Assembly (NCBI RefSeq): GCF_036227605.1
Contig: NZ_CP109487.1
Location: 6,633,501-6,697,500, forward strand
Direction: 5' to 3'
DNA from: Streptomyces sp. NBC_01439
Lineage (GTDB): Bacteria > Actinomycetota > Actinomycetes > Streptomycetales > Streptomycetaceae
DNA: 64,000 nucleotides
Shown here: one piece after another, positions 1-64,000 of the stretch
How positions within the stretch are numbered: position 1 is the stretch's first letter
Layout of the letters: every line of letters begins with the position of its first letter
Notes under the pieces: generated by a model
Seen by the model: only the letters and a program-made list of their open reading frames with translations
Told to the model about the DNA's origin: nothing
Database searches by the model: none
Made by a program: the position numbers and the translations under genes

Positions 1-527
1 GTCACCACGAGCGGCGGCACCAGGGAGATCGCGATCGCGACCCCCGGCAGGACCGCGGCGACGTCCTTGCGGGACAGTGCCACGGCCCCGGCGAAGCCCG
101 TCGCCAGGGCGGCGATCAGGTCGAGGAGCCCGGGGGAGGTCCGGCCGGAGATCTGACTGTCCGACAGCAAGTCGTACGACGGGGGCACCACCAGGGAGGC
201 CGCCGCACCGATCAGGAGCGCCAGCAGGCCGCCGAGCGCCACGAAGGCGAGGGCGGTGGAGCGGCGGCGCTGCACGGCGCCGAGGGCGATCCCCATGATC
301 GGCGTGGACAGCGGGGCGATGATCATCGCCCCGATGACGGTGGCGGTGGAGTCCGTGAGGATCCCGCACGCGGCGATCACGGAGGACAGCGTGAGCATGG
401 TCCAGAAGGCCGACTGCTTCGCCCGACCGTCCCCGGACGACAGGTCGAGATCCTCCTGGAGGTCCTCCAGGGAACGTCGCTTGTGGTCGGGCAGGATCCT
501 GTCGCGCAGCCGGCCGGTCAAGGGCAT
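1..527 (-). CDS. DUF389 family membrane protein (3' part beyond window edge)
   Basis: The reading frame enters from the left edge and starts at an ATG at 527-525, giving 175 visible codons. The translation has a short charged leader (residues 1-40, with RRSLEDLQEDLDL), then SAFWTMLTLSSVIAACGI, a D-S-T-A motif and GAMIIAPLSTPIMGIALG, which is the hallmark of the DUF389 (TIGR00341) family. At least three hydrophobic segments are visible. The family has no established function; a transport or envelope role is only a guess. An in-frame GTG at 572-570 could extend the N-terminus by 15 residues. The family call is firm because of the conserved GAMIIAPL block; the start is less certain. Confidence 0.8.
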   Translation of the reverse strand, partial: MPLTGRLRDRILPDHKRRSLEDLQEDLDLSSGDGRAKQSAFWTMLTLSSVIAACGILTDSTATVIGAMIIAPLSTPIMGIALGAVQRRRSTALAFVALGGLLALLIGAAASLVVPPSYDLLSDSQISGRTSPGLLDLIAALATGFAGAVALSRKDVAAVLPGVAIAISLVPPLVV

Positions 528-695
528 CTGCCCAGTATCGGGACCGGGATCCCCGCGCCGCCGCAGCAACACGACCGCCCGGCCCCGCGCGCCGGTAGCG
601 CCCCGGGCGGCCGGCCCGTCAGCCACGACATCGGCCTCCACGAGATCGGCCTCCACGAGATTGCCGACCGATCGCGACATCACGAGGCAATGCGG

Positions 696-1616
696 CTAGG
701 GCACGCTCAGCCGGTACCACAGCCGCATGGAGGGGCGGTTGCGCACGTAGAGGTGGGGTCCGCGGCCGACGGGGCGGGTGTACCGGCGTACGGGATCGCC
801 GTTCGGCCAAGTCAGCTCGCCCCTGCCGGTGATCACCGCCCCGCCGTCGGTCAGCCGGCAGTGGTGGACCTGCCGCAGGTGGGGGTGGGCGGTGCCCGGC
901 TCGGCGCCTCCGAGTAGCAGCAGGCGGTCGTCCCGTACGGCGAGGCCCCACGCATTGGCAACGGGCAGTTTCCGGAACCGGATCGGCTCCCCGACCCGCA
1001 GCTCGGCCAGGGGCGAGCCGGGGCCGTAGACGGTTCGGACGACCGAGTCCGTGACGTTGAGCCCGTCGATCTCCACCACGATGTGGTGGGGCTTCGGCGG
1101 GTAGAAGCCGTGGAGGCGGTTGCCGCCGGTGTCCCACCGGATGAGGGCGCCCGCACCGATGGGGTCCCCGTGGACACCCTCGTCGTTGTAGCCGGTCCAG
1201 AGGTTCGCCCGGCCGTCCGCCACCATGTGCTGGAGGCCGGAGCCCAGGGAGAAGCGTCGACGGGAACGGCCTTGCCGGCCGAAGAGCTGACCATTGCGCC
1301 TGTCCCGGTCCCCCCGGCCGAAGCCGTACAGGACGAACTCGTCCCGGCTCAGCGCGTCGATCCGCTTCGGTACCGTGGCCACGCCGTACAGGGTCCGCTC
1401 GTGGACGTGGTCCCCGTCACGGATGACGAGGAGCGCGTCGAAGGGCAACTCCGGAGGCTCCACGGAGCGCCAGCCGTAGGGCCGGGGCTGGAACCGGGCG
1501 TTGGCGCACATCAACCAGAGGGCCCTTCCCCACGCGTCCACCGTGGAGGCCAGGACCTTCCGTTCGTCGTACTGCCGAGGCAACAGTGCGTAGGGCCGCA
1601 GTGCCACTTTCGTCAA
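696..1616 (-). CDS. hypothetical protein, 306 aa
   Basis: I do not recognise a family. The protein has no signal peptide or membrane segment. It is rich in short beta-prone stretches and aromatic residues such as PRPYGW, NLWTGYNDEG and GFYPPKPHHIVVEIDG. WTGYNDEGV followed by RWD resembles one blade of a six- or seven-bladed propeller, so a beta-propeller fold is possible but unproven. The start is TTG at 1616, chosen because GAGGTGAT lies just upstream; a GTG three codons in is the alternative. It is transcribed leftward, and the stretch 1617-1747 separates it from malR. There I see no gene and no clear terminator. Confidence 0.6.
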   Translation of the reverse strand: MTKVALRPYALLPRQYDERKVLASTVDAWGRALWLMCANARFQPRPYGWRSVEPPELPFDALLVIRDGDHVHERTLYGVATVPKRIDALSRDEFVLYGFGRGDRDRRNGQLFGRQGRSRRRFSLGSGLQHMVADGRANLWTGYNDEGVHGDPIGAGALIRWDTGGNRLHGFYPPKPHHIVVEIDGLNVTDSVVRTVYGPGSPLAELRVGEPIRFRKLPVANAWGLAVRDDRLLLLGGAEPGTAHPHLRQVHHCRLTDGGAVITGRGELTWPNGDPVRRYTRPVGRGPHLYVRNRPSMRLWYRLSVP

Positions 1617-1747
1617 ATAATCACCTCGCGGGCGAAGGAACGTGTCGCCCCATGATCACACGCGTCGACCATTCGAGGCCGAGGTCCGGGCGGGCACCGC
1701 GTCGGCACTCGGTCCGGGCAGCCGATCGCGGCCTCGCGCGGGACGCC

Positions 1748-2812
1748 CTAGTCCCGGCGGCGTTGGCCCGGGCCCGAGGCGGTGGAGCCGCGCACCACCA
1801 GTTCGGGGAGGAAGACGAACTCGCTGTGCGGGGCCGGCGTGCCGCCGATTTCCTCCAGCAGGGTCCGGACCGCCGCCTGCCCCATCGCCTGCACGGGCTG
1901 GCGGATGGTCGTCAGCGGCGGGTCGGTGAACGCTATGAGCGGGGAGTCGTCGAAGCCGACCACCGACACGTCCTGCGGGACCTTCAGCCCCTGCTGGCGG
2001 GCCGCCCGGATCGCGCCGAGCGCCATCATGTCGCTCGCGCACACCACCGCCGTGCAGCCGCGCGAGATCAGCGCGGACGCGGCGGCCTGGCCGCCCTCCA
2101 GCGAGTAGAGGGAGTGCTGGATCAGCTCTTCGATCTCGGTCTCGTCGAGTCCGAGCCGCTCCTTCATCCCGAGCCGGAAGCCCTCGATCTTGCGGAGGAC
2201 CGGCACGAAGCGCTTCGGCCCGACCGCGAGCCCGATGCGGGTGTGCCCGAGCGCGGTCAGGTGGGTGACGGCGAGGACCATCGCGGCCCGGTCGTCGGGG
2301 GAGACGAAGGGGGCCTGCACCTTTTCGGAGAACCCGTTGATGAGGACGTACGGGACGCCCTGTCCGCGGAGTTGGTCGTAGCGGCCCATGTCGGCCGTGG
2401 TGTCGGCGTGCAGGCCGGAGACGAAGATGATCCCGGAGACCCCGCGGTCGACCAGCATCTCGGTCAGCTCGTCCTCGGTGGACCCGCCGGGCGTCTGCGT
2501 GGCCAGCACCGGCGTGTACCCCTGCCGGGTCAGCGCCTGGCCGATTACCTGGGCGAGCGCCGGGAAGATCGGGTTGTCCAGTTCGGGAGTTATCAGACCG
2601 ACGAGCCCCGCACTGCGCTGGCGCAGCTTCACGGGCCGCTCGTAGCCGAGTACGTCGAGGGCGGCCAGCACGGATTCGCGGGTGCCTGCGGCCACACCGG
2701 GCTTGCCGTTGAGCACGCGGCTGACTGTGGCTTCGCTGACCCCCGCCTGGGCTGCGATGTCGGCTAGCCGTGCGGTCACGGGATTGGACTGTACCGGTCG
2801 GACGTTCACCAT
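1748..2812 (-). CDS. malR: LacI-family maltose regulator MalR
   Basis: This is a LacI/GalR repressor of about 354 residues. Its N-terminal helix-turn-helix contains [19 protein letters not shown] and is followed by the hinge AALDVLGYERPV and a periplasmic-binding-protein-like effector domain with [21 protein letters not shown]. It closely resembles the MalR that represses malEFG in S. coelicolor, as I recall that protein. The ATG at 2812 overlaps the stop of the upstream alpha-glucosidase gene (ATGGTGA), which suggests coupled translation. The GTG at 2779 (VTARLADI) matches the start used in homologues and is a real alternative, giving 343 residues. Likely targets are the TTGCGCAA-type sites before malE and the amylase gene. 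A second regulator with the same recognition helix lies at 9737. Confidence 0.88.
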   Translation of the reverse strand: MVNVRPVQSNPVTARLADIAAQAGVSEATVSRVLNGKPGVAAGTRESVLAALDVLGYERPVKLRQRSAGLVGLITPELDNPIFPALAQVIGQALTRQGYTPVLATQTPGGSTEDELTEMLVDRGVSGIIFVSGLHADTTADMGRYDQLRGQGVPYVLINGFSEKVQAPFVSPDDRAAMVLAVTHLTALGHTRIGLAVGPKRFVPVLRKIEGFRLGMKERLGLDETEIEELIQHSLYSLEGGQAAASALISRGCTAVVCASDMMALGAIRAARQQGLKVPQDVSVVGFDDSPLIAFTDPPLTTIRQPVQAMGQAAVRTLLEEIGGTPAPHSEFVFLPELVVRGSTASGPGQRRRD

Positions 2813-4560
2813 GACCACCACGTGCACGAATCCGGGGGAAGCCGGACGGTTCGGCCGTCCGTCTCCACCGGGGCGCTGGAGAGTACGGGGCGTCCGGGCG
2901 CGGGAAGTTCGACCGGGCCGGGGCGGGTGTTGAGGGTGCAGGCGAAACCGGGGCGGGTGAAGAGGAGCACGCCCTCGGGGGCGGACTGCCAGCGCATTCC
3001 GCATGCGTACGGGGCTTCGGCCGGGGCATCGGCGCCCGCGTCGACCCCCGACCCCGCGTCGACCCCCACCTCCGTTCCCGCCCCCGTACCGGCCTCCGGC
3101 GCCCCCAGTCCCGGCATCGCCCGGCGCAGTTCCAGGGCGGCGCGGTAGAGCTCCAGCGTCGAGTGCGGGTCGCCGGTCTGCGCGGCGACGCTGAGGCCGC
3201 CCCAGCCGGCGGGCTGCGGGAGCCAGCTGCCGGTCGGCCCGAAGCCGTACGGGGGCTCCGCGCCGGACCAGGGGAGCGGCACCCGGCACCCGTCGCGCAG
3301 CCCGTCCTGTCCCTCCGGTTCCGAGGCGGTCGGGCCGTCCGTGTTCCCCGGCCGACGGCGTCCCCGGCGGAAGGCCGGGTCCTGGCGGACCCGGTCCGGG
3401 AGGTCCGCCACTTCCGGAAGGCCGAGCTCCTCGCCCTGGTAGAGGTAGGCCGACCCGGGCAGGGCCAGCATCAGCAGGGCGGCCGCCCGGGCCCGGGCCA
3501 GGCCGCGGACCCCGCCGCCGTAGCGCGTCACATGGCGCACGACGTCGTGGTTGGACAGCACCCAGGTGGTCGGGGCGCCGACGGCGGTGGTGGCGGCCAG
3601 GGACTCGTCGATGACGGTGCGCATCGCGGCGGGGTCCCACGGGCAGTTCAGGAAGCGGAAATTGAAGGCCTGGTGCAGTTCGTCGGGGCGCACGTACAGG
3701 GCGAGCCGCTCCGAGGTGGGCGCCCAGGCCTCGGCGACCCCGATGCGCCCGCCCCCGTAGGAGTCGAGGAGGCGGCGCCAGGAACGGTGGATCTCGTGGA
3801 CCCCGTCCTGGTCGAAGAAGGGGAGCGGCTCGGTGCCGATCAAGGTGGCCTGTGCGCCGCGGCCGATGTCCGGCAGGCCCGGGGCCTTGACCATGCCGTG
3901 GGCGACGTCGATGCGGAACCCGTCGATGCCGAGGTCGAGCCAGAAGCGCAGGACGGAGGCGAATTCGGCGGCGACCTCGGGATGGTCCCAGTCGAGGTCG
4001 GGCTGCTCGGGGGCGAAGAGGTGCAGGTACCACGCGCCGTCCGCGACCCGGGTCCAGGCGGGGCCGCCGAAGATCGACTCCCAGTCGTTCGGGGGCTCCG
4101 CGCCGCCCGCGCCCCGCCCGGGGCGGAAGTGGTAGCGCTCGCGGGCCCCCGGATCCCCGGCGAGGGCGGCGCGGAACCACGGGTGCTGCTCGGAGGTGTG
4201 GTTCGGCACCACGTCCACGATCACCCGCAGCCCCAGCGCGTGCGCGGCCCGGACCAGCTCGTCGGCGTCCGAGAGGTCCCCGAAGAGGGGGTCGACGGCA
4301 CGGTAGTCGGCGACGTCGTAGCCGCCGTCGGCCTGCGGGGAGACGTAGAAGGGGGTGAGCCACACGGCGTCGACCCCGAGGCGGGCGAGGTGGGGGAGGC
4401 GGGAGCGGACCCCGCGGAGGTCCCCGATGCCGTCCCCGTCGCTGTCGGCGAAGGAGCGCACGTACACCTGATAGATGACGGCATCGCGCCACCAGCCACC
4501 GCTCGCGGTCGCGTTGCTGGAAGAGCTTGCAAGCTGGACGGCCGTCGAGTCGTGGGTCAT
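2806..4560 (-). CDS. aglA: GH13 alpha-glucosidase (oligo-1,4/1,6-glucosidase type), copy 1
   Basis: This 584-residue enzyme has no signal peptide, so it should act in the cytoplasm, releasing glucose from imported maltodextrins. All four GH13 blocks are visible: DVVPNH (116-121), GFRIDVAH with the nucleophile D218, GVAEAW with the acid E277, and NHD at 337-339. Residues 473-510 form a low-complexity tract of repeated GTGAGTEVGVDAG type that copy 2 lacks. The gene lies divergent to malE across a 222-bp intergenic region and overlaps malR at its 3' end. The perfect palindrome AGCTTGCAAGCT lies inside codons 9-13, where a repressor could block elongation. It is about 75% identical to copy 2 over the first 110 aligned residues, counted by eye. 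Confidence 0.9.
   Translation of the reverse strand: MTHDSTAVQLASSSSNATASGGWWRDAVIYQVYVRSFADSDGDGIGDLRGVRSRLPHLARLGVDAVWLTPFYVSPQADGGYDVADYRAVDPLFGDLSDADELVRAAHALGLRVIVDVVPNHTSEQHPWFRAALAGDPGARERYHFRPGRGAGGAEPPNDWESIFGGPAWTRVADGAWYLHLFAPEQPDLDWDHPEVAAEFASVLRFWLDLGIDGFRIDVAHGMVKAPGLPDIGRGAQATLIGTEPLPFFDQDGVHEIHRSWRRLLDSYGGGRIGVAEAWAPTSERLALYVRPDELHQAFNFRFLNCPWDPAAMRTVIDESLAATTAVGAPTTWVLSNHDVVRHVTRYGGGVRGLARARAAALLMLALPGSAYLYQGEELGLPEVADLPDRVRQDPAFRRGRRRPGNTDGPTASEPEGQDGLRDGCRVPLPWSGAEPPYGFGPTGSWLPQPAGWGGLSVAAQTGDPHSTLELYRAALELRRAMPGLGAPEAGTGAGTEVGVDAGSGVDAGADAPAEAPYACGMRWQSAPEGVLLFTRPGFACTLNTRPGPVELPAPGRPVLSSAPVETDGRTVRLPPDSCTWWSW
4524..4535. promoter_or_regulatory. candidate MalR operator inside the aglA 5' end
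   Basis: AGCTTGCAAGCT is a perfect 12-bp palindrome whose centre TTGCAA shares its half-site with the CTTGCAG repeats before malE and the amylase gene. It lies 26-37 nt into the coding region. Binding by MalR or its paralogue is inferred, not shown. Confidence 0.45.
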
Positions 4561-4677
4561 ATCGGGGTCAACGCGGGTACATGCCCCCTGGTTGCGGGCC
4601 CCGGCAGTCGAAGGTGACTCGAACTAACAGCAAGCTGCGGCAACCGTACGGACACACGGATGTAACGATCGCCTCCG

Positions 4678-4699
4678 CTTGCAGAAAGTTTGCGCAAGG
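4678..4699. promoter_or_regulatory. candidate MalR operator in the malE/aglA intergenic region
   Basis: CTTGCAG at 4678-4684 is followed eleven bases later (start to start) by the palindrome TTGCGCAA at 4690-4697 within GTTTGCGCAAGG. The 11-bp step puts both half-sites on one face of the helix. CTTGCAG repeats are known from streptomycete amylase promoters. The same pair recurs at 11026-11044. The site lies about 85 bp upstream of malE and 115 bp upstream of aglA, so it could control both divergent genes. Confidence 0.6.
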
Positions 4700-4782
4700 T
4701 CTTTCGGTCCTCTTTCAGTCTTGTTACGTTCCTGGCAACTCGGGACCGCGAGGGCGCGGCCGGGATCATCGAAGGAGTTCAT

Positions 4783-6057
4783 ATGCGGCGTGGCATAGCG
4801 GCCACCGCGCTGGTCGCGACCCTGGCGCTCGCGGCGACGGCTTGCGGTGGGGACGACAAGAACGCGGCCGACGGCACCAAGGCGGGCGGCGAGCTTTCCG
4901 GCACGGTTACGTACTGGGACACCTCGAACGACGCCGAGAAGGCCAGCTTCCAGAAGATCGCCGAGGCGTTCACCGCGAAGCACCCGAAGGTGACCGTCAA
5001 GTACGTCAACGTCCCGTACGGCGACGCGCAGAACAAGGTCAAGAACGCCTTCAGCAGCGGCTCCGACGCGCCTGACGTCATCCGTGCCGACGTCGGCTGG
5101 GTCGCGGACTTCGCCTCCCTGGGCTACCTCGACGAGGTCCCGGCCGACACGGCGAAGAAGGTCGACGCCGAGTTCCTCCCGCAGGCCGCGGCCAGCGGCA
5201 AGTTCGAGGGCAAGACCTACGCCGTCCCGCAGGTCATCGACAGCCTCGGCCTCTTCTACAACAAGAAGATGCTCGCCGACGCCGGCGTCCAGCCCCCCAA
5301 GACGCTGGCGGAGGTGAAGACCGCCGCCGAGGCCATCAAGGCGAAGACCGGCAAGGCCGCCCTCTACCTGCGCGGCGACGACTCCTACTGGTTCCTCCCG
5401 CTGATCTACGGTGAGGGCGGCGACCTCGTCGACGCCAAGAACAAGACGGTCACCGTCGACAACGAGGCGGGCGTCAAGGCCTTCAAGACCGCCCGCGACC
5501 TGGTCGCCTCGGGTGCGGCGATCACCAACGCCACCGACGGCTACGCCAACATGCAGACGGCCTTCAAGACCGGCGAGGCCGCCATGATGATCAACGGTCC
5601 GTGGGCCGTCGCCGACACCTACGCCGGCGACCAGTTCAAGGACAAGGCCAACCTCGGCATCGCCGCCGTCCCGGCCGGCTCGGCCAAGGCCGGCGCCCCG
5701 CAGGGCGGCCACGACCTCGCCGTCTACGCCGGCTCCAAGAACACCGCCGCCGCGCACGCCTTCGTCGAGTACATGACCTCTCAGGAGGTCCAGGTGCAGT
5801 CGACCAAGGACCTCAGCCTGCTCCCGACCCGTACCGCCGCCTACGAGCAGCCGGACGTCAAGGGCAACGAGATGGTCCAGTTCTTCAAGCCGGCCGTGGA
5901 CAAGGCCGTCGAGCGCGCCTGGATCCCGGAGAACGGATCCCTCTTCGAGCCGCTGAAGGTCGAATACACCAAGGCGATCACCGGGGCGTCGAGCCCGGAG
6001 GACGCGGCCAAGGCGGCCGGCGTCGAGTTCCGCAAGATCCTCAAGGGCTGGAAGTAA
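4783..6057 (+). CDS. malE: maltose/maltodextrin-binding lipoprotein MalE
   Basis: This is the extracytoplasmic solute-binding component (424 residues) of the maltodextrin ABC importer. A type II signal peptide ends in LALAATAC, so Cys22 should be lipidated; GGDDK follows. Typical family-1 binding protein blocks follow, such as VTYWDTSNDAEKASF near residue 43 and MINGPWAV near 268. The ATG at 4783 is chosen because GAAGGAG lies at 4771-4777 and the signal peptide starts there; the frame is open 31 codons further upstream but that stretch is promoter DNA. malF begins 7 bp after the stop. Expression is probably MalR-controlled through the upstream TTGCGCAA site. Confidence 0.95.
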   Translation: MRRGIAATALVATLALAATACGGDDKNAADGTKAGGELSGTVTYWDTSNDAEKASFQKIAEAFTAKHPKVTVKYVNVPYGDAQNKVKNAFSSGSDAPDVIRADVGWVADFASLGYLDEVPADTAKKVDAEFLPQAAASGKFEGKTYAVPQVIDSLGLFYNKKMLADAGVQPPKTLAEVKTAAEAIKAKTGKAALYLRGDDSYWFLPLIYGEGGDLVDAKNKTVTVDNEAGVKAFKTARDLVASGAAITNATDGYANMQTAFKTGEAAMMINGPWAVADTYAGDQFKDKANLGIAAVPAGSAKAGAPQGGHDLAVYAGSKNTAAAHAFVEYMTSQEVQVQSTKDLSLLPTRTAAYEQPDVKGNEMVQFFKPAVDKAVERAWIPENGSLFEPLKVEYTKAITGASSPEDAAKAAGVEFRKILKGWK

Positions 6058-6064
6058 CGAAACC

Positions 6065-7126
6065 ATGGCTGCTCACACCAGCCAGTCGGTGGCGAAGGCC
6101 GCGGGCGACGACGTCGAGAACGACGTCGCCGCCCGCGGCCGGAGCCGCAGGACTGACAGCGACAGCGGTAACCGCGGCGGTGCCCGCGGCGGGAAAGGCG
6201 CGTCCGGCCTCCGGCGCGCCGTCGGCACGCACTGGTACGCCTGGGCCATGGTCGCCCCGGTGGTGCTCGTCCTCGGCGTGATCATCGGCTGGCCGTTGGT
6301 CCGGGGCGTCTACCTGTCGCTGACCGACGCCACCGAGCGCAACGTCTCGCGCACCATCGGCGCCCGGCACATCGAGGCCACGTACCAGTTCGTCGGACTC
6401 GACAACTACGTGGACGTGCTCAGCGACCCGGTGTTCCTGCAGCGGCTGGTGTGGACGGTGATGTGGACCGTCGCGTGCGTGTCCATCACCTTCACGCTCG
6501 GTCTGGTCCTGGCCAACATGCTCAACCGGGACTTCCGGGGCCGCGCCGCCTACCGGATGGCGCTCATCCTCCCCTGGGCCGTCCCCGGCTTCGTCTCCGT
6601 CTTCGCCTGGCGGTTCCTCTTCAACCGCGACAACGGCATCCTGAACAAGATCCTCGACGGCGGCGGCATAGCCGCGATCCCGTGGCTCGACGACCCGACC
6701 TGGGCCAAGTTCTCGGTCATCACGGTCAACGTCTGGCTCGGCATCCCCTTCATGATGGTCGCCCTGCTCGGCGGCCTGCAGTCGATCCCCGGCGAGCTCT
6801 ACGAGGCCGCCGAGATGGACGGCGCCAGCGCCTGGCAGCGCTTCCGGCACATCACCCTGCCCGGGCTGCGTACGGTGAGCATGACGGTGATCCTGCTCTC
6901 CACCATCTGGACCTTCAACATGTTCCCGGTGATCTTCCTGCTCACCCGGGGCGGACCCGGCGACTCCACCGAGATCCTGGTGACGCAGGCCTTCCGCGAG
7001 GCGTTCGTGTCGAGCCCGCGCGACTTCGCCGGCTCGGCCACGTGGGGCGTCCTGATCCTCGCCCTGCTCATGATCTTCGCGCTGGTCTACCGGCGCTCGC
7101 TGCGCAAGCAGGGAGAGGTGTGGTGA
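6065..7126 (+). CDS. malF: maltose ABC transporter permease MalF
   Basis: This is an inner-membrane permease of 353 residues. A charged, disordered N-terminus of about 55 residues precedes the first membrane helix (WYAWAMVAPVVLVLGVIIGW). The MetI-like transmembrane domain ends with the EAA loop EAAEMDGASAWQRFRHITLP around residues 250-269, which docks on the ATPase. It sits between malE and malG; the stop overlaps the malG GTG start (GTGA). No ATPase gene is in the cluster, as in other streptomycetes where the shared MsiK energises sugar importers; that partner is known for the genus and inferred here. Confidence 0.94.
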   Translation: MAAHTSQSVAKAAGDDVENDVAARGRSRRTDSDSGNRGGARGGKGASGLRRAVGTHWYAWAMVAPVVLVLGVIIGWPLVRGVYLSLTDATERNVSRTIGARHIEATYQFVGLDNYVDVLSDPVFLQRLVWTVMWTVACVSITFTLGLVLANMLNRDFRGRAAYRMALILPWAVPGFVSVFAWRFLFNRDNGILNKILDGGGIAAIPWLDDPTWAKFSVITVNVWLGIPFMMVALLGGLQSIPGELYEAAEMDGASAWQRFRHITLPGLRTVSMTVILLSTIWTFNMFPVIFLLTRGGPGDSTEILVTQAFREAFVSSPRDFAGSATWGVLILALLMIFALVYRRSLRKQGEVW

Positions 7127-8040
7127 CCATGTCCACCGCGACCACCGCTCGTACGGCCACCCCCGGCAAGGCGACCCCCGGCAAGGCGACCGCCGACAAG
7201 GCGACCGCCCGCCCCCGGGGCAGCCGTTCCCCGCTCGCCTCCATCGGCCTGCACGGCACCCTCGTCGTGGCGTCCGTGATCGCCGTCTTCCCGGTGCTGT
7301 GGATCGTGCTGACCTCGCTCAAGCCGGCCAAGCACGCGGTCACCACCGACTTCGTCAAGGAACCGACCCTCAGCAACTACACGAACCTGCTGGAGCAGAG
7401 CCACTTCCTCAGCTGGTTCGGCAACTCCGTCCTGGTCGCCGGCATCACCACCGTCCTCGGTGTCTTCATCGCCGCCACCACCGGATACGCGGTCAGCCGC
7501 TTCAAGTTCCCCGGCATGAAGCCGCTCATGTGGACCCTGCTCATCACGCAGATGTTCCCGATGGCGATCCTCATCGTCCCGCTCTACAACCTCATGGGCG
7601 ACCTCGGCCTGCTCAACCAGCCGCTCGGCCTGATCATCACCTACCTCACCATCGCGGTGCCGTTCTGCGCCTGGATGATGAAGGGCTTCTTCGACACCAT
7701 CCCGGTGGAGATCGACGAATCGGGCCGGGTCGACGGACTCAACCCCTTCGGCACCTTCTGGCGCCTGATCCTGCCGCTCGCCAAGCCCGGCCTCGCCGTC
7801 ACCGGCTTCTACGCCTTCATCACCGCGTGGGGCGAGGTCGCGTACGCCTCCGCCTTCATGGTCGGCGAGGAGAACCTCACCCTGGCCGGCGGACTGCAGA
7901 CGTTCGTCACGCAGTACACCTCCAACTGGGGAGCCATGAGCGCCGCCTCGGTGCTCATCGCCATCCCCGCGGCGATCTTCTTCGTCTTCGCCCAGCGTCA
8001 CCTCGTCGCCGGGATGACGGCAGGCGCAACCAAGGGCTGA
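7123..8040 (+). CDS. malG: maltose ABC transporter permease MalG
   Basis: This is the second permease, 305 residues from the GTG at 7123, which overlaps the malF stop and follows GGGAGAGG by a few bases. The ATG at 7129 is the alternative start. The first 35 residues are a cytoplasmic tail with the short repeat TPGKA-TPGKA-TADKA. Then come six predicted membrane spans and the EAA-type loop (EIDESGRVDGLNPFGTFW) near residues 200-217. It forms the translocation pathway together with MalF. The next gene, alpha-glucosidase copy 2, begins 50 bp downstream and is likely in the same transcript. Confidence 0.94.
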   Translation: MTMSTATTARTATPGKATPGKATADKATARPRGSRSPLASIGLHGTLVVASVIAVFPVLWIVLTSLKPAKHAVTTDFVKEPTLSNYTNLLEQSHFLSWFGNSVLVAGITTVLGVFIAATTGYAVSRFKFPGMKPLMWTLLITQMFPMAILIVPLYNLMGDLGLLNQPLGLIITYLTIAVPFCAWMMKGFFDTIPVEIDESGRVDGLNPFGTFWRLILPLAKPGLAVTGFYAFITAWGEVAYASAFMVGEENLTLAGGLQTFVTQYTSNWGAMSAASVLIAIPAAIFFVFAQRHLVAGMTAGATKG

Positions 8041-8090
8041 CCACCCGAGCCTGCCCCCTCCCACCCCGGCCCGATCTCTCCAAGGACACC

Positions 8091-9740
8091 ATGACCCAGC
8101 ACCTCGCCGACGCGCTCCCCACCTCCACCGGCACGCAGCCCGGCTGGTGGAGAGAAGCGGTGATCTACCAGGTCTATCCGCGCAGCTTCGCCGACTCCAA
8201 CGGGGACGGCATGGGGGACCTCGAAGGCATCCGCAGCCGCCTGCCCTACCTGAAGGAGCTGGGCGTCGACGCCGTCTGGCTCAGCCCGTTCTACGCCTCC
8301 CCGCAGGCCGACGCCGGCTACGACGTCGCCGACTACCGGGCCATCGACCCCATGTTCGGCACCCTGCACGACGCCGACGCCGTGATCCGCGAAGCCCACG
8401 AACTGGGCCTGCGCATCATCGTGGACCTCGTCCCCAACCACTGCTCCGACCAGCACGAATGGTTCAAGCAGGCGCTGCGTGAAGGCCCCGGCACCCCGCT
8501 GCGCGAGCGCTTCCACTTCCGCCCCGGACAGGGCGACAACGGGGAGCTGCCGCCCAACGACTGGGAGTCGATCTTCGGTGGCCCGGCCTGGACCCGGGTC
8601 GCGGACGGCGAGTGGTACCTGCACCTCTTCGCCCCCGAGCAGCCCGACTTCAACTGGGAGCACCCCGCGGTCCAGGACGAGTTCCGCTCCATCCTGCGCT
8701 TCTGGCTCGACCTCGGCGTCGACGGCTTCCGCGTCGACGTCGCCCACGGCCTGGTCAAGGCGCCCGGCCTGCCCGATCTCGGAGCCAAGGACCAGCTGAA
8801 GCTGCTCGGCAACGACGTCATGCCCTTCTTCGACCAGGACGGCGTCCACGAGATCTACCGGTCCTGGCGCCGGATCCTCGACGAGTACGAGGGCGCCCGC
8901 GTCCTGGTCGCCGAGGCATGGACCCCGACCGTCGAGCGCACGGCCCTCTACGTCCGCCCCGACGAGATGCAGCAGGCCTTCAACTTCCAGTACCTGACCA
9001 GCGACTGGGAGGCGAGCGCGCTCCGCGAGGTCATCGACGGCTCGCTGGCCGCCATGCGCACCGTCGGCGCCCCCACCACCTGGGTGCTGTCCAACCACGA
9101 CGTCACCCGGCACGCCACCCGCTTCGCCAACCCCGCGGGCCTCGGCACCCAGCTGCGCGAGCCCGGCGACCGCGAGCTGGGTCTGCGGCGAGCCCGTGCG
9201 GCGAGCCTGCTGATGCTGGCCCTGCCCGGTTCGGCGTACGTCTACCAGGGCGAGGAGCTCGGCCTGCCCGACGTCACCGACCTGCCGGACGAGGTCCGCC
9301 AGGACCCGTCGTTCACCCGCGCGGCCGGCCAGGACGGCTTCCGCGACGGCTGCCGGGTCCCCATCCCGTGGTCGGGGACCGAGGCCCCGTACGGCTTCGG
9401 CACCGGCGGCAGCTGGCTCCCGCAGCCGGAGTCCTGGGCGGATCTGAGCGTGGCGGCGCAGACCGGCGACCCGTCCTCCACCCTGGAGCTGTACCGGGCC
9501 GCCCTGCGGCTGCGCCGCGAGCACCCGGACCTGGGCGCGGGCGAGTCGGTGGACTGGCAGGAGGCCCCCGAGGGCGTCCTGGTCTTCCGCCGCGGGGCCT
9601 TCCTCTGCACCGCCAACACCACCGGCACGGCGGTACGGTTCCCCGTCGCCGGCGAGGTACTGCTCTCCAGCGGCGCGACGGTCGAGGACGGCGTGCTGCC
9701 GGCCGACACCACGGTGTGGTGGCAGGTGACGGCGGGGTGA
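8091..9740 (+). CDS. GH13 alpha-glucosidase, copy 2
   Basis: This cytoplasmic enzyme of 549 residues has no signal peptide and is paralogous to the protein at 2806-4560. The GH13 blocks are DLVPNH near residue 113, GFRVDVAH (nucleophile D near 215), LVAEAW (acid E near 274) and SNHD near 333. It starts at ATG 8091, with CAAGGA 5-10 bases upstream. Its position directly after malG matches the place of the maltose-operon alpha-glucosidase in S. coelicolor, so this copy is probably the ancestral one. The stop overlaps the GTG of the next regulator gene (GTGA). It lacks the Gly/Ala/Val/Asp-rich insertion seen in copy 1. Confidence 0.9.
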   Translation: MTQHLADALPTSTGTQPGWWREAVIYQVYPRSFADSNGDGMGDLEGIRSRLPYLKELGVDAVWLSPFYASPQADAGYDVADYRAIDPMFGTLHDADAVIREAHELGLRIIVDLVPNHCSDQHEWFKQALREGPGTPLRERFHFRPGQGDNGELPPNDWESIFGGPAWTRVADGEWYLHLFAPEQPDFNWEHPAVQDEFRSILRFWLDLGVDGFRVDVAHGLVKAPGLPDLGAKDQLKLLGNDVMPFFDQDGVHEIYRSWRRILDEYEGARVLVAEAWTPTVERTALYVRPDEMQQAFNFQYLTSDWEASALREVIDGSLAAMRTVGAPTTWVLSNHDVTRHATRFANPAGLGTQLREPGDRELGLRRARAASLLMLALPGSAYVYQGEELGLPDVTDLPDEVRQDPSFTRAAGQDGFRDGCRVPIPWSGTEAPYGFGTGGSWLPQPESWADLSVAAQTGDPSSTLELYRAALRLRREHPDLGAGESVDWQEAPEGVLVFRRGAFLCTANTTGTAVRFPVAGEVLLSSGATVEDGVLPADTTVWWQVTAG

Positions 9741-10738
9741 CCTCCCCCCTCCGACTGACGGACATCGCCGCGCAGGCCCAGGTCAGCGAGGCGACCGTCA
9801 GCCGCGTCCTCAACGGCAAACCGGGCGTGGCGGCCGGCACCCGGCACAAGGTGCTGGCCGCGCTCGACCTGCTGGGCTACGAGCGGCCCGTCCGGCTCAA
9901 ACGGCGCAGCAACGGGCTGGTCGGGCTGCTGATCCCGGAGCTCACCAACCCGATCTTCCCGGCGTTCGCGCAGGTCATCGAGCAGGCGCTGGCCGGGCAC
10001 GGGTACACGCCGGTGCTGTGCACGCAGACCCCCGGCGGAGCCACCGAGGACGAACTGGTCGAACAGCTGGAGGAGCGCGGGGTCACCGGGATCGTCTTCC
10101 TGTCGGGCCTCCACGCGGACGCCCACGCGGACCCCGCGCGCTACCAGCGCCTCGCCTCCCGAGGGCTGCCGTTCGTGATGATCAACGGCTTCAACGAGCA
10201 CGTGAACGCCCCCTTCATCTCCCCGGACGACCGGGCGGCGGCGGACATCGCCGTACGGCACCTGCAGGACCTGGGACACCGCACGATCGGCCTCGCGATC
10301 GGGCCGACCCGGTACGTGCCGTCGGCACGCAAGGAGCAGGGGTTCCTCGCGGCGCTGCCGGAGGCGGAGGCGGACGGGCTGATCCAGCGCACGCTCTTCA
10401 CGGTGGAGGGCGGACACGCGGCGGGCATGGCCCTGCTGGACCGCGGCTGCACGGGCATCGTGTGCGGCAGCGACCCGATGGCGCTCGGCGTGATCCGGGC
10501 GGCGCGCGAGCGCGGGCTGCGGGTGCCGCAGGACGTGTCGGTCGTCGGCTTCGACGACTCCCCGCTGATCCCGTTCACGGACCCGCCGCTGACGACGGTC
10601 CGCCAGCCGGTGCGCGCGATGGCGACGGCGGCGGTGGGCGCCCTCCTGGAGGCGGTGTCGGGCACCCCGGTCCAGCGCACGGAGTACGTCTTCCAACCGG
10701 AACTGGTGGTCCGGGGCTCGACGGCCCAGGCACCGTAG
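9737..10738 (+). CDS. LacI-family regulator, MalR paralogue
   Basis: This 333-residue LacI/GalR protein starts at a GTG that overlaps the alpha-glucosidase stop by 4 nt. The helix-turn-helix [19 protein letters not shown] and the hinge region are virtually identical to those of MalR at 1748-2812, so both should read the same operators. The effector domain diverges more and is about 11 residues shorter around the segment after [12 protein letters not shown], which may change inducer specificity. The order alpha-glucosidase then lacI is the same as in the divergent copy, so the pair looks duplicated as a cassette. A hairpin repeat lies 118 bp downstream. Confidence 0.85.
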
Positions 10739-10855
10739 TCCTCCCGGGCGGGGCGGCGCGGGCCTGTTCCGCCCCGCCCGGGATCCCAACCGCCGGGCAA
10801 ATGGGCGGGGTCGGGGAGGTATGGCGGGGGTGTGGGCGGTCGGGAGCCGCCTGGT

Positions 10856-10907
10856 CGGTATCGGGGATGGGACTGACGGGAAACCCCCATGCCCATCCCC
10901 GATACCG
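10856..10907. repeat. hairpin related to the arms of the 33-35 kb element
   Basis: A 16-bp perfect stem (10856-10871 with 10892-10907, core TATCGGGGATGGG) encloses a 20-nt loop that contains ACTGACGGGAAAC. The loop plus right stem aligns with 34826-34867, the outer arm of the large inverted repeat, over about 42 bp with some ten differences. It may end the mal operon transcript, although no U-run follows. In 10739-11105 I see otherwise only the amylase operator at 11017-11044 and no gene. Confidence 0.6.
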
Positions 10908-11016
10908 CCCGAGAGGACCCCGCCCTCCCCGAAGCCCCCGCCGCACGTCGAGGTCAACTCGCCTTCTCCTGGACGGAGTCCGGGCCGGACCAGGAGGACA
11001 CGCCTCGGAAACAATT

Positions 11017-11044
11017 CTGCAATCTCTTGCGCAATCTCTTGCAG
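11017..11044. promoter_or_regulatory. repeated CTTGCG/CTTGCAG operator before the alpha-amylase gene
   Basis: Three half-sites are spaced about one helical turn apart: CTGCAATCT at 11017, CTTGCGCAATCT at 11026 and CTTGCAG at 11038. The middle one contains the palindrome TTGCGCAA also present before malE. Direct CTTGCAG repeats are a known feature of Streptomyces amylase promoters and are linked to MalR control. The site ends 61 bp before the ATG, so it overlaps the expected promoter. Confidence 0.65.
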
Positions 11045-11105
11045 GGCTCCTACCTGGCCCCTACGGTCGCTCCAATCCCCACCTCTTCCGCCAGGAGGCC
11101 CCCGC

Positions 11106-12818
11106 ATGCCTGCCAGAGCCGTCAGAGCTGCAACCTTTTGCGCCACCACCGCACTTGCCGCGGCCACCCTCACGGGCCTCGGGCCGCAGGCCGTCGCCGC
11201 GCCCCCCGGCGAGAAGGACGTCACCGCCGTCCTGTTCGAGTGGCGCTTCGACTCCGTCGCCAAGGCCTGCACCGATTCCCTCGGGCCCGCCGGGTACGGG
11301 TACGTGCAGGTCTCGCCGCCGCAGGAGCACGTGCAGGGCAGCCAGTGGTGGACCTCGTACCAGCCCGTCAGCTACAAGATCGCCGGGCGGCTCGGGGACC
11401 GGGCCGCCTTCAAGGCCATGATCGACACCTGTCACGCCGCCGGGGTGAAGGTCGTCGCCGACTCCGTCATCAACCACATGGCCGGACCGGCGGACGCCGG
11501 AGCCACCCTCACCGGGACCGGCGGGTCTTCGTACACGAAGTACGGGTATCCGGGGCTCTATTCGGGCGCCGACATGGACGACTGCCGGGCCTCGATCTCG
11601 AACTACCAGGACCGGGGCAACGTCCAGAACTGCGAGCTCGTGCAGCTCGCCGACCTGGACACCGGTGAGGACTACGTGCGCGGGCGCATCGCCGGGTACC
11701 TGAACGACCTGCTGTCGCTGGGCGTGGACGGCCTGCGGATCGACGCCGCCAAGCACATGCCCGCCGCCGACCTCGCCAACATCAAGTCCCGGCTCACCAA
11801 GCCCGGCGCGTACTGGAAGCAGGAGGCGATATTCGGGGCCGGGGAGGCCGTCTCGCCGAGCGAGTACCTCGGGAACGGGGACGTGCAGGAGTTCCGGTAC
11901 GCCCGGGACCTCAAGCGGGTCTTCCAGAGCGAGAACCTCGCCTACCTGAAGAACTTCGGCGAGGCCTGGGGGTACATGCCCAGCGGGCAGGCCGGGGTCT
12001 TCGTCGACAACCACGACACCGAGCGGGGCGGCGACACCCTCAGCTACAAGGACGGGTCCGCCTACACGCTGGCCAACGTCTTCGCACTGGCCTGGCCCTA
12101 CGGCTCGCCCGACGTGCACTCCGGCTACGAGTGGAGCGACAAGGACGCCGGCCCGCCGGTCGGGGGCACGGTGAACGCCTGCTACTCCGACGGCTGGAAG
12201 TGCCAGCACGCCTGGCGGGAGATCTCCTCCATGGTCGGCTTCCGGAACGTGGCCCACGGTCAGGGCGTCACGAACTGGTGGGACAACGGCGGGGACCAGA
12301 TCGCCTTCGGGCGCGGCACCAAGGCGTACGTGGCGATCAACCACGAGGGCTCCGCGCTCACCCGGACCTTCCAGACCTCGCTGCCGGGCGGCGACTACTG
12401 CGACGTGCAGAGCGGACGGACGGTCACCGTCGCCTCGGGCGGGCAGTTCACCGCCACGGTCGCCGCCGGGACGGCCCTCGCCCTGCACGCCGGGGCCCGC
12501 ACCTGCGCCGGTACCCCGGCCGGCTCCGCCGGGGCCTCCTTCGGCGTGGGCGCCACCACCGTTCCCGGACAGAACGTCTACGTCACCGGTGACCGCGCCG
12601 AACTCGGCAACTGGAACACCGGCGGCGCCTTGAAGCTCGACCCGGCCGCGTACCCCGTCTGGAAGCTCGACGTGACGCTCCCGGCCGGGACCGCGTTCTC
12701 GTACAAGTACCTCCGCAAGGACGCCGCCGGGAACGTCACCTGGGAGAGCGGAGCCAACCGCACCGCCACCGTCCCCGCGAGCGGCAAGGTCACGCTGGCC
12801 GACACCTGGCGCAACTGA
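11106..12818 (+). CDS. secreted alpha-amylase with C-terminal CBM20 starch-binding domain
   Basis: This 570-residue endo-alpha-1,4-glucanase has a signal peptide of about 32 residues ending near VAAPPG. The catalytic GH13 domain shows DSVINH (119-124), GLRIDAAKH with nucleophile D213, GAGEAV with acid E247 and DNHD (301-304). The last 100 residues (from [21 protein letters not shown], with ELGNW and FSYKYLRKD) are a CBM20 that anchors the enzyme to raw starch. AGGAGG at 11093-11098 supports the ATG at 11106. The layout resembles the Aml amylases of S. limosus and S. griseus. It is probably co-transcribed with the pullulanase, whose start is 97 bp after the stop. Confidence 0.93.
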
Positions 12819-12915
12819 GCCGCCGCTCCACAGACCAGGGCCGTCCGGCACCATCCTCCCCGCCACCACGCCGGGCGGCCCTCATCCATGCGACACGTAC
12901 ACAAGGAGACCTGCC

Positions 12916-15900
12916 TTGATACGCCCTGCCGCAGGACTGCTCGCCGCCGCCCTGGCCGTGACGTTCCTGCCCGCCCTCCCCGCCGCGGCCGCGACCAGCG
13001 GGCCGCCAGCCCCGCCCACGGACGCGAAACTGGCCGCCGAACCGGCCCGGCACGACCTGACCCGGGAGCAGTTCTACTTCGTGCTCCCGGACCGGTTCGC
13101 GAACGGCGACCCGGGCAACGACCGGGGCGGCCTGACCGGCTCGCGCCTGGAGACCGGCCTTGACCCCACGGACAAGGGCTTCTACCAGGGCGGTGACCTC
13201 AAGGGGCTCACCGACCGGCTCGACTACATCAAGGGGCTCGGCACCACGGCCATCTGGCTGGCGCCGATCTTTAAGAACCAGCCGGTGCAGGGCAAGGGGG
13301 CCGACGTCTCCGCCGGCTACCACGGCTACTGGATCACCGACTTCACGCAGGTCGACCCGCACTTCGGGACCAACGCCGACCTGGAGCGGCTGATCGACAA
13401 GGCGCACGGGAAGGGGATGAAGGTCTTCTTCGACGTCATCACCAACCACACCGCCGACGTCGTGGACTACCGGGAGGCGTCGTACTCCTACCTGTCGAAG
13501 GGGGCGTTCCCCTACCTGACCAAGGACGGCGTGCCGTTCGACGACAAGGACTACGCGGACGGCGCCGGGAAGACGAAGTTCCCGAAGGTGGACGGGGAGT
13601 CCTTCCCGAGGACGCCCTTCGTGCCGGACGCGAAGAAGAACCTCAAGGTGCCGGGCTGGCTGAACGACCCGACGATGTACCACAACCGCGGGGACTCCAC
13701 CTTCGCGGGCGAGTCCTCCGACCAGGGCGACTTCTTCGGTCTCGACGACCTGTGGACCGAGCGTCCCGAGGTCGTCAGCGGGATGGAGAAGATCTACGAG
13801 AAGTGGGTGCGGGACTTCCGAATAGACGGCTTCCGGATCGATACGGTCAAGCACGTCAACACCGAGTTCTGGACGCAGTGGGCGACCGCCCTCGACACCT
13901 ACGCGGCCAAGCGCGGCCGTGACGACTTCTTCATGTTCGGCGAGGTCTACTCCGCCGACACGGCCGTCACCTCCCCGTACGTGACCCGCGGCAAGCTCGA
14001 CGCCACCCTCGACTTCCCGCTCCAGGACGCGATCCGCGGGTACGCCTCCCAGGGCGCGGCGGCCGGCCGGCTGGCCTCCGTCCTCGGCGACGACTACCGG
14101 TACACCTCCGGCAAGGCCAACGCCTACGAACAGGTGACCTTCCTCGGCAACCACGACATGGGCCGGTTCGCCACCTTCCTGAAGCAGGACCGGCCGGGGG
14201 CCGGGGAGCAGGAGCTGCTGGACCGCTACCGGCTGGCCAACGAGCTGATGTTCTTCGCCCGGGGCAACCCGGTGATCTACTCCGGTGACGAGCAGGGCTT
14301 CACGGGCGCCGGCGGTGACAAGGACGCCCGGCAGCCGCTGTTCGCCACGCAGGTCGCCGACTACTTGGACGACGACCAGCTCGGAACGGTGCGCACGCAC
14401 GCGAGCGATGCTTACGATCCGGGACACCCGCTCTACCAGCAGATCAGTGCTCTCTCGAAGCTGACGAAGGCACACCCGGCCCTGCGCGACGGCATCCAGA
14501 GCGAACGTTTCGCCGACGGTTCCGTCTACGCCTTCGCCCGAACCGACGCCAAGACCCGCACCGAGTACCTGGTCGCCGCCAACAACGGCGCCGCATCCCG
14601 CACCGTCGAGCTCGACGCCCCCGCCGGCGCCCAGTACCGCACCCTCTACGGCGGCACCGCGCTGATCCGTGCCTCGGCGGCCGGCAAGATCACCGTCCCC
14701 GTTCCCGCCCTCGGCTCCGTGGTCCTCCAGGCCGTGACCCCCGCCGCCAAGCCCGCCGTTAAGCCCACCCTCACCCTGAAGGCCCCGGCCGCCGGCGCCA
14801 CCGGCACCGTCGAGCTCTCCGCAGACGTCAGCGGCGGCGGCCTGAACCGCGTCGTCTTCGCCGCCCAGACCGGCAACGAGAAGTGGCAGGTCCTCGGCAC
14901 CGCCGACCACGCCCCCTACAAGGTCACCCAGCACCTCGACGCCAAGACCCCGGCCGGCACCGCCCTGCGCTACAAGGCCGTCGTCGTCGACTCCGCCAGC
15001 CGCACCGCGAGCGCCCTCGCCGCCTCCGCCACCGGTCAGGCCCCGCCCACCGAGATCCCCACCGCCACCCAGCGCGACTACGCCGTCGTCCACTACAACC
15101 GCCCCGACGGCGACTACAGCAACTGGCGCCTGTACGCCTGGGGCGACCTCGCCGAGGGGGAGGCCACGCCGTGGCCGGCCGGCCACGACTTCACCGGCCG
15201 CGACGCCTACGGCGCCTTCGCCCACGTCAAGCTCAAGCCCGGCGCCTCCTCCGTCGGCTACCTCGTCATCGACAAGGACGGCAACAAGGACGTCGCCGCC
15301 GACCGCACCATCGACCTGACGAAGACCGGCGAGATCTGGCTGGAGCAGGGCAAGGAACCCGCCCGCACCGACCGCCCCGCCTACCCGCCGCAGGACCAGG
15401 CCAAGGCCGTACTGCACTACCAGCGCCCCGACCGCGCCTACGACGGCTGGGGCCTGCACGTCTGGACCGGAGCCGCGAACCCCACCGACTGGTCCAAGCC
15501 GCTCCCGCCCACCCGCACCGACTCCTACGGCGCGGTCTACGAGGTCCCGCTCGCGCCCGGCGCCACCAGCCTCAGCTACATCCTCCACAAGGGCGACGAG
15601 AAGGACCTCCCCACCGACCGCTCCCTGGACCTGAAGGCCACCGGCCACGAGGTGTGGATGCTGGGCGGCCAGGAGCAGTACCTCCTCCCGCAGCCCGCCG
15701 GCTCCGCCGCCGCACTGGACCTCACCAAGTCCCAGGCCGTCTGGATCGACCGCGACACCCTCGCCTGGAACGCTCCCGCCGCGGCCGCCTCCGTACAGCT
15801 CCTCGCCTCCCGCGAAGGCGCCGTCAAGGCCGAGAACGGCACCCTGACCGGCCGCGCCCAGTGGCTGCGGCTGGGCAAGAGCGAGCTCACCGCCGCCCAG

Positions 15901-18270
15901 AAGCAGAAGTTCCCGCACCTCGCCGCCTACGGCGCCTACACCGTCGACCCGCGTGACCGCGACCGGGTCCGCGAGGCCCTGCGCGGCCAGCTCGTCGCGA
16001 GCGCCCGCGCCGCGAACGGCGCGGTCCTCGCCGCCACCGGCGTCCAACTCGCCGGCGTCCTCGACGACCTGTACGCGACGACCGCCTCCCTCGGCCCCGT
16101 CTTCAAGGACGGCCGTCCCACCCTCTCCGTCTGGGCCCCCACCGCCCAGCAGGTCTCCCTCGAACTCGACGGCCGCACGGTCGCCATGCGCCGCGACGAC
16201 GCCACCGGCGTCTGGTCGGTGCGCGGCGAACGCTCCTGGACCGGCAAGCCCTACCGCTACGACGTGACCGTCTGGGCACCGAGCACCCGCCAGGTGGTCC
16301 GCAACCTCGTCACCGACCCCTACTCCACCGCCCTCACCGCGGACTCGATCCACAGCCTGGTCGTGGACCTGGCCGACCCGAAGCTCGCCCCGCCCGGCTG
16401 GAAGACCCTGCGCAAGCCCGCCCCCGTCCCCTTCACCTCCGCGCAGATCCAGGAACTGCACGTCCGCGACTTCTCCGTCGCGGACCGCACCACCACCCAC
16501 CCCGGCCAGTACCTGGCCTTCACCGACACCGCCTCGGCGGGCATGCGGCACCTGCGCGACCTGGCCGCCGCCGGAACCTCGTACGTCCACCTCCTGCCGG
16601 CCTTCGACATCGGCACCATCCCGGAGAAGGCCGCCGACCGCACCGAGCCCGCCTGCGAGCTCACGGTGTACGCCCCCGACTCGCAGGAACAGCAGGCGTG
16701 CGTGGCCGCCGCCGCGGCGAAGGACGCGTACAACTGGGGCTACGACCCGCTGCACTACACCGTCCCCGAAGGCAGCTACGCCAGCGACCCGAACGGCACG
16801 GCCCGCACCGTCGAGTTCCGCAAGATGGTCCAGTCCCTGAACGGATCCGGACTGCGCACGGTGATGGACGTCGTCTACAACCACACCGTCGCCGCGGGCC
16901 AGTCGGACAAGTCGGTCCTCGACCGCATCGTCCCCGGCTACTACCAGCGCCTGCTGGCCGACGGCTCCGTCGCCACCTCCACCTGCTGCGCCAACACCGC
17001 CCCCGAGAACGCCATGATGGGGCGCCTGGTCGTCGACTCGATCGTCACCTGGGCCAAGGAGTACAAGGTCGACGGCTTCCGCTTCGACCTGATGGGCCAC
17101 CACCCGAAGGCCAACATCCTGGCCGTCCGCTCCGCCCTCGACGCCCTGACGGTCGCCAAGGACGGGGTCGACGGCAAGAAGATCGTCCTCTACGGGGAGG
17201 GCTGGAACTTCGGCGAGATCGCCGACGACGCCCGCTTCGTCCAGGCCACGCAGAAGAACATGGCCGGAACCGGCATCGCCACCTTCTCCGACCGGGCCCG
17301 TGACGCCGTCCGCGGCGGCGGCCCCTTCGACGAGGACCCGCGGGTCCAGGGCTTCGCGTCCGGTCTGTTCACCGCCCCGAACGCCTCGCCCGCGAACGGC
17401 ACCGCCGAACAGCAGAAGGCCCGCCTCCTGCACGCCCAGGACCTGATCAAGGTCGGGCTCTCCGGCAACCTCGCCCCGTACTCCTTCACCGACACCACCG
17501 GCCGCCGCATCAAGGGCTCCGAGCTGGACTACAACGGCGCCCCGGCCGGTTACGCGGCCGCTCCCGGCGACGCCCTCGCCTACGCCGACGCCCACGACAA
17601 CGAATCCCTGGCCGACGCCCTGAGCTACAAGCTCCCCACCGGCACCGCTCCCCGCGACCAGGCCCGCATGCAGGTCCTGGCCATGGCCACGGCCACCCTC
17701 TCGCAGGGCCCGGCCCTCTCCCAGGCGGGCACGGACCTGCTCCGCTCCAAGTCCCTGGACCGCAACTCCTACGACAGCGGCGACTGGTTCAACGCCATCC
17801 ACTGGGACTGCCGGGACGGCAACGGCTTCGGCCGCGGTCTGCCCCCGGCCGCCGACAACGCCTCGAAGTGGCCCTACGCGAAGCCGCTGCTCACGGGAGC
17901 GGCACCCACCTGCACCGACATCGGCGCCACCTCGGCCGCCTACCGCGACCTGCTGCGGATCCGCACCACCGAGCCCGACTTCGCCCTCACCACGACCGAG
18001 GCGGTCCAGTCCCGGTTGGCCTTCCCCCTCTCGGGCAAGGACGAGACCCCGGGCGTGATCACCATGACCCTCGGCGACCTGGTGGTCGTCTTCAACGCGG
18101 CCCCCACCGCCCAGGCACAGCGCGTCCCCGCCCTCGCAGGCACCGGCTACCGGCTGCACCCGGTCCAGGCCGCGGGCTCCGACGCCACCGTCAAGCAGTC
18201 CGCGTACGACGCGAAGACAGGAGAGTTCACCGTCCCCGCCCGCACCGTCTCGGTCTTCACACGGCGCTGA
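12916..18270 (+). CDS. secreted bifunctional alpha-amylase/type I pullulanase, 1784 aa
   Basis: The gene starts at TTG 12916 with AAGGAGA six bases before it. Domains in order: signal peptide (1-26); an amylase-type GH13 module with nucleophile D309, acid E343 and NHD 412-414; a beta-sandwich region (610-705); two pullulanase-associated PUD repeats (about 720-815 and 828-925); a linker and CBM48-like domain (about 1050-1140); and a second GH13 module of pullulanase type with YNWGYDP (1272-1278), nucleophile D1391 and acid E1428. A DUF3372-like C-terminal domain ends the protein. Both catalytic triads look intact, so it should cut alpha-1,4 and alpha-1,6 bonds. The last 14 bp overlap the convergent acetyltransferase gene. 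Confidence 0.93.
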
Positions 18271-18814
18271 GCCGGTCCAGCCGCTTCTCCAGCAGGATCA
18301 CCCCGTAGGTCCTGCCGTCCTTCCCCTCCTTGTTGGGGAGCTCCCCGACCACCCGGTAGCCCGCACCCCGGTAGTACGCGAGCAGCCGGGGGTTGGTGGA
18401 GACGCAGTCCAGCCGCGCCCGTTCCCGACCGGTCCGGGCGGTCCGCCGCTCGGCGTGTTCGAGCAGGCGCCGCCCGGCCCCCGCGGGGGCCACCTCGCGC
18501 GCCACCATCAGCCGGTGCACGTAGCCGGCCACGGGCGGCTGGACCCCCCAGGCCTCCTCGTCGGACCACCACAACTCGTAGGCCCCGCACACGCGCCCGT
18601 CGGCATCGGCGGCGAGCCACACCTCGCCCTCGCGCATCTTCGACCGGAAGTGCGCGGCGTCCTTGTCGCCGGGCTTCCACTGATCGATCCCGTGCTTGCG
18701 CATCCACCGGGCGGCCTGGTCGTACAGCTGCACCAGCGTGCCGGCGTCCTTCTCCTCGGCCGGCCGGAACAGGATCTCGTCATCAATGATCACGCCGGCA
18801 TTATCGGTGATCAT
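18257..18814 (-). CDS. GNAT-family N-acetyltransferase
   Basis: This 185-residue protein carries the GNAT fold: LFRPAEEKDAGTLVQLYD at the N-terminus, GYVHRLMVAREV as motif A beta strand, then GAGRRLLEHAE for acetyl-CoA pyrophosphate binding and a C-terminal LLAYYRGAGYRVVGEL typical of the family. The substrate is unknown. The ATG at 18814 was chosen; a GTG at 18829 would add five residues. Its 3' end overlaps the convergent pullulanase gene by 14 bp, and a tandem repeat array lies shortly upstream of its start. Confidence 0.8.
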   Translation of the reverse strand: MITDNAGVIIDDEILFRPAEEKDAGTLVQLYDQAARWMRKHGIDQWKPGDKDAAHFRSKMREGEVWLAADADGRVCGAYELWWSDEEAWGVQPPVAGYVHRLMVAREVAPAGAGRRLLEHAERRTARTGRERARLDCVSTNPRLLAYYRGAGYRVVGELPNKEGKDGRTYGVILLEKRLDRLSAV

Positions 18815-18881
18815 GGCCGGCCGCCACACCCCGGATTCGGTGTGGATTCAGCACGACTTCGCTACCCCGCACGGTACTTGG

Positions 18882-18973
18882 CCCGGCACTTGCTCCGGCG
18901 CCCGCCCGGCACTTGCTCCGGCGCCCGCCCGGCAGTTGGTCCGGCGCCCGCCCGATAGCTGCGCAGGCGTCCG
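18882..18973. repeat. four tandem 23-bp repeats
   Basis: Units start at 18882, 18905, 18928 and 18951. The first two are identical (CCCGGCACTTGCTCCGGC followed by GCCCG), the third has two changes and the fourth is degenerate. The array fills the gap between the acetyltransferase and the TetR gene and ends nine bases before the TetR stop. It has no spacers, so it is not a CRISPR. Confidence 0.85.
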
Positions 18974-18981
18974 CCCGGTCC

Positions 18982-19704
18982 TCAGCCCGGAACGGTCTCC
19001 GACGCCCCGCCCGGCACCAGCGCACCGAGCCGCGCGACCAGCTCCCCGAACGGCCCGTCGGCGGGCTCGCCGGCCAGGATCCCCACGAGGATCCCCGCCA
19101 TCTCCGCGTCGTACGCGGCGCTCACGGCGGCCAGCGCGGCGAAGTCGTGCACCAGCTGCAGTTCCAGTTCGCCCCGCGGGATCCGGCGTCCGTCCAGCCA
19201 GATCAGTGCGGTGGACTCGGCGAGCGACACCCAGGACCGCACCACGAGCTCCAGGCGCGCGGGCGTGCGCTCCAGCCCGACGCCCAGGTGCGTGAGGATC
19301 TGCTCGTACGCCGCCTGTCGGACCTCGTCGATCATCGCGTTCGTCCGGCTGCTGCCGACGGCCGGACCACCGCGCATCAGAGCCGAGAAACCCGGGCCGT
19401 GGTCGTCGACGAAATCGAAGAACCGCCCCATCACCCGCAGCAGGCGCGCCCCGAGCGGCCCTTCCCGGGGCTCCACGAACCGCAGCGCCAGCTCGTCGGC
19501 CGCCCGCCGCAGCGCGGCCTCGTACAGGCTCAGCTTGCCCGGAAAGTAGTGGTAGACGAGCGGCCGGGATATCCCGGCGGCCGCCGCGATCTCGTCGATC
19601 GACACATCGTCGGGCGAGCGGTGGCTGAACAGCTCCAGGGCAACCCCGATCAGCTGCTGCCGCCGCTCCTCGACACCCATCCTGCGTCGCACCCCGGTTG
19701 TCAT
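18982..19704 (-). CDS. TetR/AcrR-family regulator
   Basis: This 240-residue one-component repressor has its helix-turn-helix at residues 15-60: RRQQLIGVALELFSHRS, then SIDEIAAAAGISRPLVYHYFPGKLSLY. The C-terminal ligand domain contains GRFFDFVDDHGPGFSALMRGG, as in TetR proteins that govern lipid or drug functions in actinomycetes. It is the last gene of a leftward set, 24 bp after the reductase gene at 19729, and it probably autoregulates the set. No operator could be fixed by eye. The inducer is unknown. Confidence 0.85.
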   Translation of the reverse strand: MTTGVRRRMGVEERRQQLIGVALELFSHRSPDDVSIDEIAAAAGISRPLVYHYFPGKLSLYEAALRRAADELALRFVEPREGPLGARLLRVMGRFFDFVDDHGPGFSALMRGGPAVGSSRTNAMIDEVRQAAYEQILTHLGVGLERTPARLELVVRSWVSLAESTALIWLDGRRIPRGELELQLVHDFAALAAVSAAYDAEMAGILVGILAGEPADGPFGELVARLGALVPGGASETVPG

Positions 19705-19728
19705 GCGGAACAGCCTACTGGGGAGCGT

Positions 19729-20775
19729 TCACAGGTCCAGGACCAGTCGGTCCCCCTTCGCGCGGGAGACGCACAGCAGCATCGAGTCCCCGCGCTCCTG
19801 GTCCGTGAGGAGCTCGTCCCGGTGATCCACCCCGCCCGCCAGGACCCGGTGTTGGCAGGTCCCGCAGAAACCCTGCTCGCAGGAGTACGGGGTGTCCGGC
19901 AGTTCCCGGCGCACCGCGGCCAGCGCGCTCTCGTCCGCCGCGACCTCGACGACCCGGCCCGAGCGGCGCAGTTCGACCGTGAAGGCCCGCCCCGGACCGG
20001 GCTCGCCCGCCGGGGCGAACCGCTCCAGGTGCACCGCCGCCGGATCCGCGGCCGCCTCCGTGACGGCCCGCATCAGCGGCTCCGGACCGCAGCAGTAGAC
20101 CAGGGTGCCGGGCGCCGCCGCGGCCACCGGGGCCAGGTCGGGCAGGCCCGTCTCGTCCTCGGGGAGGACCGACACCCGGTCGCCGTAGGGTGCGAGGTCG
20201 TCCAGGAAGGGCATCGAGTCGAGGGTGCGGCCCCCGTAGAGGAGGGTCCAGTCGGCGCCCGCCGCCGTGGCCGCCCGCAGCATCGGCAGGATCGGGGTGA
20301 TGCCGATGCCGCCCGCGACGAAGGCGTACGAGGCCGCCGGGACCAGCTCGAAGCGGTTGCGCGGCGGACGCAGCTCCAGCTCGGCGCCCTCGACCAGCTG
20401 GGCGTGCGCCTCGCGGGAGCCGCCCCGGCCGTCCTCGACCAGCCGGATCGCGATCGTGTAGCGGCCCCCGTCCGCCGGGTCGCCGCACAGCGAGTACTGG
20501 CGGACCATGCCCGAGGGCAGGGTGACGTCCACGTGCGCTCCCGGGGTCCAGGCCGGGAGGTCCGGCGACTCCAGGGTCAGCAGCAGCACGCCCTGCGCCG
20601 GCTCCGTACGGGAGACGATCAGCGCCCGCAGCGCGCGGCGCGGGGAGCGGCCCGAGACCGGCACCTCCAGGGCGGGCAGTGGCCACAACGGGGAGTCGCC
20701 GATGCGGCGCTTCAGGGCGCGCCGGGTCACCCAGACCGCGCCCAGGGCGGCCGTGACCGCGAGGGCGCGCCTCAT
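19729..20775 (-). CDS. membrane-anchored flavin/[2Fe-2S] ferredoxin reductase
   Basis: This 348-residue electron-transfer protein starts with an N-terminal hydrophobic anchor (residues 1-20). A ferredoxin-NADP reductase-type flavin domain with RQYSLCGDP (92-100) follows, then a nucleotide domain with GGIGITPI (155-162) and CCGPEPLM. A C-terminal plant-type ferredoxin domain binds [2Fe-2S] through C299, C304, C307 and C335. Such proteins pass electrons from NAD(P)H to oxygenases or desaturases. Its ATG overlaps the stop of the upstream di-iron protein gene (ATGA), a strong sign that it is that protein's reductase. Confidence 0.88.
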   Translation of the reverse strand: MRRALAVTAALGAVWVTRRALKRRIGDSPLWPLPALEVPVSGRSPRRALRALIVSRTEPAQGVLLLTLESPDLPAWTPGAHVDVTLPSGMVRQYSLCGDPADGGRYTIAIRLVEDGRGGSREAHAQLVEGAELELRPPRNRFELVPAASYAFVAGGIGITPILPMLRAATAAGADWTLLYGGRTLDSMPFLDDLAPYGDRVSVLPEDETGLPDLAPVAAAAPGTLVYCCGPEPLMRAVTEAAADPAAVHLERFAPAGEPGPGRAFTVELRRSGRVVEVAADESALAAVRRELPDTPYSCEQGFCGTCQHRVLAGGVDHRDELLTDQERGDSMLLCVSRAKGDRLVLDL

Positions 20776-21668
20776 GCCCGTACCCCGCCGTTCGCACCGG
20801 GGGAGGCGGCGAGGTACGCCACGGCCTGGGCCGTCGAGCCCTCCTGCGAGGGGTGGTAGCTGCGCGAGAGGTACTTCGGGACGGACTTCAGCATCGCTCC
20901 CGTCGACGGGAGCACCCCCTGCTGCCCCGCCACGAAGAACTTCCCGAAGGAAGCCTTGCCGTCCACCAGGTGCGGGTCGTTCTCCATGAAGAAGCGCACC
21001 CCGCGCTGCCACAGGAACACCAGGGCCGAGAAGGCGGTCGCCCAGGTCCGGGCCCTGCGCCGGTAGGTGCCGTCGACGTGCATGAAGAGGTCGAAGGCCA
21101 CCGAGCGGTGCTCGACCTCCTCCGCCCCGTGCCAGCGCAGCAGGTCCAGCATGGTGGGGTCGGCGCCCCGCCGGTCGAGCGCGTCGGCGTTCAGCACCCA
21201 GTCGCCGAGGAACGCCGTGTAGTGCTCGATCGCCGCGATCATCGCGACCCGTTCCATCAGCCACCAGTGGCGGGCCCGGCCCGGCGGCAGGGTCCGGTCG
21301 CCGAGGAGCTTCTCGAACAACCAGTCCACCTGCGCGGTGTAGGGGGTCGGGTCCAGTCCGAGCCGCTTGAGGTGGGGGAGCACGTCGTCGTGGGCGGTGG
21401 CGTGCATGGCCTCCTGGCCGATGAAGCCGACGACGTCCGACCGCAGCCGCTCGTCCTCGATGTACGGGAGCACCTGCTTGTAGACGTGGACGAACCAGCG
21501 CTCCCCGGCGGGGAGCAACAGGTGCAGCACATTGATCATGTGCCCGGCGAACGGGTCGCCGGGCAGCCAGTGGAGCGGGGTGTCCTCCCAGCCGAAGGAC
21601 ACGTTCCGGGGCCTCAGTTCGACGTGTTCCGACGCCACGGGGGCGGGTGCGAGCGGCGTATTAGACAT
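20772..21668 (-). CDS. PF10118-type protein with ferritin-like di-iron site (annotated elsewhere as metal-dependent hydrolase)
   Basis: This 298-residue protein belongs, by its GQEAMHATAHD and HGAEEVEHRSVAFD blocks, to the predicted metal-dependent hydrolases of PF10118. The putative ligands follow the order of ferritin-like di-iron enzymes: E56, E86-x-x-H89, E148 and E184-x-x-H187, with spacings of 30, 62 and 36 residues. This favours an oxygen-activating oxidase, desaturase or hydroxylase over a hydrolase. It is translationally coupled to a flavin/[2Fe-2S] reductase, the usual electron donor of such enzymes, and followed by a TetR gene. The family call is solid; the di-iron reading is my inference and the substrate is unknown, possibly a lipid. 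Confidence 0.8.
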   Translation of the reverse strand: MSNTPLAPAPVASEHVELRPRNVSFGWEDTPLHWLPGDPFAGHMINVLHLLLPAGERWFVHVYKQVLPYIEDERLRSDVVGFIGQEAMHATAHDDVLPHLKRLGLDPTPYTAQVDWLFEKLLGDRTLPPGRARHWWLMERVAMIAAIEHYTAFLGDWVLNADALDRRGADPTMLDLLRWHGAEEVEHRSVAFDLFMHVDGTYRRRARTWATAFSALVFLWQRGVRFFMENDPHLVDGKASFGKFFVAGQQGVLPSTGAMLKSVPKYLSRSYHPSQEGSTAQAVAYLAASPGANGGVRA

Positions 21669-21815
21669 AGCGTCAATGTACTGATGGGTAGGAAGGAGGA
21701 GAAGCCCCCTGGGCTGACTTCTCCGGACGCACCACTGCCCGGGCGCGGCTGCGTCCGGGCAGTGGTGCGTGTCGACGTGCGTACGGGGTCGTACGGGTTG
21801 TTCGGGTCGTGCGGG

Positions 21816-23261
21816 CTATCGCCCGATGTGACCGGTCGTGAGGGCCCACTCGCGGTTCAGGGTGCCCAGCGGGATCTTGCGCTCGAAGAGGGGCGTGCCG
21901 AACAGCGACAGCTGGAGCTGGAGGTTCCCGCTCAGGTCGAAGCCGCCGTACAGCGCCCAGGCGCCGTCGAGGGAGGTCTTGCCGTCGCTGGACGCGGTCG
22001 CCTTGACGTCTCCCTCGCCGCGCAGGTACGGGGCGAAGTCCGCGGTGACGCCGACGGCGCCGTAGAGGCCGACGGAGGCCTCTGCGCCGAGCGCGCCCTT
22101 GACCTTTCCGGCGGCGGTGACGCTCGCCTTGACCGGCGTGCTCTTCACGTTCGAGGCGCTGACCGGGGTCCAGCCCTTGCCCGCGGCGTAGCTGCCGCCG
22201 ACCTTGAAGTCACCCTTGACGTCCTGCTGGACGTCCAGGGTCACGCGACCGTCGGCCTCCACCTGGATGTAGCAGGTCAGGGCCAGGTTGACGACGACCG
22301 GCACGGGGCCGACCTGGATGACGGGCGAGCTGTGCAGCTTGGCGAACGGGATCCGCTTGGGCGCCCCGGTGCTCGCGGCGGCGCGGCCCTGGAGCTTCCA
22401 CTGCGAGGACCAGTCACCGCTCATGCCGAGGAAGGCGCCGCGCGGACCGGGGGCGCCGCCGGTGTGGCCGTCGTACGCGAACTCGACCTGCGGGGCGAGC
22501 TGGACGAAACCGGACACCGAGGCACCGGCCGAGGCGGGGGCGTCCGGGGCGGTGTCGACGGAGGCGTTGACGTCGAGCCGCAGGTTGCCGAGCGGCAGCT
22601 TCGCGCCCTCGGGGCCGAAGGTCAGACCCGGGCCCTTGGCCCAGGAGAAGGTGACGCCCTTCGTCAGGGGTTCGACGGTGACCGCCGCCGGGTCGACGGG
22701 GACCTTGCCGTCGGCCTTGTCGTCGCCCAGGACGGCGGCCAGCGTGGTGGAGGCGGTCTTGACCTCGGTGCCCTTGTCGGTCTTGCCGACGACCTCGGTG
22801 ACCTTGGCGAGCAGTCCGTCCGGGGCGCCGGGGGCGGGTGCGCTGGCGATGACATCGCCCACCGCGACGGGCTTGTCGGCGTCGGGGGACTTGCCGGCCT
22901 CAGGAGACTTGCCGGCCTCGGGGGACTTGCCCGTCCCAGACGACTTGCCGGGCGAGGGCGAACGGCTCGGCTCCTGCGCGGGCTTGGCGATGACGGCCCG
23001 ACCGCTGGCCTTGTCGTAGGAGGCGACCTTCAGCGTGGACTGCTCGGTCTTGCCCTTCCCATCGGCCCGGGCCACGGCCGCCGGCGTGGGCGTTCCCTGG
23101 GGGGCCGCGGCCACGTCGAGCTGCTGCGACGTGCCGTCGGACGAGGGGGCGACGGCGGCGGGTTCGGCGGCGTCGTTGTGAGGGGTCGAGCCGCAGCCGG
23201 TGGCGGTGAGGGCGAGGGCGGTCAAGCCGGGTATGAGGAGGCGTCGGGCGAGCGTGCGCAC
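21816..23261 (-). CDS. large secreted lipoprotein of unknown function, 481 aa
   Basis: A lipobox (LTATGC, Cys23) follows a typical signal peptide. Residues 90-135 are a flexible Ser/Pro/Lys linker with the near-perfect repeat GKSPEAGKSPEAGKSPDA. The rest (140-481) is rich in alternating polar and hydrophobic residues with VSGFVQLAPQVEFAY and AEASVGLYGAVGVTADFAPYLRGE, suggesting a beta-rich, perhaps barrel or sandwich, extracytoplasmic domain. I do not recognise the family. It stands alone upstream of the di-iron operon on the same strand, 147 bp from it. Confidence 0.8.
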   Translation of the reverse strand: MRTLARRLLIPGLTALALTATGCGSTPHNDAAEPAAVAPSSDGTSQQLDVAAAPQGTPTPAAVARADGKGKTEQSTLKVASYDKASGRAVIAKPAQEPSRSPSPGKSSGTGKSPEAGKSPEAGKSPDADKPVAVGDVIASAPAPGAPDGLLAKVTEVVGKTDKGTEVKTASTTLAAVLGDDKADGKVPVDPAAVTVEPLTKGVTFSWAKGPGLTFGPEGAKLPLGNLRLDVNASVDTAPDAPASAGASVSGFVQLAPQVEFAYDGHTGGAPGPRGAFLGMSGDWSSQWKLQGRAAASTGAPKRIPFAKLHSSPVIQVGPVPVVVNLALTCYIQVEADGRVTLDVQQDVKGDFKVGGSYAAGKGWTPVSASNVKSTPVKASVTAAGKVKGALGAEASVGLYGAVGVTADFAPYLRGEGDVKATASSDGKTSLDGAWALYGGFDLSGNLQLQLSLFGTPLFERKIPLGTLNREWALTTGHIGR

Positions 23262-23415
23262 GTGGGGTGACCTTCAGGTGGGGGAGGGGTGTTGGGGGTT
23301 ACCGCTTGGTAACCGGAACCCGATCATGCCATGTATCCACCGCGACCGTCATGTCCGGATCCCGCCAACTACCCGACGGTTCCTGACGGTTGAAGCTTCA
23401 CCCACTCGCGAGGCG

Positions 23416-25356
23416 TTACCGCAGCACCCCCGCCTTCGTGCCGTCCGTCAACGTGCCCGACAGGTCCACCTGTGCACCCGCCGGCGCCTTCACCGCCAGC
23501 CGGTTGCCGTGCGTCGACCCGCTCACCCCGCCGCCCGACACCGCCAGCGAGGCGAACTGCGCACTGCCCGCCGCCAGCACGTACCACTGACCGGCCCGCG
23601 ACTTCCACAGCACGCCCGCCAGCACCCGCGGTTCTCGCGACCCGCAGGCCGCCGACCCCTCCGAGCGGGCCGCCTGCGCCGCCATCGGGGCGCCCGGGGC
23701 GAGGAACTGCGCCTGCACCCGATCGGCCGCCCCCTGCCAGGTCTCGGCCCGCGTGCAGAGCCAGGCCGCCGTCCCGTCGCCCTCCGGCAGCGGCTGCTTG
23801 GCGTACGTCCACGCGTTGACCGTACGGACCCCGTGCGAGCGGACCGCCGGCAGCAGGCAGGCGATCCGCGACCAGTCCCCGAGCTCCGCGGCCTCCGTCA
23901 CGTCGCGCTCGGCGCCCGGCGCACCCGACGTCAGCCGGGCCGGGGTCAGTTCACCGAGGTCGGTGATCAGCCGCGTGGCGCCGTCGCCCGTCAGGGCCAG
24001 CGCGTTCCAGCTCGTACAGCTCCCCGCCGGCGCCGGGCCCGCCACCGGCGGGGTCACCCCGTCCGGGGTCGTCTTCAGCACCACCACCGGGGCGGCGGGC
24101 TTGAGCAGGTCCCGCAGGGCCGTGCCGGTGACCCAGGGCGCGGTGAGGTAGCGGACGTTGCCGTCGACCCTGCTGAGCACGAGCGCGGTCGCGGTCTCCG
24201 CCGAGGCGCCGTCGGTCCGGGCGAAGTCGAGGGCGGCGCCCGCGGTCCCGGTCCGCGGTTCGGCGTACCGGACCACGCGCAGGCCGTCGTACATCAGGAC
24301 CACGACGGCCTGGTCCACGGCGCCCGCGAACAGCAGCTGCGCCGGCCCCATCGGCGGCCCGGCGGGCGTGCCCGCCGTGGCCGAGGTGACCACCGAGGGG
24401 CCGGGCCGGGCCCACACGGCCAGTGCCCGGCGCAGCAGCTCCGTGTCCCCGACCCGGTCGCCGCGGGCGGGCCAGGTGGAGAAGTCCGTACGGGACGACG
24501 TGTGCCAGAGGGCGGGCGCGGCCCGGACCAGCTTCGCGGGATCCAGGGCTTGCTCGGCCGCGGCGTTGCGCGCGTACGGCGGGGCGGCGGCCCCGTCCGA
24601 GCCCCAGCCCCCACCGGGCAGCGCGAGCAGCGCCCCGCACACGGCGAGGGCCGCCCCGGCGGCCAGCGCGGCCCGCCCCAGACGCCGCCGCCGCAGCAGG
24701 TCGGTGGGCCGGGCCTGGAGCACGCACGGGTCGAACTCGGGGGAGGCGAACAGGGCGTCGTTGGCAGGATCCCCGGACTCCCGGGCCGCGGCGGCGGGAT
24801 CCGCGACGCCGGCCTCGTCGAGCACCCGGAGCACTTCGGGCTCGGACAGCCGTTCCAGGGCCCGCAGTACGCAAGCGGCCCGGCCCGGCCCGTCGAGGGT
24901 GGCCAGCCACTGGTCGAGGGCGAGCTCCTCGGCCCCGCCCGAGCGGGGGAACAGCCGCAGCCCCCACACCTGGGGGAGTACCGGAGGGAGCTGCGCGCGC
25001 CGCGGCAGCGCCCGGAACGTCAGCGGGATCCCCGCCTCCAGGGCGGCGCGCAGCACGCGCAGCCGGACGTACGCGTACCCGGAGTCCTCCGCCCCGTCCC
25101 GCTGCCCCGGAACCCCGCCCCGCACGGCGGCCGCGGCCGCCGCCCCGTCCCGCCGCCCGCGCGGCAGCGCCCGCTGGACCAGCGAGTGGGCGGTGAGCAC
25201 CCGCCGGTTGCGACCGAGGGCGGGCGGCAGCACCAGATAGGCGAGCCGCACCAGCCGGGGGTAGTGCTCGACGATGGCGGCTTCGGCCTGCTCGACGTCC
25301 GGCGGCACGGGAGACACGGGAGGCAGGTGGCGGGTGGCGGTATCCGGCGCAGTCAC
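23416..25356 (-). CDS. membrane-anchored protein with sigma-like N-terminus
   Basis: This is a 646-residue protein. Residues 25-65 (EHYPRLVRLAYLVLPPALGR, then RRVLTAHSLVQRALP) resemble region 2 of ECF sigma factors. Residues 150-190 (LDGPGRAACVLRALERLSEPEVLRVLDEAGV) resemble region 4. One membrane span lies near residues 230-250 (AALAAGAALAVCGALLALPGG). About 390 extracytoplasmic residues follow, with several cysteines that could pair (GSCTSW, IACLLP, AWLCTR, SAACGS). The layout suggests a cytoplasmic regulatory part fused to an outside sensor, but no such function is established. A small coding potential dip near the start leaves the ATG at 25356 probable rather than certain. Confidence 0.7.
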   Translation of the reverse strand: MTAPDTATRHLPPVSPVPPDVEQAEAAIVEHYPRLVRLAYLVLPPALGRNRRVLTAHSLVQRALPRGRRDGAAAAAAVRGGVPGQRDGAEDSGYAYVRLRVLRAALEAGIPLTFRALPRRAQLPPVLPQVWGLRLFPRSGGAEELALDQWLATLDGPGRAACVLRALERLSEPEVLRVLDEAGVADPAAAARESGDPANDALFASPEFDPCVLQARPTDLLRRRRLGRAALAAGAALAVCGALLALPGGGWGSDGAAAPPYARNAAAEQALDPAKLVRAAPALWHTSSRTDFSTWPARGDRVGDTELLRRALAVWARPGPSVVTSATAGTPAGPPMGPAQLLFAGAVDQAVVVLMYDGLRVVRYAEPRTGTAGAALDFARTDGASAETATALVLSRVDGNVRYLTAPWVTGTALRDLLKPAAPVVVLKTTPDGVTPPVAGPAPAGSCTSWNALALTGDGATRLITDLGELTPARLTSGAPGAERDVTEAAELGDWSRIACLLPAVRSHGVRTVNAWTYAKQPLPEGDGTAAWLCTRAETWQGAADRVQAQFLAPGAPMAAQAARSEGSAACGSREPRVLAGVLWKSRAGQWYVLAAGSAQFASLAVSGGGVSGSTHGNRLAVKAPAGAQVDLSGTLTDGTKAGVLR

Positions 25357-25484
25357 GTTCAGCAGAACGAGCGAATCGTCGGATGGTCACCGGTCCCGGC
25401 CACCCACCCGGCCCGGCCCGGACCCCCGCCCGGGGTGCTGCGTCAGGCCGTGGCGTCAGGGCGCGTGGTGTTCAGGGAGCGGGG

Positions 25485-26279
25485 TCACCCCACCAGACGG
25501 GCGCGCAGCGCCTCGACCGTCTCGTCGGCGACACCGAGCCCCTCGCGCACGTACTTCTCCATAGAGCCGTACCGCGTCTCGACCTCGTCCAGCGCCGCCC
25601 GCAGGTAGGAGGGGAAGACGCCGATCAGTGCGAGCGCGATGTCCGGGTCGCCGCCGGCCGCCGTGAAGCCCTCGATCATCGGGGCGAAAGCCTGCTTGAC
25701 CGCCGGATTGACGGACAGGTATTCGGCCATCAGGGTCTCGTCGTCCGCGCCCAGCAGCGCCAGGATGACCGTCGCGCCCCAGCCGGTCCGGTCCTTGCCG
25801 GCCGTGCAGTGGAACAGCAGCGGGCCCGAGTCGGCGTCGGCGGCCTCGGTGAGCAGCATCCGGTACGCGGCCTGCGCGGATCCGGAGTTCACGAAGGACC
25901 GGTAGGTGTCGGCGAACAGGGCCTGCGCCCGCCCGCCGCCCAGGTGCTCCTCGGCCACGGGCGGGTCGGACAGCAGGTCCTTGAGCTGCACCGCGGCGGG
26001 CAGCCTGGCGGAGTTCAGCTTGTCGGCGAGGACGTCACCGACCAGGACCCGGGCCCCGGCGGGTATCCGGTCGGGGTGGTCGGCGCGCTCGGCGTCGGTG
26101 CGGAAGTCGATGACGGTGCGCAGGCCCAGCCCGGCCACCACCGGGTCGGCGTCGAGGTCGAGCCGGTCGAGCTGGCCGGAGCGCAGGACCAGGCCGGGGC
26201 GGACCGTGCGGCCGCCGGGGAGCGGGGTGCCGCCGAGGTCGCGGAGGTTGGCGACGGTGGTGGACGGGGTGGCGGTCAT
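25485..26279 (-). CDS. tyrosine-protein phosphatase (PF13350 type)
   Basis: This 264-residue phosphatase has NLRDLGG near the N-terminus and the P-loop HCTAGKDRTG at 157-166, giving nucleophile C158 and phosphate-binding R164. This is the PTP/dual-specificity signature of the family that includes mycobacterial PtpB, which acts on phosphotyrosine and phosphoinositides. The ATG at 26279 is preferred over the one at 26312 because CAGGAG lies about nine bases upstream and the family begins at this point. There is no signal peptide, so it acts in the cytoplasm unless exported otherwise. It follows the rhomboid-like gene by 25 bp in the same direction. Confidence 0.88.
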   Translation of the reverse strand: MTATPSTTVANLRDLGGTPLPGGRTVRPGLVLRSGQLDRLDLDADPVVAGLGLRTVIDFRTDAERADHPDRIPAGARVLVGDVLADKLNSARLPAAVQLKDLLSDPPVAEEHLGGGRAQALFADTYRSFVNSGSAQAAYRMLLTEAADADSGPLLFHCTAGKDRTGWGATVILALLGADDETLMAEYLSVNPAVKQAFAPMIEGFTAAGGDPDIALALIGVFPSYLRAALDEVETRYGSMEKYVREGLGVADETVEALRARLVG

Positions 26280-26304
26280 CGTGGCAGCTCCTGCGAGGTG
26301 TGGT

Positions 26305-26892
26305 TCATGCAATTTTCTGATGATTCGGCCCGGAAAGGTAATCGAAGGCCAGCGAGACCCCGATGCCCACCCCGAGCGCGGCCAGGTGCCCGGCGTCCGT
26401 GAAGGTGCGCCCGCGCCGGACCACGGGCGCCGCCGCGAGCGCCAGCAGCCCCACCCGCGCGGCCGTACGGACGGCTCCGCGCGGCAGGGCCGAGGTCAAC
26501 GAGCCGAGCACGGTGTTGAACCCGTAGCTCGTCCCCACGTCCACCGCGCGCCGCGTCCCGTGATCGGCGCTCCCGCGCAGGGCTCCGTAGACGAGGAGGG
26601 TCGCCGCGGCGTGCCCGAACAGGAACACCGAGGCCACCCACCACGCTCCGTACGCGTACTCGGCGTACCCGAGGACCGCGACGAGCAGCAGCGCGTAGGG
26701 CAGGGGCATGGGCTCCTCGACGAGGAAAGCGCTGCTCAGCAGCGTCTCCCAGCGTCCGGCGGCGAGATTGTCGACGTTCGTGGAGCAGCCCCGGAGCAGC
26801 CGCTCCCGCTCGGCCGGCCCGGTGCGCTCCAGGGCGTAGGCCCCGAACTGCACCCCTCCGGCGTACACCGCTCCCCACGGAATTGGATTCAT
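26305..26892 (-). CDS. rhomboid-like membrane protein
   Basis: This 195-residue protein has about five or six hydrophobic segments. The candidate serine-protease dyad is S122 within GTSYG and H169 within TDAGH. The 47-residue separation and the location of both in membrane segments resemble rhomboid proteases. Streptomycete proteins of this kind are usually filed as rhomboid-like (PF20401), and activity has not been established for the group as far as I know. It shares a likely transcript with the tyrosine phosphatase downstream. The promoter region faces the Met/His-rich gene at 26956, only 63 bp away. Confidence 0.7.
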   Translation of the reverse strand: MNPIPWGAVYAGGVQFGAYALERTGPAERERLLRGCSTNVDNLAAGRWETLLSSAFLVEEPMPLPYALLLVAVLGYAEYAYGAWWVASVFLFGHAAATLLVYGALRGSADHGTRRAVDVGTSYGFNTVLGSLTSALPRGAVRTAARVGLLALAAAPVVRRGRTFTDAGHLAALGVGIGVSLAFDYLSGPNHQKIA

Positions 26893-26955
26893 CTACTCAT
26901 GATCGGATAAGCCTCTGGCGGGAACCAAGGGACCCCGTGCGAACATGTCTCGGCC

Positions 26956-27696
26956 ATGTTCGAATCATTCGCGCCGATGCGCGCCACGCGAGCCGCACTA
27001 TTCGCGGCGATGTGCGTCGCCCTGGGCGCGATCGGGCATTCGTTCATGTCCGGAACGGACCTTCCGTTCTTCGGCCTTCTGGGTGCTTTCGGGGTGACCT
27101 GGGGCTTTGCGTGGCTCGCCGCCGGGCGGCGGCGGGGCCCCGTGGGCATCACCGCCGCGGTGCTCTCCGTGCAGGGCGTACTGCACCTGGTGTTCTCGGG
27201 GGCGGCCGCGAAGCAGTTCGCCGCTACCGCAACGATGCACGGCCACCACTCGATGTCGGCCGCGGATGCGGGCGCCACGGCCGCCGAAGCCCCCGGCATG
27301 GCCGGCATGGCCCACATGGCGGGTGCCGCGGGGATGGCGGACGCCACCGGAATGGCCGGCACGGCCGGTCACGGCGGCGCCGCGATGATCGCCGGCCACG
27401 TGCTCGCCGGACTGCTCTGCGCCGCCTGGCTCGCCCGCGGCGAGGCCGCCTTCTTCCGACTGGCCCGCGTCCTGGCCACCGCCGCGCTCCACGCGGCCCG
27501 GCCGCTCGCCCGCGCGCTTGCCCTGGTCCGGGCACGGGCGGCCGCCGTACCGGCCCCGCCCGTCTTCCCCGCCCGGTACGAACGGCCGCGCCGCCTCCGC
27601 GGAGCCGTGCACGCCCATGCCGTGGTGCGCCGCGGGCCGCCCGGACGCGCTCCGCTCCCGCGTTCCACGGCCCCCGGACGGCCTGCCCACGCCTGA
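26956..27696 (+). CDS. Met/His-rich membrane protein, possible copper handling
   Basis: This is a 246-residue membrane protein. Helices lie at about residues 12-30, 36-55, 62-82 and 140-160. Between the third and fourth is a Met/His/Gly-rich loop (residues 95-140) with MHGHHSM and repeated GMAGMAHM-type runs, the kind of sequence that binds Cu(I)/Cu(II) in periplasmic copper proteins. The C-terminal 60 residues are basic and proline-rich. The PepSY protein next door also has a HxGHxM stretch. Metal binding is inferred from composition only. The start has no obvious Shine-Dalgarno sequence. Confidence 0.7.
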   Translation: MFESFAPMRATRAALFAAMCVALGAIGHSFMSGTDLPFFGLLGAFGVTWGFAWLAAGRRRGPVGITAAVLSVQGVLHLVFSGAAAKQFAATATMHGHHSMSAADAGATAAEAPGMAGMAHMAGAAGMADATGMAGTAGHGGAAMIAGHVLAGLLCAAWLARGEAAFFRLARVLATAALHAARPLARALALVRARAAAVPAPPVFPARYERPRRLRGAVHAHAVVRRGPPGRAPLPRSTAPGRPAHA

Positions 27697-27759
27697 CCTG
27701 GCGAAGCGGTGAGACCTGGGGCCCGAGTCCCCATGTCTTCACCAACCCCTAGGATCCCC

Positions 27760-29199
27760 ATGTCTCTTGACGAGGCTCAAGACGTCAGCACCCCGGACGC
27801 CGAACCGGCCGGGACCGCCAAGAAGCGCGGCGGCTGGGCCGCCGTACGGCCGCTGCTCCTGCGCATGCACTTCTACGCGGGGCTGCTCATCGCCCCCGTG
27901 ATCTTCCTCGCCGCCGCCACCGGGCTGCTCTACGCCGTCTCCTGGCAGGCCGAGAAGATCGTCTACTCCGACGAGCTGACCGTCGCCCGCGTCGGCGAGA
28001 GCGCCCTGCCGCTCAGTGCCCAGGTCGAGGCGGCCAAGGGCGCCGCCCCCGAGGGCGAGGTCGTGTCCGTGTGGCCCGCCCCCGACACCGAGGCCACCAC
28101 CCGGGTGATCATGGAGAGTCCGGGGCTCGGCGAGGGCGAGACCCTCACCGTCTTCGTCGACCCGTATACGGCCGAGGTGCGCGGGCAGCTCACCACCGCC
28201 GGCGACGCACTGCCGCTGCGGGCCTGGCTGAGCGAGTTCCACTCCAGCCTCCAGCTCGGCGAGTTCGGCCGGAACTACAGCGAACTCGCCGCGAGCTGGA
28301 TGTGGGTGGTCGCGCTCGGCGGACTCGCCCTGTGGATCGGCCGCCGCCGCAAGCGCAGGTCGCAGCTGGTCCTCCCGGACCGGGGGGCCACCGGCCGCCG
28401 CCGCACCCTGTCCTGGCACGGAACCGTCGGCCTGTGGGCCGTCGCCGGCCTCGTCGTCCTCTCCGCAACCGGCCTGACCTGGTCGAAGTACGCCGGCGAG
28501 AACATCGGGCAGCTCCAGGACAGCCTCGGCGGGGCCACCCCCGCCGTCGCCGCGCAGCTCAACGCCGGGGCGGACGCCGGCTCCGACGAGCACGCCGGGC
28601 ACACCATGCCCGACGGCACGCCGATGGCCCCGCCGCCCGCGCCCACCGTCGACGTCGGCATCGACAAGGCCGTGGACGCCGCCCGGGCGGCGGGCGTCAC
28701 CGAGGCGCTCCGCGTGACCCTGCCCGCCAAGGGCAAGGGGTACGTCATCAAGGAGCAGGACAAGCTGGTGCCGGTGCACTTCGACTCGGTCGCCGTCGAC
28801 CCCGCGGACGCCCGCGTCATGGACGAACTGCGCTTCGCGGACTACCCGCTGCTCGCCAAGATGACCCGCTTCGGCATCGACCTGCACATGGGTACGACCT
28901 TCGGTCTCGTCAACCAGATCGCGCTGGCCGCGCTCGCCGTCGCCGTGATGTTCCTCGTCTTCTGGGGCTACCGCATGTGGTGGCTGCGCCGGCCGACGAA
29001 GGAGCGCAAGCTGTCCGTCGGTCGTGCGCAGCCGCGCGGTGCTTGGCGCAAGCTCCCGGTGACCGTGCTGCTGCCGCTGGCCGCGGTGACCGCCCTCACC
29101 GGCTGGTTCGTCCCGCTGCTCGGGATCAGCCTGGTCGCCTTCCTCGCGGTCGACGTCCTGCTGGGCATCGTCGCGGGCCGCAAGGCCAAGGCCGCGTAG
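27760..29199 (+). CDS. PepSY-associated membrane protein
   Basis: This 479-residue protein has PepSY_TM architecture: a first membrane helix after RMHFYAGLLIAPVIF (about 35-58), an extracytoplasmic PepSY domain, FHSSLQLG, helices near 175-195 and 230-250, a second PepSY-like domain, then LHMGTTFGLVNQIALA and three further helices. Conserved His residues in HFYAG, FHSSL and LHMG are typical. Such proteins are linked to iron or copper reduction and transport. The loop at about 290-305 carries DEHAGHTMPDG, a possible metal ligand set. ATG 27760 is chosen because AGGA lies at 27751-27754; ATG 27733 is the alternative. A 15-bp hairpin follows the gene. Confidence 0.85.
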   Translation: MSLDEAQDVSTPDAEPAGTAKKRGGWAAVRPLLLRMHFYAGLLIAPVIFLAAATGLLYAVSWQAEKIVYSDELTVARVGESALPLSAQVEAAKGAAPEGEVVSVWPAPDTEATTRVIMESPGLGEGETLTVFVDPYTAEVRGQLTTAGDALPLRAWLSEFHSSLQLGEFGRNYSELAASWMWVVALGGLALWIGRRRKRRSQLVLPDRGATGRRRTLSWHGTVGLWAVAGLVVLSATGLTWSKYAGENIGQLQDSLGGATPAVAAQLNAGADAGSDEHAGHTMPDGTPMAPPPAPTVDVGIDKAVDAARAAGVTEALRVTLPAKGKGYVIKEQDKLVPVHFDSVAVDPADARVMDELRFADYPLLAKMTRFGIDLHMGTTFGLVNQIALAALAVAVMFLVFWGYRMWWLRRPTKERKLSVGRAQPRGAWRKLPVTVLLPLAAVTALTGWFVPLLGISLVAFLAVDVLLGIVAGRKAKAA

Positions 29200-29233
29200 A
29201 GCCGCCCGGCCGCAAGGCCGTCACGAACGAGGT

Positions 29234-29265
29234 GGGCCCGTACTCCCCGGGGGGAGTACGGGCCC
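29234..29265. terminator. bidirectional hairpin terminator
   Basis: GGGCCCGTACTCCCC at 29234-29248 pairs perfectly with 29251-29265, leaving a 2-nt centre. It lies between the convergent ends of the PepSY gene and the winged-helix gene. Confidence 0.8.
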
Positions 29266-29289
29266 GTCGTCGTCAGGTCAACCGGCAGC

Positions 29290-29886
29290 TCAGGGAGCGT
29301 ACTTGTAGCCGACCCGGCGCACCGTCTGGATCGAGGCGCGGTGGGAGGCGCCCAGCTTGCGGCGCAGACGGGCGATGTGGACGTCCACGGTCCGGCCGTC
29401 GCCGACGTGCCCGTAGCCCCAGACCGTGGTGACCAGCTGGTCCCGGCTGTGCACCCGGTGCGGGTGCTGCACCAGGTGGGCCAGCAGCTCGAACTCCAGG
29501 TACGTCAGGTCGAGCACGCGGCCGTCGACTTCGGCGGTGCGCTGCGCCGAGTCGATCCGGACCCGGCCGTCACCCGGTCCGGCGGGCGCGGGGGCGGGGG
29601 GAGCCGACGGGGCGGCGGCGGCCACGGCCTGCGGGGCGAAGCCGATCGGAGGCTGCTGGTCGGCCGGTACGAGCACCAGGTACCCGATCATCGGCGGCTG
29701 GCCCGGCAGCGTCGGCAAGGTGTGCTGGGGTGCGGGCAGCCAGGTGGCCCCCGGCGGCAGGAAGTCCACCACTCGGGCCACTTCGTCTCGGTCAACGGAA
29801 CGGAGCCGGTGGCGCGGACTGGGCGGATAGGACAGGGGAGAGGTCGCAGCGGTGGCGACGGAGGAGAGGGAGCGGGTGTTCGCCAT
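29290..29886 (-). CDS. orphan winged-helix regulator near glnII
   Basis: This 198-residue protein has no receiver domain. Residues 1-100 are a proline-rich region of unknown fold (PPGATWLPAPQHTLPTLPGQ). Residues 105-198 are an OmpR/PhoB-type DNA-binding domain: LDLTYLEFELLAHLVQHPHR, SRDQLVTTVWGYGHVGDGRTVDVHIARLRRKLG and the C-terminal hairpin TVRRVGYKYAP. In S. coelicolor a second GlnR-like protein, GlnRII, is encoded near glnII. This gene has the right place, but I cannot confirm that it is the orthologue. It is the next gene downstream of glnII on the same strand, after a strong terminator. Confidence 0.8.
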   Translation of the reverse strand: MANTRSLSSVATAATSPLSYPPSPRHRLRSVDRDEVARVVDFLPPGATWLPAPQHTLPTLPGQPPMIGYLVLVPADQQPPIGFAPQAVAAAAPSAPPAPAPAGPGDGRVRIDSAQRTAEVDGRVLDLTYLEFELLAHLVQHPHRVHSRDQLVTTVWGYGHVGDGRTVDVHIARLRRKLGASHRASIQTVRRVGYKYAP

Positions 29887-30243
29887 GAGTGGTCAGCTCT
29901 TTCACGCGGAGTGGTCGGCAGGAGACGTGCGTACGTCGTCGATGTCGATACCGCGCAGACCGAAGGCCTCGGGGAAGGTCAGGTGGGTGGTCCCGGAGGC
30001 TTTAGAGGGCCGGCGCGTTCTTCGCGCGGCGACACTCCCGGTCGTAATCGTGATCCTGACGGGACGGCCAGAAAGGCTCGAGGTCGCTGCGACCTGACGA
30101 GGTGTGCGAATGGCTGGCCATGGCCCCATTCAAGCAGATGTCATGTCTCCGGGGCAGGCCCCGTCTCACCCCATGGATGGGAATCTCACATACCGAGCTC
30201 ACGCCCTAGTCAATCCCGGACAAAAGGCAACTCCCCATGTGAG
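29887..30243. other. long non-coding stretch upstream of the winged-helix gene
   Basis: I find no convincing gene here. Apparent small frames lack ribosome sites and codon bias. The stretch must hold the promoter of the winged-helix gene. Base composition drops slightly around 30030-30070 and 30110-30240, where promoters would be expected, but I cannot fix -10 and -35 boxes with confidence. Confidence 0.5.
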
Positions 30244-30294
30244 CCGCTGCCGCTGCCGCTGCCGCTGCCGCAGCCGCTGCCGCAGCCGCTGCCA
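30244..30294. repeat. GCTGCC/GCAGCC hexanucleotide run
   Basis: About eight copies of a GCCGCT-like hexamer, two of them changed to GCCGCA, follow each other directly downstream (in the glnII sense) of the glnII terminator. The run looks like a slippage-generated microsatellite. It is not within a gene that I can support. Confidence 0.8.
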
Positions 30295-30298
30295 CGGA

Positions 30299-30345
30299 CT
30301 GACAGCGCCCGCCGGCCCCGTGGGGGGCGCGGCGGGCGCTGTCAG
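30299..30345 (-). terminator. glnII terminator
   Basis: A perfect 15-bp stem (CTGACAGCGCCCGCC at 30299-30313 with its complement at 30331-30345) around a 17-nt loop lies 66 bp beyond the glnII stop. Confidence 0.85.
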
Positions 30346-30410
30346 TGGTCATCGGCCGGGCGTGGGCCCGGTGATGCCGGTGGTGCCGGTGGCTCTCGTG
30401 GCGCTGGCCG

Positions 30411-31439
30411 TCAGACCAGGCCGTCCTTCTCCAGGCCCGCGCAGCAGGTGTCCGTGATGAGACGGGTCACCACGTACGGGTCCACGTTCGCGTTCGGACG
30501 GCGGTCCTCGATGTAGCCCTTGCCGTCCTTCTCCACCTGCCACGGGATGCGGACCGAGGCGCCGCGGTCCGAGACGCCGTAGCTGAACTCGTTCCAGGGG
30601 GCGGTCTCGTGCAGACCCGTCAGACGCTCGTCGATGCCGGCGCCGTAGTTCTTCACGTGGTCGAGCGGCTTGCTGCCCTCGCCCAGCGCCTCGCACGCGG
30701 AGATGATCGCGCGGTAGTCCTCGCGCATCGCCTTCGTGGAGAAGTTGGTGTGCGCACCCGCACCGTTCCAGTCGCCCTTGACCGGCTTCGGGTTCAGCGT
30801 CGCGGAGACGTTGAAGTCCTCGGCGGTGCGGTAGAGCAGCCAGCGCGCGATCCACAGCTGGTCCGAGACCTCCAGCGGACCGACGGGACCGACCTGGAAC
30901 TCCCACTGGCCGGGCATGACCTCGGCGTTGATGCCGGAGATGCTCAGACCCGCCGCGAGGCAGTGGTCCAGGTGCTTCTCGACGATCTCGCGGCCGAAGA
31001 TCTCGTCCGAGCCGACACCGCAGTAGTAGCCGCCCTGCGCGGCCGGGAAGCCGCCCACCGGGAAGCCGAGCGGACGGATGCCGTCGAAGAAGGTGTACTC
31101 CTGCTCGATGCCGAAGATCGGCTCCTGGCCCGCGAACTTCTCGGCGACCGGACGCAGCAGCGCGCGGGTGTTCGACTCGTGCGGGGTCATGTCGATGTTC
31201 AGGACCTCGCACAGGACGAGGACGTTGTCGCCGCCGCGGATCGGGTCCGGGCAGGAGAAGACCGGGTTGAGCACGCGGTCGGACGCGTGGCCCTCGGCCT
31301 GGTTCGTGCTCGATCCGTCGAAGCCCCAGATCGGCAGCTCGGCGCCGTCCGTGATGATCTTCGTCTTGGAGCGAAGCTTCGCCGTCGGCTCGGTGCCGTC
31401 GATCCAGATGTACTCAGCCTTGTAGCTCACGGGACCCAT
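30411..31439 (-). CDS. glnII: glutamine synthetase type II (GSII)
   Basis: This ATP-dependent ligase of 342 residues makes glutamine from glutamate and ammonium. Its length and motifs are those of the eukaryote-like GSII: GFDGSSTNQAEG near residue 40, EQEYTFFD near 130, NGAGAHTNFS near 230 and a C-terminal ITDTCC. GSII forms decamers and lacks the adenylylation tyrosine of GSI, so control is mainly transcriptional. Four GlnR-type boxes at 31511-31548, 72 bp upstream, fit nitrogen-limited induction. Streptomyces typically carries both GSI (here at 49595) and GSII. Confidence 0.97.
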   Translation of the reverse strand: MGPVSYKAEYIWIDGTEPTAKLRSKTKIITDGAELPIWGFDGSSTNQAEGHASDRVLNPVFSCPDPIRGGDNVLVLCEVLNIDMTPHESNTRALLRPVAEKFAGQEPIFGIEQEYTFFDGIRPLGFPVGGFPAAQGGYYCGVGSDEIFGREIVEKHLDHCLAAGLSISGINAEVMPGQWEFQVGPVGPLEVSDQLWIARWLLYRTAEDFNVSATLNPKPVKGDWNGAGAHTNFSTKAMREDYRAIISACEALGEGSKPLDHVKNYGAGIDERLTGLHETAPWNEFSYGVSDRGASVRIPWQVEKDGKGYIEDRRPNANVDPYVVTRLITDTCCAGLEKDGLV

Positions 31440-31510
31440 CCTCAGACTCTGCGGGTGCTGCTGGTCGCTGCTTCCTCGCTGCGGTGATGACCGCAGCGTG
31501 CCCGCCCGCG

Positions 31511-31548
31511 ATTTCTCTTCCGTTGCCCGTGTGTGAACCCCGTGTTAC
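31511..31548 (-). promoter_or_regulatory. four-box GlnR binding site upstream of glnII
   Basis: Read on the minus strand, GTAAC, TTCAC, GCAAC and GAAAT follow each other with exactly six bases between successive boxes. This is the a1-b1-a2-b2 arrangement of the Streptomyces GlnR site (consensus gTnAC-n6-GaAAC). The 11-bp phasing is exact. The second box is the weakest match. Confidence 0.8.
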
Positions 31549-31625
31549 CGAGGTTTGCACCGCAGGTCGGGCGGGTTGTGCGGGTTGGTGTCGGCCCGCC
31601 CGACCGGGTGGGGCAGACTGGCCGC

Positions 31626-32576
31626 GTGAGCATTTCGTCTGATGTGAACGCCGCCGTGGGACCCGTCGAGAGCGTGGCTCCCGCAGGCCGCCGCCCCCGG
31701 GTCGGGTTGCTGGGCACCGGCCCCTGGGCGCACCGCACCCACGCCCCCGCCCTCGCCGCGCACGCCGGCTCCGACTTCGCCGGCGTGTGGGGCCGCCGTC
31801 CCGAGGCCGCGGCCGAGCTGGCGCACGAGTACGGCGTGAAGGTGTACGAAGACCCCGACCAGCTGTTCGCCGAGTGCGACGTCGTCTCCTTCGCCCTGCC
31901 GCCCGACGTACAGGCCGCCATGGCCGTCCGCGCCGCCGCCGCGGGATGTCACCTGCTCCTCGACAAGCCCGTCGCCACCACCCTGGAGGACGCCCGCGCC
32001 GTCGCCGAAGCTGCCGCGCGCCACCAGGTCGCCTCCGTCGTCTTCCTCACCCTGCGCTTCGCCGAGCCCACTGCGGGCTGGGTCGAGGAACAGGCCTCAC
32101 GCACCGGCTGGTTCACGGCCGCGGCCCACTGGCTCGGCGCCGTCTACCCCTCCGACGGAACGCCCAGCGCCTACGCCGACTCGCCCTGGCGCAAGGCCAA
32201 GGGCGGGCTGTGGGACGTCGGCCCGCACGCCCTGTCCGTCCTGATCCCGGTCCTCGGAGAGGTCACCGCGATCAGCGCCACCCCGGGCCCCTCCGACGTG
32301 GTCCAACTGGCACTTCGGCACACCTCCGGCGCGGCCAGCACCGCCGTGCTCAGCCTGAGCGCGCCGCGCGCGGCCGCCGGGGTCGGGCTCGAACTGCGCG
32401 GCACCGAGGGCGTGCACCAACTCCCCGGATGGAGCGAGGTTCCGGACGCCTACGGGCGCGCCCTGGACGCGCTGCTCACCGCGGCCCGGACGGGGGTGCC
32501 GGATCCGCGCGGGGCGGAGTTCGGGGCCCGACTGACGGAGATCCTGGCCGAGGCGGAGGCCCAGCTCCCTACTTGA
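31626..32576 (+). CDS. Gfo/Idh/MocA-family NAD(P)-dependent oxidoreductase
   Basis: This 316-residue protein has a Rossmann N-terminus (VGLLGTGPWAHRTHAPAL, residues 26-43). LLLDKPVATTLEDARAVAEAA carries the lysine-proline motif of the family near residue 120. A C-terminal alpha/beta substrate domain with GGLWDVGPHALS follows. Members oxidise or reduce sugars, inositols or related polyols; the substrate here is unknown. The start is GTG 31626; the frame stays open upstream, but that part holds the GlnR site of glnII and lacks protein-like sequence. Its last 8 bp overlap the convergent membrane protein gene. Confidence 0.88.
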   Translation: MSISSDVNAAVGPVESVAPAGRRPRVGLLGTGPWAHRTHAPALAAHAGSDFAGVWGRRPEAAAELAHEYGVKVYEDPDQLFAECDVVSFALPPDVQAAMAVRAAAAGCHLLLDKPVATTLEDARAVAEAAARHQVASVVFLTLRFAEPTAGWVEEQASRTGWFTAAAHWLGAVYPSDGTPSAYADSPWRKAKGGLWDVGPHALSVLIPVLGEVTAISATPGPSDVVQLALRHTSGAASTAVLSLSAPRAAAGVGLELRGTEGVHQLPGWSEVPDAYGRALDALLTAARTGVPDPRGAEFGARLTEILAEAEAQLPT

Positions 32577-33120
32577 TCACCGCGTTCGCCACGATGATGG
32601 CCAGGCCGATCGTGGCGTCCGCCATGCCGATCGCCAAGGCGGGGCCCAGCCGATAGCCCACGCGGAGCGCGACGAGCGCACCCCAGGTGAACAGCAGCGC
32701 GGTGTTCAGCCCCAGCCCGACGGCGGTCACCGCGTAGGCGTCCCAGTCGAAGAGCCCGGCGGCGACCAGCAACAGGACGGTGGGCAGGGCGGCCACGATC
32801 AGCGGCCACTCGTTCCACAGCGCCAGGCCCAGCATCCGCCACCGGTGCCCGGCGGACTCCCCCCGGTGGGAGGCCATGTGGTGCGAGTAGCCGTGCGCGA
32901 GTCCGGCGGTAGCAGCCGTCACCAGCACCCAGCTGGCGTCGTAGTACGGGGTGAACGCCTCCCCCTTCTGGTGCAGCGCGGCCAGCAGCGCACTGGCCAG
33001 CACGGTCCCGTACACCCCACCGAACATCCAGTCGGCCCCCCGCCGCCCGGGTCGTGAGCCCGCCCCGGAGGGGAGGTCCGGCCGGGCAGCCCGGCCGTGT
33101 GGCTGCTGCTCCTCGTTCAC
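32569..33120 (-). CDS. integral membrane protein of unknown function
   Basis: This 183-residue protein has a cytoplasmic, charged N-terminus (1-30) and four to five hydrophobic segments (about 33-50, 63-80, 100-122, 128-150 and 160-180). The loop HGYSHHMASHRGE is histidine-rich. I do not recognise the family. It ends inside the convergent oxidoreductase gene by 8 bp. Upstream, 33121-33236 holds only its promoter region as far as I can see. Confidence 0.7.
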   Translation of the reverse strand: MNEEQQPHGRAARPDLPSGAGSRPGRRGADWMFGGVYGTVLASALLAALHQKGEAFTPYYDASWVLVTAATAGLAHGYSHHMASHRGESAGHRWRMLGLALWNEWPLIVAALPTVLLLVAAGLFDWDAYAVTAVGLGLNTALLFTWGALVALRVGYRLGPALAIGMADATIGLAIIVANAVIK

Positions 33121-33236
33121 AACGGGTCCCTTTGATCTGGTACGTCACAATTTGCCGCTCTGGCCACCCTAGGGGTCGGGAGGTGGAGGCGGGGTGAAGG
33201 GGGCCGGGGTCGGGTGGTGCGGCGGGGGCTTCGGTG

Positions 33237-33690
33237 GGCGGGGGTGGTGGGCGGGTCGGGATGAAGGGGGCGGGAGCTACTCGATCGGCATCAGGGATGG
33301 GTTTGGTGGTTTCCCGTCAGTCCGATCGTCTCCGTGTCGGGCCGGTCCCTCAAGGGCGCTCCTTCGTCGCGTCGCTTCGCGATGTCGCTGCGCTCCACCC
33401 TTGACCGACCGTCCCGCCACGGAGAACCGAAGACTGCCGAGAAACCCCCAAAAGAACGGGCCGGGCACTCAAGGACCAGGACGGGCAGTTGGAGACACCC
33501 ATCCCTGTCGGGCGCGAAGAGCCACGACCGAGAGACGGGGCCCATCCCGACCCGGGCCCGCGTCGGGGGAAGCGCCCCCGATCGCTACGCGCTCCGCACG
33601 TCTCAGCGTCCAACGGCCGTCTTGGGCTGGTCATGGGCCGCCCACGGCCCCAGGTGCTGTCACTGATGGCGTCCGACGACCGGCCGGGGC
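33237..33690 (+). repeat. left arm of a 1.67-kb inverted-repeat element
   Basis: This stretch is the reverse complement of 34462-34909 with roughly 90% identity by eye. Blocks such as GACTGCCGAGAAACCCCCAA and AAGAACGGGCCGGGCACTCA match perfectly. The main differences are a substituted stretch at 33379-33395 and one at 33490-33530. It also contains the last 27 bases of the aminotransferase-like gene at 34882, in inverted copy. I find no gene with streptomycete codon bias in it. Confidence 0.9.
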
Positions 33691-33860
33691 CAGCGACCAA
33701 CCGTCCACGGCGTCGGGTGTTCTTGCTGGGCGCGCCCCGGCGGCCGCCTTGGGTTGGACATGAGTCGCCCACGGCGTCGGCCGTTCCCGCCGAGGATGCC
33801 CGGCGACCGTCTGCGGCCGGCCACAAAGCCGCAGACGACCTTCAGGTGCTTCCCTCGAGA
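33614..33860 (+). repeat. left set of degenerate 60-66-bp repeats
   Basis: About four units are visible, each carrying a version of GGCCGTCTTGGGCTGG, then CCGCCCACGG, then GTCCGACGA. They start near 33614, 33680, 33739 and 33807. The orientation is opposite to the units on the right side, so both sets point to the palindromic core at 33903-34036. The first unit lies inside the left arm. Confidence 0.65.
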
Positions 33861-33902
33861 GGCGCCTGACGGCTATCCGGGGGCGGAGAGGCGTGGAGCA
33901 GC

Positions 33903-34036
33903 GGCTATTTCGTAGTGGGTGCGGGTCAGTGCGTGCGGGTGGCCCGAGAGGTCGCCGGTTTGCCCTAACTGCCCCTATTTGGAAGTGGGTTTGTGGTGTC
34001 GTGTTCGCGCTGACCCGCATCCACTACGAAATAGCC
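33903..34036. repeat. palindromic core of the inverted-repeat element
   Basis: A 27-bp sequence beginning GGCTATTTCGTAGTGG (33903-33929) is inverted at 34010-34036 with one mismatch. A third, direct, weaker copy (CTATTTGGAAGTGGGT) starts at 33975. The inner 80 bp are relatively AT-richer than the flanks. The function is unknown; the symmetry is compatible with a recombination or replication site or with an RNA stem. Confidence 0.75.
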
Positions 34037-34180
34037 GAGCTGCGGGCCGTCCGCCCCTCCCATCCGCTCTCATCCCACTGACGACAGCCGGCCGCGGGCA
34101 TGGAGAAGCGCGTAGCGATCCGAGGCGGCCCGCGGTCGGCCACGGACGGTCTCCGGACGCCTTCGGCGAGAGCGCCCGAG

Positions 34181-34563
34181 GCCGTGGGCGGCTTGTGGCC
34201 AGCCCCGAGACGGCCGTCGGGACGCGTGTCGAGCGTCGGACTCGGGGCCGTGGGCGGCTTGTGGCCAGCCAGAGGCGGTGGCCGGGCGCGTTCGGTGGGA
34301 ACACCTGGGGCCGTGGGCGGCCTGTGTCCGGCCCCGAGGCGGCCGTCGGGACGCAGGTCGAGCGTAGGACCTGGGGCCGTGGGCTGGCTTATGCCTACCG
34401 CCGGGCGGTCGTCGGACGCATATCGAGCGCCGGACCCGAGGTCATGGGCGGCTTATGCCCAGCCCCGGCCGGTCGTCGGACGCCATCAGTGAGAGCACCT
34501 GGGGCCGTGGGCGGCCCATGCCCAGCCCAAGACGGCCGTCGGGCGCTGAGAGATGGGGGGCGC
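34181..34563 (+). repeat. right set of degenerate 63-66-bp repeats
   Basis: The anchor G(C/T)C(G/A)TGGGC recurs at 34181, 34247, 34310, 34376, 34441 and 34504, steps of 66, 63, 66, 65 and 63 bp. A weaker unit precedes it near 34119. Each unit contains a CCAGCCC block and then CGGCCGTCGGGACGC or a variant. The steps are not all multiples of three and stop codons fall in all frames across the set, so it is not a repeat protein. Units are contiguous, unlike CRISPR. Confidence 0.8.
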
Positions 34564-34909
34564 GTAGCGATCGGACGCGCCCACTGACCCGGGCCCGGGT
34601 CGGGATGGGCCCCGTCTGGGGATCGTGGCCTGCCGGGATCTGCCTGGGTGTGTCCGACTGCCCGTCCTGGTCCTTGAGTGCCCGGCCCGTTCTTTTGGGG
34701 GTTTCTCGGCAGTCTTCGGTTCTCCGTGGCGGGACGGTCGGTCAAGGGTGGCCGTAGGCCATCACGCAGTGACGCGACGAAGGAGCGCCCTTGAGGGACC
34801 GGCCCGACACGGAGACGATCGGACTGATGGGAAACCACCAAACCCATCCCTGATGCCGATCGAGTAGCTCCCGCCACCCCTTCATCCCGACCCGCCCACC
34901 ACCCCCGCC
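34462..34909 (-). repeat. right arm of the 1.67-kb inverted-repeat element
   Basis: This is the inverted partner of 33237-33690. Its outer end runs 28 bp into the 3' end of the PLP-dependent regulator gene, whose stop codon (34884-34882) is therefore part of the repeat. The section 34826-34867 is also related to the hairpin at 10856-10907. Confidence 0.9.
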
Positions 34910-36303
34910 AAGGAGTCGAGCGCCCGGGCGAACGCCGAGTCCGAGGGTGCCGCGTAGCCGACCACCAGGCCTTCGCGGGGTGGGCTCGGGTCGGCCGGGT
35001 GTTGGTAGGACGACAGGCCGTCCAGGGCCAGGCCCGCGGCGCGGGCCGCCGTGAGGGCGGGGGATTCCCGACCCGGGGGGAGTTCCAGTACCGCGTGCAG
35101 GCCGGCCGAGATGCCCGTCACCCGGACCTCCGGGGCGCGTGCCGCCAGTACGGTGACCAGCTGGTCACGGCGGCTCCGGTAGCGCAGGCGCATCCGGCGC
35201 ACGTGGCGGTCGTACGCCCCGCACTCGATGAAGTCGGCCAGCGCCAGCTGGTCCAGCGTGCTCGCCCAGGACTCCCGCAGCCCCTTCGCGGCCAGCACCT
35301 GGTCGCGCAGCTGGTCGGGGAGGACCAGCCAGCCCAGGCGCAGCGCGGGGGAGAGGCTCTTGCTCAGCGAGCCCGCGTACACCACGTGTTCGGGGGCCAG
35401 TCCCTGGAGCGCGCCGACCGGTTTGCGGTCGTAGCGGAACTCCCCGTCGTAGTCGTCCTCCACGATCACGGCATCGGTGCCGCGGGCCCATTCCACGGCG
35501 GCGGCCCGACGTGCGGGCAGCAGGCGGCCGCCCGTCGGGAACTGGTGCGCCGGTGTGAGCAGCAACGTACGGGCCCGGGAGGGGAGTTCCTCTCCCAGTC
35601 TTCGACCGGGAGCCACCCCCAGCCGGGCGCCGTCCTCGTCGACCGCGACGGGGTGCGGGCGGACCCCGGCGTCCCGGAGGATGCCGTGATGGAAGGGGAG
35701 CCCGTACGCCTCGACGGCCCAGTCGCGGGGCCGGACGGACGACAGGAGCCGCAGTCCGTTGGCGAAACCGGAGCAGATCACGATGTTCTCGGGGCCGCAG
35801 CGCACGCCGCGCGCCCGGGACAGGTAGCCGGCCAGGGCCCGCCGCAGTTCGGGGCGGCCCTGCGGATCGCCGGGCCCGAAGGCCTCGGTGGGCGCCTCCG
35901 CCAGGGCCCGGCGGGCGCTGGCGGCCCAGGCGGCGCGCGGGAAGGAAGCGGCGTCCGGCTTGCCCTGGAGCAGGTCGTGGCGGGGCCGGTCGAGTGCGGG
36001 CCCGGCCGGGGCGGCCGGTGCGTCGGTGGTGGCGACTCCCTCGGCGACCATGGTGCCGGAGCCCTGCCGGGCCGTGAACCAGCCCTCGGCGACCAGTTCG
36101 GCGTAGGCGTCGGCGACGGCGTTGCGGGCCAGCCCGAGGTCGGCGGCCAGGGTCCGGTACGGCGGCAGCCGGGTCCCGCCGGCCAGCCGGCCGCTGCGCA
36201 CCGCACTGCGCAGGGCCTGGGCGAGCGCGGTCCGCCGGGCGCCCCCGGCGGGGAGTTCCAGGTGCAGGTCGGCGCCACCGGGCCCCTGGTCGGGAGCGGT
36301 CAC
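34882..36303 (-). CDS. MocR/GntR regulator with aminotransferase domain (PdxR-like)
   Basis: This 473-residue protein has a GntR winged helix at residues 20-85 (LAQALRSAVRSGRLAGGTRLPPYR, then LAADLGLARNAVADAYAELVAEGW). An aminotransferase fold type I domain follows, with EDDYDGEFRYD (282-292) and the PLP lysine K315 in GSLSKSLSPALRLGW. MocR proteins sense PLP or amino-group compounds; PdxR members control vitamin B6 synthesis, but no pdx gene is nearby. The GTG start overlaps the stop of the MarR gene (GTGA), so both are read from one transcript. Its last codons lie within the outer arm of the inverted-repeat element. Confidence 0.9.
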   Translation of the reverse strand: MTAPDQGPGGADLHLELPAGGARRTALAQALRSAVRSGRLAGGTRLPPYRTLAADLGLARNAVADAYAELVAEGWFTARQGSGTMVAEGVATTDAPAAPAGPALDRPRHDLLQGKPDAASFPRAAWAASARRALAEAPTEAFGPGDPQGRPELRRALAGYLSRARGVRCGPENIVICSGFANGLRLLSSVRPRDWAVEAYGLPFHHGILRDAGVRPHPVAVDEDGARLGVAPGRRLGEELPSRARTLLLTPAHQFPTGGRLLPARRAAAVEWARGTDAVIVEDDYDGEFRYDRKPVGALQGLAPEHVVYAGSLSKSLSPALRLGWLVLPDQLRDQVLAAKGLRESWASTLDQLALADFIECGAYDRHVRRMRLRYRSRRDQLVTVLAARAPEVRVTGISAGLHAVLELPPGRESPALTAARAAGLALDGLSSYQHPADPSPPREGLVVGYAAPSDSAFARALDSLAGVVGGSG

Positions 36304-36821
36304 GGGCGTGGCTCCGGTGCGAAGACGGCGTGGGTGGCCGTCAGGAAGCGGCGCACGGTCTCCCGTTCGGCAGGGTCGAAGGAGCCGAGCACCTGGAGCA
36401 CCCCGTCGATCAGGGGCCCGAAGAACTCCCGGCCCAGACGGATCGCCGCCGGCTCCACGCGCAGCAGGGTCCGGCGCCGGTCGTGGTCGTCGCGGACGCG
36501 TGCCACGTGGCCGAGCCGTTCGAGGCGGTCGATCACGGCGGTGGTGCCGGCGGAGTTGAGGCCGAGCCGGGCGCCGAGCAGGCCCGCGGTGGCCGGTTCG
36601 GCCGCGCGGGCCGCGTCGAGCAGGCAGATCAGGGCGCGTACGTCGGTGGGGTGCATGCCGTTGCGGGCGGCGAAGTCGGCTTGGCGCAGACCGAATTCGA
36701 CGGTGACCGCGCGGAGGAGGTGCACCAGTCGAAGGTCGTCGGGTTCCTCGATTACCGGTTCCCGGTGGTCCGGTTCCCGGTGGTCCGGTTCCCCGTGGTC
36801 CGGGTCCCTGCTGTCGTCCAT
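36300..36821 (-). CDS. MarR-family regulator
   Basis: This 173-residue repressor has a winged helix spanning about residues 50-125: LICLLDAARAAEPATAGLLGARLGLN, SAGTTAVIDRLERLGHVARVRDDHDRR. The N-terminus (residues 5-22) is a PDHREP repeat produced by a 15-bp DNA repeat. ATG 36821 follows AGGGGG. It lies upstream of and overlaps the MocR-type gene, and is divergent to the broken hydrolase gene at 36945; the 123-bp gap may hold its operator. It contains ATCTCTCGTTGAGCGAGAT-like symmetry near 36838-36856. Confidence 0.88.
   Translation of the reverse strand: MDDSRDPDHGEPDHREPDHREPVIEEPDDLRLVHLLRAVTVEFGLRQADFAARNGMHPTDVRALICLLDAARAAEPATAGLLGARLGLNSAGTTAVIDRLERLGHVARVRDDHDRRRTLLRVEPAAIRLGREFFGPLIDGVLQVLGSFDPAERETVRRFLTATHAVFAPEPRP
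36755..36808. repeat. 15-bp tandem repeat in the MarR gene
   Basis: CCGGTTCCCGGTGGT occurs at 36755 and 36770, with one change at 36785 and a partial copy at 36800. Because the unit is a multiple of three, copy-number change would only lengthen or shorten the N-terminal PDHRE tail. Confidence 0.85.
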
Positions 36822-36837
36822 GTCGCCCCCTGGCGGA

Positions 36838-36857
36838 ATCTCTCGTTGAGCGAGATT
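36838..36857. promoter_or_regulatory. palindrome upstream of the MarR gene
   Basis: The sequence ATCTCTCGTTGAGCGAGAT is an imperfect palindrome (ATCTCTCG / CGAGAT with GTTGAG between) about 17 bp before the MarR ATG. Inverted repeats of this size are typical MarR operators, so autoregulation and control of the divergent hydrolase are likely. There is no direct proof. Confidence 0.5.
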
Positions 36858-36944
36858 ATCGCCCAGCGAGGTATTGGATGAGATGGATGACCCATCGGGA
36901 CGACCCATCGGGATCACCCGTTGCACGAGCCATGGGGGCGGTAC

Positions 36945-37795
36945 ATGCACCGGACGTCTTCCTTCCGCGCCGCCTACGACGCGGTGCTCGGCCGGTGGCC
37001 CGGCCCCGTCGAGGCCGTCGATCTGGCCACCCCGTACGGGGTCACCCGCGTCAACCGGTGCGGTCCGGCCGCCGCGCCGCCGCTGGTGCTGCTTCCCGGC
37101 GGAGGCTCCACTTCCACCGTGTGGGGCGCCTGCGTCGCGGCCGGGGCGGCCCGCGCCCACCGGGTGCACGCCGTCGACCTGGTGGGGGACCCCGGGCCAG
37201 CGTTCCGGCGCCCGACCGGGCGATCCGGTCCCCCGGGGACCTGGTCGGCTGGCTCGACGCCGTCCTCGACGGGCTGGGCCCGCAGCGCCACGGGCCGGTG
37301 ACCCTCGCCGGGCACTCGTACGGGGCCTGGATCGCCGCCCACTACGCCACCCGGCGCCCGGACCGGCTCGGCCGCCTGGTGCTGCTCGACCCGACCCGGG
37401 TCTTCGCGGGGCTGCGCCCGGGCTACGTACTGCGCGCGCTGCCCGTGCTGGTGCGGCCCACCCCGGAGCGGATCCGCTCCTTCCTGACCTGGGAGTCCCG
37501 CGGGGCCGCGCTCGATCCGGCCTGGCTGCGGCTGCAGGAGGAGAGCGCCGGCTTCCCCACCGTCCGGCCGGTCACCGGGCCGCGCCCCGACCTGGCCGGG
37601 CTCGCGCGGTCCGCCGGCGCGGGCCCCCGGGTCGACGTGCTCTTCGCCGGGCTCGCCGGCTGCCACGACTCCGGCCGCGCGGCCCGGGCGGCGCGCGAGG
37701 CGCTGCCGGGCGCGCGCGTCGACGTACTGCCCGGGGTCCCGCACCACGCGCTGCCGCTGACGGCGGCCGCGGAGATCGCCCGGCGCCTCTCCTAG
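36945..37795 (+). pseudogene. alpha/beta hydrolase interrupted by a frameshift
   Basis: From ATG 36945 the frame encodes an alpha/beta hydrolase N-terminus (LVLLPGGGSTSTVWG with the oxyanion-type GGG) through HAVDLVGDPG near 37195. It then loses protein character. The continuation (DRAIRSPGDLVGWLDAVLDG, nucleophile motif GHSYG, RLVLLDP, and C-terminal PHHALP) lies in the -1 frame from about 37205 to 37795. A one-base deletion in the GC-rich run at 37190-37205 would explain this. It may be a real pseudogene or a sequencing error; no slippery heptamer suggests programmed frameshifting. The stop overlaps the convergent ArsC-like gene. Confidence 0.75.
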
Positions 37796-38163
37796 CCCTT
37801 GCGGGACAGGGCCTCGCGGACGGCCTCCTCGGAGCGGCCGACCACGGCCGTGCCGTCCTCCGCGGTGATGATCGGGCGCTGGATGAGCTTCGGGTGAGCG
37901 GCCAGGTGGGCGATCCAGAGTCCGCGCGCGGCATCGGTCTCCTCGCGCGGCAGGTCCCGTACGCCGGTCTCCTTGGCCAGCGGGTCCGAGGTGCGCGTGA
38001 TGTCCCACGGCTCCAGCCCGAGCCGGCCGAGCACCTCGCGGATCTCGCCCTCGGAGGGCACGTCCTCCAGGTAGCGGCGCACCGTGTAATCGGCGCCCTC
38101 CGCGTCCAGCAGGGTCAGGGCGCTGCGGCACTTGGAACAAGCGGGATTGATCCAGATCTCCAT
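37792..38163 (-). CDS. ArsC/Spx-family thioredoxin-fold protein
   Basis: This 123-residue protein has the ArsC fold: MEIWINPACSKCRSAL with C9-x-x-C12, then YLEDVPSEGEIREVLGRLG and the signature LIQRPIITAEDG near residues 93-104. Members reduce arsenate or act as Spx-like regulators. In streptomycetes such stand-alone copies are usually called arsenate reductase-like without proof. It has no ars genes around it. It converges on and overlaps by 4 bp the broken hydrolase. Confidence 0.85.
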   Translation of the reverse strand: MEIWINPACSKCRSALTLLDAEGADYTVRRYLEDVPSEGEIREVLGRLGLEPWDITRTSDPLAKETGVRDLPREETDAARGLWIAHLAAHPKLIQRPIITAEDGTAVVGRSEEAVREALSRKG

Positions 38164-38270
38164 GGCGCCAACCCTACCCAGGGTCGGTCTGGCCAGGGGC
38201 TTTTGTCAGTGGTCCCCGGTAAAATCGAGGAAGAACGACAGGACGCCAACTACCGTTTGGGAGGCTGTAG

Positions 38271-38522
38271 ATGGCCACTGCCACCACCGTCCAGCACGTC
38301 AAGAAGAAGCCGCTGCCGGCGGGGCTGCCCCGCGAGTGGTACGAGAGCCACAACCGCCGTCTGAAGGCGATGCGGTTGGCGATATCCCTGCTCGACTCGG
38401 GGACGTACGACGCCCGCCGTGCCACCAACCGGAAGATCCGGACGATGGCCGTTCGGACGGGGATCCACCGGCCGTCGAACGTCACCTGCAAGATGGTGCG
38501 CGCGTTCATCATGGAGTCGTAG
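38271..38522 (+). CDS. small conserved protein of unknown function, 83 aa
   Basis: This is a basic protein (many Lys/Arg) with no membrane segment. GGGAGG at 38257-38262 is a good ribosome site for ATG 38271. The sequence REWYESHNRRLKAMRLAISLLD followed by RRATNRKIRTMAVRTGIHRPS suggests a compact helical domain. I do not know the family. Strong third-position GC and the clear ribosome site support expression. Confidence 0.7.
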   Translation: MATATTVQHVKKKPLPAGLPREWYESHNRRLKAMRLAISLLDSGTYDARRATNRKIRTMAVRTGIHRPSNVTCKMVRAFIMES

Positions 38523-38617
38523 CCGGCAGCCGTCGCCGCAGCTCGTCACCCACCGCATGGCAGGGCCCCGGCCGGCCGGGCAAAACCGGTCGGGGCTTCC
38601 GGCAGCGGTCCCGCAAG

Positions 38618-39139
38618 ATGATGTCTATGCAGCACGTCGAGTTCTTCACGTACATGTCCGACCGCCTGTGGGGCATCCGCGTCGACGGGGCCGACCTGCG
38701 CGTCCACGCCGCGGATGCCATCCGCCCCCTGTGGCTGCAGGAGGAGAGCCCCTACGAGCGGACGCCGGAGGACACGGAGGACTTCCTGTTCAAGCAGTAC
38801 GCCGGAATGACGGAGAGCACCCTCGGTGACCCGGTACGCCACTTCCTCGGCGACGCCGCCCCGGAACTCCGGAACACAGCGGCGGACGCGACCGCGGTGC
38901 TGGGCTGCCCCTGCAGCATCTGGGAGTGCTGGCCCCTGTTCACCCACATCACCGCCACCCCCGAGACCGTCACATGGTCCGGCTTCCGCCAGCCCCACCG
39001 GCCGGCCTGGGGCGAACTCCCCATCGGACCGTTCGTCTTCCCCCGGCCCGTCTACGAGAACGCGCTCGCGCACGCCGTCCACCATGCCGAGGACCCCCTC
39101 ACGGCCCTGCCCCCGTCCGCCGCGGCCGACGGGGCGTAA
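38618..39139 (+). CDS. hypothetical protein, 173 aa
   Basis: This acidic soluble protein opens with MQHVEFFTYMSDRLWGIRVDG. The middle contains VLGCPCSIWECWPLF with three closely spaced cysteines, which could bind a metal, although no partner motif is seen. ATGs at 38618, 38621 and 38627 are all possible; none has a clear ribosome site. I know of no family. It ends 51 bp before the convergent phosphatase gene. Confidence 0.6.
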   Translation: MMSMQHVEFFTYMSDRLWGIRVDGADLRVHAADAIRPLWLQEESPYERTPEDTEDFLFKQYAGMTESTLGDPVRHFLGDAAPELRNTAADATAVLGCPCSIWECWPLFTHITATPETVTWSGFRQPHRPAWGELPIGPFVFPRPVYENALAHAVHHAEDPLTALPPSAAADGA

Positions 39140-39190
39140 CCCCGGGCGGTGACCCCGGTGGCCCCGGTAGCCGCGAGCCGTGGGCACGGC

Positions 39191-40282
39191 CTACGCAGTC
39201 GGGTCCCGTCCGTCCAGGGACAGCAGCAGTAGGGCCACGTCGTCGTTCGGGCCGCCCTTCGTGAAGGCCGCGAGGTCCTGCCACACCGCCCCGACCAAGC
39301 CCGCCGGGTCCCGTGCCAGTACGGGTACCCGGGCGGCCAGCGGGTAGAAGTGCCCCGCCGCGTTGCGGGCCTCCGTCACGCCGTCGGTGTGCAGCAGCAA
39401 CTGGTCCCCGGGGAGCACCGCCAGCTCCGTCGCCACCGGCGGCGTCGGACCGGCGAGCCCCAGGCCCAGCGGCGGCCCCGGCTCGACGATCACCTCCTCC
39501 ACCGCCGATCCGCGGACCCGCAGGGCCGACGGGTGCCCGCACGACACGATCCGTACGACGTCCAGCCCGGGCGGGAACTCCAGCAGCATGGCCGTGGCGA
39601 ACAGCTCCGGATGCTCGACCGACGCGGCTGCCGCGTCCGCCACCAGCCGCCGGTCCAGTCGGGCCGCGACCGCCCCGAGTCCGACGTCGTCGATCACGGC
39701 CTCGCGGAAGGCCCCGAGCAGCGCCGCCACCGTGCCGACCGCCGCCAGTCCGTGCCCCTGCACGTCCCCGACCAGCGCCCGCACCCCGTACGGCCCGGCC
39801 CGTACGTCGTACAGGTCGCCGCCGACCAGCGTGCCGTGCTGCGCCGCCCGGTAGAGGCCCGAGCAGCGCACCGGACCCACCCGCTCCGGCACCGGTGGGA
39901 GGACCGCGAGCTGGGCCGCCTCCGCCACCGTCCGTACGCTGACCAGCTGCGCGTCCCGGCGCTGGCGGACCCAGGCGATCACCACGCTGAGCACGCCGAC
40001 GACGGCCACCGTGGCCAGGTCCGTGCCGCGGGCGTTGGCGACACCGAGCGAGTGGACGCCCAACAGCAGAAGGACGATGCCGGCGAAGACCGCGGTCCCC
40101 GCCGCCCCGTACGCGAAGGCGGCCACCGGGGGCAGACCGGCCAGGAAGAACCCGAGCTCCGCGCCCGGGGTGACCGCCTGGGCCAGGACCAGTACGACCA
40201 ATGCTGCCGCGGGCGCGATCCGGGCCCAGCGCGGCGGCGGCTCGCCGCGCAGCCAGCCCGCTTCCTGCCGTCGGCGTCTCAC
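39191..40282 (-). CDS. membrane-bound SpoIIE-type PP2C phosphatase
   Basis: This 363-residue protein has four hydrophobic segments between residues 20 and 105 and then a PPM/SpoIIE phosphatase domain. The metal-binding motifs are GGDLYDV near residue 155, GDVQGHG near 174, DGVTEAR near 305 and the terminal NDDVALLLL. In Streptomyces such enzymes dephosphorylate anti-anti-sigma factors and activate stress or developmental sigma factors. No PAS, GAF or HATPase domain is fused. The start is GTG 40282, very close behind GGTGGAGGG. It is divergent from the transporter gene at 40373. Confidence 0.88.
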   Translation of the reverse strand: MRRRRQEAGWLRGEPPPRWARIAPAAALVVLVLAQAVTPGAELGFFLAGLPPVAAFAYGAAGTAVFAGIVLLLLGVHSLGVANARGTDLATVAVVGVLSVVIAWVRQRRDAQLVSVRTVAEAAQLAVLPPVPERVGPVRCSGLYRAAQHGTLVGGDLYDVRAGPYGVRALVGDVQGHGLAAVGTVAALLGAFREAVIDDVGLGAVAARLDRRLVADAAAASVEHPELFATAMLLEFPPGLDVVRIVSCGHPSALRVRGSAVEEVIVEPGPPLGLGLAGPTPPVATELAVLPGDQLLLHTDGVTEARNAAGHFYPLAARVPVLARDPAGLVGAVWQDLAAFTKGGPNDDVALLLLSLDGRDPTA

Positions 40283-40372
40283 CCCTCCACCCTGGTACGG
40301 CGGCCGGGCCCGCGCACCCCGGACCGGCCCGCCGGGTGGCCCTGTCGGCCCCGGGCCGCGACAGTGGTGGGC

Positions 40373-41131
40373 GTGACGGCAAGCGAAGGCGCGGGGAAAC
40401 GGCCCGGCAGGGCGCACGTCGAGGCGCACGGCGAGGGCGGCGCCGGCTCGCAGAGCGGGGAGATCAGCACGCGGCTCAACTGGCTGCGCGCGGGTGTGCT
40501 CGGTGCCAACGACGGGATCATTTCCACCGCGGGTCTGGTGGTCGGCATGGCGGGGGCCACCACCTCGCGTTCGGCGATCCTGGCGGCGGGCGTCGCCGGG
40601 CTGCTGGCGGGCTCGTTGTCGATGGCGGCGGGGGAGTACGTCTCCGTCAGTTCCCAGCGGGACTCCGAACGGGCGGCGCTCGACCTGGAACGCCGGGAAC
40701 TGGCCGAGGAGCCGGAGGCGGAGCTCGACGAACTCACCGACCTGCTCGCCGAGCGGGGGCTCAGCCGGGAGGTGGCGCGGGAGGCCGCCGAGCAGCTGAC
40801 GGAGCGGGACGCGCTGCGGGCCCATGCCCGGGTGGAACTGGGGATCAACCCCGACGAGCTCGCCAACCCGTGGCACGCGGCCTTCGCCAGTCTCGTCGCC
40901 TTCACGGTCGGGGCGCTGCTGCCGCTGCTGGCGATCATCCTGCCGGGGCCGTCGCAGCGGGTGCCGGTGACGGTGGTGGCGGTGCTGGCCGCGCTGACGC
41001 TGTGCGGGGTGATCAGCGCGCGGCTGGGCGGGGCGCGCGTGCCGAGGGCGGTCGCCCGGAACGTGGCCGGCGGCGCCCTGGCCATGGCCGTGACCTACGC
41101 GGTGGGCACCTGGCTCGGCACCACCGCCTGA
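40373..41131 (+). CDS. VIT1/CCC1-family iron/manganese transporter
   Basis: This 252-residue membrane protein belongs to the vacuolar iron transporter family: GANDGIISTAGLVVGMAGA (about 43-61), LAAGVAGLLAGSLSMAAGEYVSVSSQRD, a hydrophilic metal-binding loop with ERRELAEEPEAELDELTDLLAERGLS, and three C-terminal helices. The family exports or sequesters Fe(II)/Mn(II). The start is one of three closely spaced GTGs (40364, 40367, 40373). A structured repeat follows the stop at once. Confidence 0.88.
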   Translation: MTASEGAGKRPGRAHVEAHGEGGAGSQSGEISTRLNWLRAGVLGANDGIISTAGLVVGMAGATTSRSAILAAGVAGLLAGSLSMAAGEYVSVSSQRDSERAALDLERRELAEEPEAELDELTDLLAERGLSREVAREAAEQLTERDALRAHARVELGINPDELANPWHAAFASLVAFTVGALLPLLAIILPGPSQRVPVTVVAVLAALTLCGVISARLGGARVPRAVARNVAGGALAMAVTYAVGTWLGTTA

Positions 41132-41217
41132 CCCGCGCCTCAAACGCCGGCGGGGCTGAAATCCAGCCCCGCCAGGGGGCACCTCCCAGCGGTAGCTGGG
41201 GGAGTTTGAGGCGCGGG
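41132..41217. repeat. dispersed Streptomyces-type repeat with three-way-junction fold
   Basis: The outer stem CCCGCGCCTCAAAC (41132-41145) pairs perfectly with 41204-41217. Two inner hairpins sit inside it: a 10-bp stem 41149-41158/41164-41173, and a 6-8-bp stem 41183-41190/41195-41202 with a small bulge. The TTTGAGGCGCGGG and GCCGGCGGGGCTGAAAT parts are very common between genes in streptomycetes. It may act as terminator of the transporter gene. Confidence 0.8.
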
Positions 41218-41325
41218 CGCGGAGCGCCGTGTGGTGACGCCCGCCAGGGCACGTGCGTCCGGCGAAGGACGACGACGCGCCCCGAATACCGCCGGGCCAG
41301 CGCAGCGACCCGGCAGGATGGGGGC

Positions 41326-42213
41326 ATGCGGATTGCTGTTACCGGGGCGACCGGGCTCATCGGAAGTGCACTCGTGCGGTCCCTGCGGGCGGACGGGCAC
41401 GAGGTGGTGCGGTTCGTGCGGCGGGAGCCCGTCGGCGCGGACGAGGCGCGGTGGGATCCGGCCCGCGGGTACGTGGACCCCGCCGGGCTGGCCGGCTGCG
41501 GTGCCGTCGTGCACCTGGCCGGCGCCGGGGTCGGGGACCACCGGTGGACGGCCGCGTACAAGAGGGAGATCCGCGACAGCCGGGTGCTCGGCACCGCCGC
41601 GCTCGCGAACGCCCTCGCCGCCCTCGACGAGCCGCCCGCCGTCCTGGTCAGCGGTTCGGCCGTCGGCTACTACGGGGACACCGGTGACCGGGCCGTCGAC
41701 GAGGCCGCCCCGGCCGGGCAGGGGTTCCTGCCCTCGGTCTGCGTGGAGTGGGAGGCGGCGGCCGCTCCCGCCCGGGAGGCCGGGATCCGGACCGCGTTCG
41801 CCCGTACCGGGCTGGTCGTGGCCCGAGAGGGCGGAGCCTGGGGGCGGATGTTCCCGATCTTCCGCGCCGGCATCGGCGGCCGGCTCGGCAACGGCCGCCA
41901 GTACTGGTCGTACATCTCCCTCCGGGACGAGATCGCGGCCCTGCGGCACATCATCGACACCCCGGGCCTGTCCGGCCCGGTCAACCTGACCGCCCCGGAG
42001 CCGCTGACCAACCGCCAGATCACCGAGGCCATGTCCCGCGTGCTGCGCCGGCCCGCGGTGCTGCCGGTACCGGCCGTGGCCCTGCGCGTCGTGCTGGGGG
42101 AGTTCTCCGAGGACGTGCTGGGCAGTCAGCGGGCCCGGCCCGCGCGGCTGCTGGAGTCCGGCTTCGTCTTCCACGACCCCGGCATCGAACAGGCGATCCG
42201 CGCCACGCTCTGA
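41326..42213 (+). CDS. TIGR01777-type NAD-dependent epimerase (SDR fold)
   Basis: This 295-residue extended-SDR protein has VTGATGLIGSALVRSL (residues 5-20, nucleotide binding), then WDPARGYVDP, VVHLAGAGVGDHRW, a SGSAVGYYG catalytic Tyr region and a C-terminal DUF1731-like part with LGEFSEDVLGSQRARPARL. The family is called epimerase or sugar-nucleotide epimerase, without defined substrate. ATG 41326 has AGGATGGGG just before it. It stands alone, following the structured repeat. Confidence 0.9.
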   Translation: MRIAVTGATGLIGSALVRSLRADGHEVVRFVRREPVGADEARWDPARGYVDPAGLAGCGAVVHLAGAGVGDHRWTAAYKREIRDSRVLGTAALANALAALDEPPAVLVSGSAVGYYGDTGDRAVDEAAPAGQGFLPSVCVEWEAAAAPAREAGIRTAFARTGLVVAREGGAWGRMFPIFRAGIGGRLGNGRQYWSYISLRDEIAALRHIIDTPGLSGPVNLTAPEPLTNRQITEAMSRVLRRPAVLPVPAVALRVVLGEFSEDVLGSQRARPARLLESGFVFHDPGIEQAIRATL

Positions 42214-42318
42214 GATCCGCGTGCGACCACCGTGCGACCGTTCGTGACCCATATGCGACCGCTGTGCGACCGGAGTTGACCGCAATGTCACGCCGAACTC
42301 GGGTTCCCCTTTAACCGG
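42214..42318. promoter_or_regulatory. intergenic with four GTGCGACC-like repeats
   Basis: GTGCGACC-like octamers lie at about 42220, 42230, 42252 and 42262, the third as ATGCGACC, in two pairs spaced 10 bp, close to one helical turn. They precede the FAD protein gene and look like a tandem regulator site. The protein that could bind is unknown. Confidence 0.45.
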
Positions 42319-42369
42319 TTGAGGGAAGGAGGATCCCCACACAGCCGCGCCGACCTCGGGGAGGGGCAC

Positions 42370-43641
42370 GTGCTCAGCAGCTCACACCATGCCGCACACC
42401 ATGCGGACGTCGTCATCGTAGGAGCCGGGGTCTCAGGACTCGCGGCCGCGCAGCACCTGATCGCAGCCGGAGTCACGGTCACCGTCCTGGAAGCCGCGGA
42501 CGACCCCGGCGGGCGGATGGCCACCGAGTCCGCCGACGGGTTCCGGCTGGACCGGATCGGGCAACTGCTCAACACCTCGTACACGGAACTCGAACGCACC
42601 CCCGGCCTGCGGGCCCTGAACCTGCGCCCCTTCACCCCGGGCGTCCTCGTCCACACCGACGGGAAACAGCTGCGGGTCGGGGTCCTCACCCCGGCCCGGG
42701 CCCTGGCCAGCGGCTCCCTCGACCAGGCCCGGATCAGCGCCGCCCTCGGCCGGCTCGCCACCCTGCCCGAGGAGAAGCTGCTCGCCCGTCCCGAACGCAC
42801 CGCCCACGCCGCCCTGCGCTCCCGCGGGCTGCCGACGCGCACCCTGAACGGTGCGCTCCGCCCCCTGCTCGCCACCCTGCTGCGCGACCCGGAGCTCACC
42901 ACCTCCAGCCGGGTCGCCGACCTCGCCCTGCGCACCTTCGCCCGCGGCCGCCTCGCCGTGCCCGAGGGCGGCGCGGCGGCCCTGCCCGACCTGCTCGCCG
43001 CCGCCCTGCCGCCCGGCACCGTACGGACCGGGGTCCGGGTCCGGTCGGTGGCGACCAACCTGGTGACCACCGAGGAGCACGGCGACTTCCGCTGCCGTTC
43101 CGTCCTCCTGGCCACCGGGGCCCGCGCCGCCGCCGAGCTCCTGCCCGGCCTGCGCGTGCCCGCCTTCCACGAGGTCACCGTCCTGCACCACGCCACCACC
43201 GCACCCCTGCCCCGGGACGGCTCCCTGCTCCTGGACGGGGACCCCGCCTGGCCCGTATCCCACACGGCCGTGATGAGCGCGGTCGACCCGACCCGGGCCC
43301 CGGCCGGCCGGAGCCTGGTCAGCACCACCGTGCTCGGCCCGCCGCCGCCCGTGCGCACGGTCGCCGCACGGCTGGCCCGGCTCTACGACACCCCCACCCG
43401 CGAGTGGGAACTGCTGGCCGTCCACCACACCCCGGAGGCGGTCCCCGCAATGCCACCGCCGCACGACATGCGGCGTCCCGTACGGGTACTGGCCGGGCTC
43501 TACGTGTGCGGCGACCACCGCGACACCAACACCGTCCAGGGGGCCCTGCACTCGGCCCGGCGCGCCGCCGGCGCCGTCCTGCGCGACTTCGGCATCCGAC
43601 TCCCGGTCACCCCGGAGCCCGCACTTCCGGTGGCGGCCTGA
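42370..43641 (+). CDS. FAD-dependent amine-oxidase-like flavoprotein
   Basis: This 423-residue protein has a dinucleotide-binding N-terminus VVIVGAGVSGLAAAQHL with VTVLEAADDPGGRM. The body resembles flavin amine oxidases and phytoene desaturase relatives, and the C-terminal FAD motif GLYVCGDHRDTNTVQGALHS ends it. The substrate is not evident; no carotenoid genes are near. GTG 42370 is preferred because GGGAGGGG ends four bases upstream; a TTG at 42319 would add 17 non-conserved residues. A 34-bp palindromic terminator follows. Confidence 0.87.
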   Translation: MLSSSHHAAHHADVVIVGAGVSGLAAAQHLIAAGVTVTVLEAADDPGGRMATESADGFRLDRIGQLLNTSYTELERTPGLRALNLRPFTPGVLVHTDGKQLRVGVLTPARALASGSLDQARISAALGRLATLPEEKLLARPERTAHAALRSRGLPTRTLNGALRPLLATLLRDPELTTSSRVADLALRTFARGRLAVPEGGAAALPDLLAAALPPGTVRTGVRVRSVATNLVTTEEHGDFRCRSVLLATGARAAAELLPGLRVPAFHEVTVLHHATTAPLPRDGSLLLDGDPAWPVSHTAVMSAVDPTRAPAGRSLVSTTVLGPPPPVRTVAARLARLYDTPTREWELLAVHHTPEAVPAMPPPHDMRRPVRVLAGLYVCGDHRDTNTVQGALHSARRAAGAVLRDFGIRLPVTPEPALPVAA

Positions 43642-43657
43642 GAACCACGGCCGAAGC

Positions 43658-43691
43658 GGGGGCCCGGTCCTGTGCACAGGACCGGGCCCCC
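43658..43691. terminator. bidirectional palindromic terminator
   Basis: The stretch 43658-43691 is a perfect 34-bp palindrome with half GGGGGCCCGGTCCTGTG. It lies between the ends of the convergent FAD protein and TPR regulator genes. Confidence 0.85.
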
Positions 43692-43771
43692 GCCCCCTGC
43701 CCCGAGGGCGCTCCGGGCGCTCAGGGGTGCTTCGGAATGTTTCGGGGCGTTTGTGGACGCTATGTAGCGTT

Positions 43772-45211
43772 TCAGGACAGGGCGGCCACCCGGTCCCGGT
43801 AGGTCCGCACGGCAGAGGCGTCCCGGTACGGCTCCAGCCGCCGCTCGAAGTCCCGTACGTACTCCACCGCCCGCACCGACCGCATCTCCATCGCCTGCTG
43901 CGCCGCCTCCGCACCCAGCGCGCACGCCTGGTCCAGCTCGCCCAGCCCCAGCCGGGCCGTGGCCAGCACCACCCGGCAGAACAGTCGGGACCGGGCGTAC
44001 GCCGGCCCCCGCAACTGGAGGGACCGCTCCGCGTGCTGCGCCGAGGCCCGGTACTGCTGGAGGTCCCGGTGGCAGTGCCCGAACTCGTCCGCCAGCTGCG
44101 CCTCGTCGTAGAACCGGGCCCAGTGCGGAACGTCGTCCCCCGGCCGGGCCGCGCCCAGCGCGCGCTCGGCCCGCACCAGGGAGGCGGTCGACGCCCGGAC
44201 CTCGCCGAGGACCGCGTGTCCGCGTGCCTCCGCCGAGTGGAGCAGGGCCTGCACCACGGGCGGCGGGCCGGAGCCGACGCCCTGCTGGGCCACCCGGGCC
44301 AGTTGCACGGCCTCGCGGCCGTGACCGAGGTAGACCGCCTGCCGGCTCATGGTGACGAGCACGTACGAGCCGTACGGGCGGTCCGCGGCCGCCTGCGCGA
44401 GCCGCAGCGCCTGCACGAAGTACCGCTGGGCGAGCCCGTGCGCGGCGATGTCGAAGGAGGTCCAGCCCGCGAGCCGGGTCAGATCGGCGGCGGCCGAGAA
44501 CAAGCGCCGCCCGGTGGTCTCCCCGTAGGTCCCGCGGAGCATCGGTTCGGCCTCGTGCTCCAGGTAGCGCACCAGGGCCTGCCGGGCGTGCCCGCCGCCG
44601 TAGGCCTGGTCCAGGGTCCGGAACAGCTCGCTGACCGATCTCAGCGCCGCGATGTCCCCGCCGGTCACCCGCTGCCCGGGGCCGCGGTCGATCTGCCGCT
44701 GCCGGGGGACCGAGGTCCGCCCCTGCAGCGGGACGCGGGCCGCGGAGGGTTCCGCGCCCCGGCCGACCCGCTCGTCGGCCCGGCCGATCAACCAGTCCCG
44801 GCTGGGCACCACCAGCCCGGCCGGGGTGAAGGCGATCTTCCGGAGCTCGGCGTGCGAACCGGAGTCCTTGCGCCACAGCCCGCTCGCGATGTCCACGGCC
44901 TCCTCCGGGGTGGCCGCGAACTCCAGCCCCGCGTACACGGGCGCGCAGGCGTCCAGCCCCAGGTCCTGGGCGGAGAGCCGGCGTCCGAGGCGGCGGGTGA
45001 AGACCTCGGCGATCAGCGCCGGGGTGGTCCCGCGGGGCTGCTGCCCGCGCAGCCATCGGGTCACGGAGGTCTTGTCGTACCGCAGGTCGAGACCGTGCTC
45101 CAGGCCTAGCTGGTCGACGCGGCGGGCGAGGCCGGCATTGGAGAACCCGGCTTCCGCGATCAGCGCCGCGAGCTGCCGGTTGGGGACGCGCTGGGCAGGT
45201 CGTTCCGTCAT
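43772..45211 (-). CDS. HTH/TPR-type transcriptional regulator (NsdA-like layout)
   Basis: This 479-residue cytoplasmic protein has residues 5-80 (NRQLAALIAEAGFSNAGLARRV, then TSVTRWLRGQQPRG) forming an XRE-like DNA-binding domain, and residues 190-470 made of helical repeats of TPR type. Large proteins with this layout are common in streptomycetes and some, such as NsdA, repress antibiotic production and sporulation; I cannot assign this one. ATG 45211 follows GTGGAG. A palindrome ACGCTATGTAGCGT lies just after the stop (43757-43770). Confidence 0.8.
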   Translation of the reverse strand: MTERPAQRVPNRQLAALIAEAGFSNAGLARRVDQLGLEHGLDLRYDKTSVTRWLRGQQPRGTTPALIAEVFTRRLGRRLSAQDLGLDACAPVYAGLEFAATPEEAVDIASGLWRKDSGSHAELRKIAFTPAGLVVPSRDWLIGRADERVGRGAEPSAARVPLQGRTSVPRQRQIDRGPGQRVTGGDIAALRSVSELFRTLDQAYGGGHARQALVRYLEHEAEPMLRGTYGETTGRRLFSAAADLTRLAGWTSFDIAAHGLAQRYFVQALRLAQAAADRPYGSYVLVTMSRQAVYLGHGREAVQLARVAQQGVGSGPPPVVQALLHSAEARGHAVLGEVRASTASLVRAERALGAARPGDDVPHWARFYDEAQLADEFGHCHRDLQQYRASAQHAERSLQLRGPAYARSRLFCRVVLATARLGLGELDQACALGAEAAQQAMEMRSVRAVEYVRDFERRLEPYRDASAVRTYRDRVAALS

Positions 45212-45384
45212 CGGCTCCACGGTTTCCTGACGTGACGGACCGGGGTCCCGGCCCTGTGAACGGCGTGAATGTAGCGGCGAACTTCGCCGATGCCGCCCTC
45301 TCTGCCCCACATTCATCCGATCGTGTGCAGAATGCGTAGGGCCCTTTACGGACCGGACCCCTCCGCCCACGTACGCTGCGGGCC

Positions 45385-45723
45385 ATGACCCCTCGGCCCC
45401 ACGGGGCGCACCTCCCCGAGGAGCGAACCGAATCCACCGTCCCGCTGTCCCCGCCCGAACTGACCGAGGCGGAGTGCCGGCGCTGCGGCACCTACATCGC
45501 CGGGCTCGACGGGCGGTACGCGTGCGGGGTGTGCGGCTGGGTCAACGACCACTCGGAGGGCCACCGGCGGCTGCCGCGCGCGGACGAGGACCCGGACCGG
45601 CCGCTCAAGGGGCGGCGCCGGCCGAAGCAGCTGCCGGGGCCCGTGCCGGAGCCCGAGCCCGTGTCCGAGCCCGTGTCCGAGCCCGTGTCCGAGCCCGCGC
45701 CGCGGCCCGCGCCGGGGCCCTGA
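45385..45723 (+). CDS. small zinc-ribbon protein with EPVS repeats
   Basis: This 112-residue protein has C31-x2-C34 and C47-x2-C50 (CRRC and CGVC), a compact zinc ribbon, embedded in an acidic-basic chain. The C-terminal 30 residues are a proline-rich tail with PVSE repeated three times, encoded by the 12-bp unit GAGCCCGTGTCC at 45655-45693. The partner or function is unknown. It is divergent to the TPR regulator gene and 77 bp before lipB; a transcript including lipB is possible. Confidence 0.72.
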   Translation: MTPRPHGAHLPEERTESTVPLSPPELTEAECRRCGTYIAGLDGRYACGVCGWVNDHSEGHRRLPRADEDPDRPLKGRRRPKQLPGPVPEPEPVSEPVSEPVSEPAPRPAPGP

Positions 45724-45799
45724 AGGGGCTCGTGCGGGTCGCCGTACCCTTGCTCAGTGAGGTACGTGCACACAGCAGGTTCAATGAGGAGGCGCTGCG

Positions 45800-46600
45800 G
45801 TGGCTGAGCTTGGGTTCGTCCATCTGGGCTTCGGGCCGAATTCCGTCGAGTACACCCGGGCCTGGGAGGAACAGCGCCGGGTGCACGCGGCCCGCTTCGC
45901 GGACGAGATCGAGGACACCTGCCTGCTGGTGGAGCACCCGCCGGTCTACACGGCAGGGCGGCGCACCGACCCCAGCGAACGCCCGCTCGACGGCACCCCC
46001 GTCGTCGACGTGGACCGCGGCGGCAAGATCACCTGGCACGGCCCGGGCCAGCTGGTCGGCTACCCGATCATGAAGCTGCCCCGCCCGGTGGACGTCGTCG
46101 CCCACGTCCGCCGCCTCGAAGAGGCCCTGATCCGCACCGCCGCCGAGTTCGGCGTGGAGACCACCCGGGTCGAGGGCCGCTCCGGAGTCTGGGTCCTGGG
46201 CGACCCCGTCGAGGAGCGCCCCACGATCGGCGGCCTCTCTCTCGACCTCGACCCCCGACTGCACGACGAGGAGTTCGACGCGCGGCTGAATGGCCCCGAG
46301 TACGCCCCGTCCAACGCCGGCCAGCGCCGCGAGGACCGCAAGCTCGCCGCCATCGGCATCCGGGTCGCCAAGGGCGTCACGATGCACGGCTTCGCGATCA
46401 ACGTGAACCCGGACAGCACCTGGTTCGACCGGATCATCCCCTGTGGGATCCGGGACGCCGGTGTGACCTCGCTCTCGTACGAACTGGGCCGGGAGATCAC
46501 CATCGCCGAGGTGCTTCCCGTGGCCGAACGGCACCTGAAGGACGTACTGGAGCACGCGGAGTTGAGGCCCCGCGAGATAGAGCCGGCAGTGGGCTCCTAG
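45800..46600 (+). CDS. lipB: octanoyltransferase LipB
   Basis: This enzyme moves octanoate from acyl carrier protein to lipoyl domains, the first step of lipoate synthesis. The protein has 266 residues, with [12 protein letters not shown] (44-55), [17 protein letters not shown] (73-89), the catalytic K181 in RKLAAIG and the acyl-thioester C215 in [14 protein letters not shown] 25-residue insertion at about 150-175 ([15 protein letters not shown]) lengthens it compared with the usual 210-230 residues. GTG 45800 is preceded by GAGGAGG. lipA follows 109 bp later on the same strand. Confidence 0.95.
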
Positions 46601-46709
46601 CCCCCGGGAATGCGGCCGGCCGCTCGCAGGTTGGCCGACGTAAGAGCGTACGAAATTACGGGCGTACCCTGGTGGGCGCCCGAACAATCGAAGTCACAGG
46701 GAGCCGGTC

Positions 46710-47657
46710 GTGTCCGCAGTCGCACCCGACGGACGCAAGATGCTGCGCCTGGAGGTCCGTAACGCCCAGACCCCCATCGAGCGCAAGCCCGAGTGGATCA
46801 AGACCCGGGCGAAGATGGGCCCCGAGTACACCAAGATGCAGGCCCTGGTGAAGGGCGAAGGACTGCACACGGTGTGCCAGGAAGCCGGCTGTCCGAACAT
46901 CTACGAATGCTGGGAGGACCGCGAGGCCACCTTCCTCATCGGTGGTGACCAGTGCACCCGGCGCTGTGACTTCTGCCAGATCGACACGGGCAAGCCCGAG
47001 GCGCTGGACCGTGACGAGCCGCGGCGCGTCGGCGAGTCCGTGGTCACGATGGACCTGAACTACGCCACCATCACCGGCGTCGCGCGCGACGACCTGGCCG
47101 ACGGCGGTGCCTGGCTGTACGCGGAGACCGTGCGCCAGATCCACCAGCAGACGGCGGGCCGCGAGTCCGGCCACACCAAGGTCGAGCTGCTGGCCCCCGA
47201 CTTCAACGCGGTCCCGGAGCTGCTGGAGGAGGTCTTCGCCTCCCGCCCCGAGGTCTTCGCGCACAACGTCGAGACGGTGCCGCGGATCTTCAAGAGGATC
47301 CGCCCCGGCTTCCGCTACGAGCGCTCGCTCGACGTGATCACCAAGGCCCGCGCCTACGGCCTGGTGACCAAGTCGAACCTGATCCTCGGCATGGGCGAGG
47401 AGCGCGAGGAGGTCTCGCAGGCCCTGAAGGACCTGCACGAGGCCGGCTGCGAGCTCATCACCATCACCCAGTACCTGCGGCCCTCGCCGCGGCACCATCC
47501 CGTCGAGCGCTGGGTGAAGCCGGCCGAGTTCGTCGAGCTGGCGAAGGAGGCCGAGGAGATCGGCTACTCCGGCGTGATGTCCGGCCCGCTGGTCCGGTCC
47601 TCGTACCGGGCGGGTCGCCTCTACCAGCAGGCGATGGAGAAGCGCAGCCGAGTCTGA
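46710..47657 (+). CDS. lipA: lipoyl synthase LipA
   Basis: This radical-SAM enzyme inserts two sulfur atoms into octanoyl chains on lipoyl domains. The 315-residue protein has the auxiliary [4Fe-4S] cluster cysteines C56, C61 and C67, the radical-SAM cluster cysteines C82, C86 and C89, and the C-terminal RSSYRAG motif whose serine ligates the auxiliary cluster. GTG 46710 follows AGGGAG. Its products modify the E2 encoded at 59422 in this window as well as the glycine cleavage H protein elsewhere. Confidence 0.97.
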
Positions 47658-47821
47658 GCGCAGGTTGAGGGTCCGCCCGAGGTACGAGGGCGGGCACTGT
47701 GCGTGTGAAGTCGCGCACAAAATGCTACCAACGAGTAATACCGCATCGGCGCGGCCCCTAGGCTCTTTCTTGAGGAAGAGTTCGGCGGGCCGCGTCGGCG
47801 TTTGCAACGTGTCAATCACAT

Positions 47822-47850
47822 TTGACCGACCGGTCACGCCCTGGTAACAC
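47822..47850 (+). promoter_or_regulatory. possible sigma-70-type promoter
   Basis: TTGACC at 47822-47827 and TAACAC at 47845-47850 are separated by 17 bp. It lies 81 bp before the ATG of the 65-residue gene. The stretch 47658-47821 after lipA holds no gene that I can see. Confidence 0.35.
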
Positions 47851-47930
47851 CAGTCAGTGACGCTTGGTCCACGCACCGCACACACCGCTCGCACCGCGCA
47901 GGGGCGAGCATCGTGAAAGGGATCGACATC

Positions 47931-48128
47931 ATGCAGGCCGCGCCCGTACGCGCCATTGCCATCCCGACCCTCTCCGACGCCTTCCGGGGCATTGAGTCCC
48001 TGCTGATGAGCGGGGCCCGCCGCAACGCCTGGACGGCGGTCCTGGAGGACCGCAAGCGGGCCAAGGACCGGGTCGAAACCGAACACGTACTTGAGGCCGC
48101 GGCTACCCGAACCCCGCAGGCCACGTAA
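47931..48128 (+). CDS. small conserved protein between lipA and the DUF4191 gene, 65 aa
   Basis: The product opens MQAAPVRAIAIPTLSDAF and then has an amphipathic, positively charged helix region (RGIESLLMSGARRNAWTAVL, EDRKRAKDRVE). AAAGGG lies at 47916-47921, nine bases before ATG 47931; a GTG at 47913 would add six residues. The small gene sits only 10 bp before the DUF4191 gene, and similar small genes occupy this slot in other streptomycetes as I recall, but the function is unknown. Confidence 0.6.
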   Translation: MQAAPVRAIAIPTLSDAFRGIESLLMSGARRNAWTAVLEDRKRAKDRVETEHVLEAAATRTPQAT

Positions 48129-48138
48129 ACTTCGCTGT

Positions 48139-48837
48139 ATGGCGAGGAAGTCAAACGCAGAGACTGCTGCGAACCCCGGGCGACTGAAGCAGATCGCCCT
48201 GACGTACAAGATGACGCGCAAGGCGGACCCGAAGGTCGGTCTGATCGTCGCGGGCGTGGGCATCGTCACCGTCGGTGTCTTTCTCGCGATCGGCTTCCTG
48301 GTCGAGCACGAGATCTACCTGGGTGTCCTGGGCTTCCTGGTGGCGTTCCTCGCGATGGCGATCGTCTTCGGGCGACGGGCCGAGCGGGCCGCCTTCGGGC
48401 AGATGGAAGGACAGCCGGGAGCTGCCGCTGCCGTACTGGACAACGTGGGACGGGGCTGGACGACCACCCCCGCCATCGCGATGACCCGGCAGCAGGACAT
48501 CGTCCACCGTGCCGTGGGCAAGGCCGGCGTCGTGCTGATCGCCGAGGGCAACCCGAACCGGGTGAAGCCGCTGCTCGCGAACGAGAAGAAGAAGCTGGCC
48601 CGGATCATGCCGGACGTGCCGGTGCACGACTTCATCGTGGGCACGGGCGAGGGCGAGGTGCCGCTCAAGAAGGTGCGCACCACCCTGCTCAAGCTGCCGC
48701 GCGTGCTGGCCGGCCCGCAGATCACCGAGGTCAACGACAAGCTGCGCGCCATGGGCGATCTCATGAGCAACATGCCGCTGCCGAAGGGCCCCATGCCGAA
48801 GGGCATGAAGATGCCGCGCGGCGGAAAGATGCGCTGA
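48139..48837 (+). CDS. DUF4191 membrane protein
   Basis: This 232-residue protein has a basic N-terminus (MARKSN, KQIALTYKMTRKADPKVG), two adjacent membrane helices (about residues 34-56 and 61-78) and a cytoplasmic C-terminal part with GWTTTPAIAMTRQQDIVHRAVGKAGVVLIAEG and a Met/Pro/Lys-rich tail. This is the DUF4191 family, nearly always found beside lipA in actinomycetes. The role is unknown. A strong terminator follows. Confidence 0.88.
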   Translation: MARKSNAETAANPGRLKQIALTYKMTRKADPKVGLIVAGVGIVTVGVFLAIGFLVEHEIYLGVLGFLVAFLAMAIVFGRRAERAAFGQMEGQPGAAAAVLDNVGRGWTTTPAIAMTRQQDIVHRAVGKAGVVLIAEGNPNRVKPLLANEKKKLARIMPDVPVHDFIVGTGEGEVPLKKVRTTLLKLPRVLAGPQITEVNDKLRAMGDLMSNMPLPKGPMPKGMKMPRGGKMR

Positions 48838-48858
48838 CCCGGTCACCTGATTTTCGTA

Positions 48859-48914
48859 TACGACACAGGGGTGCCCCCCGAGCCCGCGGGCCCGGGGGGC
48901 ACCCCTGTGTCGTA
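48859..48914. terminator. strong bidirectional terminator
   Basis: A perfect 22-bp stem (48859-48880 with 48893-48914, core CACAGGGGTGCCCCCCG) carries a 12-nt loop that can itself fold. It lies between the convergent DUF4191 and RDD genes. Confidence 0.9.
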
Positions 48915-48941
48915 CGTCGTACGCGTTCTCCGCGGCCGGTC

Positions 48942-49409
48942 CTAGATGCGGACCTGGACGGCGCGGGCCAGTCGGTCGTGCAGGCCGCGGCCGTCGCGGT
49001 CCCAGATCAGCGCCGGGACGACCAGGGCCAGCAGCAGCGTGCGCAGGACCACCCGGACGATGCCGAGGCGGCCTCCGGACTCCGAAATCACCCGGAGGCC
49101 CAGGATCCGCTTGCCAGGGGTGAAGCCCACGGTGCCGACCGTCAGGACGGTGAGGGCCACGAAGAGCGCGAGGGTCCAGTCGGCCGCTTCGGTCAGGTTG
49201 CCGCCGGTGATCAGCCCGTAGGCAATCAGCTGGCAGCCGATCCAGTCGATCGCGACGGCGCCGAACCGACGCCCGAAGCGGGCCACCGAGCCGGGCCCCT
49301 GCTGGGGCAGGCCGAGCTGTTGACCCGGATAGCCGAAGTCGACGCCCATCTCCTCGGCGGCCGCGCGGGGGCCGGAGAGCCAGGATCCGATTGCCTGTCT
49401 GTTGTCCAC
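48942..49409 (-). CDS. RDD-family membrane protein
   Basis: This 155-residue protein has the RDD layout: ARFGRRFGAVAIDWIGCQLIAYGL (helix 1 with the Arg and Asp pair), TLALFVALTVLTVGTVGFTPGKRILGLRV (helix 2 and the conserved GKRILGL), then VRVVLRTLLLALVVPALIWDRDGRGLHDRLA with the final Asp. RDD proteins are of uncertain, possibly ion-related, function. The GTG at 49409 is divergent from glnA; the shared gap holds the GlnR site. Confidence 0.88.
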   Translation of the reverse strand: MDNRQAIGSWLSGPRAAAEEMGVDFGYPGQQLGLPQQGPGSVARFGRRFGAVAIDWIGCQLIAYGLITGGNLTEAADWTLALFVALTVLTVGTVGFTPGKRILGLRVISESGGRLGIVRVVLRTLLLALVVPALIWDRDGRGLHDRLARAVQVRI

Positions 49410-49457
49410 CCGAACACGGTACCCGTGGCGCCGCACGGCCCTCCGGTCGGACCCTGG

Positions 49458-49495
49458 TTAACTTGTGCGAAACAAATGGGTCATGCTTGGGAAAT
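49458..49495 (+). promoter_or_regulatory. four-box GlnR binding site upstream of glnA
   Basis: TTAAC, GAAAC, GTCAT and GAAAT follow with six bases between each pair, the a1-b1-a2-b2 pattern of the Streptomyces GlnR operator. The second box is a perfect GAAAC. It lies about 100 bp before the glnA ATG; the region in between includes TATGGT at 49506, a possible -10 box. Confidence 0.85.
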
Positions 49496-49594
49496 CCCGT
49501 CTGCTTATGGTCGGGTCAGCGTGCGGCACCGCACTGACGCGCCACGAGCTATAAAGCCCGTCCCTCCCCCGGGGTCGGGAGTAGGAGGAGTTGG

Positions 49595-51004
49595 ATGTTC
49601 AAGAACGCCGACGAAGTGAAGCAGTACATCGAGGAGAACGACGTCAAGTTCGTCGACGTCCGCTTCTGCGACCTGCCTGGTGTGATGCAGCACTTCACCA
49701 TCCCGGCGCGAGCGTTCGACCCGGCGGAGGAGCTCGCCTTCGACGGATCCTCGATCCGCGGCTTCCAGGCGATCCACGAGTCCGACATGGCGCTGCGTGC
49801 CGACATCACCACCGCGCGTCTGGACCCGTTCCGCAAGGACAAGACGCTCAACATCAACTTCTTCATCCACGACCCGATCACGGGTGAGGCCTACAGCCGC
49901 GACCCGCGCAACATCGCGAAGAAGGCCGAGGCGTACCTCGCCTCCACCGGCATCGCCGACACCGCGTTCTTCGGCCCCGAGGCCGAGTTCTACGTGTTCG
50001 ACAGCGTGCGCTTCGCGACCTCCGCGAACGAGGGCTTCTACCACATCGACTCCGAGGCCGGCGCCTGGAACACGGGCTCCGAGGAGAACAACCGTGGTTA
50101 CAAGGTCCGCTACAAGGGTGGTTACTTCCCCGTAGCCCCGGTCGACCACTTCGCCGACCTGCGCGCCGAGATCTCCCTCGAGCTGGACGCCCAGGGCCTC
50201 CAGGTCGAGCGCCAGCACCACGAGGTCGGCACCGGTGGCCAGGCCGAGATCAACTACAAGTTCAACACGCTGCTCGCCGCGGCCGACGACCTGATGCTCT
50301 TCAAGTACATCGTGAAGAACGTCGCCTGGCGCAACGGCAAGACCGCGACCTTCATGCCGAAGCCGATCTTCGGTGACAACGGCTCGGGCATGCACGTGCA
50401 CCAGTCGCTGTGGGCGAACGGCGACCCGCTGTTCTACGACGAGGCCGGCTACGCGGGCCTGTCGGACACCGCCCGCTACTACATCGGCGGCATCCTCAAG
50501 CACGCCCCGTCGCTGCTGGCGTTCACCAACCCGACGGTGAACTCCTACCACCGCCTGGTCCCGGGCTTCGAGGCGCCGGTCAACATGGTGTACTCGCAGC
50601 GCAACCGCTCCGCCGCCATGCGCATCCCGATCACGGGCTCGAACCCGAAGGCCAAGCGCGTCGAGTTCCGCGCGCCGGACCCGTCCTCGAACCCGTACCT
50701 CGCCTTCGCGGCGCTGCTGCTCGCGGGCCTCGACGGCATCAAGAACAAGATCGAGCCGATGGAGCCGATCGACAAGGACCTCTACGAGCTCTCGCCCGAC
50801 GAGCACGCGAGCGTCCCGCAGGTCCCGACCAGCCTCGAGGACGTCCTCAAGGCCCTGGAGGAGGACCACGAGTACCTCCTGGCCGGCGGTGTCTTCACCC
50901 CCGACCTGATCGAGACCTGGATCGACTACAAGCGCACGCACGAGATCGCCCCGATCGCGCTGCGTCCGCACCCGCACGAGTTCGAGCTCTACTTCGACAT
51001 CTAA
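49595..51004 (+). CDS. glnA: glutamine synthetase type I (GSI-beta)
   Basis: This dodecameric enzyme of 469 residues condenses glutamate and ammonium. FDGSSIRGF near residue 50, the metal-binding EAEFYVFD near 130, [11 protein letters not shown] near 263 and NRSAAMRIP near 340 are intact. Y397 in KDLYELSP is the adenylylation site, so GlnE can inactivate it. Transcription is controlled by GlnR through the four-box site at 49458. AGGAGGAG precedes ATG 49595. A 13-bp hairpin terminator lies 15 bp after the stop. Confidence 0.98.
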
Positions 51005-51019
51005 ACCGCAGACTCCCAA

Positions 51020-51057
51020 GCGAAGGCCGCCGTCCCACCCGGGCCGGCGGCCTTCGC
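51020..51057 (+). terminator. glnA terminator
   Basis: GCGAAGGCCGCCG (51020-51032) pairs perfectly with 51045-51057 across a 12-nt loop. Confidence 0.85.
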
Positions 51058-51111
51058 CGTGTGCGGAGGCGGGCGCGGGTGCGGCGGGGACTGTGACGAC
51101 ATGATTCACCC

Positions 51112-52587
51112 ATGAGCGCTTCGACTTCGGCATCGGGCCCGGCCCGGCAGAGTTCCACCCCGCAGCCGGACCCGGGGCCTGCTGGCCCAGCTGCCGGGCC
51201 ACCCTTCAACCGCCGTGTCCACATCGTTGCTGAGATCCTGGACCGCCCTGAGGAACTGAACCTGCTCCAGCAGGTGTGCGACGCGATGGCCTGGCCCTTA
51301 CGCGAGCCGCTGGCCGGGGAGACCACGGTGACCACGGACGCAAGCTGGACGCTGCGCGTGATCGAGATCCGGATCCGCGGAGTTCGCGAAACAGCGGTCG
51401 AACAGGCGGTCGCCACCCTGGACACGCTGGCCCAGGACGCCGAGCTGTCCTTGCACTGCCGCGATGCCACCCTCGTGGAGCGCGTCCAACGACCACAGAT
51501 CGAGTGGCACCTACGGGGCAGGCGGGGACCGGTGAACCGGCGGATCCGCCAGGCGCTCCACCTGGCCGTCCGAACGGGCGAGCACGATCCGCATGCGGGC
51601 ACTGTCCGGCTGGTCCGCGTTCCCACCACGCTCGATGAGTCCCGGCCCCGCCGACTGGCTCGTACGCGACGCACCGCCCGGGCCGAGTTTGCGCACCACC
51701 CGCTGGCGCTGCGGCGACTGGACCCAGAAGTGCACGAGGTAGGCAGCCCCTCGGTGCCTCGGGGGTGGTACGTCCTGGCATTCCTGGCACTCGTTTTCAC
51801 CGCGACAGCCATCTGCTTGCTCGGCGCCGGCCTCTGGCCCGCGCTCGGCGCGGACAGTCCGCGCGTCGGCGGCCCGCTCGTCGTCCTGGCCGGAGGCTAT
51901 CTGCTGAGCGGAACTGTTCTGGCGGTGCGGCGCACCCCCACGCACCGCGCGCTTCCGTGGCTCGCCACGCTGGCCGTGCCCCTCGCAATACCCCTGGTCC
52001 CATGGCTCGGGACACTCGTCCAACGGGCCTATCTGTCGCCGTTCGGGTTGCGCCCCACGCCGGGGACCGGAGGGCTGGGCAACATCCAGGCGGGGCTCTG
52101 GGTGCTGTGCGTGTTCGTCACAACCGCACTGGTACCGGTGGCATACCTCGGGTGGATGCGATTCCTCGCCCCCTCCCTGCGAGTCCGGGGGCCGTGGTTG
52201 TCCTGGGCGCCTGCAGTGATTCTGGGCATAGGCATGGGCACGGCGTTCAGCCTGCTCACCTTCCATGCAGCGGCGGTCAGTGGCGCGGAGAACCGAGCGC
52301 AAGCAGCGGCCGGCCGCGACATCCCGGAGTACTTCGGGGTCAGCGCCGAGTACGCGTGCGTGGAGCCGACTTCCCGCGAAGCGCCGTACTACGGAACCCC
52401 GCCTCCCCATGACAAGCCGGTGGTGATCTTCGGGCAATCCGGTGACCGGGTCGATTTCTGGGACCCCTCCGCCAACCGAAAGACCAGCATCCGCTTGGAG
52501 GACGCCCGCATCAGGGTCGTTCCCCACAGCGACTCGCCGTGCGCCGACGCCGCCCAGGCCGTCAGTGGCCGGGGCCGGGAGAGCTGA
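51112..52587 (+). CDS. multi-pass membrane protein of unknown function, 491 aa
   Basis: The protein has a soluble N-terminal half (1-205) containing RRVHIVAEILDRPEELNLLQQVCDA-type and SWTLRVIEIRIRG segments. Five to six membrane helices follow between about 213 and 390, then an extracytoplasmic tail with two cysteines (YACVEP, DSPCAD) that could form a disulfide. I recognise no family. Codon use looks less extreme in GC than in the neighbouring core genes and the gene is absent from the S. coelicolor neighbourhood as far as I recall, which hints at acquisition. Confidence 0.75.
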   Translation: MSASTSASGPARQSSTPQPDPGPAGPAAGPPFNRRVHIVAEILDRPEELNLLQQVCDAMAWPLREPLAGETTVTTDASWTLRVIEIRIRGVRETAVEQAVATLDTLAQDAELSLHCRDATLVERVQRPQIEWHLRGRRGPVNRRIRQALHLAVRTGEHDPHAGTVRLVRVPTTLDESRPRRLARTRRTARAEFAHHPLALRRLDPEVHEVGSPSVPRGWYVLAFLALVFTATAICLLGAGLWPALGADSPRVGGPLVVLAGGYLLSGTVLAVRRTPTHRALPWLATLAVPLAIPLVPWLGTLVQRAYLSPFGLRPTPGTGGLGNIQAGLWVLCVFVTTALVPVAYLGWMRFLAPSLRVRGPWLSWAPAVILGIGMGTAFSLLTFHAAAVSGAENRAQAAAGRDIPEYFGVSAEYACVEPTSREAPYYGTPPPHDKPVVIFGQSGDRVDFWDPSANRKTSIRLEDARIRVVPHSDSPCADAAQAVSGRGRES

Positions 52588-52784
52588 GATCCCCTCAACC
52601 TTCGCGGAGGCGCGGCCTCGGGTCGGCAATTGACGATTTCCTTCTGAGGGAAATACCTGATGGGAGGCCCTCCATCGCGTTCTGGGGGCGCGGCGGGGGG
52701 CCTTTCCGCTTTGACAGGTCCGCATGGGCGGGTGAGGGTGGAAATGACCTAAAAGGCCCATAAGCGAGACATGTACGGAGGTGC

Positions 52785-53384
52785 ATGAAAATGCGCCGTA
52801 AGATCGTTGCGGCAGCCATGGCGGGCGCCGCGGGAATCGCGATAGGTCTGCTGCCCGTCGCCAGCGCCTCGGCTTCGGTCGTCACGGGTAACGGCGGTGG
52901 CGGGAACGGTGGCTACGACTGCTACCGGTACCCCTCCAACCGTTCCGACGCCCGGTGGGACGCCTGCTGCAACCACGACTGGCGCAACCGTCCCAGCTGG
53001 TGCTGGGAGCGGGGCGGCGTCGGTGGATACAACGACAACTGGCGCGACAACCACAACTGGCGCGACTCGAACTGGTCGAACTGGAACGACTCCGGCCGCG
53101 GTGGCAACGGTGACTGGGGCCACCACGACGACTGGGGCAACGGTCGCGGCGGCAACGGTGACTGGGGCAACGGCCGTGGTGGCGACGGCGGTCGCGGTGG
53201 CGACGGCGGCGGCAACTGGGGTGGCGGCGGTGGCGACGGCGGCGGTCGCGGTGGCGACGGCGGCGGCGGCAACTGGGGTGGCGGAGGGGGCGGCGACGGC
53301 GGTCGCGGTGGCGACGGCGGCGGCGGCAACTGGGGTGGCGGAGGGGGCGGCGGTGGCGGCGGTGGCGGTGGCTGGGGTGGCTGA
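52785..53384 (+). CDS. secreted glycine-rich protein
   Basis: This 199-residue protein has a signal peptide of about 30 residues (cleavage near SASAS-VVTG). A middle region (31-100) is rich in Asn, Trp, Asp and Arg with two CC/C clusters (DCYRYP, DACCNHDW, SWCWERGG). The C-terminal half consists almost only of GRGGDGGGGNWGG-like repeats, the result of DNA repeats of GGTGGCGACGGCGGC type. GGAGGTG precedes ATG 52785. Such proteins are structural or matrix components in other systems; the function here is unknown. Confidence 0.72.
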   Translation: MKMRRKIVAAAMAGAAGIAIGLLPVASASASVVTGNGGGGNGGYDCYRYPSNRSDARWDACCNHDWRNRPSWCWERGGVGGYNDNWRDNHNWRDSNWSNWNDSGRGGNGDWGHHDDWGNGRGGNGDWGNGRGGDGGRGGDGGGNWGGGGGDGGGRGGDGGGGNWGGGGGGDGGRGGDGGGGNWGGGGGGGGGGGGGWGG

Positions 53385-53458
53385 ACCCCGACCGGAAGCC
53401 TAGGCCCACCGGCCCGACCCGGCCCGATGTGATGCCTGCGATGCCCCTGTTCCTCCCC

Positions 53459-54115
53459 CTAGCGGAGGAGCAGGGGCATCGCCCCCGTGAGGTCGCGCAG
53501 GCAGCGGACCGCGAGTTCCGCCGGGGATCCGGGGCCCGAGACCGGGGCCTGCGTCGTCGACCACAGCTCCAGCGAGACGCGGATCGCGTCCGTGGCCGCC
53601 GCCGCGAGCAGGCGCACCTCCAGCGGGTCGGCCCCCGGGCCCGCCAGTCGTGAGATCACCGGGACCAGGTGCTCCTCGGAGTCCTGGTTCACGCGGTACC
53701 AGACCGCGCGCAGGGCCTGGTCGTCCGCCGCCGCGCGCAGGAGGCCGCGGGTCACCTCCAGGCCCTCCTCGACCGCCTGCTGTCCGCTCAGCGACCGGGT
53801 GACCGCGCGTTCCAGCGCCTCGCCCAGCGGCGTGCCGGGGTCCTCCTCGGCGAGCAGGGCGCGCCAGGCGTCGCCGCCGCCCGCCAGCAGCGGGGCCACC
53901 GCCTCCTGCTTGTTGCGGAAGTAGCGGTAGAAGGTGCGCAGGGCCACCCCCGCCCGGTGGGCGATGTCCTCCGCGGTGGTGCCGTCGGGGCCGTGTTCGG
54001 CGAACAGTTCGCAGGCCGCACGGGCGATGTCGAGCTGGGTGGCGGCCTTGCGGCGCTCGGTCAGCGACTGGGCTCCGGGGCCGGCCTGGGGAGCGTACGG
54101 ACGAGGGGATTTCAC
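53459..54115 (-). CDS. TetR-family regulator
   Basis: This 218-residue repressor has its helix-turn-helix at residues 25-70 (DIARAACELFAEHGPDGTTAED, IAHRAGVALRTFYRYFRNKQEAV). The C-terminal domain has RVNQDSEEHLVPVISRLAG and the end TGAMPLLLR. It is divergent from the SDR gene at 54202 with a shared 86-bp gap that contains a 17-bp palindrome, so it probably controls itself and the SDR gene. The ligand is unknown. Confidence 0.87.
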   Translation of the reverse strand: MKSPRPYAPQAGPGAQSLTERRKAATQLDIARAACELFAEHGPDGTTAEDIAHRAGVALRTFYRYFRNKQEAVAPLLAGGGDAWRALLAEEDPGTPLGEALERAVTRSLSGQQAVEEGLEVTRGLLRAAADDQALRAVWYRVNQDSEEHLVPVISRLAGPGADPLEVRLLAAAATDAIRVSLELWSTTQAPVSGPGSPAELAVRCLRDLTGAMPLLLR

Positions 54116-54155
54116 GGGTGAAGCGTACCCCTAGCCAACCTCCGTGATTACATTC

Positions 54156-54172
54156 TTTGTCATTATGGCAAA
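54156..54172. promoter_or_regulatory. candidate TetR operator
   Basis: TTTGTCATTATGGCAAA is a 17-bp near-palindrome (TTTGNCAT-N-ATGNCAAA) midway between the divergent TetR and SDR genes. A second, looser inverted pair, AGCGTACC at 54122 and GGTACGCT at 54188, brackets it. Confidence 0.6.
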
Positions 54173-54201
54173 ACGTGTCATCGCTTCGGTACGCTCGCGC
54201 C

Positions 54202-54972
54202 ATGAACCGTTACGAAGGACGACGCGTCCTCATCACCGGCGGCGGCTCCGGCATCGGCCAGGCCACCGTCCACCGCATCCTCGCCGAGGGCGGCCGGGTC
54301 CACACCGTGGACGTCAACGAGGCCGGTCTGAAGGCCACCGCCGACCGGGCCGCCGCCGAGGGCCACGCGGCCCGACTCACCACCGCGCTCCTCGACATAT
54401 CCGACGAGAACGCCGTCAAGGAGGGCGTGGCCGCCGCGGCCGACGTCCTCGGCGGGATCGACGTACTCGTCAATGCCGCGGGCATCCTGCGCTCCGCGCA
54501 CACCCACCGGACCACCCTCGACCTGTGGAACCAGGTCATCGCGGTCAACCTGACCGGCACCTTCCTGATGATCCGCGAGTCCCTCCCGGCGCTGCTCGCG
54601 GGTGACCGGCCGGTCGTCGTGAACTTCAGCTCCACCTCGGCGTCCTTCGCCCACCCCTACATGTCCGCCTACGCGGCCAGCAAGGGCGGCATCCAGTCCA
54701 TGACCCACGCACTGGCCGCCGAGTACAGCAAGCAGGGCCTGCGCTTCGTCAGCGTCGCACCCGGATCCATCGAGAGCGGCATGACCACCGGCACCGGCCC
54801 CGGCCTGCCGGAGGACACCGACTGGTCCCTCTTCACCAAGCTGGCCCCGGCCCTCGGCCAGGGCTTCGCCGGCCCGCAGACCGTCGCCGGCGTCGTCGCC
54901 ATGCTGGGCTCCGAGGACGGTGCGTTCATCACCGGTACGGAGATCCGCATCGACGGCGGCACGCACTACTGA
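54202..54972 (+). CDS. short-chain dehydrogenase/reductase
   Basis: This 256-residue classical SDR has TGGGSGIG (12-19), NAAG (91-94), a catalytic Ser at 143 or 144, Y157 and K161 in YAASK, and a C-terminal GTEIRIDGG that is common to the fatty-acid or steroid reductase branch. D37 after the second strand (VDV) favours NAD(H). The substrate is unknown; control by the divergent TetR is likely. The ATG at 54202 lacks a strong ribosome site. Confidence 0.9.
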   Translation: MNRYEGRRVLITGGGSGIGQATVHRILAEGGRVHTVDVNEAGLKATADRAAAEGHAARLTTALLDISDENAVKEGVAAAADVLGGIDVLVNAAGILRSAHTHRTTLDLWNQVIAVNLTGTFLMIRESLPALLAGDRPVVVNFSSTSASFAHPYMSAYAASKGGIQSMTHALAAEYSKQGLRFVSVAPGSIESGMTTGTGPGLPEDTDWSLFTKLAPALGQGFAGPQTVAGVVAMLGSEDGAFITGTEIRIDGGTHY

Positions 54973-55491
54973 TCAGGCGCGGAACCGGTCCCACAGCCGG
55001 GGGAAGCGCTCCGCGAGCACGGCTTCGTTCTCGAAGTCCAGCGGGGCGCCTTCCGGCTCGGCCGCCTGCAGCGGGATGCCCAGATCCGGCGCCACCGCCC
55101 CGGTCAGCTGCTCGTACGCCTCGTCGGCCGCGTACCCCAGCTCCTCGCCGTCCCCGTCGATCTCCTCGTCGAAGTCGCCCAGCAGCTCCGCCAGCTGGTC
55201 GGGATCGTGCACCCCGCCCTCGAACACCTCCCGCCCCTGGCCGATCAGCCAGCAGCGGAAGTAGTCGAAGGCGTCGTCGCTCGCCCCGTCGAGCAGTACC
55301 CAGGCCGCGCCCCACAGGTCCCAGGTGTAGGCCCGGTTGTACCGGGACTCGAAGTGGCGGGCGAAGTCCAGCACGGAGTCCGGGTCGAGCAGTGCGAGCC
55401 GCTCCACGAGCAGCTCGGCGTGTTCCTCGGGGTCGCCGTCGGCGGCCTCGCGAGTACGGTCGACGATCTCCCAGAACTCCGTCTCGTCCAT
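54973..55491 (-). CDS. DUF4240 protein
   Basis: This 172-residue acidic cytoplasmic protein opens MDETEFWEIVDRTREAADGDPEEHAELL and has FARHFESRYNRAYTWDLWGAAWVL and DDAFDYFRCWLIGQGREVFE, which are the signature of DUF4240. The function is unknown. ATG 55491 follows GGAGCGG, better than the open extension to 55545. Its stop directly abuts the convergent SDR stop with no gap. Confidence 0.88.
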   Translation of the reverse strand: MDETEFWEIVDRTREAADGDPEEHAELLVERLALLDPDSVLDFARHFESRYNRAYTWDLWGAAWVLLDGASDDAFDYFRCWLIGQGREVFEGGVHDPDQLAELLGDFDEEIDGDGEELGYAADEAYEQLTGAVAPDLGIPLQAAEPEGAPLDFENEAVLAERFPRLWDRFRA

Positions 55492-55593
55492 CACCGCTCC
55501 AGCATCACGGGTCCGCCCCCCGGCCGCCACCGCGCATACGGCCAAAGGCCGGTGTCGCCTTGCCCTCCACGAGGTTCCGGCCGCCGGGAAACG

Positions 55594-55635
55594 CCGTGAG
55601 GCGGCCCGCCCCCGAAGGGACGGGCCGCCTCACGG
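55594..55635 (-). terminator. aceE terminator
   Basis: A 15-bp perfect stem (CCGTGAGGCGGCCCG at 55594-55608 with 55621-55635) across a 12-nt loop lies 24 bp beyond the aceE stop. Confidence 0.85.
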
Positions 55636-55659
55636 ACGGTCACGGTCGGGGCCGGCGGC

Positions 55660-58344
55660 TCAGAGGCCGTAGCGCTCCCGGGCCTCCTTGACGGCGGACG
55701 CCGGCACCTCGCCGCGGCGGGCGAGCTGGGCCAGCGCGGCCACCACGATCGACTGCGCGTCGACACCGAAGTGGCGGCGGGCGCCCTCACGGGTGTCGGA
55801 CAGGCCGAAGCCGTCCGTACCGAGCGAGGTGTAGTCCTGCTCCACCCACTGGCTGATCTGGTCCGGGACCTGACGCATCCAGTCGGAGACGGCGAGGACG
55901 GGGCCGGCGGCACCCTCCAGCGCGCGGGTGATGTACGGGGTGCGCACCTCGCCGCGCAGCAGCGCCTCGTCGCACTCCAGCGCGTCGCGCCGCAGCTCGC
56001 CCCAGGAGGTGGCGGACCACACGTCGGCGGCCACGTTCCACTCGGCTGCCAGCAGCTTCTGCGCCTCCAGGATCCAGTGGATCGCGGTGCCCGAGGCCAT
56101 CAGCTGGACCTTGGGGGCGTCGGCGGCCGGGGCCGCCTCCGCCAGGTCCGCCGCCGTGTTGAAGCGGTAGAGGCCCTTGAGGATGCCCTCCTCCACGCCC
56201 TCGGGCATGGCGGGCTGCACCTTCGGCTCGTTGTAGACCGTCAGGTAGTAGAAGACGTCTTCCGGCGTCTCGCCGTACATCCGGCGCAGACCGTCCTTGA
56301 CGATCACCGCGATCTCGTACGCGAAGGCCGGGTCGTAGTTGAGCGACGCCGGGTTCGTGGACGCGATCAGGTGCGAGTGGCCGTCCGCGTGCTGGAGGCC
56401 CTCACCGGTCAGCGTGGTGCGGCCGGCGGTGGCGCCGACGATGAAGCCCTTGCCGAGCTGGTCGGCGAGCTGCCACATCTGGTCGGCGGTGCGCTGCCAG
56501 CCGAACATCGAGTAGAAGATGTAGAAGGGGATCATCGGCTCGCCGTGCGTCGCGTACGACGTGCAGGCGGCGATGAAGTCGGCCATGGCGCCGGCCTCGG
56601 TGATCCCCTCGTTGAGGATCTGGCCGTCCTTGGCTTCCTTGTAGTACATGAGCTGGTCGCGGTCGACCGGCTCGTACGTCTGGCCCAGCGGCGAGTAGAT
56701 GCCGGCCGACGGGAAGAGGGACTCCATGCCGAAGGTGCGGGCCTCGTCGGGGACGATCGGCACCCAGCGCTTGCCGGTCTCCTTGTCCCGCATCAGGTCC
56801 TTGACGAGCCGGACGAAGGCCATCGTGGTGGCCATCTCCTGCTTGCCGGAGCCCTTGAGCAGCGGGGCGAAGGAACGGTCCGCGGGGGCGGGCAGGGCCA
56901 CGTGCTTGACCTTGCGGGCCGGGGCCGGACCGCCGAGCGCCGCGCGGCGCTCGTTCAGGTACTGGACCTCGGGGCTGTTCGCGCCCGGGTGGCCGTACGG
57001 GACCTGGCCGTCGGCGAAGGCGCTGTCCGGGATCGGGAGGCCGAGCTTGTCGCGCATGCTCTTGAACTCGTCGATCGTCAGCTTCTTCATCTGGTGGTTC
57101 GCGTTCTTCGACTCGAACCCGGCGCCCAGCGTGTAGCCCTTGACGGTCTGCGCGAGGATGACCGTCGGCGCGCCCTTGTGCTCCAGGGCGGCCTTGTACG
57201 CGGCGTAGACCTTGCGGGGCTCGTGGCCGCCGCGGGAGGAGTGGAAGCACTCGGCGATCTTCGCGTCGGAGAGCACCCCGGCCAGCTGCACGAGCTCGGC
57301 GTTGGCGCCGAAGAAGTGCTGGCGGATGTAGGCCACATCGCGGGTCGCGTACGTCTGGAACTGCGCGTCCGGTACCTCGCGCAGGCGGCGCACGAGGGCG
57401 CCCGTGGTGTCGAGCTGGAACAGCTCGTCCCAGGCGGAACCCCACAGCGACTTGATGACGTTCCAGCCGGCGCCGCGGAACTGGGCCTCCAGCTCCTGGA
57501 CCACGCGGAAGTTGGCGCGGACCGGACCGTCGAGGCGCTGCAGGTTGCAGTTGATGACGAAGGTCAGGTTGTCGAGCTGCTCGCGGGAGGCGAGGGCCAG
57601 GGCGGCGGTCGACTCGGGCTCGTCCATCTCGCCGTCGCCGAGGAAGGCCCAGACGTGCGAGTTGGCGGTGTCCTTGATGCTCCGGTTCTGCAGGTAGCGG
57701 TTGAAGCGCGCCTGGTAGATCGCGGAGAGCGGGCCGAGGCCCATGGACACCGTCGGGAACTCCCACAGCCACGGCAGGCGCCGCGGGTGCGGGTAGGACG
57801 GCAGGCCGTTGCCGCCGGACTCCTGGCGGAAGTTGTCGAGCTGCTGCTCGGAGACGCGCCCGTCGAGGAAGGCGCGGGCGTAGATGCCGGGGGAGGCGTG
57901 GCCCTGGATGTAGAGCTGGTCGCCCGATCCGTCGGCCTCCTTCCCGCGGAAGAAGTGCTGGAAGCCGGTCTCGTAGAGCCACGCGGCCGAGGCGAAGGTG
58001 GCGATGTGGCCGCCGACGCCGTACTTGGAGCCGCGGGTCACCATGGCGGCCGCGTTCCAGCGGTTCCACGCGGTGATCTTGGCTTCCATCTCCTCGTCAC
58101 CGGGGAACTCGGGCTCCGCGGCGGTCGGGATGGTGTTGACGTAGTCCGTCTCCAGCAGCTTCGGCAGGGCGAGACCGGCGGCCTCGGCGTGCTGGAGCGT
58201 GCGGCGGAGCAAGTATTCGGCGCGGCGCGTACCGGCGGCCTGTGCGACGGCATCGAGGGAGGCCGCCCATTCGGCGGTCTCCTCGGTGTCGCGGTCCGGG
58301 AGCTGGTCGAGCTCGCTCGGAAGCTTTCCTACGGGGTCGGACAT
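55660..58344 (-). CDS. aceE: pyruvate dehydrogenase E1 component (homodimeric)
   Basis: This thiamine-diphosphate enzyme of 894 residues decarboxylates pyruvate and loads acetyl on the lipoyl E2. Length and motifs are those of the homodimeric AceE: TPP motif [10 protein letters not shown] (about 240) through [28 protein letters not shown] and later [19 protein letters not shown]. The lipoyl E2 and E3 genes lie just beyond the GntR gene, upstream on the same strand. ATG 58344 follows GAAGG. A 17-bp palindrome 104 bp upstream of the ATG may be the operator. Confidence 0.96.
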
Positions 58345-58448
58345 TGCTGTGCGCCGCCTTCCGGACAAAGGAGAGGTGGTGAAAAAATCCCTGACGGGCA
58401 GGACAGGGTCGGCGGACCTGGTTGAGGTCCGCGACGACTGTAAATCGC

Positions 58449-58465
58449 TGATCGATGATCGATCA
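58449..58465. promoter_or_regulatory. palindromic operator candidate before aceE
   Basis: TGATCGATGATCGATCA has perfect 8-bp inverted half-sites around a central G. GntR/FadR-family proteins bind short palindromes of this size. The neighbouring GntR gene at 58575 is the obvious candidate for the binding protein. Confidence 0.6.
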
Positions 58466-58574
58466 AATGAAAGTGACAAAGAAACGTCCATCCGGCGAAA
58501 GTCGGCACCGCGTGCCAGAGAAAAAGGCACGCGGTGCCGGGCAAACGCGGACAAACAGGCCCGCCCGCAGTCGA

Positions 58575-59201
58575 TCAAGCGCGCGGGGCGCACCCCAGGA
58601 CATGCCGCTTCACGAGCAGCCCGATGTCCGGATCCTGACTGCGGAACGCCTCGACGAGCGCCTCGTGCTCCTCGGCGTACGACTTCTGGACGGTCCCCAG
58701 CCAGCGGATGGACAGCGCCGTGAAGACCTCGATGCCCAGGCTCTCCCAGGTGTGCAGCAGCACGCTGTTCCCGGCGGCCCGCACCATCTCCCGGTGGAAC
58801 CCGACGGTGTGCCGCACCTGCGCGGTCCCGTCCTCGGTCCGGTCGGCCTCCCACAGCGCCGCCACGTGCGGCTCCAGCGCCGAACAGTCGCTCGCCAGCC
58901 GTGGCGCGGCCAGCTCTGCCGCGATCTGCTCCAGACCTGCCCGGACCGGGTAGATCTCCTCCAGGTCGGCCGCGGAGAGGTTCCGCACGCGCACGCCCTT
59001 GTTCGGCGCCGACTCGATCAGCCGCAGCGTCTCCAGCTCGCGCAGGGCCTCCCGCACGGGGGTCTGGCTGACCTCCAACTCGACGGCGATCCGGCGCTCG
59101 ACGATCCGCTCGCCGGGCTTCCAGCGCCCGCTGACGATCCCCTCCACGATGTGCTCGCGGATCTGCTCGCGCAGCGAGTGCACGACGGGTGGGGTGATCA
59201 T
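58575..59201 (-). CDS. GntR-family (FadR subgroup) regulator of pyruvate metabolism
   Basis: This 208-residue protein has its DNA-binding domain at residues 5-70 ([50 protein letters not shown]). An all-helical FCD ligand domain follows, with conserved metal-binding positions typical of the FadR subgroup (H in GFHREMV, and a C-terminal [10 protein letters not shown] followed by LVKRHV). It lies directly upstream of aceE, a place typical of a PdhR-like repressor sensing pyruvate or lactate, but this is inference. ATG 59201 is chosen (GGAG 11 bases before); ATG 59231 is an alternative. Confidence 0.85.
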
Positions 59202-59227
59202 CGGGGCTTCATCTCCTGTAGGGGCAT

Positions 59228-59242
59228 GCATCGCTTCGATGC
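59228..59242. promoter_or_regulatory. possible autoregulatory site of the GntR gene
   Basis: GCATCG-CTT-CGATGC is an inverted repeat of 6 bp at the likely start region of the GntR gene. It shares ATCG/CGAT half-site character with the palindrome before aceE. The similarity is short and may be chance. Confidence 0.35.
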
Positions 59243-59350
59243 GTAGACAATACGGCCGAGTAGCCCCCACCGGATGCGTTCCCGGTCGGGGACGCTGGGT
59301 GAGGCTGGTTACAACAGGCTCCGGACCAGGGCTCGCAGAGGGGTACGACG

Positions 59351-59392
59351 ACGGCGCCCCCGCCCGGAAGGTGTTCCGGGCGGGGGCGCCGT
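59351..59392 (-). terminator. terminator of the lpdA-E2 unit
   Basis: A perfect 19-bp stem (59351-59369 with 59374-59392, core GGCGCCCCCGCCCGGAA) and 4-nt loop lies 30 bp beyond the E2 stop. Confidence 0.9.
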
Positions 59393-59421
59393 GTGCGACG
59401 GCCGGGGCCGTGCGGTGAGCC

Positions 59422-61215
59422 TTACAGGCCGAGCTCGACCTCGAACTCGCCGGCCTCGAGGATCGCCTTGACGGCCGAGAGGTACCGGGCCGCGTCCGCA
59501 CCGTCCACCAGGCGGTGGTCGTAGGACAGGGTCAGGTACGTCATGTCGCGGATGCCGATGTTGGTGCCCTCGGCGGTCTCGATGACCACCGGACGCTTCA
59601 CCGTGGCACCGATGCCCAGGATGGCGACCTGGTTCGGGGGCACGATGACCGTGTCGAACAGCGCACCGCGCGAGCCGGTGTTGCTGATGGTGAAGGTCGC
59701 GCCCGACAGCTCGTCCGGCGTGATCTTGTTGCCGCGGACCTTGGCGGCCAGGTCGGCGGTCGCCTTGGAGATGCCCGCCAGGTTGAGGTCGCCCGCACCC
59801 TTGATGACCGGGGTCATCAGGCCCTTCTCGGAGTCCACGGCGATGCCGATGTTCTCCGAGTCGAAGTAGGTGATGGTGCCCTCGTCCTCGTTGATCCGGG
59901 CGTTGACGACCGCGTGGGCCTTCAGCGCCTGGGCAGCGGCCTTGACGAAGAACGGCATCGGCGAGAGCTTGACGCCCTCACGGGCCAGGAACGCGCCCTT
60001 GGCCTTCTCGCGCAGCTTCATGATCTTGGTGATGTCCACCTCGACCACGGAGCTGAGCTGAGCCTGCGAGTGCAGGGCCTTCATCATGTTGTCGCCGATG
60101 ACCTTGCGCATGCGGGTCATCTTGACCGTCTGACCGCGCAGCTCGGAGACCGCGGCGGCCGGAGCCTTGGCGGCCGGAGCGGCAGCAGCCGGCGCCGGGG
60201 CGGCGGCAGCGGCCTTGGCGGCCTCGGCGGCGGCCAGGACGTCCTGCTTGCGGATGCGGCCACCGACACCGGTGCCCGAGACCGTGGACAGGTTGACGCC
60301 GGACTCCGAGGCGAGCTTGCGCACCAGCGGGGTCACGTACGCGCCCTCGTCACCGGCGGCGGCCGGAGCGGCGGGAGCGGCCGGAGCCGGGACCACGGGG
60401 GCGACCGGGGCCGGAGCGGCGACCGGGGCGGCATCCTGGACCGGAGCCGGAACGGCGACCGGAGCGGCCGGGGCGACCGGAGCCGGAGCGGCCACCGGGG
60501 CGGCGGCCTCGACCGGAGCCGGAGCGGCGACCGGGGCGGCGGCCTCGACCGGAGCTGGGGCGGCGGCCGGAGCGGCAGCGGCCGGGGCGGCACCGGCGAC
60601 GCCGATGACGGCCAGGCGGGCGCCGACCTCGGCGGTCTCGTCCTCGCCGACCAGGATCTCCAGCAGCGTGCCGGAGACCGGCGCGGGGATCTCGGTGTCG
60701 ACCTTGTCCGTGGAAACCTCGAGCAGCGGCTCGTCGGCCTCGACCGACTCGCCGACGGCCTTCAGCCAACGGGTGACGGTGCCCTCGGTGACGGACTCGC
60801 CCAGGGCGGGGAGCACGACATCGGTGCCGGAGGCGGCAGGGGCGGCGGCAGCGGGGGCCTCGGCGACGGGAGCCGGGGCCGCGGGGGCCTCGGCGACCGG
60901 GGCCGGAGCGGCCGCGGGGGCCTCGGCAGCGGCGGCCGGCTCGGCGGCCGGAGCCGCGGCGGCAGCCGGAGCGCCGGAGCCGTCGTCGATGACGGCCAGC
61001 TCGGCGCCGACCTCGACGGTCTCGTCCTCGGCGACCTTGATGGAGGCCAGGATGCCCGACACGGGGGAGGGGATCTCGGTGTCGACCTTGTCGGTCGAGA
61101 CCTCGAGCAGCGGCTCGTCGGCCTCGACGCGCTCGCCCTCGGCCTTCAGCCAGCGGGTGACAGTGCCCTCGGTGACGCTCTCACCGAGCGCCGGAAGGGT
61201 TACGGAAACCGACAT
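59422..61215 (-). CDS. sucB: dihydrolipoyl acyltransferase (E2) with two lipoyl domains
   Basis: This core subunit of 597 residues transfers the acyl group to CoA. Two lipoyl domains of almost identical sequence carry lysines K43 and K171 in STDKVDTE. Ala/Pro-rich flexible linkers follow (about 80-128 and 205-290, the latter of repeated [11 protein letters not shown] type). An E3-binding domain ([16 protein letters not shown], about 300-335) and the catalytic domain with [14 protein letters not shown] complete it. In actinomycetes this E2 is named SucB but serves both pyruvate and 2-oxoglutarate dehydrogenases. The E3 gene lies 54 bp upstream, in the same operon. Confidence 0.95.
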
Positions 61216-61269
61216 GGTTTCAGTTGCTCCTAACGAAAGTGCGGAAGTGGTCGTCGCGCCCGTGACGAA

Positions 61270-62658
61270 TTAGTCGTGGGAGTGAAGCGGCTTGCCGGCG
61301 AGGGCCAGGTGGGCCTCGCCCATCGCTTCGTTCTGGGTCGGGTGCGCGTGGATGAGCTGCGCGACCTCGGCCGGCAGGGCTTCCCAGTTGTAGATCAGCT
61401 GGGCCTCGCCGACCTGCTCGCCCATCCGGTCACCGACCATGTGGACGCCGACCACGGCACCGTCCTTGACCTGGACGAGCTTGATCTCGCCCGCGGTCTT
61501 CAGGATCTTGCTCTTGCCGTTGCCCGCCAGGTTGTACTTCAGGGCCACGACCTTGTCCGCGCCGTAGATCTCCTTGGCCTTGGCCTCGGTGATGCCGACG
61601 GAAGCGACCTCGGGGTGGCAGTAGGTGACGCGCGGGACACCGTCGTAGTCGATCGGGACGGCCTTGAGGCCGGCCAGACGCTCCGCGACCAGGATGCCCT
61701 CGGCGAAGCCGACGTGCGCGAGCTGGAGGGTGGGGACGAGGTCACCGACGGCCGAGATGGTCGGCACGTTGGTCTGCATGTACTCGTCGACCAGGACGTA
61801 GCCGCGGTCCATCGCGACGCCCTGCTCCTCGTAGCCCAGACCCTGCGAGACGGGGCCGCGACCCACCGCGACCAGCAGCACCTCGGCCTCGAAGGTCTTG
61901 CCGTCGGCCAGCGTCACGCGGACGCCGTTCTCCGTGTACTCGGCCTTGTCGAAGAAGGTGCCCAGGTTGAACTTGATGCCGCGCTTGCGGAACGCGCGCT
62001 CCAGCAGCTTCGAGCTGTTCTCGTCCTCGACCGGCACGAGGTGCTTGAGGCCCTCGATGACGGTGATGTCGGAACCGAAGGACTTCCACGCCGAGGCGAA
62101 CTCGACGCCGATGACGCCGCCGCCCAGGACGATCGCCGACTCCGGGACGCGGTCCAGGACCAGCGCGTGGTCCGAGGAGATGATGCGGTTGCCGTCGATG
62201 TCCAGGCCCGGCAGGGACTTCGGCACGGAGCCGGTCGCCAGCAGGATGTGGCGGCCCTGGATGCGCTGGCCGTTCACGTCGACGGAAGTCGGGGAGGAGA
62301 GGCGGCCCTCTCCCTCGATGTAGGTCACCTTGCGGGAGGCGACCAGGCCCTGCAGACCCTTGTACAGGCCCGAGATGACCTCGTCCTTGTACTTGTGGAC
62401 ACCCGCGATGTCGATTCCCTCGAAGGAGGTCTTGACACCGAACTGGGCGGCTTCACGAGCCTGGTCCGCGATCTCGCCCGCGTGCAGCAGAGCCTTCGTG
62501 GGGATGCAGCCGTTGTGCAGGCAGGTGCCACCGAGCTTGTTCTTCTCGATCAGGGCAACGTCCAGACCCAGCTGGGATGCGCGCAGCGCCGCGGCGTAAC
62601 CGCCACTGCCACCGCCGAGGATCACTAGGTCGAAAACGGTGCTGGCGTCGTTCGCCAC
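61270..62658 (-). CDS. lpdA: dihydrolipoyl dehydrogenase (E3)
   Basis: This flavoenzyme of 462 residues reoxidises dihydrolipoyl groups with NAD+. VILGGGSGGYAAAL binds FAD; the redox disulfide is C46/C51 in GGTCLHNGC; VVLGGG-like IVLGGGVIGVEFA binds NAD; the catalytic base is the His near residue 439 in HAHPTQNEAMGE. GTG 62658 has GGAGGAC eight bases before it; the frame is open further upstream but that part is not protein-like. It is the first gene of the lpdA-E2 operon. Confidence 0.97.
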   Translation of the reverse strand: MANDASTVFDLVILGGGSGGYAAALRASQLGLDVALIEKNKLGGTCLHNGCIPTKALLHAGEIADQAREAAQFGVKTSFEGIDIAGVHKYKDEVISGLYKGLQGLVASRKVTYIEGEGRLSSPTSVDVNGQRIQGRHILLATGSVPKSLPGLDIDGNRIISSDHALVLDRVPESAIVLGGGVIGVEFASAWKSFGSDITVIEGLKHLVPVEDENSSKLLERAFRKRGIKFNLGTFFDKAEYTENGVRVTLADGKTFEAEVLLVAVGRGPVSQGLGYEEQGVAMDRGYVLVDEYMQTNVPTISAVGDLVPTLQLAHVGFAEGILVAERLAGLKAVPIDYDGVPRVTYCHPEVASVGITEAKAKEIYGADKVVALKYNLAGNGKSKILKTAGEIKLVQVKDGAVVGVHMVGDRMGEQVGEAQLIYNWEALPAEVAQLIHAHPTQNEAMGEAHLALAGKPLHSHD

Positions 62659-62860
62659 GTCACGTCCTCCATGCATGTGCGCCGGGCACCGGTCCTCAGT
62701 GACCGGGCGGCGGCTGGTATACGGCCGCTTGTTTCTTCGGCCCTGTGGTGGGGGCCCTGTCCTGCCGAGAACCCATCTTCGCATTTGTCGGGGGCACGCG
62801 GGACGCCGGGCCCACGATGTGATCGGGCGATCTGCCCGGACCGGGGGTTACCGCTGCGTA

Positions 62861-62884
62861 GATACCTACCGAGATACCTACCGA
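62861..62884. repeat. 12-bp tandem repeat upstream of lpdA
   Basis: GATACCTACCGA occurs twice in direct succession. It lies about 200 bp upstream of lpdA and 26 bp from the pepA terminator, and could hold promoter elements. In 62659-62967 I see nothing else besides this and the terminator. Confidence 0.7.
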
Positions 62885-62910
62885 TTCCTTCAGGTTTCGT
62901 CGTGAGACGG

Positions 62911-62945
62911 ACGCACCCCGGGCCCTGACCCGGCCCGGGGTGCGT
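62911..62945 (-). terminator. pepA terminator
   Basis: ACGCACCCCGGGCC (62911-62924) pairs perfectly with 62932-62945 across a 7-nt loop, 22 bp beyond the pepA stop. Confidence 0.88.
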
Positions 62946-62967
62946 CACGTCACATCGAACGGGGTGG

Positions 62968-64000
62968 TCAGCCGAGGTCGCCCGTGGCCGTGCGCTCGGC
63001 GAGGCGCACCAGGGTGCGGACGGCGGAGCCGGTGCCGCCCTTGGGGGTGTAGCCGTGCGGCGCACCCTCGTGGAAGGCCGGGCCGGCGATGTCGAGGTGG
63101 GCCCAGGTGATGCCCTCGCCGACGAACTCCTGCAGGAAGAGGCCGGCCACCAGGCCGCCGCCCATGCGGACGCCCATGTTCGCGATGTCGGCGGTGGGGG
63201 AGTCCATGGTCTTGCGCAGCTCCGCGGGGAGCGGCATCGGCCAGGAGGACTCGCCGACCTCCTCGGCGATCTCGTGGATCGACGTGCGGAAGGCGTCGTC
63301 GTTGGCCATGATCCCGAAGGTGCGGTCGCCGAGGGCGAGCACCATGGCGCCGGTCAGGGTGGCGACGTCGACGATCGCGTCCGGGTTGTCCTCGGAGGCC
63401 TTGGTCAGCGCGTCACCGAGGACCAGACGGCCCTCGGCGTCGGTGTTGAGGACCTCGACGGTCTTGCCGCTGTACATGCGCAGCACGTCACCGGGCTTGG
63501 TGGCGGAGCCGGACGGCATGTTCTCGGCGAGCGCGAGCCAACCGGTGACGTTGACCTTCAGGCCCAGCTTCGCGGCCGCGACGACGGAGGCGAACACGGC
63601 GGCGGCGCCGGCCATGTCGCACTTCATCGTCTCGTTGTGGCCGGCCGGCTTCAGGGAGATGCCGCCCGAGTCGTAGGTGATGCCCTTGCCGACGAAGGCC
63701 AGGGTCTTCTCCGCCTTCGGGTGCGTGTAGGTGAGCTTGACCAGGCGCGGCAGGTTCTCGGAGCCCTTGCCGACGCCCATGATGCCGCCGTAGCCGCCCT
63801 TGACCAGGGCCTTCTCGTCCAGCACCTGGACCTTGATGCCGTTCTCCTTCGCGGCCGCGGAGGCGACCGCGGCGAAGGCCTCGGGGGTCAGGTCGTTCGG
63901 CGGGGTGTTCACCAGGTCACGGGCGACGTTGACCTCGGTCGCGACGACCGCGGCGCGCTCGGCGGCGGCCTTGTGCTCCTTGTCGCGGGGCTTGGCGCCC
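62968..64000 (-). CDS. pepA: leucyl aminopeptidase (5' part beyond window edge)
   Basis: 344 codons of the C-terminal two thirds of a M17 leucine aminopeptidase are visible. The frame continues past the right edge. The two-zinc site is intact: VGKGITYDSGG (K and D ligands), KCDMAGAAAV and the family signature NTDAEGRLVL. The enzyme removes N-terminal residues from peptides in the cytoplasm and forms hexamers. It is upstream of lpdA on the same strand but has its own terminator. Confidence 0.95.
   Translation of the reverse strand, partial: GAKPRDKEHKAAAERAAVVATEVNVARDLVNTPPNDLTPEAFAAVASAAAKENGIKVQVLDEKALVKGGYGGIMGVGKGSENLPRLVKLTYTHPKAEKTLAFVGKGITYDSGGISLKPAGHNETMKCDMAGAAAVFASVVAAAKLGLKVNVTGWLALAENMPSGSATKPGDVLRMYSGKTVEVLNTDAEGRLVLGDALTKASEDNPDAIVDVATLTGAMVLALGDRTFGIMANDDAFRTSIHEIAEEVGESSWPMPLPAELRKTMDSPTADIANMGVRMGGGLVAGLFLQEFVGEGITWAHLDIAGPAFHEGAPHGYTPKGGTGSAVRTLVRLAERTATGDLG

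Follow-up and report, generated by a model that had tools for sequence, protein, structure and literature searches.

A probable family of mobile DNA cassettes in Streptomyces whose ends resemble a plasmid-borne DNA fold

What is a 1.67-kb stretch of near-perfect inverted symmetry, apparently free of genes, doing between two genes of a Streptomyces chromosome? The stretch lies in a window of 64,000 nucleotides (the whole piece of DNA analysed here, to which coordinates refer unless another locus is named) from Streptomyces sp. NBC_01439, whose genome, G000, is a single contig of 9.58 Mb. An earlier note, made from the letters alone, had described two inverted arms, units of 63-66 bp facing the centre and a 27-bp inverted pair in the middle, and had put forward three possible explanations: a giant hairpin of RNA, the remnant of a palindromic mobile element, or a site of recombination or replication.

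The inverted arms are real. Most of their outer part is 96% (33266-33384 against 34760-34878) to 98% (33395-33501 against 34645-34751) complementary, and their inner part (33572-33718 against 34434-34580) 86%. Centre-facing units of about 65 bp exist as well, albeit not in the numbers first given, about four on the left and seven on the right: a strict search with a 25-mer, allowing up to 8 mismatches, found two on the left and five on the right, where shuffled sequence averages 0.32 matches, and the right array is also visible as direct repeats D1-D3 in a self-comparison. The 27-bp pair was confirmed and sits within longer arms of 32 nt, a layout repeated at 4805-4836 and 4909-4940 of locus L191. 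As the earlier note had stated, there is no obvious protein-like frame, in that no frame in the element passes a codon-position GC filter; the filter is weak evidence on gene absence, having also overlooked two conserved genes in another copy (L014), and mechanical ORFs inside the element reach 222 aa. The borders of the element in Table 1 are approximate and were placed using an empty site (L126) and the arms of other copies. Elsewhere in the window, 10866-10925 is a lone 60-bp remnant of the outer arm part with 80% identity, and similar short arm remnants are found at L022 and L024.

Table 1. Features of the element and its borders in the window
Feature	Position	Strand	Basis or remark
Putative mobile element proper, about 1.6 kb, near-symmetrical, gene not detected inside	33270..34875		
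Left arm palindrome, ~150 nt	33302..33452	+	Self-inverse match and DNA fold
Right arm palindrome	34694..34842	-	Self-inverse match and DNA fold
Left core, TCAAGGG...CCCTTGA	33350..33404	+	Hairpin 2 standard; hairpin 3 unformed
Right core	34742..34794	-	Hairpins 2 and 3 standard
-35-like TTGAGG, left arm	33348..33353	-	Outward-reading
-10-like GACGAT, left arm	33325..33330	-	Spacer 17, outward-reading
-35-like TTGAGG, right arm	34791..34796	+	Outward-reading
-10-like GACGAT, right arm	34814..34819	+	Spacer 17, outward-reading
Left units, centre-facing	33625..33776	-	25-mer matches at 33625, 33752
Right array of ~65-bp units, centre-facing	34180..34527	+	25-mer matches at 34180, 34246, 34309, 34440, 34503
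Central inverted pair	33902-33933/34006-34037		32-nt arms, 94% complementary, 72 nt between
Inverted copy of MocR-like gene 3' end, flank-derived duplication, outside element	33237..33269		
Native MocR-like gene 3' end (stop codon 34882-34884) and five bases beyond	34877..34909		

The symmetry does run out to 33237 and 34909, as first described, but its outermost 33 bp are not the end of the element. The two outer segments are identical as an inverted repeat at 33/33 positions, and the gene part of the right one is present in the relative NBC_01214 too, where the element is absent. This outermost repeat is host flank copied inverted, and the flank duplication at this element is inverted, not direct. 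The inverted symmetry seems to have extended beyond the border of the element, which template switching or gene conversion involving the two arms could explain.

NBC_01214 supplies the comparison of strains with and without the element that had been proposed: there the membrane and MocR-like genes are adjacent, with 122 bp from stop to start, and their proteins are 95% and 93% identical, respectively, to those of G000. A scan for the neighbouring membrane gene yielded 36 named loci; the same two genes are adjacent, and the element likewise absent, at L128, L131, L135 and L136. At L147 (5207-6629) a pair of inverted core matches occupies the same gap beside the membrane gene, and at L132 (6629-6847) and L152 (5823-6930) arm matches lie just upstream of that gene, the MocR-like gene being out of view. 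Because of these three matches, either the place has been reused repeatedly or an old insertion has been lost in some lineages, and the absence of the window copy in NBC_01214 may itself reflect an old insertion since lost there.

The element has many relatives. Searched against its own genome it gave 43 matches at E ≤0.001, self-matches counted, with about a dozen further places, and 24 of 61 genomes of the genus, its own included, contain matches. Several copies consist of two inverted arms of ~400 bp with ~220-1000 bp in between. A covariance model of the core region of the arms was positive in 60 of 150 genus genomes (own included) and, across the phylum, in 17 of 396 genomes and 13 of 236 genera, counts that include the window's genome and its genus. 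Since relatives of arm, unit and core are found at other places in this genome as well as in other species, the structure is neither a product of chance nor the assembly artefact that the earlier note had considered. A literature search covering titles and the beginnings of abstracts, with subscription papers mostly outside it, returned no report of such an element, and the family is apparently undescribed.

Comparison of G000 with NBC_01214 suggests that members of the family move as units. A second full copy, L191, lies at a different place in NBC_01214, with arms, units, central pair and an identical 72-nt spacer, and is missing at the matching place of G000, where a 137-bp segment containing a different small palindrome lies instead. 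The central pair and its spacer also recur, diverged, in a copy at 3.867 Mb; they are the element's own part, and we rejected the idea of an IS630-type MITE sitting at the centre. Conversely, the 2.28-kb copy L014 of G000, with two ORFs between its arms, is precisely absent in NBC_01214, where the flank matches meet within a base and no clear target-site duplication is seen. Both L014 ORFs are conserved: one has 24 listed relatives at E ≤0.001, the other at least 1250 among 7998 scored candidates, the query being counted in each case. This presence and absence between relatives, together with a two-ended multi-copy family, supports the palindromic mobile element that had been one of the original suggestions. 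As a separate observation, L019 of G000 (7038-8827) is a 1.8-kb insert with one arm and ORFs that look NUDIX-like by eye, and its counterpart in NBC_01214 (L198, 5718-5861) retains ~110 bp of the opposite arm half.

Conservation within the arms is highest in a core of 46-70 nt, which in its clearest form (L039) reads TCAAGGG-CGC(TTC)GCG-TCGCC(TTC)GGCGA-TGGCCC(TGC)GGGCCA-CCCTTGA, that is, a closing stem and three abutting hairpins which together form a four-way junction. In many cores hairpin 1 is enlarged or irregular, and some, including the left core of the window, have no hairpin 3. Hairpin 2 has a TNC loop closed by C-G in 59 of 61 cores, though its stem varies, and hairpin 3 fits the pattern in 40 of the 61, with a TNC loop in 39 of those. 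On the opposite strand the hairpin 2 loop becomes C(GNA)G, a loop that is very stable in DNA; that C(GNA)G loops mark the acting strand was considered and dropped, since the strand assumed to be transferred bears the TNC loops. An outer stem with a two-by-two bubble extends outward in the same register.

Covariation across 40 aligned cores shows that this fold is conserved. In 11 of 26 pairs both sides vary; doubly changed cells number 61, whereas shuffles give 14, and the proportion of paired cells is 93%, falling to 29-49% when the partner is slid. The 1037 cells comprise 961 Watson-Crick pairs, 6 G-T and 16 A-C. On this pattern of substitution the fold is conserved at the level of DNA, with no support for a plus-strand RNA, and it would act as DNA rather than RNA because its compensatory pairs change almost without G-U.

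The core also occurs singly, on plasmids and in other genera. A lone core was found on many actinobacterial plasmids (78 records at E ≤5, of which 30 were listed, the weak ones partly chance matches), and the model matched all 15 plasmid stretches that were fetched, from 14 genera. It had no match up to E 0.1 in pIJ101 (L305), and on this ground we rejected an identity with the sti/sso sites of that plasmid. Neither the element nor the core of L090 had a match in a phage collection, and a phage origin was likewise rejected.

We looked at the surroundings of the core in 23 plasmid contexts (L088-L090, L293-L304 and L306-L313), hand-picked from the matches and including some near relatives. In ten of them (L090, L294-L298, L300, L302, L304 and L313) the mobC-relaxase genes end at a distance of 0.2-1.5 kb from the core, the side and the orientation being the same in all ten; at L302 and L313 the first of these genes is unnamed, the second at L302 being a relaxase by Pfam. 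A MobF relaxase adjoins the core at L301 and L310, on opposite sides, and L303 combines an ArdC-family gene with a TraM-domain protein. L307 stops at the end of its record and shares a neighbouring resolvase-Fic operon with several of the ten mobC-relaxase contexts, and in 9 of the 23 the fetched stretch contains no transfer gene. In L218 and L227, from two genomes outside Streptomyces, the core is followed by a gene of ArdC type. Because the same fold adjoins transfer genes on part of the plasmids, a link to DNA transfer or replication is plausible for the arm core, and to this extent the suggestion of a recombination or replication site survives. Two features of these plasmids deserve separate mention: a common operon of VbhA antitoxin, Fic and resolvase ends beside the core in L294, L295, L300, L304 and L307, and L293 (1-1579) is a 1579-bp Curtobacterium plasmid with a core, whose only annotated gene encodes a ribbon-helix-helix protein and on which no Rep is annotated.

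Next to the core lies a promoter-like signature, TTGAC-N16-18-nAnnnT, on the strand reading away from the core's TCAAGGG side. In the elements of Streptomyces this direction is outward, and in the ten mobC-relaxase plasmids it is toward mobC. An nAnnnT motif 16-18 bases past TTGAC(G) or a variant was present in 15 of the 23 plasmid cores against 1.46 expected, with 0/23 on the other side; expected counts here and below come from shuffling each flank, a statistic that leaves kinship between cores aside. The corresponding figures were 5 of 15 for cores of other genera (0.86 expected), 15 of 49 for type-1 Streptomyces arms (2.34 expected) and 14 of 14 for type-2 arms (0.76 expected), with none on the other side in any of the three.

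In DNA folds of the 15 signature-bearing plasmid cores, the -35 TTGA(C/G) sits in the closing stem and the -10 is 63% unpaired, as compared with 22% for the spacer, whereas in type-1 Streptomyces arms the two scarcely differ (26% unpaired for the -10, 20% for the spacer). Both arms of the window have the arrangement TTGAGG-17-GACGAT, with the -10 at the edge of a small bulge in the DNA fold. For L293, L298, L301 and L302, four of 15 plasmid stretches, a structure other than the cloverleaf has the lowest energy when the longer stretch is folded as DNA. At L218, L227 and L303 the signature reads away from the ArdC-type gene, and the idea that the core is the promoter of a downstream ArdC-type gene was discarded for this reason; at L298, L302 and L313 it faces the mobC-relaxase genes. 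Given these directions, gene expression and priming of the complementary strand fit equally well. By analogy with the sites discussed below, the fold may be a single-stranded-DNA promoter or primer site, a reading that we regard as plausible though somewhat short of probable.

The explanation that we consider probable is that the window element belongs to a Streptomyces-wide family of non-autonomous mobile DNA cassettes whose ends are plasmid-type single-stranded-DNA sites. What lies between the ends bears on this. Among 40 further members from 14 genomes, the GC-frame filter, which may overlook genes, sees genes in 12 and none in 28. By Pfam the cargo includes acetyltransferases (two in L253), an alpha/beta hydrolase with a PadR regulator, a TetR regulator with an aldo/keto reductase, glyoxalases (L258 and L267), a glycosyltransferase, and CYTH, class-IV aminotransferase and SnoaL-like proteins. 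In the window's own genome, inverted arms at L018 (7496-12835) enclose an ATP-grasp peptide-maturase/methyltransferase cluster and an NsdA-family regulator. A second subfamily (G371, G486 and G026) has ends that begin near GTGnnCGTTGGG. The sole transposase in the 40 interiors is of Mutator type (L254) and looks like a nested IS, and with the GC-frame filter and Pfam no recurrent transposase or one of the family's own was found in them. Two guesses as to the cargo were given up: PADLOC had no defence match among 10 cargo proteins, and the ORFs of L015, read by eye as a toxin-antitoxin pair, had no match in Pfam, NCBIfam or PADLOC and a codon-position GC that is not gene-like.

Two inverted ends, interiors without their own transposase and the presence of cargo would also be expected of an ordinary MITE or mobile insertion cassette (MIC) of a known IS family, moved by a transposase in trans, in which the cloverleaf would be a by-product, for example a terminator shielding against read-through; the positions near gene ends and the terminator-like palindromes suit this as well. 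Like MITEs, the elements have terminal inverted repeats, no gene of their own and multiple copies; like MITEs and MICs taken together, they are gene-free or cargo-bearing between inverted repeats, the transposase being absent; and precise presence and absence of a cargo-bearing unit was seen once, at L014. That precise site is, however, without a clear target-site duplication, conservation peaks in the internal core and not at the outermost bases, and the core exists singly on plasmids and in other genera. Unlike MITEs and MICs, the elements have long structured arms (~150-450 bp), and no related IS was found. We therefore regard a known-IS origin as possible but distinctly the less likely course.

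It is improbable, in our judgement, that the arms are passive REP-like intergenic repeats, paired by chance or recombination, with the enclosed genes as mere neighbours. REP and BIME sequences are dispersed intergenic palindromes that are sometimes paired, and solo cores do exist here: 155 of 279 core positions are in close pairs and the remainder are solo, although contig ends conceal some partners. L193 lacks the right arm of L016 and has ~400 bp of different sequence in its place, and between L015 (7581-9387) and L192 (4541-6277) the inter-arm segment is inverted between G000 and NBC_01214 with collinear flanks, as recombination between inverted repeats would give. GntR-type genes of similar look lie between the arms in both L016 and L060, as neighbours would. 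Against passive pairing, 76 of 78 neighbouring core pairs less than 4 kb apart face inward, with one minus-minus and one plus-plus; the positions were copied by hand from lists that give at least these matches for the 150 genus genomes and the phylum, three G042 positions, with no close neighbour listed on their contigs, being left out. The 75 inward pairs that were measured span 567-3142 bp, with a median of 1187. Whole units with the 72-nt-spaced centre recur at different places (window and L191), and both arms with two genes are precisely absent in a relative (L014 against NBC_01214). Unlike REP and BIME, the Streptomyces element is larger, two-ended with fixed polarity and able to carry genes.

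An RNA element, either a giant non-coding RNA of the kind first suggested or a bidirectional transcription terminator, is less probable still: it could draw on the location beside gene ends and on the capacity of both core strands to fold (the model scores both strands of 11 plasmid stretches, the plus always higher), but the window has no Rfam match at gathering score (three matches in the element, at E 0.5-3.4, are far under the gathering scores), and compensatory change without an excess of G-T over A-C disfavours a plus-strand RNA, the small A-C surplus permitting one on the minus strand. GC-rich hairpins with TNC loops, a likeness to the telomere palindromes of Streptomyces, are visible by eye at the chromosome ends of G038 and G054; unlike those palindromes, the element has no convincing sequence match at the ends of four chromosomes (best E 0.03), and a telomere relic was rejected.

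Frpo/ssi sites were reportedly described by Masai and Arai in 1997 as single-stranded DNA promoters of F-type plasmids. More recent papers present Frpo as a fold of single-stranded DNA that restores -10 and -35 boxes and lies in the leading region (PMC9849209) and place Frpo/ssi sites across conjugative elements (PMC11541004). The core resembles these sites in layout and partly in location, being a plasmid-borne, predicted single-strand fold with -35-like and -10-like elements that lies near transfer genes on part of the plasmids, with the -35 in a stem and the -10 mostly unpaired in the plasmid cores. Unlike Frpo, the actinobacterial core is a junction of small triloop hairpins, and in Streptomyces the cores form inverted pairs, placed close to the two ends of mobile cassettes in the chromosome.

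A mechanism can be proposed for cassettes with ends of plasmid type. Two inverted arms flank a middle that is gene-free as far as seen, as in the window element, or that holds captured genes, and each arm carries the conserved fold, in which an outer stem and the closing stem TCAAGGG/CCCTTGA surround small C(TNC)G-loop hairpins, three of them abutting in the clearest copies. On single-stranded DNA the fold would rebuild a promoter or primer site for the host RNA polymerase, as Frpo/ssi does on incoming conjugative plasmids. Since the sites lie in inverted orientation, each strand of the element would have one of them near its 5' end, in the same polarity, which would allow single-stranded intermediates of both polarities to be copied. 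The RNA polymerase and DNA polymerase of the host would convert either single strand to double-stranded DNA, and the cutting and joining enzyme would act in trans. That the element moves through such a single-stranded stage, with one of the two inverted sites always in the active polarity, is a tentative proposal. It is equally speculative that chromosomal cassettes took over a plasmid single-stranded-DNA promoter or primer site as both of their ends and that, with no transposase of their own, they pick up and spread genes of any kind.

We believe that the locus is of interest beyond this one chromosome, as it ties a dispersed, sometimes gene-carrying chromosomal element to a conserved DNA fold that is found across the plasmids of many genera of actinobacteria, among them plasmids from bacteria of skin and of soil. 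Should the fold prove to be a single-stranded-DNA promoter, Actinobacteria would have a counterpart of Frpo, of which titles and the beginnings of abstracts in the literature searched hold no report. It would also suggest a route by which genes hop between plasmid and chromosome.
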